Below, piece by piece: positions 1 through 33,026 of a stretch of 33,026 bases of DNA (positions are counted from its first letter, which is position 1; each line of letters opens with the position of its first letter). Location of the stretch: NCBI GenBank assembly GCA_903872565.1, contig CAIQLG010000551.1:1-33026 (forward strand). The letters are read 5' to 3'. A program made the translations under genes and the position numbers. The DNA is from an uncultured Lentisphaerota bacterium. GTDB taxonomy: Bacteria > Verrucomicrobiota > Lentisphaeria > Victivallales > GWF2-50-93. The notes below the pieces were generated by a model. That model did not search any database. It was not told where the DNA came from and saw nothing but the letters and a program-made list of their open reading frames with translations.

Positions 1-304
1 GACTCTTGTTCCAGCGTCTTATCGAGAACTCTGTGCGAACCCCACCGGCAACGTACCGTTCCATCTCAAAAGGCCTGCGTAACAAGCATGAAAAACACAA
101 GCCGTAGGGGGTACTTTAGTCAAGGAGATACCCCAGTAATTTTATTAAGTTCAAGTCCCGATTAAATATGCACTTGTGACGAATTTTAGCAAATATTTTT
201 GTATGCCACATTTGGTTTGGTAAATTCGATTATTTTGGTCTCAGGCTGGCCATTTGATGCAGTCGTAAGCCAGAACGAATTCTTCAGATTTTGGGAGTAA
301 CTTA
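1..304. other. Left-edge region without a confident gene
   Basis: No supported gene lies here. An open plus-strand frame enters from the left edge (positions 3-107, 34 codons then TAG), with a basic end (KGLRNKHEKHKP). It could be the C-terminus of a gene starting outside the window, but the product is not recognisable. A hairpin follows at 108-134: GGGGTA at 108-113 pairs with TACCCC at 129-134, and a weaker CTT/AAG pairing lies inside. It lacks a T-run, so it is not a clear terminator. The rest, 135-304, is AT-rich and lies downstream of the minus-strand creD-like gene. Confidence 0.3.
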
Positions 305-1681
305 TCATGAAAATTCTCCTTTTCCCAAGACAACCGTTTCATTGCCTGTTTCCGTCCTGTTTATGTTTCTTGTGATGAACATGAAGATTGCGAGGACAGT
401 GAAGAGGCCGATGTTTCCGGTGAGAAGCGCATAGTCCTCCATCTGCAGAATAATATAGAAATACGTGTAGAGAATCGAGATTATGCCGCTGAGCGCCAGA
501 CTAAACTTAAGTCGCTTCAATATTCCTCGTGTGTAGAAACCGATCAAGATTACCACTGCTGCGGCTGACACGAAATATGCCCTTGCAAAACTCATATGTT
601 CCGAAACTGCAAGCAGAAGAGAATAAAACATCACAACAGCAAGTCCGGTCATGAGATATTGGATAATGTGAATCCGCATCTTCGTGAGAAATTCGGTGAA
701 AAAGAAAGATGAAAATGTGAAGACGATGAAAAGAAGTGCGTATTTCGCAGTTCTGGAAGTCTGCTGGTAGATGTTCACCGGAACCACAAGCTTCACACCG
801 AACGAGGAGTCGGCGACATTGTGTGCCTTGCCGCTCCATTTCTGTGGATACGCCCTGTTCATCTCCAGTATCTTCCACCCGGCGTCGAATCCGTTCTCCT
901 TGACTTCTCTTGCCACCGGCAGATATGCGCCTGAAAAAGAAGGACTGTTCCAGCTGGACTGGATCTTTACGTCAGTAGTTTTTCTCAGAGGGAGGAAGCT
1001 GATTTCCCTGCTTCCGTTGAGATTTATTTTCAGTTTGGCAAGAAGTTGTCCTGGAGTATTTCCTTCATCTGAAGTTTTTTTCAGAAACTCGGGTGGCATT
1101 TTCGCGCTAATTCCGCAGGAACTCAGATCGTCGGATGGCAGACCTGCGCTGAATTCCACGGTCTTTCCGTTGATCGTTGCCATTACAGGACTTGTAATCC
1201 CTTTGAGATCGCTCAAGCCAATGCAGATCATCGCCTTTGAAGAATCAAGATCATTGTCATCCTTTCCGACATCTGCGAAATTCGCGTTGAAATCAAGAGT
1301 CGAGGCATATACGACAGTGTCAAAAATTCCCCTATACCTGATTTCCGGATTCAGTTTTCCGGAAAGGGAGAGTTCGTCGGGTAGGAAATGAAAATATTTA
1401 ACTGCGCCGCCGGGATCTTTCTGTTTCGAGGGAATTGAGATGAACGGGCCGGCAATCATCTGGGTGCCGCCCCACTTACCGCTGATTTCCTTCACAACAT
1501 CGTCCTTTCTCTCCTCTCTCTCCTTGATGATCGACATTATCATCGATGACGGGATCATCAGAAACAGGATAACGATGCCGGAGAGGACTATTTTCACCGT
1601 GACTTGGAAGCCCGTCCCGAAAACCGAATTAAGTCCCGACAAGATCCCCTTTCCCTTTTCAATCGCGTTGTGTTCTTTCAT
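305..1681 (-). CDS. creD: CreD-like inner membrane protein
   Basis: The 458-residue product matches the CreD family (inner-membrane protein of the CreBC regulon in enterobacteria, linked to envelope integrity and beta-lactam/colicin responses; biochemical role unknown). An N-terminal membrane helix (about residues 27-50) is followed by the family-typical stretch IKEREERKDDVVKEIS and then KWGGTQMIAGP. A large periplasmic domain contains the RGIFDTVVYAS segment. Several closely spaced C-terminal membrane helices (about 315-445) complete the topology. The length agrees with family members (about 450). The ATG at 1681 is preceded by a strong AAGGAGGTG ribosome site. No creB/creC regulators are next to it, so it stands alone here. 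Family assignment is by pattern recognition. Confidence 0.85.
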   Translation of the reverse strand: MKEHNAIEKGKGILSGLNSVFGTGFQVTVKIVLSGIVILFLMIPSSMIMSIIKEREERKDDVVKEISGKWGGTQMIAGPFISIPSKQKDPGGAVKYFHFLPDELSLSGKLNPEIRYRGIFDTVVYASTLDFNANFADVGKDDNDLDSSKAMICIGLSDLKGITSPVMATINGKTVEFSAGLPSDDLSSCGISAKMPPEFLKKTSDEGNTPGQLLAKLKINLNGSREISFLPLRKTTDVKIQSSWNSPSFSGAYLPVAREVKENGFDAGWKILEMNRAYPQKWSGKAHNVADSSFGVKLVVPVNIYQQTSRTAKYALLFIVFTFSSFFFTEFLTKMRIHIIQYLMTGLAVVMFYSLLLAVSEHMSFARAYFVSAAAVVILIGFYTRGILKRLKFSLALSGIISILYTYFYIILQMEDYALLTGNIGLFTVLAIFMFITRNINRTETGNETVVLGKGEFS

Positions 1682-1879
1682 CGTGCACCTCCTTGTTGTT
1701 TGATTCTGGGATAAATAAAACTGTTGCCGGAGGGTTTGTAAACGGAGGGAAAATATTGTTCACTTCTATTTCACAATGAGTTCACATGGAATTCATATAA
1801 ATCAACCGATTCGATGTAACAGAAGTCATCAGAGTTATGAAAAAGTCGAGGACTTTAGCGGATCTTCAACTTTTCATGG

Positions 1880-1924
1880 ATAGTTTTTCAGAAAAATAGT
1901 ATAATTATTTTTCTGAAAAACTAT
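1880..1924. promoter_or_regulatory. Perfect 19-bp palindrome centred on a TATAAT box
   Basis: The arm at 1880-1898 (ATAGTTTTTCAGAAAAATA) is the exact reverse complement of 1906-1924, separated by 7 nt (1899-1905, GTATAAT). The spacer contains a consensus -10 box (1900-1905), and TGGATA at 1877-1882 sits 17 bp upstream as a four-of-six -35. This suggests a promoter for the HAD/TlpA genes overlapped by an operator-like site, giving a leader of roughly 110 nt. The creD-like gene diverges to the left. It could instead be a cruciform-forming repeat. Nothing else in the 343-bp gap 1682-2024 looks coding. Confidence 0.5.
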
Positions 1925-2024
1925 AGCTTGACTTTTCGATGAAAATCTGTTTATTAGAGATAGTTTTATGTCGTTTATATCTTTTCATAAATTAGATCCC
2001 AGTAATCTTAGGAGGAACACTATT

Positions 2025-2909
2025 ATGGATTATGTCGCGCAGATAAGAAATATTCCGAAAAAATGTGATTTTTTCATAGGTTTCGACAGTGATGGATGCG
2101 TATTCGACACGATGGAGATAAAGCAGAAGGAATGCTTTAGCCCCTCGTTCATAAAGCACTTCGGGATGCAGGCGGCCAGCAAATACGCCCGCGAGGTCTG
2201 GGAGTTTGTCAACCTTTACAGCAAGAATCGCGGATGCAACAGATTCGTAGCTGTCAGGCAAGCCCTCGATCTCATAAAGGAAAGAAAAGTTTTTCGCGAA
2301 CGCGGAATGAAGACGCCGGATATGCCTATACTCACGCAGTGGCTTAAGGAGGAGACAAAGCTCGGAAATCCGACGCTCGAGGCGAAAATAAAGAAAGAAA
2401 ACCACGAGGATCTCAAAGTTCTGCTCGCATACAGCAAGGAAGTAAACGAGAGGATAGCAGACATGGTATATGGGATACCTCCTTTTCCAGGTGTGAGACA
2501 AGTGCTTGAAAAAGCCTACGGAAAAGCGGACATGATCGTGGTGTCGCAGACTCCGCTCGAGGCTCTGAAAAGGGAATGGGAGGAGAACAAGATTGATCAT
2601 TTTCTTTCCTTGATAGCCGGGCAGGAGCATGGAACGAAGACAGAGCATCTCAGATACGCCACTGAAGGCAAGGGATATGCTCTGGAAAAGATTCTCATGG
2701 TTGGAGACGCGCCCGGAGATCTCAAGGCCGCGAAAGCCAACAACGCCCTTTTCTATCCTATCATCCCGGGACGAGAAGAGGAATCCTGGAAGAATTTTGC
2801 GGAAGAAGGCATTGATCGCTTCTTCAAAGGAACATTCAAGGGTGCCTACCAGGACAGGCTCATGGACGAATTTGACAGATCTCTGCCGGAAAAGCCGTCT
2901 TGGAACTGA
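2025..2909 (+). CDS. HAD-superfamily hydrolase (phosphatase-like)
   Basis: The 294-residue protein carries all four haloacid dehalogenase motifs. Motif I is DSDGCVFDT (nucleophile Asp21, general acid Asp23), motif II is the VSQTP serine, motif III is a lysine in the GTKTEH region, and motif IV is GDAPGD. A helical cap lies between motifs I and II. HAD enzymes of this layout mostly hydrolyse small phosphate esters (phosphoglycolate-phosphatase-like); the substrate cannot be read from sequence. A frame extension to an upstream ATG at 1968 exists, but only the ATG at 2025 has a good ribosome site (AGGAGG at 2010-2015). No signal peptide, so cytoplasmic. The TlpA-like gene follows 127 bp later on the same strand. 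Confidence 0.85.
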   Translation: MDYVAQIRNIPKKCDFFIGFDSDGCVFDTMEIKQKECFSPSFIKHFGMQAASKYAREVWEFVNLYSKNRGCNRFVAVRQALDLIKERKVFRERGMKTPDMPILTQWLKEETKLGNPTLEAKIKKENHEDLKVLLAYSKEVNERIADMVYGIPPFPGVRQVLEKAYGKADMIVVSQTPLEALKREWEENKIDHFLSLIAGQEHGTKTEHLRYATEGKGYALEKILMVGDAPGDLKAAKANNALFYPIIPGREEESWKNFAEEGIDRFFKGTFKGAYQDRLMDEFDRSLPEKPSWN

Positions 2910-2962
2910 CAGAATATTTTCATAATGCGTCTCTATTTATTGGCCATTGGCGTAAATGGAGA

Positions 2963-3001
2963 GTCGAGTTCTGCTCGACAACGGTCGAATAGAATTCGAC
3001 C
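2963..3001 (+). promoter_or_regulatory. Two tandem perfect hairpins in the tlpA-like leader
   Basis: Hairpin 1 is GTCGAG (2963-2968) with CTCGAC (2974-2979). Hairpin 2 is GGTCGAAT (2983-2990) with ATTCGACC (2994-3001) and a 3-nt loop. Both arms share the core GTCGA. They lie 36-74 nt before the preferred start at 3037. They may be a two-site operator or mRNA-stabilising stem-loops; there is no T-run for termination. Confidence 0.45.
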
Positions 3002-3036
3002 ATTCACCGATAGAAACAAAATTAAAGGTGCATGAA

Positions 3037-4305
3037 ATGTCGAATTTTGGAATTAAAGTCACTATTTTTTTAGTTTTTATCTCATTGTTCATGGTGTTCA
3101 ACAAGCTCTATCTTTCTGCCGAATCGGAAATCAAGCCTGGTCAGCAGAGAATAAACAACGATCCCAAGGTCGTCGAGATAGTCGGCAAGCTTTCAGAATA
3201 TGTGAAAAATCTTGATTCTTTCAGTTTCGAACTTTCTACGGTAATGACAATAAGCGCTGACAATATGCCTGAGGACAGGCAGGAGGCGATTTCAGATTTT
3301 GCATTCAAAAGGCCGAATAAATTCTCCTTCGCTCTGATGACGGGAAACAAGATGAGTCTTGTCTGCGACGGGAAAAATCTCTACATGTATGTCCCTGAGG
3401 TGGCAAAATACTCGGAACAGCCCGCACCAGAAAGTCTTGAAAAACTTGTGATGGCGAATCCTACTGAAATAATTCCTGCAACGAAGATTCTGACATTTTC
3501 AAACATAAAAAGGGAAATGATGCTTGGGGTGAGCGGGACTGAATACTATGGAATTGAGAAAGTGGGCGGTGTTGAATGTCATCATCTCGAATTCGTCCAG
3601 CAGGGTATGGTGTGGGGAATGTGGGTGGAGACAGGAGATAGGCCGCTTATCCGGAAAATTGTTCCCTCCTCGGCGGGAAATCCTTCGATAAAGGATCCAA
3701 TTACTGGGAATTTGCTCAGCAACGCCAAAATCAGGCTAGAAACAACCCTTTCGAAATGGAAAACTGGAGGAGTCCCGGAAAATACATTCACATTCAAGGC
3801 TCCCGAAGGCGTTGAGAAGGTGGAGCCTGATCAGCCACAGGCAGATACTGAAAATAGCGAATCGAAGACCGATAGTCTTATTGGCAAACCCGCTCCTGAT
3901 TTCACGCTGGAAAAACTTGGCGGAGGCAAATTCGGCATCTCCGAATACAAAGGGAAAAATGTTCTTGTCCTCGACTTCTGGGCCACTTGGTGTCCTCCGT
4001 GCAGGAAAAGCCTCCCGGTACTGGTCAGGACCACAGACAAGTTCAAAGACAAGGGTGTTGTGTTCTGTGCCATAAACCAGGGAGATTCTGCAAAGGAAAT
4101 CAGCATCTTTTTGGAAAGGGAGAAGATATTCTGCACCGTGGCTTTGGATGACAAGGATCTCACAGCTCCCCTGTACAAGATTGATTCGATTCCTAGGACT
4201 GTAATAATTGACAGGGATGGAATAATAAGGGCGGTACACAAGGGTTTTTCGGAGAATCTCGAGGGCGATCTGTCAAAAGAGCTCGAGGAAATCATCTCAC
4301 CCTAA
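3037..4305 (+). CDS. LolA-like/DUF2092 domain fused to TlpA-type thioredoxin
   Basis: The 422-residue exported protein begins with a short N-terminus and a hydrophobic segment (VTIFLVFISLFMVF), consistent with a signal peptide or anchor. Residues of about 40-270 resemble the lipoprotein-carrier-like DUF2092 fold (FKRPNKFSF, CDGKNLYMYVPE). After an acidic, glutamine-rich linker comes a redoxin/TlpA domain (about 293-422) with PAPDFTLEKL, the active site WCPPC (residues 318-322) and the cis-proline segment SIPRTVIIDRDG. The thioredoxin part probably reduces disulfides in the periplasm; the first domain may bind a hydrophobic ligand or partner. The start at 3037 has AAAGGTG 6 nt upstream; an in-frame ATG at 2956 has no ribosome site and would translate the leader hairpins. 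Its 3' end overlaps the convergent ybhR-like gene by 9 bp. Confidence 0.8.
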   Translation: MSNFGIKVTIFLVFISLFMVFNKLYLSAESEIKPGQQRINNDPKVVEIVGKLSEYVKNLDSFSFELSTVMTISADNMPEDRQEAISDFAFKRPNKFSFALMTGNKMSLVCDGKNLYMYVPEVAKYSEQPAPESLEKLVMANPTEIIPATKILTFSNIKREMMLGVSGTEYYGIEKVGGVECHHLEFVQQGMVWGMWVETGDRPLIRKIVPSSAGNPSIKDPITGNLLSNAKIRLETTLSKWKTGGVPENTFTFKAPEGVEKVEPDQPQADTENSESKTDSLIGKPAPDFTLEKLGGGKFGISEYKGKNVLVLDFWATWCPPCRKSLPVLVRTTDKFKDKGVVFCAINQGDSAKEISIFLEREKIFCTVALDDKDLTAPLYKIDSIPRTVIIDRDGIIRAVHKGFSENLEGDLSKELEEIISP

Positions 4306-5421
4306 TCGTTTCCTGAACATCCAGGTTGCGAAAGGCAGAGTGGCCGCCGAGATGCAGATCAGCGGATAAATGTTCTTTATCACATCTGAAAAGGGCATGT
4401 CCTTAAGGAAAATCCCTTTCACTATCACGAGGAAATGCTTGAGAGGATTTATCACCGTGAAAGCCTGCAGCCACTGGGGCATGTTCTCGACAGGTGTAAG
4501 AAATCCGGACAGCATGAAACAGGGCATGATGAAGACAAATATTCCCAGGATCGCCTGCTGCTGGGTCTTCGCCATCGAGGAGATGAAAAGCCCGAAGCCG
4601 ATGATGGACAGCAGATAGAACGGAATGCTGAAATACAGATACAGGAACGAGCCCCTGAACGGTATCTTGAAGATGAACATCGCGATGACAAGAATGAGAG
4701 TTCCCTCGAAGATTCCGACTGCAATGGACGGGACAGTCTTGCCGATCAGTATCTCCCAGGGAGTGAGAGGCGAGACAAGGAGCTGTTCGAATGTGCCGAG
4801 TTCGCGCTCCCTGGCGACTGAAAGCCCTGTGATCAGTATCACCTCGATGGCTATGATTGTTCCTATGAGGCATGGCACAGTGAACCACCAGTAGAGCTTG
4901 TTCGGGTTGAACCAGGTTCTCACTACGATTTCGGGACGCCGTATGTAGCTTGCGGTAGATTCGAGAAGCTGGATGTTGTAGCCATTGATGATCTGGGTAA
5001 GGTATCCCAGGGTGATCTGCGAGGAATTTGTACGGCGGCCGTCTAAAATCACCTGGACGTCTGCGCCTTTCTCGGAAATGACGTCCCGAGAAAGATTCTG
5101 CGGGAGACTCACTACAAGCATCGCCTTCTGCGAATCTATAAGCGGCCTTATCTCTCCCTGGCTCTTGAGGTAATAGAATTTTGTGAACAAGGTCGAACCT
5201 TGGATTCTCTGGACAAGCTCATATCCCACGTTGCCATTGTCCTCGTTCAGAATGCCGATCGAGACGTTCTTCACGTCGAGAGTCGCCGCGAAACCGAATA
5301 TGATGACTTCCATGAATGGAGGAAATATGATGAGGAAGCGTGTCTTCTTGTCGCGCCATATTGCGTGGAACTCCTTGACAATTAGAGATATAATCCTTAT
5401 TATTCTGGCTGGGTGGTTCAT
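4297..5421 (-). CDS. ybhR: ABC-2 type exporter permease, YbhR-like
   Basis: The 374-residue membrane protein has the ABC-2 drug-exporter permease layout. One N-terminal helix follows the amphipathic IVKEFHAIWRDKKTRF. A periplasmic domain of about 150 residues precedes five C-terminal helices. The diagnostic cytoplasmic motif ARERELGTFEQLLVSPL and a LSGFLTPVENMPQWLQ loop are present. It is the last gene of the MFS-ybhG-ybhF-ybhS-ybhR series, matching E. coli ybhGFSR in order and length. The ATG at 5421 overlaps the stop of the preceding permease as ATGA, indicating translational coupling; a longer frame to 5520 would lie inside that permease. Together the two permeases should form the membrane channel. 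The E. coli system has been linked to drug and cation export; substrate here is unknown. Confidence 0.87.
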   Translation of the reverse strand: MNHPARIIRIISLIVKEFHAIWRDKKTRFLIIFPPFMEVIIFGFAATLDVKNVSIGILNEDNGNVGYELVQRIQGSTLFTKFYYLKSQGEIRPLIDSQKAMLVVSLPQNLSRDVISEKGADVQVILDGRRTNSSQITLGYLTQIINGYNIQLLESTASYIRRPEIVVRTWFNPNKLYWWFTVPCLIGTIIAIEVILITGLSVARERELGTFEQLLVSPLTPWEILIGKTVPSIAVGIFEGTLILVIAMFIFKIPFRGSFLYLYFSIPFYLLSIIGFGLFISSMAKTQQQAILGIFVFIMPCFMLSGFLTPVENMPQWLQAFTVINPLKHFLVIVKGIFLKDMPFSDVIKNIYPLICISAATLPFATWMFRKRLG

Positions 5422-6572
5422 GCGGACTCCAGTCTTTTGGGGCTCTTGATTATGGTGATGATGAACAGGAATATGAACATCGCAGTCAGAAAGGCAGTAG
5501 CTGGGAAAAGTACTGACCATACGTCTCCGGCGAGAAATATCGTCTGAAGTGACGGGACAAAATAGCGTGCAGGTATCAGCAACGTGAATGCCTTTATCAC
5601 TGCGGGCATGCCGTCGATGTCAAAGATTAGACCGGAGAGAAGAGTGCTCGGCATGAATGCCGAGATCAGCGCGGCCTGGGCGGCAACAAACTGATTCTTC
5701 GATATCGTGGATATGAGCAGACCGCTTATCAGCGATGTCAGGAGGAAAGCCGATGATACGATGCCGAGGGCCAGGACCGAGCCACGGAACGGCATCCCGA
5801 AAATGACCATGCAGATTGCGACCGAGAAGAACATCGAGCCCATGCCAAGCACGAAATACGGCACGAGCTTGCTTATTATTATCTCCCTGATTTTCACGGG
5901 AGTCACCATGAGTGACTCCATCGTGCCGCGCTCCCATTCGCGTGATACTACCAGCGCGGTCAGGAGAGTCCCTATGGTAGCCATTATCAGCGTGATGCAG
6001 CCTGGGAGAAGCGTATTGCGGCTTGTGAGTTCGGAGTTGAACCAGAAGCGATATTCGATATTTATGAGGGGTGAGGTCCTCGTGGCATTCTCATATCCGT
6101 TTGCGACAAGCCATGTGAAGAAGACCCCGCCGGCATAATTCTCCACGAATGTCGCGGTGTTCGGTTCGCTTCCGTCGGAGATCACCTGCAGCTTCGGGCT
6201 GAATTCGCCCTTCTTGAGCTTTTCCGTGAAATCCTGGGGAATCACTATCATGCCGCGGATGTGGCCGGCTACAAGCTCCTCCTCGAAGTATCTTCTGCTG
6301 TTGCCAAGGTGCGCATCAAAGTAGCTCGTGTTCGAGAATGCGTATGCCAGGCTGCGCGCCTCATTGCTCGTGTCTTCCAGCACCACGCCCACCCTGATGT
6401 TGTATGTGTCGAGCGAAAGCCCGTAGCCGAACAGGAATAGCATGATAAGTGGAATCCCGAACGCGATCAGCAGACTGCTAGGCTCCCTGACAATTTGAAG
6501 CATCTCCTTGACTATCAGTGATTTCGTCCGGATCAGAGAACTGCCTCTTTTTTTATTTCCATCTGTCTTCAT
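5418..6572 (-). CDS. ybhS: ABC-2 type exporter permease, YbhS-like
   Basis: This 384-residue paralogue of the following permease shares its topology: an N-terminal helix (LLIAFGIPLIMLFLFGYGL), a large periplasmic domain, then a cluster of helices from about residue 195. The ABC-2 signature SREWERGTMESLMVTPV is clear, as is the loop LLSGLIFDIDGMPAVIKAFT. It pairs with the YbhR-like protein and is energised by the double-NBD ATPase 52 bp upstream. The start is ATG at 6572 with a modest AGGA ribosome site. The upstream spacer 6573-6624 contains near-repeats (ACACATT units; ACGTAAT twice), perhaps from slippage. Confidence 0.87.
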   Translation of the reverse strand: MKTDGNKKRGSSLIRTKSLIVKEMLQIVREPSSLLIAFGIPLIMLFLFGYGLSLDTYNIRVGVVLEDTSNEARSLAYAFSNTSYFDAHLGNSRRYFEEELVAGHIRGMIVIPQDFTEKLKKGEFSPKLQVISDGSEPNTATFVENYAGGVFFTWLVANGYENATRTSPLINIEYRFWFNSELTSRNTLLPGCITLIMATIGTLLTALVVSREWERGTMESLMVTPVKIREIIISKLVPYFVLGMGSMFFSVAICMVIFGMPFRGSVLALGIVSSAFLLTSLISGLLISTISKNQFVAAQAALISAFMPSTLLSGLIFDIDGMPAVIKAFTLLIPARYFVPSLQTIFLAGDVWSVLFPATAFLTAMFIFLFIITIIKSPKRLESA

Positions 6573-6624
6573 TTATTACGTCCTACGGCACTTTGACACA
6601 TTAACACATTGACACTCATCGTAA

Positions 6625-8343
6625 TTACGTCCCTTTTATCAATTCGACGAATGCGTCCTCGAGAGTCGGTTCCGGAAGCGCCGCCGAACGCACGCTTTCC
6701 TTCAACTTGTCAGGAGAGCCCGACGCTATCATCCTGCCCTGGTAGATGAGCCCGATCTCGTCGCAATACTCGGCCTCCTCCATGAAATGTGTGGTCACCA
6801 CTATTGTCACTCCTTTTTCGACCATTACATTGATGTGGTTCCAGAATTCGCGGCGGGTCAGGGGATCTACTCCGGATGTCGGCTCGTCCAGGAACAGTAC
6901 CACCGGACTGTGCATGATCGAGCACGATAGGGCCAGCCGCTGCTTGAAGCCCAGGGGCAGTTCGCTGGCCGAGGAGTTAAGGTGCGGCGAGAGATCGAAC
7001 ATTTCGACGAGCTCTCCTATAGTCCTTCGCTTCGGAGTTCCGTAGAGCCCGTAGACTCCCGCGAAAAAATCGAGATTCTGCGCTACGCTGAGATTTCCGT
7101 AAAGTGAAAACTTCTGTGCCATATAACCTATGCACGAACGCGCCTTGCTCGGGGCATGCTGGAGATCTATCCCGTTCACCGTCGCCTTGCCCCCGGTCGG
7201 CTTCAGAAGCCCGCACATCATCTTGAAAGTTGTGGACTTGCCGGCACCATTCGGTCCGAGGAGTCCGAAAATCCTGCCCGAAGGAATCGAAAACGAGATA
7301 TTGTCAGCCGCCTTGAAATCTCCAAAACATTTTGTAAGTCCTTCAGCTTCAACAACAGATTTGGTGCCGCCATGGACAGCCCTTATCATAGAGGCAATAC
7401 CGGATTCACCATGGACGTGACGATGCTGCAGCAGATCCACAAATGCGTCCTCGAACCTTGGCTCCGCCGGAACTGCCGCCAGCCTCCTGTCCGGAATCAG
7501 CGTGTCGAACAAGGAACTGTCTGTTCCGGATTTCAGGACAAGCCTGACACTCCCTCCCTGTATGACACCGTCGCGGATGGAATCGTTTTTCATGGCGGAT
7601 GCGAGAATTTGCCTGCGTCCCGATGCGCTGTCCTTGACAAGAAACGTGCGCCCCCTCATTGTGGCAGTCAACTCTTTTGGGACGCCGGAATAGAGTATTT
7701 TACCTTCGTTGAGCAGGATGACTTCGTCGCATCTCTCGGCCTCGTCAAGATATGCGGTGCTCCAGACCACGCCGGTTTCATTGCCTACAAGTTCGCGGAC
7801 TATCTTCCAGAGTTCCCGCCTGGAAACAGGATCGACTCCGACGCTGGGCTCGTCGAGGAGGAGCAGTTTCGGCCGTCTTATGAGTGCACACATGAGCCCG
7901 AGCTTCTGCTTCATTCCGCCGGAGAGTGCGCCTGCAAGACGCGGCTGGAACCGTTTGATATCCGTGAATTCCAGCAGGCGATCAAAAAGTTCGGACCTCT
8001 CTTCATTTGGCACTCCCTGCAGGTCGGCGTAGAGCCTCAGGTTCTCAATCACAGTAAGATCCTCGTAAAGTCCGAAGCGTTGCGGCATGTAACCGGCGAT
8101 CTCGTGGATTTCCTCGGGTTTTTTGACGACATCGATTCCGCAGACTGTAAGAGTGCCTGAGCTCGGGAGCATGAGCCCTGAAATAAGCCTCATCAGGGTT
8201 GTCTTGCCAGAACCGTCCGGACCGACAAGGCCGGTTATCCGCCCTGACTTTATGTCCGTGCTTATCGAGTCGAGTGCCGGTGTCGGACTTCCTGCAAATT
8301 TTTTCGAGACACTGCTTATTTTGACTAGAGAAACTTCGTCCAT
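6625..8343 (-). CDS. ybhF: Double nucleotide-binding-domain ABC ATPase, YbhF-like
   Basis: The 572-residue protein is two fused ABC ATPase domains, as in E. coli YbhF (about 578). NBD1 has Walker A GPDGSGKTT (41-49), signature LSGG (140-143) and Walker B LLLDEP (161-166), but its switch position reads STAY, with Ala197 where His is usual. NBD2 has Walker A GPNGAGKST (363-371), a degenerate signature LPLG (462-465), Walker B FLDEP (484-488) and a normal switch histidine (His519). The two sites are therefore complementary and unequal; I recall the degenerate second signature as common in this subfamily. It hydrolyses ATP to drive the YbhS/YbhR-like permeases. The gene lies 35 bp after the HlyD-like gene in one transcription unit. 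Confidence 0.9.
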   Translation of the reverse strand: MDEVSLVKISSVSKKFAGSPTPALDSISTDIKSGRITGLVGPDGSGKTTLMRLISGLMLPSSGTLTVCGIDVVKKPEEIHEIAGYMPQRFGLYEDLTVIENLRLYADLQGVPNEERSELFDRLLEFTDIKRFQPRLAGALSGGMKQKLGLMCALIRRPKLLLLDEPSVGVDPVSRRELWKIVRELVGNETGVVWSTAYLDEAERCDEVILLNEGKILYSGVPKELTATMRGRTFLVKDSASGRRQILASAMKNDSIRDGVIQGGSVRLVLKSGTDSSLFDTLIPDRRLAAVPAEPRFEDAFVDLLQHRHVHGESGIASMIRAVHGGTKSVVEAEGLTKCFGDFKAADNISFSIPSGRIFGLLGPNGAGKSTTFKMMCGLLKPTGGKATVNGIDLQHAPSKARSCIGYMAQKFSLYGNLSVAQNLDFFAGVYGLYGTPKRRTIGELVEMFDLSPHLNSSASELPLGFKQRLALSCSIMHSPVVLFLDEPTSGVDPLTRREFWNHINVMVEKGVTIVVTTHFMEEAEYCDEIGLIYQGRMIASGSPDKLKESVRSAALPEPTLEDAFVELIKGT

Positions 8344-8378
8344 TCTGAATCCTGTCTCCTGTCTGCCCCGTATAGTTT

Positions 8379-9407
8379 TTAAAGCGACGTGTGGTCTTCT
8401 GAATTCTTGTTGGCTGCGGTTTTCCCAAGCTTCACTGTGACGGGCATTCCCTGGAGAAGGCTCCTGTCGGGATTGTCGGCTATGATGCGCAGCCGATATA
8501 CGAGTGACGCCCTTAGTTCCGGAGTTTCAACCGACTTCGGAGTGAATTCCGCTTCCGGCGAGATAAATCCGATATGCCCGGCATATGGCTTGTCCGGAGC
8601 CGAATCAGTGTATATTTTAACAGGCATCCCGTAATAGATCCTTCCCAGATCGGGTTCGTTCACATATGCACGCACCCATACGGGGGAGGTGAGCGAAATA
8701 GTATATGCCGTCTGTCCTGCGGCTACAATTGCACCCGGCTCCATGATCCGGGTAAGAACTATTCCGTCGGAAGGCGACCGTATCTCCGTGTCAGCAAGGC
8801 TTGTCCTCGCCTGTTCAAGGCGGGCTTCCGCAGCTCTCTGGAACGCTTTTGCCGCCGTTATCTCCTCTACCCGGTAGCCTTTCGATACAAGGTTCAGATA
8901 TTCCTTTGAGGATTCAAGCGCGGCCTTCGTCTCGTTCCAGTGCGACCAGGTTTCATCATAGGACTGCTTTGAAATCACATTCTTCTCAAGCAGCGTCTTC
9001 GCCCGTTCCAGATTTTTCTCCTGCAGTTCATGCGACGCCTTGCGCTCCGCCACGTTCGCCTTCTCCTTCGCTATCTCCTCGTCCCGGTATCCTGTCTTCA
9101 TCTTGGCAAGCAGGGCAGTCGATTCCTCGACCTGTGCCTGGTAAAGATTGAATGTGTCCTCGTATGGCTTCCTGTCGAGGATAGCGATCACATCGCCCTT
9201 CTTGACATTGTCGCCTTCCTCGAAAAGCATTTTCTCTATCCTGCCGCCTACACGGAATCCGAGGTTAACCTGGCGGATGTCAACATTCCCATATAGGATC
9301 ATCCCAGTATCTTTCGTTTCATCGTATTTCATCCAGAGATGTAATGACATCCATGCTGCGAACACGACGATAAGCGTGAGAAGTACAGATTTGAGTATTT
9401 TTTTCAT
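8379..9407 (-). CDS. ybhG: HlyD-family periplasmic adaptor, YbhG-like
   Basis: The 342-residue membrane-fusion protein has an N-terminal anchor (about 5-25) and a biotinyl-lipoyl half (NLGFRVGGRIEKMLFEEGD). A long alpha-helical hairpin (about 85-190) carries the repeated GYRDEEI and GYRVEEI segments typical of YbhG. The second lipoyl half (SPSDGIVLTRIMEPG) and a beta-barrel region follow. It bridges the inner-membrane permeases to an outer-membrane channel; no TolC-like gene is in the window. The ATG at 9407 has only a weak ribosome site. It sits 41 bp after the MFS gene and directly ahead of the ATPase, as in other ybhGFSR-type loci. Confidence 0.88.
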   Translation of the reverse strand: MKKILKSVLLTLIVVFAAWMSLHLWMKYDETKDTGMILYGNVDIRQVNLGFRVGGRIEKMLFEEGDNVKKGDVIAILDRKPYEDTFNLYQAQVEESTALLAKMKTGYRDEEIAKEKANVAERKASHELQEKNLERAKTLLEKNVISKQSYDETWSHWNETKAALESSKEYLNLVSKGYRVEEITAAKAFQRAAEARLEQARTSLADTEIRSPSDGIVLTRIMEPGAIVAAGQTAYTISLTSPVWVRAYVNEPDLGRIYYGMPVKIYTDSAPDKPYAGHIGFISPEAEFTPKSVETPELRASLVYRLRIIADNPDRSLLQGMPVTVKLGKTAANKNSEDHTSL

Positions 9408-9448
9408 GTCATTCCGATTAAAGGAAAATTTGGGCTTGTCTTTTGGAT

Positions 9449-10981
9449 TTAAGGTTTTCCGATGTCCTTATTTGTCTTTTTTGTCTTTGTCGGCTTTTCG
9501 AGATCGAATGCCTCCAAGTAAATGTTGAAGAGTGAACTTGCGGCGCGCAGCGGGTTTCCAAGTTTGATCCCCTTGAACACGTCGGCCATCTCCATCTCTC
9601 CCGCCCCGGCTTTTATCCTCAGTATGAGAGGCAAGCATATCAATAAATGTATGCAGATTGAAATGACTATGAGGATATGAATATAGGCAAATGGCACGCC
9701 TGTCACAAGCTTATACGGGAGAGGGTTCTGCGAAAAATAATCCATTATTATTCCGCCGGTCAGCGGTCCGGCCGCCGACAAGAGACCGACCAGCGACCAG
9801 TGCGTGGCGATCGCCATTCCCCTGCCTTCCCTCGGCGACATGACATTCACCATGTGGAACTGCGCCAGCCCCAGCCAGCCGTTTATTATGCCGCCGATGA
9901 AGTTCACAATGAAAATTATGAATACCGGCTGGGGAATTTTCAGTATCACATGCAGTGGAAGTTTAAGTGTGATGAAACTGTCGTCTATAAAAAACCATAC
10001 GCTGAAGGTGACTGCGCCTGCCGCGAAAAGAATTGCGGATAAAATCCTGGCACCCATCTTGTCGATCAGAAAGCCGCCAAGTATACCGAACAGGACGGGG
10101 CCTATCGAGGAACTCACGACCAGCATCGCAAGATGTGTGTAGTTGACCATGAACACACGTTTGAGATAGACTATCGCGAATGATCCGATTAGACCTATTG
10201 CGAAATACCATATGGCAAATGTGAGTGTCATATTGCGGTAGTCGGCATTTTTCAGCGGCTCAATTATTTTCTCGATCAGGTTCACGCTTTTCACCTTGAT
10301 TGTGTGGGCTGGTTCCGGGACAAACATGTGGATAAGGATGTCGCCTACGCCAGCCACTGTCGCCAGTATGAAGACAATCGCGAACCCATTGTAGTTTCCC
10401 CCCGCCGTCTTGGGATCGGGAAAATGATCGAGAATAAGCCCCATGGCCACAGTCGAGGCAAGAAATGACATCATGACGATGCTCTGCCTGAAACCCCAGA
10501 ATTTTCCGCTCAGGGAGGCTGGAATAAGATCGGCCATCCAGCTCTGCCATATGGGACTGCAGAAATGCGCGATCATGAAGCTGATGCAGACGGCACCAAG
10601 CACGAATGTGACGGCCACGGACGGGGTATTATGGAAAATCAACGGTGCGACAGCGGGGACAAGCCATAGCAAACGCATGCATATTGCGAGGATTGCCCAA
10701 AGTTTCTTTCTTCTGGGCATTTTCTCGAAGACCAGGGCGGAAGGTATTTGGACAAGCATTGCAATCTGCTGCAAGGTAACTATGAGCCCTATGACTACCC
10801 CGCTTCCGCTGAGACATTCGACCAGCATAGTCGTGGGCACACCGGCGGCCACCGCCCACCACCATAGGCCAAGAAACCCCGCCATGATGTTTATCTTCAG
10901 GGCTTTTGCAATATCTTTCCTCGACAGAGGATTGCCATTCACATCGTATTTTTCAAAACTTCCGATATCTGGAGATTTCAT
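9449..10981 (-). CDS. Major facilitator superfamily transporter
   Basis: The 510-residue integral membrane protein has about 12 helices. After a cytoplasmic N-terminus (DVNGNPLSRKDIAKAL) come helices beginning near LGLWWWAVAAGVPTTMLVE. The MFS loop 2-3 motif appears as FEKMPRRKKLW, and a second-half counterpart as FGILGGFLIDKMGAR. The C-terminal cytoplasmic tail is about 60 residues and lysine-rich at its end. Substrate is unknown. It is the first gene of the exporter cluster, so it may be co-expressed with the YbhGFSR-like pump. An in-frame TTG at 10993 is also possible; neither start has a good ribosome site, and I prefer the ATG. Confidence 0.82.
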   Translation of the reverse strand: MKSPDIGSFEKYDVNGNPLSRKDIAKALKINIMAGFLGLWWWAVAAGVPTTMLVECLSGSGVVIGLIVTLQQIAMLVQIPSALVFEKMPRRKKLWAILAICMRLLWLVPAVAPLIFHNTPSVAVTFVLGAVCISFMIAHFCSPIWQSWMADLIPASLSGKFWGFRQSIVMMSFLASTVAMGLILDHFPDPKTAGGNYNGFAIVFILATVAGVGDILIHMFVPEPAHTIKVKSVNLIEKIIEPLKNADYRNMTLTFAIWYFAIGLIGSFAIVYLKRVFMVNYTHLAMLVVSSSIGPVLFGILGGFLIDKMGARILSAILFAAGAVTFSVWFFIDDSFITLKLPLHVILKIPQPVFIIFIVNFIGGIINGWLGLAQFHMVNVMSPREGRGMAIATHWSLVGLLSAAGPLTGGIIMDYFSQNPLPYKLVTGVPFAYIHILIVISICIHLLICLPLILRIKAGAGEMEMADVFKGIKLGNPLRAASSLFNIYLEAFDLEKPTKTKKTNKDIGKP

Positions 10982-11062
10982 TTTATTGTTCAAGTCGTCA
11001 TGTGTTGTTTAAAGAATAAAAAATATCTGAGCTTATCTGTGGGGATGATCTTTTGCTTTGAA

Positions 11063-11545
11063 TCAACAAGGCGTGTTTGAAAGGAGTACAATTGCGCTGG
11101 CGGCGATTCCTTCTCCGCGGCCACAGAAGCCGAGCTTTTCAGTGGTTGTGGCTTTCACCGAAATGGAATCCACCCCAGTGCCGATGGCTTTTGCAATGTT
11201 CTGTCGCATCCCGGGAATGAACGGCATCAGCTTGGGGCTTTCCGTGATTATGACCGAATCGAGATTCTCTACTTTCCATCCTGCAAATCTCTTGTCAGTC
11301 ATAATTTTCAAGAGGAGCTGAAGACTGTCGGCGTTTTTGTAGTTTTTGTCGTTGTCGGGAAACCAGATGCCGATGTCGCCGAGCGCAAGCGCCCCAAGAA
11401 TGGCGTCCATGATTGCGTGGACGAGGACATCTGCGTCGCTATGACCGAGAAGACCAAGCTTGAAGGGAATTTTGACTCCTCCGAGCATTAGCGGTCTACC
11501 TTCTGCGAAGGCGTGTACATCAAAACCTTGTCCTATGCGAAACAT
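11063..11545 (-). CDS. ispF: 2-C-methyl-D-erythritol 2,4-cyclodiphosphate synthase
   Basis: IspF forms 2-C-methyl-D-erythritol 2,4-cyclodiphosphate, releasing CMP, in the MEP isoprenoid pathway. The 160-residue length is normal. The metal ligands Asp9 and His11 are in GQGFDVHAF and His43 is in DADVLVHAI. The FPDNDKNYKNADS and GLLGHSDAD blocks are present. The C-terminal CDP-binding segment ATTTEKLGFCGRGEGI is complete. The ATG at 11545 follows an AGGGG ribosome site. It acts as a soluble homotrimer in the cytoplasm. No ispD or other MEP gene is adjacent, so it is not part of an ispDF pair here. Confidence 0.97.
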   Translation of the reverse strand: MFRIGQGFDVHAFAEGRPLMLGGVKIPFKLGLLGHSDADVLVHAIMDAILGALALGDIGIWFPDNDKNYKNADSLQLLLKIMTDKRFAGWKVENLDSVIITESPKLMPFIPGMRQNIAKAIGTGVDSISVKATTTEKLGFCGRGEGIAASAIVLLSNTPC

Positions 11546-11633
11546 TGGAATAACCCCTGTTTAAATTTTATGGATACTATGAATCTATGATGAATTTCAC
11601 AAGAATCAAATTTAATTTCATCGAATGCGTTTT

Positions 11634-13763
11634 TCACGGTCTTCTGCCAGCTGCACGCAGTATCCGTTTTGAGACGTCCGACTCTCCCTGGATCACATGA
11701 TTGCGCCTATATGTGAGATTTGTTGGATAGGAAACGCCATTGTCATCCATGTATGGACAAATGTCATAAAATTCCGAGGTCAGCCAGTAATTGCCCACAT
11801 ATTGAATGTCTCCATACGTTCTACAACCGCCGCTATCACTGCCGTACGGTGTATTATTTAGCAGAGAAGGGATGGATGAATAGGGGAGGGGGTCAAAAAT
11901 GCTGGGAGCAGGGCCGAAGTCCATAAAACCCTGCGGATTGTCGAAGGAAACATTATTTTTCAGTGTGATGTAGCGGCTCCCGCCATCGGTGTAGAAGATG
12001 TTGCCGCCGGCCGCCGGCCGTTTTCCGGACGCTACATTTCCGGCAATCACCATGCCCCTCGATGCCTTTATTCCCTGCTGGCTGAGCGTGTAGATTGCGC
12101 CTCCATCCCAGAGCACGTTGAGGAAGTTTTCCATGCGATTGCAAAGTATCTTGTTCTCGCGGCTGGTTGTTGGAGTATCATAGAGTCCCCACTGCCCGAT
12201 TATAGCACCTGGCGCACCGGGAAAGCTCCCCGGATCGAGCAGGCCCCAGCCCCAGCCAATTGCAATTCCCGCCCAGGGAACATCAATGATCGTATTGTGG
12301 CTTATGCATGTGCGTGTGGTGAAACCGACGAATATTCCCGCAGCGTCAACATATTCCCTGCCGGTACGCAAAACCAGATTGTTTGAAATCAAGTTGTCGC
12401 TCGTAATCTGCTCCGGGATGTCGGGATGATGGTCAATCCTGGAAACGCCGCCAATCTGGATTCCCGCCGACGAAATATCTTTGAACTGGTTGTTTACTAT
12501 GGAGTTGTGATGGCTCCCGGTATCGAAGTCAAGACCAACGGCGCCGAGGTGTTCGAAGAGGCAGTCGCGGAACTTGATCTTGTGCGCGAAAATAAACTGC
12601 ACATTGCCGGGTGTGCGCTCGTCGTTCTCGTCGTGCCCGATGACATTGGGCTCGTGGCCGTAGCCGACAAGATGGAAACCGCTCTGATCCGAGATATAGC
12701 CGTTGCTGTTGCCCGGGGCGAGCCAGGTGGCGTAGGAGAATGTCAAACCCTCGAATCGAATATTGGATATGGGTTGTCCAAGTTCCCCCTCTCCGTCCAC
12801 GAGAACCTCAAGCACCGGAAGTTCGACATCGGCTGTTGCGAGGTCTTCTCCCCAGCGGGGGATGTAGTATAACGTGCTTTTGGATTCATCCAGATACCAT
12901 TCTCCGGGCTTGTTTAGGAACTCATAGGCGTTTTCGAAACGTGTCACCTGCCAGAAGCTCCATAGCCCGGGCTGGTATTTATTTGCGAATTCGTCATAGT
13001 CGTAGAATACATTGGAATTCGTCCAGCCGGGCTCCTGAAGAGTGATCAGGCCTACATCGGTAAGAACATCAGGCTTGAAATCTGGATAGGCGATGATGGA
13101 GTCCAGGGGAACGCTCATCATCTTCCACTGGGTAATGATGACAGCCTCGATCTTTTGAAAGTTTTTCCACTGGGTCGGATCGCGCAATTCAACCGGATTC
13201 AGATCGGTGGGGATATACTCAATGCCGCCATTGGAAGGGTAGCTGGCATTGTAGGCTGGCTTGAATGCGGCAGGATAAGGATCAGTTTGAGCCCTGGTCG
13301 CACGCTGGCCGTTGACATACAACTGGCGTGACTTGTGGCTGCCAACATCGGCCTGGTAGATATTCAAGGCCTGATCGTGCAACGTCCAGTTTTCCACTTT
13401 GACTGCTCCTGAGATTACTGGGGTTTCGCCTGGCTCGTTATGGTATACCACATAATGGTTGTTCTTGCCGGAGTCGCGCGAGTCTAGCATCAGCGTCTGT
13501 TCGAGCCTGTATTCTCCGCCGCGAAGATATATGGAAATGTCCCGTTTTTGATTGGCATTGATGAGTCGCACCGCATCCCGCGCCCGTTCCAGGGTGCGGA
13601 AAGGATTCGCTTTGTCGCCAACGGCTTCGTCGTTACCATCCGTTGCGACCCAGAATGAAGTGGGTGAAGCCAGACCCGACACGGAATCGGCATGTGCCAC
13701 TAGGCAGATGAAAAAAATCAGAAAGACAAAAGGATAAAGATTGATAGAAATTTTATTTTTCAT
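11634..13763 (-). CDS. Secreted right-handed beta-helix protein, GH141-like
   Basis: The 709-residue protein has a signal peptide (MKNKISINLYPFVFLIFFICLVAHADS). It then shows the hallmarks of GH141-type beta-helix glycosidases: FWVATDGNDEAVGDKANPFRTL, ARDAVRL, YLRGGEYRLEQTL, ETPVISGAVKVENW and RQLYVNGQRATRAQ. From about residue 370 onward, parallel beta-helix coils repeat (NIRFEGLTF, IKFRDCLFEHLGAVGLDF, HNSIVNNQFKDISSAGIQI, LISNNLVLRTG, CISHNTIIDVPWAGIAIG). GH141 members characterised so far act on plant polysaccharides (fucosidase or xylanase), so it probably trims glycans outside the cytoplasm; the exact substrate is open. The start is taken at 13763 because the signal peptide begins there; the frame runs open to 13865 without support. 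It stands alone, without other carbohydrate genes nearby. Confidence 0.78.
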   Translation of the reverse strand: MKNKISINLYPFVFLIFFICLVAHADSVSGLASPTSFWVATDGNDEAVGDKANPFRTLERARDAVRLINANQKRDISIYLRGGEYRLEQTLMLDSRDSGKNNHYVVYHNEPGETPVISGAVKVENWTLHDQALNIYQADVGSHKSRQLYVNGQRATRAQTDPYPAAFKPAYNASYPSNGGIEYIPTDLNPVELRDPTQWKNFQKIEAVIITQWKMMSVPLDSIIAYPDFKPDVLTDVGLITLQEPGWTNSNVFYDYDEFANKYQPGLWSFWQVTRFENAYEFLNKPGEWYLDESKSTLYYIPRWGEDLATADVELPVLEVLVDGEGELGQPISNIRFEGLTFSYATWLAPGNSNGYISDQSGFHLVGYGHEPNVIGHDENDERTPGNVQFIFAHKIKFRDCLFEHLGAVGLDFDTGSHHNSIVNNQFKDISSAGIQIGGVSRIDHHPDIPEQITSDNLISNNLVLRTGREYVDAAGIFVGFTTRTCISHNTIIDVPWAGIAIGWGWGLLDPGSFPGAPGAIIGQWGLYDTPTTSRENKILCNRMENFLNVLWDGGAIYTLSQQGIKASRGMVIAGNVASGKRPAAGGNIFYTDGGSRYITLKNNVSFDNPQGFMDFGPAPSIFDPLPYSSIPSLLNNTPYGSDSGGCRTYGDIQYVGNYWLTSEFYDICPYMDDNGVSYPTNLTYRRNHVIQGESDVSKRILRAAGRRP

Positions 13764-13928
13764 AATCGCTAAATATAAATTGGCAGAGTGAAAAATCAAC
13801 ACGGTAATTTGCACTGCAACCAATTTATTGGACACTAATTCAGATTTCCTGACTCGTAGCTTCAATAGTGCTGAAGATGTGGGAAAAGGGGTTGTGGCTA
13901 AAAAGGGCTGTAGCCGGGAAATCTGAGA

Positions 13929-14453
13929 TTATGGTTCTCTTCCCGTTTTCGGTTCCGTCATTTCACCGGAGCAGACCTTCCATTCGATGATGAAATAGTG
14001 CTTTGTGCCGGTTCGGTGTGGGAACCAAAATTCTCCACCATACCCAAGAAGGGCTTCCCCCGATGCCATGGCCCTTGACTCCGAGGATGAATTGTCCCAT
14101 TTTTCATAATCCAAGGGTTCACCCGAATCCCAGGCGAACGTATGCCGTGCCTGGTCAAGATGGAGCCCGAAGTAGAAATCGACTCCGTCAGACATACTTC
14201 GCACGTACTCCATCAGGTCTTCCGCCTTGGCCTTGGTTGATGGCGAGGCGAGCCAGCCGCCCTGGGCACGGGCGAATGCGACTGCCTTCTGGCGTTCCAC
14301 AATCAGAGGAACAGACAGGTAGATGAACGAGCCTTTCCTTGTGCCGTACTTCCGCAGATCCACAGATTTTTCCTGCTGCAAGGCCAGAAGGTCGTCCAGC
14401 ATGGCATCTACATAAACACGTTTGTGTCCATTGATCTTTTCAAGAGTTGGCAT
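13929..14453 (-). pseudogene. C-type-lectin-like domain, probable frameshifted tail of the LRR kinase
   Basis: The 174-residue frame resembles C-type lectin folds: AVAFARAQGGWLASPSTKAK, DFYFGLHLDQARHTFAWDSG, EPLDYEKWD and GEFWFPHRTGTKHYFIIEWK. The ATG at 14453 has no ribosome site. The same frame stays open upstream into the end of the kinase gene and reads LTSAAGIKFVRTMPTLEKING, a segment that looks like the normal continuation of these LRR kinases. A -1 shift near 14488 would join it directly to the kinase end (LKYLEMD). I therefore read it as the C-terminal domain of the kinase separated by a single-base loss, either a real mutation or a sequence error. Independent translation cannot be excluded. 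Such domains bind ligands, often sugars or proteins. Confidence 0.6.
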
Positions 14454-14485
14454 GGTTCGTACAAACTTGATGCCGGCGGCAGATG

Positions 14486-17302
14486 TCAGTCCATTTCCAG
14501 ATACTTCAGTTTTAAAGAGCGCACAACATCGAGGTTCTTCTCATTCAAAGGCACTCCACGTATGTCGAGCTTGACAAGCGGTATTCCCTGAAGCGGAGAG
14601 AGATCGGAGATCGGGTTGCCTGTGAAGTTCAACATCGTGAGCGGCATCCCTTCAAGCGGCGTGAGATCTACGATCTGATTGTTACTGCAATTAAGCACTG
14701 TAAGCGGCATTCCCATGAGCGGAGCGAGATTGACAATCTGGTTGTCACTGCAATTAAGCACTGCAAGCGGCATTCCCATGAGCGGGGTGAGATCGGCGAT
14801 CTGATTGCTCCAGCAATCCAGTTTTGCCAAAGGCATTCCATGCAGGGGCGAGAGATCGGATACCTGGTTGCCCCAGAAATCAAGCTGCACCAGTGGCATC
14901 CCGCGCAGAGGCGAGAGATCGGAGATCTGGTTGCCCCAGCAGTCCAACTGTAGCAACTGCATTCCGCACAGGGGCGAGAGGTCAGATATCTGGTTGTCAG
15001 AGCAGTTCAGCTGCAGCAACGGCATCCCGCGCAGGGGCGAGAGATCGGAGATCTGGTTGCCCCCTAAATCAAGGAGTCTGGGTCTAATGGAGGATAAAGG
15101 CTCCAGACTCCTCATGCCGGAATGCGTTAATCGAACATTCTTCAGAGGTAGCTGGCAGATCCTTTGTAGCGTGGCTTGCTTGTTATCCGGGTTCATCTCT
15201 TTCAGCCATGGGCGGATTGTTTCCATGAACAGCATGGGTGCCTCGCTTTCCGGATCGATTTTGACTGCCTCCAACGCTACATCGCCAGCTCCGGTTCCAT
15301 CCCCGCGCTCCGCCAGCAGCCGGCACAAGATGTTCATGGCCCGTGAACGGAAGCGGCTTTTCACGTCTTTCCCTATCTGCTGGAACATCGATTTTTTCTT
15401 CTCGAACTCTTCCACCGGAACCGCAAGCGCCACGAGATAGGCGGCCTCCTGCCGGATGGATTCTTCCCTGGGTTGCCGGGCAATCTCCTCGAAATACTCG
15501 AGCGCGCTCTTATTGTATCCATCCCGCATAAGGATCCGGCCCGGCTCCAGGATGTCCACATAGCTCGCTTCCTGCCGATGGAATATGCGGAGCCTGCGAA
15601 CCAGCGTGGTGCCCTGTCCCGAGAAGCGGCTCACGGCCAGGCTGCGGTGGCGCTTACCGCGAGGTGCGAGAGGATCTTCATATTCCATGATCTTCTTTCC
15701 ATCGAGAGTCGCATTAAAGGTGTTGCCGGAGCGCCATAGGCAAAAGACATACTCTGGGGAGTCCGGGCTGAGAACGACATTGCACGTGTGCAGCAGTTCC
15801 CAGTATCCCCTGGACACAGTCTCAAACTCGACATGATTCAGGTTGCCGTCATCCGAGCGCATGATCCGCAGACGGTATCCGTCCATGGTGTCGCCCGAGA
15901 TGTCGATTCCCAAGTCGATTTTCTCCGTCCTCACCAGCGTCACCTCCACCTTCGCCTCCTCGGAGATATCCTCCTCCCATCGCACTATTGTCCGCCATTG
16001 GCAGGGGAGAAGTTTCAGCATGCCGTCAGCGACAGAGACCCTCTCCGGCTCGGGTACTTCCTCATAGGCTTTCAGATCAAAATCACGGCATCCTAATACT
16101 TTGAACCGGGGATCCAGCTTGTCGCCCCTGGCGAAATCAAGATCCACGACCGGCAACCATTCCTCGGCACGTTTTTTTTCCTCCTCGAAGAGCTTGAGCT
16201 TCGCGGCATCTTCCCTGTGTGTCGCCTCGGCCGCCTTCTGGGCGGATTCTGCGGATTCCGCACGTGCACGGAGTTCATTGAGCTGGGAATGCCTGATCCA
16301 CAGTCCTGAGACGATTGCAAACAATGCCATCACTGCGGCAATCACTGATACGGCCCTGTGCCTGCGGACCAGCAGCCACAACTGGCGGGCAAGTCCCGCA
16401 TGTTCGGCCATGGTCGCGAATCCGCCAAGGTATGAACTTATCTCCGAGGAAAGCTCGTCAACGCTCTGATATCTATCACCGGGATTAAGCGCCATCGCCT
16501 TCATGGCGACCGATTCCAGAGCCTTCGGGATTTCCAGTTCCGGCGATCTTTTCCGTGGCGGAATGAAATTTCCACTCACGGTGGCAATTAGAATTTGCCG
16601 GGAATTTTCGCCTTCGAACGGAAGATGCAGCGTCAATATCGAATAAAGCGTGGCGCCCAGTGAAAAAACATCGGTACTGGAATCCTTTTCGCTGTTCCTT
16701 CCAAGTGCCTGTTCCGGCGCCATGTAGCCGGGGGTGCCCTTTATGACTCCGTCCATCGTGAATTTCACTGATGAGTCGCCGATATTCTGCGACAAAGCTG
16801 ACGACTTTCCTTCAACTTCCTGTGGAGACTGCGATATGATGTTCCCGGTATCATCGCTCTTTGCACCGAGAATTTTCGCGAGCCCCCAGTCGACGACAAG
16901 GACTTCGCCATATTCCCCGACCTGTATGTTTTCAGGTTTGATGTCAAGATGGATTACACCTTTAGAATGCGCAAAGGCAATCGCATCGCAGACCTTCTGG
17001 AATATCTGCAGGAGATTGAAAAGATTGTATTTTTTCAGGTAATCCTTGCTGCCTCCTGCAAGTTTCCGGAGAATGGACGCAAGAGTTTCACCGGATATCA
17101 GCTTCATCGTGAAATAAGGCTTGCCTGACTCGTCAACTCCGATATCATGGACCGGAACGATGTTAGGGTGTTCGAGGTTGGCGGCTATCCTGGCCTCCTG
17201 GATGAAACGCGGAAAAGATGTAAGCTCGTCCTCCTTGAGCATGACAGCCATCGCGATGTCCCGTGAAGTATCCTTGTCCCATGTCCTGATTATCACCTTC
17301 AT
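14486..17302 (-). CDS. Hanks-type Ser/Thr kinase with transmembrane helix, LamG-like domain and LRRs
   Basis: The 938-residue frame starts inside the kinase glycine loop. Visible kinase elements are Lys2 (in GKGGMKVI, partly upstream of the ATG), Ala19 where the beta-3 Lys is expected (IAMAV), alpha-C Glu36, HLDIKPEN (118-125), DWG (138-140) and GTPGYMAPE (189-197). A membrane helix (about 316-336) is followed by a charged coiled coil (337-382). A region of about 385-570 looks concanavalin/LamG-like, then comes a helical stretch and eight 21-residue leucine-rich repeats (744-911). It is probably a membrane receptor kinase with an external sensing half. The start is not natural: the glycine loop (TVGKGG) is encoded just upstream in this frame without a start codon, so the N-terminus probably comes from 17493 by a frameshift. 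Confidence 0.85.
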   Translation of the reverse strand: MKVIIRTWDKDTSRDIAMAVMLKEDELTSFPRFIQEARIAANLEHPNIVPVHDIGVDESGKPYFTMKLISGETLASILRKLAGGSKDYLKKYNLFNLLQIFQKVCDAIAFAHSKGVIHLDIKPENIQVGEYGEVLVVDWGLAKILGAKSDDTGNIISQSPQEVEGKSSALSQNIGDSSVKFTMDGVIKGTPGYMAPEQALGRNSEKDSSTDVFSLGATLYSILTLHLPFEGENSRQILIATVSGNFIPPRKRSPELEIPKALESVAMKAMALNPGDRYQSVDELSSEISSYLGGFATMAEHAGLARQLWLLVRRHRAVSVIAAVMALFAIVSGLWIRHSQLNELRARAESAESAQKAAEATHREDAAKLKLFEEEKKRAEEWLPVVDLDFARGDKLDPRFKVLGCRDFDLKAYEEVPEPERVSVADGMLKLLPCQWRTIVRWEEDISEEAKVEVTLVRTEKIDLGIDISGDTMDGYRLRIMRSDDGNLNHVEFETVSRGYWELLHTCNVVLSPDSPEYVFCLWRSGNTFNATLDGKKIMEYEDPLAPRGKRHRSLAVSRFSGQGTTLVRRLRIFHRQEASYVDILEPGRILMRDGYNKSALEYFEEIARQPREESIRQEAAYLVALAVPVEEFEKKKSMFQQIGKDVKSRFRSRAMNILCRLLAERGDGTGAGDVALEAVKIDPESEAPMLFMETIRPWLKEMNPDNKQATLQRICQLPLKNVRLTHSGMRSLEPLSSIRPRLLDLGGNQISDLSPLRGMPLLQLNCSDNQISDLSPLCGMQLLQLDCWGNQISDLSPLRGMPLVQLDFWGNQVSDLSPLHGMPLAKLDCWSNQIADLTPLMGMPLAVLNCSDNQIVNLAPLMGMPLTVLNCSNNQIVDLTPLEGMPLTMLNFTGNPISDLSPLQGIPLVKLDIRGVPLNEKNLDVVRSLKLKYLEMD
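14570..15073 (-). repeat. Eight tandem 63-bp leucine-rich-repeat units
   Basis: Eight contiguous 21-codon units inside the kinase gene encode the pattern LxLxxNxIxDLxPLxGMPLxx (for example LDCWGNQISDLSPLRGMPL). Units differ mainly at the four positions after the second Leu (GG, CSD, CWG, FWG, CWS, CSN, FTG), the exposed concave face in LRR solenoids. High nucleotide identity between units suggests recent expansion by unequal exchange. The opposite strand carries an incidental long open frame through this block, which is a shadow. Confidence 0.85.
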
Positions 17303-17493
17303 GCCACCCTTGCCGACTGTCCGTTTGTTGCTGTATTGCCATCGGGCTTCCGGGTGAGGTGATGCTTTATCCTGTCGGCATCAATCTCTATGTCATTCAT
17401 CAGAACTGTCCGGGAGGAATCGGAAGCGGCATGTGTTGCTGATTTTTCTGTAGAGACATCGTCGATATTTACTGTCGTGCTTTTAGATTCCAT
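17299..17493 (-). pseudogene. Probable N-terminal piece of the LRR kinase, out of frame
   Basis: This 64-codon frame (begins MESKSTTVNIDDVSTEK) runs into the kinase start and ends at the TGA overlapping the kinase ATG. Its composition (polar, disordered, with a threonine/serine-rich start) fits the cytoplasmic leader that usually precedes the kinase domain in such proteins. The kinase frame is itself open upstream to 17380 and encodes RWQYSNKRTVGKGG, so the two can be joined by a -1 shift somewhere in about 17303-17380. The ribosome site before the ATG at 17493 is weak (TGGAAAAC). It is either a fragment of a broken gene or evidence of a base missing from the assembly. Confidence 0.5.
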
Positions 17494-17953
17494 GTTTTCC
17501 AGTATGACTTTGACAGTTGAAAAAGTTTTGTTTTTTATACCAATGTTGCTAAGTTAAGCCTGAATTCGAGTAACTCGGGGAATCTCCCCGAGGAAAGTCG
17601 CGGGGTGGTACCCCGCGATACTTGGCTTAACTTAGTGACATTCATTTTTATACTGTGGGAAATGTAGCCCGGAGACTATGAAATATCAAGAATTGGCTTT
17701 CCATAAACAAGCGTCTTTGGGTTGAGTTCCATCCCTCGCTTCCATCTGTTCATATTCACCACCGATGAAGATTGCAAGACCGATGGCAAGAATCACAATG
17801 CCTCTTTATTCCGCGCATTCAGCGCTTGTACAATGGGGGGATTTTTTCCCAAGGCGTTGCCTTGGGCTGAGGAATCTCAAGACTTTCCACCACAGCGGAT
17901 CAGCCGTGGTTGACAGCCCTGCCGGAAGTTACACTGTTTATTTTAGAGAATGT
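17494..17953. other. 460-bp gene-poor stretch upstream of the kinase locus
   Basis: Besides the MITE-like element at 17541-17644 it contains a perfect hairpin CCCAAGGC/GCCTTGGG (17848-17855/17859-17866) without a usable T-run on either strand. A doubtful minus-strand mini-ORF runs from 17796 to 17686 (GTG start, AAAGAGG upstream, 36 residues with a hydrophobic ILAIGLAIFIGG segment). The plus-strand open frames here have no coding character. The kinase promoter must lie to the right of 17493, but no clear -35/-10 pair stands out. Confidence 0.4.
17541..17644. mobile_element. MITE-like element with three-way-junction fold and 9-bp flanking repeat
   Basis: The outer arms CTAAGTTAAGCC (17549-17560) and GGCTTAACTTAG (17624-17635) are perfectly complementary and extend outward (ATGT/ACAT) past a 2-nt mismatch. 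They enclose two perfect hairpins: CTCGGGGA/TCCCCGAG (17574-17581/17585-17592) and TCGCGGGGT/ACCCCGCGA (17598-17606/17610-17618). The element is flanked by a direct repeat TTTTTATAC at 17532-17540 and 17645-17653, a possible target-site duplication. There is no coding capacity, so it would be mobilised in trans. Confidence 0.55.
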
Positions 17954-18229
17954 CTAAGCAATGCCTGTTGCCATAATAGACCATTCTGTTCGCACTGAAA
18001 TGGTTCCGCCAGAAGGTATCATCATACTGTCGAAAGCTTTGAAAAAGTCTGAAGCCAAAGGCTGACTGGGTGACGACCACAGTGGTTTCGAAGGAAGAGA
18101 AATCCACCAGCTATTCATTCCGTTGACTTCCATGTAAACTCCGTTTCTCTCTACAAAGGAGACATGCCAAACGGTAATCATCACGATTCCGATTGTCGTA
18201 ATCACCAATAGGACTTTTCGAGTTTTCAT
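17954..18229 (-). CDS. Small membrane-anchored or secreted protein, unknown
   Basis: The 91-residue product starts MKTRKVLLVITTIGIVMITV, a basic end followed by a hydrophobic segment that could be a signal peptide or single membrane anchor. About 65 polar, tryptophan- and serine-rich residues follow (NSWWISLPSKPLWSSPSQP). No family is recognised. The ATG at 18229 is well supported by GGGAGGAAAC; four extra upstream codons in frame are unlikely. It diverges from the DUF362 gene, with about 120 bp between them. Confidence 0.6.
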   Translation of the reverse strand: MKTRKVLLVITTIGIVMITVWHVSFVERNGVYMEVNGMNSWWISLPSKPLWSSPSQPLASDFFKAFDSMMIPSGGTISVRTEWSIMATGIA

Positions 18230-18349
18230 GTTTCCTCCCAATCAAACTATTAATATATCTAATTTCGATTACCATAAAATACATCGATAATCTTCTCTTG
18301 GCAAGATTGGGAGTTTGAAATTCCCTCTGCCCACATTATTTTTCAAATT

Positions 18350-19162
18350 ATGCAAAAAAGCAAAGTTTTTGTGACGGAATTCATTGGCTGGGACGAGACT
18401 GTTTCCAGGTTGCTTGATTCTGCGAAATTCGCAGAATTAGTCCAGGGCAGGGAATCTGTCGTCATAAAACCCAACCTGGTCGAACCGGCAGAACCCCCGA
18501 TAACCACTCCCGTCGGACTTGTCAGAAGCATAATAAGATATTTGAAAAAAAACTGTCCCGTCAAGAAGATTGTCGTTGCCGAAGGCGCAGGCTCGATCAA
18601 ACACGAGACAGACGAAATCTTCGAAGTTCTCGGATATACCGCGATGGCTAAAGAGGAAAAAGTCGAATTGATCGATCTCAACTCAGCCAAAACAGTCAGA
18701 CTTACAAGAAAAGACTGCACAAGATGGCCTGAAATGCATCTGCCCTCCATCATCATGGACAATTTTCTTCTTTCGGTTCCAGTCTTGAAGGCGCATTCGC
18801 TTGCGGATGTCACTCTTACGATGAAAAACATGCTCGGGGCCGCACCGCCGTCACATTATAATGCGGGAAGCTGGAAGAAATCCGCATTTCATTCCAGAAT
18901 ACAGGAGGCTATCTACGAATTGAATCTCTACAGGACACCCGATTTTACCGTGCTTGATGCTACGGAGGGTATGAGCGAGGCGCATCTCTGGGGGCCGAAA
19001 TGCAATCCGCCCCCGAACAAAGTTGCAGTTTCGGCCGATCCGGTGGCAATTGACGCATACGGAACACAGGTTCTCGGACGTGATTGGCGGAAGATAGGAC
19101 ATATAAAAATGGCGGACGGCATCCTTGGAAATGCCGAAACAGCGGATATTGTGCAATTATGA
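18350..19162 (+). CDS. DUF362 domain-containing protein
   Basis: The 270-residue protein matches the DUF362 fold. The N-terminal block has VVIKPNLVEPAEPPITTPV and IVVAEGAGSIKHETDEIFE, the middle block SVPVLKAHSLADVTLTMKNM, and the C-terminal block VAVSADPVAIDAYGTQVLG. Many DUF362 proteins carry a ferredoxin-like cysteine cluster; this one does not (only three scattered Cys), so it is a stand-alone version. Function of the family is not established. It has no signal peptide. There is no convincing ribosome site before the ATG. Its stop overlaps the start of the HNH gene (ATGA), so the two are translated together. Confidence 0.82.
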   Translation: MQKSKVFVTEFIGWDETVSRLLDSAKFAELVQGRESVVIKPNLVEPAEPPITTPVGLVRSIIRYLKKNCPVKKIVVAEGAGSIKHETDEIFEVLGYTAMAKEEKVELIDLNSAKTVRLTRKDCTRWPEMHLPSIIMDNFLLSVPVLKAHSLADVTLTMKNMLGAAPPSHYNAGSWKKSAFHSRIQEAIYELNLYRTPDFTVLDATEGMSEAHLWGPKCNPPPNKVAVSADPVAIDAYGTQVLGRDWRKIGHIKMADGILGNAETADIVQL

Positions 19163-19440
19163 AAGAAAATGACAAACACAGGCATCTTGCCCAGGAAAAG
19201 CAGAAGGCGCGGGATCTGCGAAATTCGCAATGGTGGAAGAACAGGCTCGCGGAAGGCAAATGCCATTATTGTGGTGGATCCTTCCATCCCTCGGAACTTA
19301 CAATGGAGCATATTGTCCCCATCTCGCGTGGAGGGAAGAGCGTCAGAGGCAATATTACCACATCCTGCAAGGCATGCAACAGCTCCAAGAAGAACCTTCT
19401 CCCGGTGGAACTGGTGCTGATGGAACTCGACAAGGAATGA
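19159..19440 (+). CDS. HNH endonuclease-like protein
   Basis: The 93-residue protein is an HNH nuclease domain with a basic helical N-terminus (KHRHLAQEKQKARDL). Two zinc-binding CxxC pairs are CHYCGG and CKACNSSKKN. The catalytic block MEHIVPISRGGKSVRGN has the first His and a conserved SRGG turn, as in McrA-like HNH proteins. The start at 19159 overlaps the DUF362 stop by 4 bp; a longer frame from 19084 would lie inside DUF362. It presumably cuts nucleic acid, but there is no neighbouring methylase, transposase or phage gene to suggest a restriction or homing role. Confidence 0.85.
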   Translation: MKENDKHRHLAQEKQKARDLRNSQWWKNRLAEGKCHYCGGSFHPSELTMEHIVPISRGGKSVRGNITTSCKACNSSKKNLLPVELVLMELDKE

Positions 19441-19449
19441 TTTACGGAA

Positions 19450-19553
19450 TCGTAATGCGTCAAACCTTCAACGGCCAACATCCTACTATGCCAAGGCTTC
19501 GTAGGACAGGTGGCCGTGGCTACAACTAATGCAACACCAAGGACGCATTACGA
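19450..19553. repeat. Nested inverted-repeat element
   Basis: Perfect 12-bp outer arms TCGTAATGCGTC (19450-19461) and GACGCATTACGA (19542-19553) enclose a second structure: ACGGCCA/TGGCCGT (19471-19477/19511-19517), then TCCTAC/GTAGGA (19481-19486/19501-19506), then a GCC/GGC core. No flanking direct repeat was found and there is no T-run, so it is not a simple terminator. It may be a dispersed palindromic repeat or a structured RNA between the HNH and TPR genes. Confidence 0.5.
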
Positions 19554-19663
19554 AAGAGGCGATATTTATTATTCCAACTAATTGAATTGAGATGTTTCCG
19601 TATTACGTTACGTTCCTTAATAGTTTTTTAACGACACAATCACATTATGAAGGAATTGAGATT

Positions 19664-20299
19664 ATGCCAAAAGATAAAAAAAAAGAGACCATTTATGAGG
19701 CTGCATACGATGATATGGCTATCTTCGAAAACTTTTTCTCGAAAAACTGGGAGAAGATTTTCCAACTTTGCGGACTGGCTGTCATTGGCATAGCGATCTT
19801 TCTGATTGCGAACTATTACAACAAGAAAAATGATGCTTCTGTCGCTATGCAGATTTCAACCGCGGACGGAGCGGTGCAATTGCAGGAGGTTATATCCAAG
19901 TATGCGACACATCCGGCTGTTGCCACGGCGAAACTGCGCCTTGCGCAGATTTATTTAAAAGATAAGAAATATGATGAAGCCTCCAAGATATACACACAAC
20001 TTTCCTTCTCGAAAGATCCGGCGATATCACTGAGGGCGAAGCTCAATCAGGCCTACATTATGGAGATCGAAGGCAAAAAAGCCGAGTCTGCCGCGAAATT
20101 CGCGGAAATTGGCGCTGGAATAGGTCTGCCGGAAGAAGTCAGGTTCGAGGCATCATATAGTGCGGCGCGTATCTATAAGGAGCTCGGAGAAGGTGAAAAA
20201 GCCAAAGCCTCGCTTGAATCCTTCAACAATATAAATCCTATGATGGCGAACAATTTCTGGGTGAAGAAGGCCGAAAGACTCAAGGCGCTTATTAAATGA
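19664..20299 (+). CDS. Membrane-anchored tetratricopeptide protein
   Basis: The 211-residue protein has a cytoplasmic N-terminus rich in Lys/Glu (MPKDKKKETIYEAAYDD), one membrane helix (about 37-57, GLAVIGIAIFLIANYY) and an external helical region. TPR-like repeats include AVATAKLRLAQIYLKDKKYD and EASYSAARIYKELGEGEKAK. The layout recalls YfgM/TPR_21 proteins, inner-membrane partners of secretion or envelope chaperones; that link is inference. The ATG at 19664 is preceded by GAAGGAATTGAGATT; a longer frame from 19592 lacks a ribosome site. It is monocistronic and followed by a strong terminator pair. Confidence 0.78.
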   Translation: MPKDKKKETIYEAAYDDMAIFENFFSKNWEKIFQLCGLAVIGIAIFLIANYYNKKNDASVAMQISTADGAVQLQEVISKYATHPAVATAKLRLAQIYLKDKKYDEASKIYTQLSFSKDPAISLRAKLNQAYIMEIEGKKAESAAKFAEIGAGIGLPEEVRFEASYSAARIYKELGEGEKAKASLESFNNINPMMANNFWVKKAERLKALIK

Positions 20300-20303
20300 C
20301 ACT

Positions 20304-20366
20304 TTAAATATTCGCAGGACTGCGAATATTTAAGGCAAAAGGCGCTTTTCCAAGCGCCTTTCATTT
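20304..20366. terminator. Double hairpin, bidirectional terminator
   Basis: Hairpin 1 is TTAAATATTCGCA (20304-20316) with TGCGAATATTTAA (20321-20333). Hairpin 2 is AAAGGCGCTT (20338-20347) with AAGCGCCTTT (20352-20361), followed by a T-rich tail. Read from the minus strand, the second stem also ends in TTTT. It separates the convergent TPR gene and zinc-ribbon kinase. Confidence 0.8.
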
Positions 20367-20408
20367 GGGAGGGGGGATATGTAAAAAATATTGGGGGGCA
20401 TAATATTT

Positions 20409-21464
20409 TCAGGCGGCCAACTCCTTGTAAAATTTAAAAAGGTCTGAGGCGGCATCCTTATATGTCTGATATCTGAGGTTAGGGTTCCTGTCAATCATCC
20501 TGTTCAGTATTTTTATGATTTCAGGGTGTGTCTTGGCTGGTAGCTTGCCTGCAATATTGTTTATTCTTAGAGATATCACGTGTTTCCCGATAAGCTCCCT
20601 TATGTCGGACGATGAGTAGTATGTCTGTTTTGCGATAACGTGATATATGACCATCCCGAGGCTATATATTTCGCTGTACTGGCCCTCTCCGCTTCCTGTG
20701 ATCCTTTCAGGAGGAATATAGAATGGAGATCCTTGTATTTCATCGCAGCTTTTTCCCGCTTCCTCGAGGGTTATAGCAAGGCCGAAATCAATGATTTTCG
20801 CATTTCCGTTGCGGTCAATTATTATGTTCTGCGGCTTCAGATCCCTGTAGAGGAATCCGCAGTCGTACATGTGCTGTTCGGCGGAAAGTATCTGGAGCGC
20901 CCATAGTGCTATCTGCTTGTAGGGACGCCTGGCAGGGGAATCAATTATCTGGTCAAGCCTTATGCCGTCTATGAACTCGTACACGGCGTAATATTCTCCT
21001 TCGTGAAATCCATAGTCGAAAACATTTGCGATATGCGGGTGTCCGCAGAATTTTTTCCCGTTGTGAGCCTCGTCCAGGAGTGAGTTTATCAGCGATGCAT
21101 CACTTTTTTTCTCTCTCGGGAGGAGTTTTACGGCAAACTCGACATTCGTATTCCTTATGTGAAATGCGTGATAGACGCTTCCCATTCCGCCACCGCCCAG
21201 AGGCTCATAAAGCCAGAAATCCTTTATGAACTTCGGGTTGAAATAGGGGGTTTCGCAGAAGGGACAGCGACACATGGCAAGGGGGATGTCGTCCGTGAGC
21301 CGCAGTTCCCTTCTGCACCCCTGGCATTGAATGAGACCTTGTTCAAGGAACTTGAGATCTGGTTTCACACTGAACTTCTGGGTGCTCTCATCGTGCATAT
21401 GGACAGGCGCTGTCTGAACCGCCTTCTCTGGAACTTTCTGTGTATGTTTGAATATCGAAAACAT
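20409..21464 (-). CDS. Ser/Thr protein kinase with N-terminal zinc ribbon
   Basis: The 351-residue soluble Hanks-type kinase has a zinc-ribbon-like N-terminus (Cys47/Cys50 in CQGC, Cys67/Cys70 in CPFC). The canonical kinase core has glycine loop GGGGMG (90-95), VAIK-type Lys113 (FAVKLL), YRDLKPQN (206-213, Tyr in place of the HRD His), DFG (226-228) and SPFYIPPE in the activation segment. C-terminal lobe motifs are SEIYSLGMVIYHV and DRNPNLRYQT. No membrane helix is seen, so it is probably cytoplasmic. The start at 21464 has a GAAGGT ribosome site; a TTG at 21491 is less likely. In contrast to the large LRR kinase, its catalytic lysine is in the normal place. Confidence 0.88.
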   Translation of the reverse strand: MFSIFKHTQKVPEKAVQTAPVHMHDESTQKFSVKPDLKFLEQGLIQCQGCRRELRLTDDIPLAMCRCPFCETPYFNPKFIKDFWLYEPLGGGGMGSVYHAFHIRNTNVEFAVKLLPREKKSDASLINSLLDEAHNGKKFCGHPHIANVFDYGFHEGEYYAVYEFIDGIRLDQIIDSPARRPYKQIALWALQILSAEQHMYDCGFLYRDLKPQNIIIDRNGNAKIIDFGLAITLEEAGKSCDEIQGSPFYIPPERITGSGEGQYSEIYSLGMVIYHVIAKQTYYSSSDIRELIGKHVISLRINNIAGKLPAKTHPEIIKILNRMIDRNPNLRYQTYKDAASDLFKFYKELAA

Positions 21465-21520
21465 TTGATTACCTTCAAGTTTATTTCCCAAAAGCTATCT
21501 TGGAGGGTAGCAGGTTTTAT

Positions 21521-21533
21521 GCCAAGTTAAGCC
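21521..21533. repeat. Relic arm similar to the 17541-17644 element
   Basis: GCCAAGTTAAGCC shares AAGTTAAGCC with the outer arm of the MITE-like element upstream of the other kinase, and the flanking TTTTAT and the TTC..GAG stretch after it are also similar. No matching right arm was found, so it would be a decayed or half copy. The similarity is short and could be chance. Confidence 0.3.
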
Positions 21534-21591
21534 CGGTTCTTGAGAAATAATGAGTAAGCCTGGGGAAAATGGTGTAAAAATTTTAATATCA

Positions 21592-21610
21592 CTGCCATAT
21601 ATTATGGCAG
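21592..21610 (-). terminator. Possible terminator hairpin for the 33-residue ORF
   Basis: CTGCCATA (21592-21599) pairs perfectly with TATGGCAG (21603-21610). On the minus strand it lies just after the small ORF and is followed, about 10 nt later, by TAAAATTTTT. The T-run is not adjacent, so termination is uncertain. Confidence 0.35.
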
Positions 21611-21617
21611 CAATTTA

Positions 21618-21719
21618 TTAAAACAATGAATTAAGACCGTGTTTGTCGATAGAATGCGCAAGATCGTGTATCTGCTGTACTTCCGCTTCACTCAAAACCT
21701 TCCATTGCATCGGCTTCAT
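21618..21719 (-). CDS. Small ORF, 33 residues, unknown
   Basis: The ATG at 21719 is preceded by a good ribosome site (AAAGGAAACACA). It encodes a 33-residue peptide with WKVLSEAEVQQIHDLAH and ends at TAA. The helix LSEAEVQQIHDLAHSI recalls the N-terminus of trimethylamine/corrinoid methyltransferases, so it may be the truncated start of such a gene, or a genuine small protein. A hairpin follows 8 bp after the stop. It lies in the 500-bp gap 21465-21965, which otherwise holds only the relic repeat and the promoter of the next operon. Confidence 0.35.
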   Translation of the reverse strand: MKPMQWKVLSEAEVQQIHDLAHSIDKHGLNSLF

Positions 21720-21912
21720 TGTGTTTCCTTTCATTATTACGGAATTTACTGCCACTTAGGTGTTTGCAGGAAAATAATATACCCACTTAAGTTTTCAAGC
21801 TTTTCAAATTAAAAACAATATTTTCCCTGACACAAGCCACTTGCCTTCTGGCTTTTTCATCGATATTGGAGCTTCCAGTTTTTCCACACTAAATCATTTA
21901 TCTTAAAAAAGC

Positions 21913-21941
21913 TTGAATTCATCGAGTGGAAAAGTTATAGT
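21913..21941 (+). promoter_or_regulatory. Sigma70-type promoter for the TPR/ExbBD/guaA operon
   Basis: TTGAAT (21913-21918) and TATAGT (21936-21941) are separated by exactly 17 bp. Transcription would start near 21948, about 18 nt before the ATG of the first operon gene, giving a very short leader without a clear ribosome site. Confidence 0.55.
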
Positions 21942-21965
21942 ATTTATTCGTCAAACAATAATTTT

Positions 21966-24707
21966 ATGGAATCAAAACTGGTGAAGTCGTCAATATTATT
22001 TTTTTTCATCTTCCTGCTGATCCTGGCGCAATCTTTTGTGCTAGTGTCGCAGGAACCTGCCCCTCCGGCGGCGAATCAGGGTGGTTCCGCTGTTGACGAG
22101 GGTCTCGCCAGATTGAAAAAAATCGGTGAGCTGGCCGTGGATGAGGGAAAAACACTCATTGCAATAAAATATTTCACCGAATACAGAAATGAGGCGGAAA
22201 AGGCCGGAAATGTTTCTGCCGCAACGGACGCATCAATAAAACTTGTCGAGACATTCTGTAGGGATTCAAGCACGCTTCCAGCCCGCAGTGAATATGACAG
22301 ACTGGTAAAAAAATATCCGGGATTTCTCAAGGAAAATCCGTTGTTTGCTGACAGACTCGAATACTTCAACTGCTGGATTCTCATCCTCGAGAAAAAAAAT
22401 GGAGATGCCGTTGTCGCACTGAATAATCTTCTCAAAAAGGCGGATGCCAACAATGTTTTCCATTACGAGATCCTTGACAAGCTCGCCCTGGCCGCCGTCA
22501 AAGAGGGAGACTGGAAACAGGCTGAGAAATACTACGCCGTTCTCGCATCGCCTTCCGCCACAGCATTTTCCCAGTTTGCCGAGAACGCAAAGACATCCAG
22601 GAATCTCTGCATATATATGATCGGAGATGAAAAGGTTCTGAACGAAATCGCCGTCCAGAACGCTGATGGATCTCTTCCGCAGAGTGCCAGGCTCGTGAAG
22701 CTGCTTCTCCTGATCAAGGCAAAAAAGCTTAAGGAGGCAATGGTGTTTTTTGATGAACAGAAGGCTGTCGTCCCGGGAGAGGATCGCCATCTATGGTATT
22801 TTGCAGTGATGGAGTTTGCAAACAGCCTGCGCAAGGCCGGCATGAACGAGGATGCCGCCAAAATGCTTGAAAATGCGAAAATACTTTCCTCCAGTCTCGG
22901 CAAATCCGAGAGCGAGGACAGCTGTCTCGCCCTGATTGACCTTTATTCCACATTCGGGAACAAGGACAATCTGCTGGCTGCATGCGAATATTTCAGGAGG
23001 AATTTTCCGAACTCCTCCAGAATCTTCGATGTAACCATGATGCTGGCCGGGATTTATTCGGACAAGATCGATGTCAAAAATATGCAGGAGAACTATTTGT
23101 GGGTAATAAAGCATCCATCCGTGCCAGTGGCCCTTAAGACTGCAGCCATACTCGAATCTGCGGAAAAGCTCCTCAAATGTCAGGACTACAACGCCTCGAG
23201 GGAACTTCTCAAGACATATCTGGCAGAATTGTCTGAAAACACCGAACTGCGGGCGGGGGCGGAACTTCTTCTTGCACAGGCTCTTTTTTTAGAGGGCAAG
23301 CTTGATGATGCCGCGAAATATTTCGAGATCATATCTGGAAAGTACCCCCGATTTCCACAGATCCGGAAACGGGCATTGTATTTTCTTGTCAAAACGCTCT
23401 TTAAAAAGGGTAATTATGCCAATGTCGTAAAGATGACTGAGGAAGTCATAGTCGAGTTCAAGGACAAGGACGAGATGAACAGGGACATGATGCTCTATCT
23501 GGCCGATTCCAAGTATGAGATGGGAGAAAAGTCGAAGTCCATCTCTATATATCGGGATTTCGCCGCGGCATATCCGGAAGATCCCGGAGCACCTGAAGCT
23601 CTTGTCAAGGCGGCATCTGTCTGCATCGAGGAGAAGGATCTGGCAGGTGCGGAAAAACTACTCCAGGAGGTGATTCATACATACAGCAAGAGCGATTTCC
23701 ACCCGGTGGGGCTCTACAATATGATTTTTGTGCAGATCTTGAAAAATGACGATGTGGGGATTGGCAAGGTGCTGGACTCGGTTTTGGAAAACATGAAGGG
23801 AAATCAACTTTTTTACCCTTCCGTATTCGCGGTGATTGACTATTACCGCGATCTCGGAAAATATGACAAGGCGATTTCTCTCATAATCAGGGTTCTCGAA
23901 ATTTATACCGCCTCTCTTGTCCCGGCCACTGATCCCAAATCCAAACCTGAGGAAAAATTGCGAGTTTCTGAAAAGAAGAATTCGACAGAAAATCCCGAGG
24001 TGAAAAATGTGAACGAGAAGGAAAGCCGTCCGCTGTCGGAAAGAGAATGGATTGCAAAGCTTCTATATGAGAAAGCGTTCATAGAATTCAAACAGAAAAA
24101 GCTGGATGACGCACTGAAGACGATTGATACTATTTTTGCAGAATTTCCGGAGGGGCAGGTTGCGGTGGAGGCATATTTCCTCCAGGGTGACATTTTCAGC
24201 GAAAAAAACGAATTTGATAAGGCAGTTTTCGCCTACAACGAGGTGGGCAGGTTGCGGCCAGAGTCAGCGTTCGGAGACGCGGCACTTGCAAGATCCGCAG
24301 AATGTCTTTTCACCACTAGGACGAAAGAGGGGAATCTGGAGAAGGCGACAGAAATCAATGCCAGACTTCTCAAAAAGAAGAATATATCGGGCGAGTTAAA
24401 GGAGCATCTTAATTACAATCTCGGGCGATGCCTGGAAGAATCAGGAAACATTGATGACGCCCTTGATAGATACACTGAAATAATCTATAGTTACAAGATT
24501 GACAGTGAACAGCACAAGGTGCGCGATCCGCTTTGGCTTGTGAGGGCTGCCAGAGCGGCGGCTAAAATATACAGGGAAAAGGGAAATCCGGACGCCTACG
24601 GGGCGGCGGCAGCAATCTTTGATCATCTGGTCGAGCTCGAGATAGAGCCGGTTGACGAGTTCAAGAAGGAAAAGAAAAAATATATGGAAAAATTGAAACT
24701 TAAATAG
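21966..24707 (+). CDS. Secreted multi-TPR protein, first gene of an ExbBD-type operon
   Basis: The 913-residue protein has an N-terminal hydrophobic export signal (SSILFFFIFLLILAQSFVL) and then almost continuous helical TPR-type repeats. Recognisable units include DEGKTLIAIKYFTEY, EKYYAVLASPSATAF, LLLAQALFLEGKLDDAAKYF and QGDIFSEKNEFDKAVFAYNE. A charged, lysine/glutamate-rich linker (about 655-695) splits the solenoid. It probably acts in the periplasm as a scaffold binding peptidoglycan or outer-membrane partners, as TPR proteins next to Tol/Exb modules do (compare YbgF/CpoB); that is inference. It starts an operon whose next gene (exbB-like) is only 15 bp away. Confidence 0.8.
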   Translation: MESKLVKSSILFFFIFLLILAQSFVLVSQEPAPPAANQGGSAVDEGLARLKKIGELAVDEGKTLIAIKYFTEYRNEAEKAGNVSAATDASIKLVETFCRDSSTLPARSEYDRLVKKYPGFLKENPLFADRLEYFNCWILILEKKNGDAVVALNNLLKKADANNVFHYEILDKLALAAVKEGDWKQAEKYYAVLASPSATAFSQFAENAKTSRNLCIYMIGDEKVLNEIAVQNADGSLPQSARLVKLLLLIKAKKLKEAMVFFDEQKAVVPGEDRHLWYFAVMEFANSLRKAGMNEDAAKMLENAKILSSSLGKSESEDSCLALIDLYSTFGNKDNLLAACEYFRRNFPNSSRIFDVTMMLAGIYSDKIDVKNMQENYLWVIKHPSVPVALKTAAILESAEKLLKCQDYNASRELLKTYLAELSENTELRAGAELLLAQALFLEGKLDDAAKYFEIISGKYPRFPQIRKRALYFLVKTLFKKGNYANVVKMTEEVIVEFKDKDEMNRDMMLYLADSKYEMGEKSKSISIYRDFAAAYPEDPGAPEALVKAASVCIEEKDLAGAEKLLQEVIHTYSKSDFHPVGLYNMIFVQILKNDDVGIGKVLDSVLENMKGNQLFYPSVFAVIDYYRDLGKYDKAISLIIRVLEIYTASLVPATDPKSKPEEKLRVSEKKNSTENPEVKNVNEKESRPLSEREWIAKLLYEKAFIEFKQKKLDDALKTIDTIFAEFPEGQVAVEAYFLQGDIFSEKNEFDKAVFAYNEVGRLRPESAFGDAALARSAECLFTTRTKEGNLEKATEINARLLKKKNISGELKEHLNYNLGRCLEESGNIDDALDRYTEIIYSYKIDSEQHKVRDPLWLVRAARAAAKIYREKGNPDAYGAAAAIFDHLVELEIEPVDEFKKEKKKYMEKLKLK

Positions 24708-24722
24708 AAATAACAAGAGAAA

Positions 24723-25403
24723 ATGGAAATGAACCTAATAATTATTCCTGCAGCTACTGCCGGTGGCAGCGTCCTAATGGATATCCTCAGAAACGGTGGA
24801 GCAACATTCTGGATTATCGCTTTTCTTGGCTTTGTCGCACTGATAATCTTCCTGGAAAAAGTCTTCTACCTGCACAGGGTGCAGGTAAATACCGGAGAGC
24901 TTGTCCGTGGCCTTATCAACACGATCAAGAAGGGGAATCTTCTCGAGGCAATCAGTCTATGCGACGACACCCCGGGACCTGCCGCGCACATCCTTAGGGC
25001 GGTCATCATAAGCTATGAACAGGGGGACAAGGATCTTTCCCGTGCCGTTGACGATGCTGCCCTCAGCGAGATTCCCAGGCTCGAATCGCGGATGAACATC
25101 CTCTCCACAGTCTCGTATGTATGCCCCCTGCTAGGGCTGTTTGGGACTGTGCTCGGAATGATCGGCGTATTCTACCAGCTGTCCGAACTCAGTTCGTCGG
25201 GGATAAACATTGCGGAACTCGCAGTGGGGATCAAAAAAGCTCTCTTCTGCACCGCTGGTGGCCTTGCCGTCGCCATCCCGTGCTATATAGCATATAGCTA
25301 TCTGCTTTCAAGGATACAGGGCATAATACTCGACATGGAGAAGGCGGCATCCGAGATTCTGTATTTCTTTGAACAGAACAGGCAGAAATCAGGGGGAAAA
25401 TGA
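24723..25403 (+). CDS. exbB: MotA/TolQ/ExbB-family proton channel protein
   Basis: The 226-residue inner-membrane protein has three helices: about 25-43, 128-152 and 170-195. The family core LLGLFGTVLGMIGVF and AVGIKKALFCTAGGLAVAIP are intact, including the polar Thr residues that line the channel in ExbB/TolQ. It should form the pentameric stator around an ExbD dimer. The gene follows the TPR gene closely, and its stop overlaps the exbD start as ATGA. It could equally be named tolQ-like; the TonB-like gene downstream favours exbB. Confidence 0.9.
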   Translation: MEMNLIIIPAATAGGSVLMDILRNGGATFWIIAFLGFVALIIFLEKVFYLHRVQVNTGELVRGLINTIKKGNLLEAISLCDDTPGPAAHILRAVIISYEQGDKDLSRAVDDAALSEIPRLESRMNILSTVSYVCPLLGLFGTVLGMIGVFYQLSELSSSGINIAELAVGIKKALFCTAGGLAVAIPCYIAYSYLLSRIQGIILDMEKAASEILYFFEQNRQKSGGK

Positions 25404-25879
25404 TTAATCAGCCTAGATTCAGGACAAAACTGAAGCCGCTTGATCCCAAGACGGACATCATGCCGTTCATCAGCGTGTTCTTCCTGCTCATAATGTTTTT
25501 TGCCATAACGGTTACAACAGTCCAAGTATCCGGTATAAAAATCAATCTGCCATCCGCAGGAGTGACCGACGACTTTTTCGCGGAAAGATGCATCGTGACA
25601 GTTGACAAGGACAACAAGGTGTTCTGGAACGACAAACTGATCAAGGACATCAGCGTGGAACTCGGACAGGAATTCAACAAGATAAAATCCTCGAACACCG
25701 GCGAAAACAAGGGCTCCGACAGAATTGCCCAAAGTCGTACCATAGTATTGAGATGCGATACGGCTGCGGAATATAAAATCCCCATGGAGATCATGGCGCT
25801 GGCATTTGCAAACGACATCAATGTGCTGGTTGCCCTCGCAACGGAAAAGAAAGTGGAGACCGACTATGACTCCCCCTAA
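25400..25879 (+). CDS. exbD: ExbD/TolR-family protein lacking the canonical Asp
   Basis: The 159-residue protein has the ExbD layout: a short cytoplasmic start (RTKLKPLDPKTD), one helix (about 22-42) and a periplasmic domain with IKINLPSAG, TVDKDNKVFWND and IVLRCDTAAEYKIPMEIM. The key feature is IMPFISVFFLLIMFF. ExbD and TolR normally read PFID here, and the Asp (Asp25 in E. coli ExbD) carries protons; this protein has Ser25. Asp19 lies nearer the cytoplasmic edge. Either it uses another residue, or it is an uncoupled structural variant. Translation is coupled to exbB (ATGA) and overlaps the next gene by 14 bp. Confidence 0.85.
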   Translation: MINQPRFRTKLKPLDPKTDIMPFISVFFLLIMFFAITVTTVQVSGIKINLPSAGVTDDFFAERCIVTVDKDNKVFWNDKLIKDISVELGQEFNKIKSSNTGENKGSDRIAQSRTIVLRCDTAAEYKIPMEIMALAFANDINVLVALATEKKVETDYDSP

Positions 25880-26627
25880 AAAGGACGGGACTGCAATCCG
25901 CTGGATCTTGTCGCTGCTGGTCGGGTTCTCCGCACAGGCTATAGTCATTTCCCCCTTCCTTGCTACAACTCAGAAAGACAGGGGAGACAGTCTCAGTACG
26001 AAAGATAAAGTCTTCTTCATTGACAGCAGGCACTACAGAAATCTTAACTCATTCCTTAAATATGCGGATCCTGAGGCGTTGTCGAAACCTGATATTGCCT
26101 CTGGATTCAGTACCATCATCCAGAAGGGCAAAACAGATGGAAAACTCTCCAATCCGCAGTTGTCATGGAGAAATCCAGAAATGAAATTCAAAGCTTCGGA
26201 AATAAAAAAAACAGACCTCTACGATGGACGAGATGAGGGGCAGTCCGAGAAACTCGTCGCCCTCTGGAGACCCCTCGATTTCACAGATACTTCTCTTGCC
26301 AGTAAAAACAACGGGCTTTCATATCCCTTGTGTTCCGACAGGGACGGAAAGATGGTAAAGCTATTGTTGCCCGCAAATGAAATAGAGGAAATTGCCAGCA
26401 AAAAGCCGCCCAAATACATAACAGTTGTCGCCATCTCATTCGGAGATGGAGCATTCCCCAGAACCGAGCTGCTTTCAACGTCCGGTAATAACGAGCTCGA
26501 TCTTTATGCCGTTAAAAAACTTATCTCGGAGCATCGCAGCCTACGCAAGCTCGCGGATGCGTCTCCGGGCAGAAGCCTAAATTTGTTTTTTCACTGGCGG
26601 AAAGGAATTAAGACATGTTTGAAATAA
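25866..26627 (+). CDS. TonB-like energy transducer (divergent)
   Basis: The 253-residue protein has an N-terminal anchor (AIRWILSLLVGFSAQAIVISPFL) and a polar periplasmic middle part. Its C-terminal region (about 185-250) resembles the TonB C-terminal domain: VVAISFGDGAFPRTELLS, TSGNNELDLYAVKKLISEH and LNLFFHW. Together with the ExbB- and ExbD-like proteins encoded directly upstream it would complete a Ton-type complex that transmits force to the outer membrane. It has no proline-rich spacer of the usual type, and the match is distant, so a TolA-like or other role is possible. Start at 25866 overlaps exbD by 14 bp. Confidence 0.6.
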   Translation: MTPPKKDGTAIRWILSLLVGFSAQAIVISPFLATTQKDRGDSLSTKDKVFFIDSRHYRNLNSFLKYADPEALSKPDIASGFSTIIQKGKTDGKLSNPQLSWRNPEMKFKASEIKKTDLYDGRDEGQSEKLVALWRPLDFTDTSLASKNNGLSYPLCSDRDGKMVKLLLPANEIEEIASKKPPKYITVVAISFGDGAFPRTELLSTSGNNELDLYAVKKLISEHRSLRKLADASPGRSLNLFFHWRKGIKTCLK

Positions 26628-26860
26628 CCGTATCAAATTTGTTCTTCCTTTATCTGATGGCCTGGATGCTTTTTCTTGTCGTCCTATGGGCGAGGGAACT
26701 CTGGCGTCTTAAAGCCTATTCCTGGGCTCTTTCCGAGGGACGACTATGTATTTGCGAGAAATGCCATTACGCGTTCATGGTGAAACCCGGCGAGAATGTC
26801 GCAAGGTGCGGAAGATGTGATGAAATATGTGTAATAAGAAAGAAGAAAAGATGGATCTGA
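26615..26860 (+). CDS. Small membrane protein with zinc ribbon
   Basis: The 81-residue protein has one membrane helix (about 8-27, [18 protein letters not shown]) and a C-terminal zinc ribbon with Cys pairs CEKC and CGRC, ending in a basic tail (RKKKRWI). AAAGGAATTAAGAC gives a good ribosome site. It overlaps the TonB-like gene by 13 bp and the preferred guaA start by 10 bp, so it is embedded in the operon. Function unknown; it could be an accessory or regulatory subunit of the Exb-type complex. Confidence 0.72.
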
Positions 26861-28398
26861 AAGAATCGATAGCAGTGCTTGATTTCGGTTCCCAGTACAG
26901 CCAGCTCATAGCAAGGCGGATACGGGAATGCAATGTGTACAGCCAGATAGTCTCGTGGGATATCTCCCCGGATGAACTCATGAAGTCCCGCCCCGCAGGC
27001 ATAATCCTGAGCGGCGGCCCTGCAAGTGTATACAGAAAGGGCGCACCGCTACCGCATCCGGGAATTTTCAACCTCGGACTGCCAATCCTGGGAATCTGCT
27101 ACGGACTTCAGCTCACGGTAAAAACTTTTTCCGGAACCGTCGCGAAAAGTGACAAGAGGGAATTCGGAAGCGCAATGCTTCAAATAACGAAAAAAGACAA
27201 GATTTTCAAAGGACTCTCAGGGAAAAAAGTAAAAGTGTGGATGTCACACGGAGACAAAGTACTGAAGCTTCCAAGGGGATTTTCTACGCTTGCGAAGACC
27301 GACAATACCGAGTATGCCGTGATTTCGTCGCCAGAACGAAAAATATACGGGCTCCAGTTTCACCCCGAGGTGGTCCATACTCCCGAAGGCTCGAAAATCA
27401 TTAGAAACTTCTGCCACGAAATATGCGGTTGCAAGGGCATCTGGAACATGGAATCATACATCGAATCCTCGGTGAGAGAAATCAGGGCAACAGTCGGGAA
27501 CGAACACGTGATTCTCGGTCTCAGCGGGGGTGTTGACTCATCAGTGGCCGCCGCGCTAATCCAAAAAGCCGTGGGCAGACAGCTCACCTGCATTTTCGTC
27601 AACAATGGCCTTCTCAGAAAGAACGAGGCGGAAAGGGTGAAGGATGTTTTCGCAGGAAATTTCAAGATGGATCTTGTATATGCCGATGCGACAAACACTT
27701 TTCTGAGAAAACTCTCTGGCGTGGATGACCCTGAAACGAAAAGAAAAATTATTGGCCATGAGTTCATCTCCGTGTTCCAGAAAGAGGCCTCGAAAATAAA
27801 GAATGCCAAATTCCTCGCGCAGGGAACCACATATCCGGATGTGATCGAAAGCGTCTCGATCAAGGGAAATCCCAGCGCGCTTATCAAGAGCCATCACAAC
27901 GTCGGCGGCCTTCCAAAAAATATGAAGTTCAGACTTGTCGAACCACTGAGATGCCTTTTCAAGGACGAGGTGCGGGAAGTCGGAAGACAACTTGGCCTTC
28001 CCGAGGAAATCGTCATGAGACAACCATTCCCGGGGCCAGGCCTCGGAGTGAGAGTCATCGGGGCGGTCAGAAAAAATGACCTTGAAGTCCTCAGAAATGC
28101 CGATTCCATAGTTGTTCAGGAAATGAAGAAGGCAGGATTCTACTACAAGACCTGGCAGGCATTCGCAGTCTTTCTCCCGATAAAAACTGTCGGTGTGATG
28201 GGTGACGAGAGAACCTATGAAAATGTCATCGCGCTGAGGATTGTAGAAAGCAGTGACGGCATGACCGCCGACTGGGCGCGTCTGCCCTATGACCTGCTCG
28301 CACACATATCGAACAGGATCATCAACGAGGTGCGAGGTGTCAACAGAGTCGTCTATGATATCACCTCTAAACCCCCGGGAACAATCGAGTGGGAATAA
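26851..28398 (+). CDS. guaA: GMP synthase (glutamine-hydrolysing)
   Basis: GuaA converts XMP, ATP and glutamine to GMP. The 515-residue protein has the glutamine amidotransferase domain with [10 protein letters not shown], the nucleophile loop LGICYGLQ and the catalytic His/Glu in [10 protein letters not shown]. The ATP pyrophosphatase P-loop is [15 protein letters not shown], followed by [11 protein letters not shown] and SHHNVGGLP. The dimerisation domain has [15 protein letters not shown] and the terminal [10 protein letters not shown]. An alternative start at 26827 would give 523 residues; 26851 has the better purine-rich upstream stretch (AAAGAAGAAAAG). It overlaps the membrane zinc-ribbon gene, so this housekeeping enzyme is expressed from the tail of the envelope operon. 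Confidence 0.97.
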
Positions 28399-28416
28399 AA
28401 AGCCCCGCTTTTTATT
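28394..28416. terminator. Terminator between guaA and the convergent solute-binding gene
   Basis: AATAAAAAGC (28394-28403) pairs with GCTTTTTATT (28407-28416) across a CCC loop. The guaA stop codon lies inside the left arm. A/T-rich arms give a U-run in either direction, so it can serve both convergent genes. Confidence 0.65.
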
Positions 28417-28453
28417 AGAAATTCATAATTCCTGATCTGAAATTTAGTATTTC

Positions 28454-30340
28454 TCATTCCGAGGTGGGCAGCAGGAGTTGCTGGTCTTCTGGCAACCACA
28501 TTATCTGGGTTTCTATCCCGCTCGGGAAGACACATACATTCCTGTACTGCCCGTATTGGGCAATCAGGTTGTATGGCGCTATAAGAAATGTATATGGCTG
28601 TTCTTCGTTAAGTAGTTTGTGAAATTCATGGCATAGCTGTATCCTTTTTTCCATATCGAAGCAGACTCTCATCTCCTCGATGAGCCTGTCCGCCGTATTG
28701 TTCTTGAAACTGATGTGGTTGCTTGATGCCACCCTGTCCGCCTCCGCCGAATGCCATAACTGATAGGGATCGTTCTCAAATCCCATAGCCCAGCCAAGTG
28801 TGCATGCCTCGAAACTCTTGTTTTCGAGCCTCTGTATATATACTGACCACTCGAGGGAAACGATATTCATCACCACTCCTGCTTTCGCCATGTCCTCCTT
28901 GATGATCGGCAGCATTCTCAACTGCGTCTCTCTGCCAGCGACTGAAAAAATCGTAAACTCGAACTTCCTGCCGTCCTTGTCAAGTATTCCGTCATTGTTC
29001 GTGTCCTTCCAGCCCGCCTTCGCTAAAAGCTCCTTCGCCTTTTCCACGGAGAACGGATATGGTTTTATGCTTTTGTCGTAGTACGGTGTGTCCATGAAGA
29101 ACGGCCCGGTGGTGATTCTTCCTAGTCCATAGAAAACTTCCTTCAGAATTCTCTCCCTGTCAACAAGATGCGTAAGTGCCTGGCGCACAAGCTTGTCCTG
29201 AAAGAGTGGCATCTTCATGTTGTAGCCGATATAAGAGTATGAACGTCCGGGATACTTGAACTTCTTCAGGAATCCGGTTTTTTCGTCAAACTCGGGAATG
29301 TTGGTGCGAGTGACCCACTGCTCTGGCTCAAGATTTATCCTGTCAACCTTCTTTGAAAGAAGCGTCTGGAACTGGGTGTTCGGATTCTTGATTATCTCGA
29401 AGACAACATACTCGAGCGGAGGATTTATCCCGTATTTTCTGCCAAAATATTTGTCAAATTTTTTCAGAACCACTCTCTGATCCTTCTCCCATTTCTCGAA
29501 CCTGTACGGGCCACAGCCGACGATCATCCTATTCCGCTCGTGGTCGTCATTGAACTTCTTACCGTCGAACGGCCCGTCATAGCTGTGATACAGATGCCTT
29601 GGAAGTGGATTGAGCTCGAGTGTTGTAGACTCGGAAAGGAAATATGGTTTCTTCCAGATCACCTTGAATTCGTAGTCGGAGACCACTTCGATCCTGTCGA
29701 GATCCAGCAGGTAGGAACGGATCGGAGCGGAGTCGGTGTCGGGATTTTTCACGGCATCCACATAGAACTTGAAATCTTCCGCCTTGACTTCGACATTCTC
29801 CCATTTCTTGCCGCTCACGGGATCAGTGAAATCGTGCCAGAGGATTCCCCTGCGGAGTTTTATGGTGTAGGTCAGCTTGTCTTCGGACAGTGACCAGCTT
29901 TCGGCAAGTTTGGGTTCAAATTTCTCGGGATGTTCGAAGTTTCTGTTAGCTAGCGAATCGGTGGCATAGCCCCATATGGTCGAAACAAGAAACTCATTGT
30001 TTACAAGAGAATTCATATTCTTGGTGTCGGCACCTGTCGCGATTATGATCCGCCCGCCATTGACGGCTTTCGGATCATAGAACTTCTTGTTCGCAATAGG
30101 TTCGGCGGCGGACTGATCCAGATCTGTTTTCCCTGCTGCGACACCACCATGCATCTGGATATCGTTGAGCTGTTTCTCCACATTGCCGATCTTGTTTTGA
30201 AGCTCCTTCATCTCAGAGGAAATGCTTTCCGCCCTGAACCTGAGCAAATCAACCGACTTCACAAGGGCAACTCCCGTAACGACCATCACGATAACAATTA
30301 TCACAAGGACAACGCTCAAAAAAGTGTTTTTTTCTTCCAT
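28454..30340 (-). CDS. Membrane-anchored family-5 extracellular solute-binding protein
   Basis: The 628-residue protein has an N-terminal membrane helix (about 7-29), then a coiled coil (about 33-62, ESISSEMKELQNKIGNVEKQ). A complete SBP family 5 (OppA/DppA-type) domain follows: FEPKLAESWSLSEDKLTYTI, KLRRGILWHDF, VEVKAEDFKFYVDAV, MIVGCGPYRFEKWEKDQ, LVRQALTHLVDRERILKEV and FSVEKAKELLAKAGWKDT. It should capture peptides or similar solutes outside the cytoplasm. Anchoring by helix and coiled coil rather than a lipobox is unusual and may let it oligomerise. No permease or ATPase gene is adjacent. The ATG at 30340 has no clear ribosome site and touches an upstream TAG. Confidence 0.88.
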   Translation of the reverse strand: MEEKNTFLSVVLVIIVIVMVVTGVALVKSVDLLRFRAESISSEMKELQNKIGNVEKQLNDIQMHGGVAAGKTDLDQSAAEPIANKKFYDPKAVNGGRIIIATGADTKNMNSLVNNEFLVSTIWGYATDSLANRNFEHPEKFEPKLAESWSLSEDKLTYTIKLRRGILWHDFTDPVSGKKWENVEVKAEDFKFYVDAVKNPDTDSAPIRSYLLDLDRIEVVSDYEFKVIWKKPYFLSESTTLELNPLPRHLYHSYDGPFDGKKFNDDHERNRMIVGCGPYRFEKWEKDQRVVLKKFDKYFGRKYGINPPLEYVVFEIIKNPNTQFQTLLSKKVDRINLEPEQWVTRTNIPEFDEKTGFLKKFKYPGRSYSYIGYNMKMPLFQDKLVRQALTHLVDRERILKEVFYGLGRITTGPFFMDTPYYDKSIKPYPFSVEKAKELLAKAGWKDTNNDGILDKDGRKFEFTIFSVAGRETQLRMLPIIKEDMAKAGVVMNIVSLEWSVYIQRLENKSFEACTLGWAMGFENDPYQLWHSAEADRVASSNHISFKNNTADRLIEEMRVCFDMEKRIQLCHEFHKLLNEEQPYTFLIAPYNLIAQYGQYRNVCVFPSGIETQIMWLPEDQQLLLPTSE

Positions 30341-30468
30341 CTAAATATCAGCTTTCTTAAGGATTTTCTTGCATATCATCAAAGATATTCCAAGCTCGGC
30401 CAAAATCAAGGACTGGATATCCAACACCCAATTTCCATATTCCTTGACCTGACAGCTATGGGGTGGAA

Positions 30469-30681
30469 TCCTATCTACTATACGCATTTTTACAGACCGC
30501 CGATTGCCAAAAAGTAGGCCAAGTCTCGACCTGTCCCTCATGGTACCGCGAATGCAGGACGACGTGGGATGAGACTGGCATTTTTTGTGGCGGCTTCATC
30601 GAAGCCAGCCCTACTTTAATGCACAACATTAGGCGATATCACCTTAGCTCACGTCAAGCAAAATGCGTATAGTAGACAGGG
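30469..30681. mobile_element. MITE-like element with 22-bp inverted ends and 9-bp duplication
   Basis: The left end TCCTATCTACTATACGCATTTT (given here only by its inner part, CTATCTACTATACGCATTTT, 30471-30490) matches the reverse complement of the right end (30660-30681) at 20 of 22 positions. Direct repeats GGGGTGGAA lie immediately outside at 30460-30468 and 30682-30690, the expected target-site duplication. The 213-bp body has no ORF and contains an internal hairpin GGCTTC/GAAGCC near 30590-30605. This is the layout of a non-autonomous element moved by a transposase encoded elsewhere. Confidence 0.75.
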
Positions 30682-30765
30682 GGGGTGGAACCCGACCCTC
30701 CATCGATAGCAAAAAAATAGAGACTTTGACACACTACGTACACATTACAAAAAAAACTTTTTTTT

Positions 30766-30805
30766 ATTGAAAATTTATTGAAAATTTATTTGGTAGGCTT
30801 ATATT
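30766..30805 (+). promoter_or_regulatory. Promoter with tandem 11-bp repeats at the -35 region
   Basis: TTGAAA (30778-30783) and TATATT (30800-30805) have a 16-bp spacer. The -35 lies within two tandem ATTGAAAATTT units (30766-30787). An A8-C-T8 tract just upstream (30749-30765) could act as bent DNA or an UP element. It would drive the lipoprotein gene at 30859. Confidence 0.5.
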
Positions 30806-30858
30806 ATTGACCAGTTTAGTGAATATTTTCAGTAACAGTAAAACAAAGGAGAAGGACG

Positions 30859-31293
30859 ATGAAGAAAATCGTAATGCTTGTCGGAGTGGTTGTCGTGTTC
30901 GGATTTGTAACGGGTTGCACAAGCACACACATCAGCCAGTACAGTGCGCCGCTCGAACTCAAAGTGCAGACAGACAAGGCACCAGTAGTCGAGGTAGGTG
31001 AGGAAATCAACGGTCAAGCTACCATACAGAGAATTCTTTTCTTTAGCTGGGGTCCGAGCAAATTTGCTGATGGAGTCAATTACGGCGGGTCGGAAGCCGG
31101 AACAGGTCTCTCTCTTCTCGGTGACACAATGGGCGCAGGAAAAGCAGCAGCGGCATACAATGCCTGTTTCACAAACAAAGCTGATATCCTTGTGGTTCCT
31201 CGCTATGAGATTGAAGACGAAAACTATTTCGTCTATCAGAAGACCCAGTTCAAGGTAAAAGGGAACAAGGGAGTATTCAAGGGTCTCAAATAA
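30859..31293 (+). CDS. Small lipoprotein, unknown function
   Basis: The 144-residue product has a lipoprotein signal peptide (MKKIVMLVGVVVVFGFVTGC) with Cys20 as the acylation site. The mature part includes SWGPSKFADGVNYGGSEAG and the alanine-rich GAGKAAAAYNACF, ending in a basic tail (KVKGNKGVFKGLK). It recalls small bacterial lipoproteins of the TRL-like/DUF type with a glycine-rich centre, but no family is certain. A strong ribosome region (AAAGGAGAAGGACG) precedes the ATG, so expression may be high. It is monocistronic with its own terminator. Confidence 0.75.
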   Translation: MKKIVMLVGVVVVFGFVTGCTSTHISQYSAPLELKVQTDKAPVVEVGEEINGQATIQRILFFSWGPSKFADGVNYGGSEAGTGLSLLGDTMGAGKAAAAYNACFTNKADILVVPRYEIEDENYFVYQKTQFKVKGNKGVFKGLK

Positions 31294-31313
31294 CCTTTAT
31301 ACATGACTTTATT

Positions 31314-31341
31314 AAAAACCGCCCCCGTGGGCGGTTTTTTT
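31314..31341. terminator. Strong bidirectional intrinsic terminator
   Basis: AAAAACCGCCC (31314-31324) pairs with GGGCGGTTTTT (31329-31339) around a 4-nt loop and is followed by more T. The complementary strand also ends in a T-run. It lies between two convergent lipoprotein genes. Confidence 0.9.
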
Positions 31342-31363
31342 ATTTTAATCGTAACCCAAAACC

Positions 31364-31765
31364 TTATCTCACTGCATTTCCGGAAACCTGAACTTCTTTT
31401 ATGTAGAACAGGAACGGGAACGGGAGCGGGAACATCATGCTCCTCACGTTTGAAACAAGATCAACCGTCCTTGTCGCGCCCATCGTCTTGCTTTTCTTTG
31501 TGAGCATGACAACAACAGGATCAAGCTTCACTGTGTCCGCACCGAGGAATTCAGCACTTCCGATGTTGTCGGTCGAACCGGCGATGAGGGGAACCCAGAG
31601 GAAATAGAATCCCCAGTTGTCGGCATTGATGTGTGCCACCTCCTGTGATTTGTCGACATCAATCTTCTGCCCGTTGAAATTCTTTGCTGTCTGGATACTC
31701 GCGCATCCGGCAAGGACCACCATCGCGATCACTGCCATGGCCGTTACCATCATTGTTTTCTTCAT
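31364..31765 (-). CDS. Small lipoprotein, unknown function
   Basis: The 133-residue product has a clear lipoprotein signal (MKKTMMVTAMAVIAMVVLAGC), with Cys21 in an LAGC lipobox. The mature part has NADNWGFYFLWVPLIAGS and LGADTVKLDPVVVMLTKK, then a Pro/Phe-rich segment (FPLPFPFLFY) encoded by a purine-rich repeat-like stretch. The GFYFLWVPL pattern recalls small envelope lipoproteins found in clusters with the neighbouring type, but I cannot name a family. An AGGAAAGAAAG ribosome region precedes the ATG. It converges on the lipoprotein at 30859 and shares its terminator. Confidence 0.75.
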   Translation of the reverse strand: MKKTMMVTAMAVIAMVVLAGCASIQTAKNFNGQKIDVDKSQEVAHINADNWGFYFLWVPLIAGSTDNIGSAEFLGADTVKLDPVVVMLTKKSKTMGATRTVDLVSNVRSMMFPLPFPFLFYIKEVQVSGNAVR

Positions 31766-31918
31766 ACTTCTTTCTTTCCTCTTTACGGCTTGTTTTATTT
31801 TTATTTACCTCCGGCACAGCCGTTCTTACACCAAAAGTAAAATCAAAACTATATGACAGTAACCCCGCAATACCCTAAAGTCACATCAAAAAAAGAGTAA
31901 AGTCTAATTATTACGGAA

Positions 31919-31946
31919 TTGTAAGATTCTGGAGCCTCAATATTGA
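31919..31946 (+). promoter_or_regulatory. Possible nagB promoter
   Basis: TTGTAA (31919-31924) and TATTGA (31941-31946) are separated by 16 bp. Transcription from here would begin near 31952, almost exactly at the left arm of the leader hairpin. Both boxes are imperfect. Confidence 0.35.
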
Positions 31947-31949
31947 TTT

Positions 31950-32010
31950 TTAAACTCCGGATGTTAAATTTCCCCTCCTCGAGAAATTTAACATAACTTT
32001 TGGAGTTTAA
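31950..32010 (+). promoter_or_regulatory. nagB leader hairpin that sequesters the ribosome site
   Basis: The outer stem TTAAACTCC (31950-31958) pairs with GGAGTTTAA (32002-32010). The inner stem ATGTTAAATTTC (31961-31972) pairs with GAAATTTAACAT (31983-31994), separated from the outer stem by an asymmetric internal loop. The right outer arm contains the GGAG ribosome site of nagB, whose ATG follows at 32012. The apical loop carries a second CCTCC, another possible partner for GGAG. This suggests control of translation, though an operator with dyad symmetry is an alternative. Confidence 0.6.
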
Positions 32011-32011
32011 C

Positions 32012-32806
32012 ATGCAGGTCATAATTCGCCCGACAGCCGAAGCAGCCATCCAGCTTGCCGCCAGAATCATCGAAAAAAGAATAAGACAGTTCCCCGACAC
32101 CACTCTCGGCCTCGCCACAGGAGTCACAATGGAAAGACTCTATGCCATTCTCACCGACTGCCACAAGAACAACGGGCTCGACTTCTCTCTCGTTAAAACT
32201 TTCAATCTCGACGAGTACATCGGCCTCTCCTCCACGGACGAATGCTCATACAGATACTACATGAACCAGCATCTCTTCAACAAGGTCAACATAGATCTGC
32301 GGAACACCCATCTCCCAGATGGAATGGCATCGGACTTGAAAATAGAATGTGAAAAATACGAGAAAAGAATCAAGACAGTAGGCGGAATAGATCTTCAGCT
32401 TCTTGGAATTGGCAAGGCAGGGCACATCGGTTTCAATGAACCGCTCTCAGCACTGAGATCGAGAACGAGAGACAAATCCCTTACCCCCATGACTATTGCG
32501 CAGAATTCTCCACTGTTCAAAAGGTCGGAGGATATGCCAAGAAGAGCGCTGACAATGGGGATAGGAACAATCCTCGAGGCAAGAGAACTCCTCCTGATTG
32601 TCACAGGTAAATCGAAGGCTGAGGTCCTTGCAAAAGCAGTGGAAGGCCCAATCACCTCGATGATCTCGGCAAGCGCCATCCAGCTGCACGAGAGATGCAC
32701 AGTGATAGTTGACGAGGCCGCCGCCGAACGCCTTCAGGCGAAAGACTACTACTACTGGATTTTCGAAAGTGAACCCGAATGGGAGGAATACAGGGAAGAA
32801 ATCTGA
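32012..32806 (+). CDS. nagB: Glucosamine-6-phosphate deaminase
   Basis: NagB converts glucosamine 6-phosphate to fructose 6-phosphate and ammonia. The 264-residue protein has LATGVTMERLYAIL, NLDEYIGL (Asp67, the Asp72 equivalent), GHIGFNEP (His138, Glu143), SRTRDKSLTPMTI and VTGKSKAEVLAKAVEGP. In the catalytic loop GIGKAGHIGFNEP, Ala136 occupies the place of Asp141 of E. coli or Asn of Bacillus-type enzymes, which may change activity or specificity. The start at 32012 is chosen for the TGGAG ribosome site 6 nt upstream; a frame from 32000 lacks one. It is monocistronic here, without nagA or a GntR regulator nearby. Confidence 0.92.
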   Translation: MQVIIRPTAEAAIQLAARIIEKRIRQFPDTTLGLATGVTMERLYAILTDCHKNNGLDFSLVKTFNLDEYIGLSSTDECSYRYYMNQHLFNKVNIDLRNTHLPDGMASDLKIECEKYEKRIKTVGGIDLQLLGIGKAGHIGFNEPLSALRSRTRDKSLTPMTIAQNSPLFKRSEDMPRRALTMGIGTILEARELLLIVTGKSKAEVLAKAVEGPITSMISASAIQLHERCTVIVDEAAAERLQAKDYYYWIFESEPEWEEYREEI

Positions 32807-33026
32807 AAAGTTTTTCAGTGTCCGCATTTCCAGGTCATTGAATTCTGCGAATCTCTCCTCGAAAAGTCTCAGACGAAGAAAGATTTATTTCAGACTTCCT
32901 GATCCGCCCTAATTCTGTATTCTGTGTAACTACCTTAAATTCAATCTGTTAATTCCAGTTCTGGCGTGTCAGCTCTTTTTTGCAAGTGGAAAAAAGGGAT
33001 GTACCTTTCCTTAAAAAAACAACGCC
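32807..33026. other. Right-edge non-coding stretch
   Basis: No gene is supported. A short perfect inverted repeat CTGAAAA/TTTTCAG (32803-32809/32812-32818) overlaps the nagB stop but lacks a following T-run, so it is at best a weak terminator. Confidence 0.35.

Follow-up and report, generated by a model that had tools for sequence, protein, structure and literature searches.

The eukaryotic Wnk kinases have been called the only functional ePK family without K72, and in them catalysis depends on a lysine in the glycine loop that interacts with ATP as K72 does elsewhere (PMC1821047). A comparable shift of positive charge, from position 72 to position 55, is seen in the CAK-chloro kinase-like family (PMC1821047); there, however, the residue at 55 is Arg and that at 72 is Met, the alpha-C Glu is lost, and the family is not one of Hanks-type protein kinases. 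In bacteria, many members of the pseudokinase families ActPs1-3, GLW, CP1, DYD and DLHK lack the beta-3 lysine (PMC12599244), but these carry a beta-3 Arg or hydrophobic residues and/or have lost further motifs, no family among them is described as combining a glycine-loop lysine with an intact catalytic set, and this 2025 review of bacterial pseudokinase families cites WNK solely as a eukaryotic comparison. A kinome study of PVC bacteria required the K, D and D sites before counting a kinase as functional (PMC11032199). In the open-licence literature we found no description of a bacterial clade with its lysine relocated in this way.

Here we describe such a clade, among whose members is a kinase encoded in a 33,026-nucleotide stretch of DNA from an uncultured Lentisphaerota bacterium (contig CAIQLG010000551.1; the whole stretch is referred to below as the window). 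The direct sisters of this clade are the DWG-family Hanks kinases of PVC bacteria and some others (GGMG...VAMK...HRDLKP...DWG), which belong to the same sequence family, share the DWG motif and an insert-rich activation loop, and are often membrane receptors; these sisters keep the beta-3 lysine and HRD (G/K kinases), whereas in the clade the lysine has moved to the glycine loop, with Ala left at beta-3 (K/A kinases), and the HRD Arg has been lost. The best overall explanation, to which we assign a probability of roughly 0.8, is a relocation of the lysine with a single origin, giving active WNK-like kinases many of which probably target the product of a neighboring ECF sigma gene. The clade would add to Wnk a separately evolved case, in bacteria, in which the lysines are strictly swapped, and so be a natural experiment on the migration of the catalytic lysine, one that includes sisters with HLD but the old lysine.

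A kinase with a displaced lysine

The protein kinase domain lies on the minus strand at 16427–17335 (residues 11–313 of a 321-residue frame read from 17365), as placed by Pfam PF00069 and an AlphaFold2 (AF2) model, and it scored above the PF00069 cut-off (E = 3e-33; 115.7 bits against a cut-off of 31.7). The segment 17230–17320 of this strand encodes VGKGGMKVIIRTWDKDTSRDIAMAV, in which the glycine loop reads VGKGGMKVI (17317–17291), with Lys at the third-glycine position (codon AAG, 17299–17297), and the beta-3 strand reads IAMAV (17257–17243), with Ala (codon GCT, 17248–17246) at the site of the usual lysine. An earlier note on this DNA had drawn attention to these two residues; both are confirmed at the codon level, and the pattern is common to 135 homologs. 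The alignment with PknB (GFGGMSEV...VAVKVL) is gap-free across this region, and the distance from the loop Lys to the beta-3 site in GKGGMK...IAMA is 17 residues, identical to that in WNK1 (GRGSFK...VAWC), the sequence of which was checked against PDB entries. The other residues that had been reported as retained were all located on the minus strand, namely the alpha-C Glu (codon GAG, 17195–17197; E57 of the frame, numbered Glu36 earlier), the catalytic loop HLDIKPEN, with HLD replacing HRD (16928–16951), which is conserved across the clade, and the metal-binding DWG (16883–16891). Because the beta-3 lysine of Hanks-type kinases (VAIK) is absent, being Ala in the window kinase and in 134 of the 135 clade members, the membership of the clade among Hanks-type kinases rests on fold and descent, as it does for WNK.

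Read from an internal ATG, the open reading frame (14486–17302, minus strand) comprises the kinase, one predicted transmembrane segment, an extracytoplasmic region and C-terminal leucine-rich repeats (LRR_4, E = 1e-22), and the same leucine-rich tail is present at loci L091, L092 and L100. The earlier note had taken this ATG as the start and so had called the loop lysine Lys2, which did not hold: this ATG, at 17302, encodes the Met within GGMK, and the N-terminus lies upstream in another frame. The kinase frame is open for at least 21 codons upstream of 17302, yet there is no ATG, GTG or TTG there. The first half of the natural N-terminus (...IEIDADRIKHHLTRK) is encoded by a 64-residue ORF (17299–17493, minus strand) that is out of frame with the kinase and matches the N-termini of homologs (e.g., ...LEIDSGDVLSSLTRKPPEKYKFRKSIGHGGMK), and the second half (PEARWQYSNKRTVGKGGMK) is in the kinase frame. 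As the N-terminus is split over two frames, there is a frame change in the window copy at approximately 17335–17355; judging by the homologs, this reflects either a frameshift or a misassembly, and given the frame change the protein of this copy may not be made. The motif itself is unaffected by this, since intact homologs carry it too.

Lysine exchange among homologs

Homologs were drawn from the window's own genome and 145 genomes of its phylum, from 80 loci belonging to named genomes, ten of which were also searched with a profile, and from 80 additional regions; the scored set consisted of the 219 distinct kinases that aligned to one profile with both lysine sites readable. A loop lysine without a beta-3 lysine was present in 135 of these (134 with Ala and one with Gly at beta-3), and a beta-3 lysine without a loop lysine in the remaining 84, the loop residue of which was Gly, Ser, Ala or Cys; none of the 219 had both lysines and none had neither. 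Since all 135 kinases with the loop lysine lack that of beta-3 and all 84 others have it, this pattern is not one of chance. Whether the loss of the beta-3 lysine always accompanies GGMK was a check proposed in the earlier note, and it held in 135 of 135 cases. Homologs combining GGMK with a beta-3 lysine, which that note had given as grounds for rejecting the idea, were absent from the set. The note had also named as such grounds another lysine in the beta-3 pocket, such as its Lys23, but the loop lysine is the only N-lobe lysine conserved in more than 60% of the clade, and the position of Lys23 is Lys in 12%. In an earlier phmmer alignment one row (L167) looked like G/A, but it had been aligned wrongly and disappeared under the family profile.

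A DNA pattern admitting all four combinations of residues matched 92 of 388 genomes of the phylum, and among the matches listed, which were read by eye, every row was either GGMK..AMA or GGMG..AMK. A stricter DNA pattern was applied to 199 genomes from the phylum to which the Planctomycetota genome G394 belongs, and one of them, G388, matched. Most of the clade thus comes from Lentisphaeria and Kiritimatiellae, and a few representatives from Verrucomicrobia and at least one Planctomycetota genome (taxa as labelled). Members of the kinase family can be numerous within a genome, with about 60 in the 5.3-Mb genome of Lentisphaera marina IMCC 11369 (the source of L107) and about 24 in Pontiella sulfatireligans F21. 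A search of NCBIfam found no specific model scoring above its cut-off for the kinase.

Conservation of the active site

Throughout the clade (n = 135) G52, the alpha-C Glu, the His and Asp of HxD, N171 and DWG are 100% conserved and K168 99%, and 134 of the 135 members have G52, the alpha-C Glu, the HxD Asp, K168, N171 and the DWG Asp all together; the alpha-C Glu and DWG are likewise invariant in the ordinary class of the DWG family. Because this catalytic set is conserved despite a median pairwise identity of 43%, the sequences point to purifying selection on the active site as a catalytic site. The one member with a substitution of K168 is L095:2734-3651, which reads HLDLTPEN with Thr in its place. 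The biggest differences between the clade and its DWG sisters are at both lysine sites and at the HRD Arg position, which is Leu in 98% of the clade vs. Arg in 89% of the sisters. Also among the top differences are the Gly that follows GTP in GTPGYMAPEQ, present in 99% of the clade, and a site two positions beyond the catalytic Asn, which is Gln-rich in the clade vs. Met in the sisters.

Origin of the clade and alternative explanations

Trees were built with five trait columns removed. A quick tree needed two state changes and placed three G/K rows among the K/A kinases; this placement was not reproduced in a more careful tree, from which the outgroup and one long row were left out, and in which a single branch, supported at 97/81, separates the K/A kinases from the rest. 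Near the clade in the careful tree are the G/K sisters L094, L184 and L186. Of these, L094 has HLDLKPHN together with normal lysines, as does L072 (a kinase of genome G126 that is the same as L186), which suggests that the change from HRD to HLD preceded the lysine swap.

WNK1 scored 97 bits against a K/A profile and 96 bits against a profile of the ordinary sisters, and with the two lysine columns masked these scores were 95 and 100 bits, respectively; its score against a profile of other bacterial kinases was higher than either (130 bits). The clade nests in a bacterial family, and WNK1 resembles its members no more closely than it does their sisters. The likeness to WNK1-4, which extends to the third-glycine Lys in beta-2, the missing beta-3 Lys, the spacing, and the retention of the alpha-C Glu and other catalytic residues, is convergent, with an independent origin in bacteria. 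The clade also differs from WNK1-4 in its PknB-like fold and in having Ala rather than Cys at beta-3, HLD rather than HRD and DWG rather than DLG. The proposal that a WNK-like relocation took place in parallel in bacteria is therefore strongly supported, by the coupling in 219 kinases, by the retention of the remaining catalytic residues, by the single clade nested among ordinary kinases, and by the absence of any special relationship to WNK1 in these alignments.

The shared motif would also be accounted for if a WNK kinase had been acquired from a eukaryote by horizontal transfer, or if transfer had run in the reverse direction, and the two positions and their 17-residue spacing are indeed the same as in WNK1; we nevertheless regard this as exceedingly improbable, given that the K/A kinases are nested in the bacterial DWG family with ordinary lysines, that WNK1 is closer to other bacterial kinases, that PknB and PknA are the best folds, and that WNK has HRD and DLG, unlike the clade. 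It is very unlikely, too, that the window gene is a decaying pseudogene and its odd motif a product of mutational decay. The frame change between N-terminus and kinase would fit such decay, as would the lack of an in-frame start codon ahead of the kinase, but the Lys/Ala motif is present in 134 other kinases, most of them with continuous N-termini, and so predates any damage to the window copy; in addition, the other 938 codons of the window kinase are open, and the frame change could stem from misassembly, the genome being a draft of 606 contigs. Decay as the cause of the motif is thus refuted by the homologs that share it.

The remaining alternative is that the clade consists of pseudokinases, in which catalysis was lost with the beta-3 lysine and which persist as ATP-binding or scaffold modules with a loop lysine of structural use. 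The usual criterion for a pseudokinase is the loss of any of the beta-3 Lys, HRD Asp or DFG Asp (PMC12599244), the first of which is lost in the clade, and the HRD Arg is missing as well. What is not seen, however, is uncompensated loss: the catalytic Asp, N171, the DWG Asp, the alpha-C Glu and the loop Lys are at 100% in a clade of 43% median identity, every member has Lys at the one position known to compensate, and the described bacterial pseudokinase families mostly degrade several motifs instead (PMC12599244). We therefore consider pseudokinases unlikely, and favor active kinases with a lysine that relocated once.

Predicted structure and mechanism

An AF2 model computed from the window sequence and 39 homologs, with no ATP in the model, had a mean pLDDT of 87. 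In this ligand-free model the loop Lys is the first residue of beta-2 (23–30), the Ala is within beta-3 (35–42) and the alpha-C Glu sits in helix 48–63. A fold search with the model ranked PknB/PknA first as the nearest solved folds.

Under a single-origin relocation, the window gene would represent, in a copy with a frameshift or an assembly error, a bacterial Ser/Thr kinase of the Hanks type that is anchored in the membrane. Its ATP-positioning Lys has probably left beta-3 for the third-glycine position of the loop, where beta-2 begins, with Ala at the vacated beta-3 site. By analogy, the loop Lys most likely contacts the alpha and beta phosphates of ATP and the alpha-C Glu, like Lys233 of WNK1, and we infer from the Wnk precedent both this contact and the use of the lysine in catalysis. 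The swap would have a single origin, separate from that of WNK, inside an ordinary GGMG/VAMK/HRD/DWG bacterial family, and would have been accompanied by replacement of the HRD Arg to give HLD; the conserved residues of the clade enzymes suggest that these are active kinases. The active-site network of the clade cannot be identical to that of WNK, because the HRD Arg that is kept in WNK1 has been lost, with Leu in its place in 98% of the clade.

The chloride site of WNK kinases includes the leucine of DLG and the residue next to it. The counterpart of this leucine is Trp in 100% of the clade, as it is in the ordinary sisters, and the following counterpart position, after the DWG Trp, is mostly Leu, again as in the sisters. 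The earlier hint of chloride sensing is thus unsupported, the relevant positions being no different from those of relatives with the normal lysine.

Gene neighborhoods

In Lentisphaera, Pontiella and relatives the kinase gene is adjoined by an ECF-type sigma factor gene (Pfam Sigma70_r2), with such a gene beside the K/A kinase at 25 of 29 loci in L. marina and at 13 of 14 in P. sulfatireligans. In the set of named genomes a sigma neighbor was present for 15 of 28 K/A kinases vs. 1 of the 42 sisters with ordinary lysines (p = 6e-7 by Fisher test, with kinship ignored). The two genes were no more than 200 bases apart or overlapped in 74 of 77 pairs, the commonest arrangement being on the same strand with the sigma gene upstream. 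A kinase gene likewise adjoins an ECF sigma gene in the ECF43 pairs PknT-EcfP and PknS-EcfK, and phosphorylation of the sigma factor has been demonstrated for PknT-EcfP (PMC8999054). Based on the analogy to PknT-EcfP, the adjacent ECF sigma factor is a likely substrate of the K/A kinase, and many kinases of the clade probably act on the sigma factor encoded next door. However, those K/A-linked sigma proteins that were inspected differ from the ECF43 type in keeping an acidic stretch in region 2.2 (e.g., DAED/DADD), and because of this stretch the mode of sigma control may differ from that of ECF43. Sulfatase-like genes, recognized by motif only, are close to several of these kinase-sigma loci (L230-L289 and others). 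A search of the window found no sigma gene.

In Victivallaceae-type genomes a short lysine-relocated kinase (about 380–440 residues) is encoded immediately after clpX, in the same orientation, at 15 loci (L069, L070, L071, L074, L079-L081, L083, L084, L086, L096-L099 and L143). Where the sequence extends that far clpP is present as well (5 of 5 loci), and the order at L143 is tig-clpP-clpX-kinase. This arrangement suggests a link between the clpX-adjacent kinase and the ClpXP protease. The clade would thereby open a testable link to both ECF sigma factors and the ClpXP locus.

We consider it probable that bacteria have reinvented the WNK architecture on a broad scale, as a single-origin clade of active HLD Ser/Thr kinases that has dozens of paralogs per genome in marine Lentisphaerae and Kiritimatiellae, controls ECF sigma factors near sulfatase genes, and includes the clpX-kinase pair of Victivallaceae-type genomes. 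Surveys relying on the K, D and D sites (PMC11032199) would then discard a whole class of kinases in PVC bacteria as dead.

Several other features of the window lie near the kinase gene. Downstream of it on the minus strand are a small ORF (13929–14453) that is weakly C-type-lectin-like (PF00059, E = 0.0017, below the curated cut-off) and possibly in the same operon as the kinase, and a GH141-like right-handed beta-helix protein (11634–13865). A second kinase (20409–21491, minus strand) has the canonical motifs GGGGMGSV, VEFAVK, YRDLKPQN and DFG, in contrast to the lysine-relocated kinase. Just upstream of the kinase gene is a 95-base palindromic repeat (17546–17640) with terminal inverted repeats (CTAAGTTAAGCC...GGCTTAACTTAG), which is MITE-like and has 13 copies in the genome with 94–100% identity.
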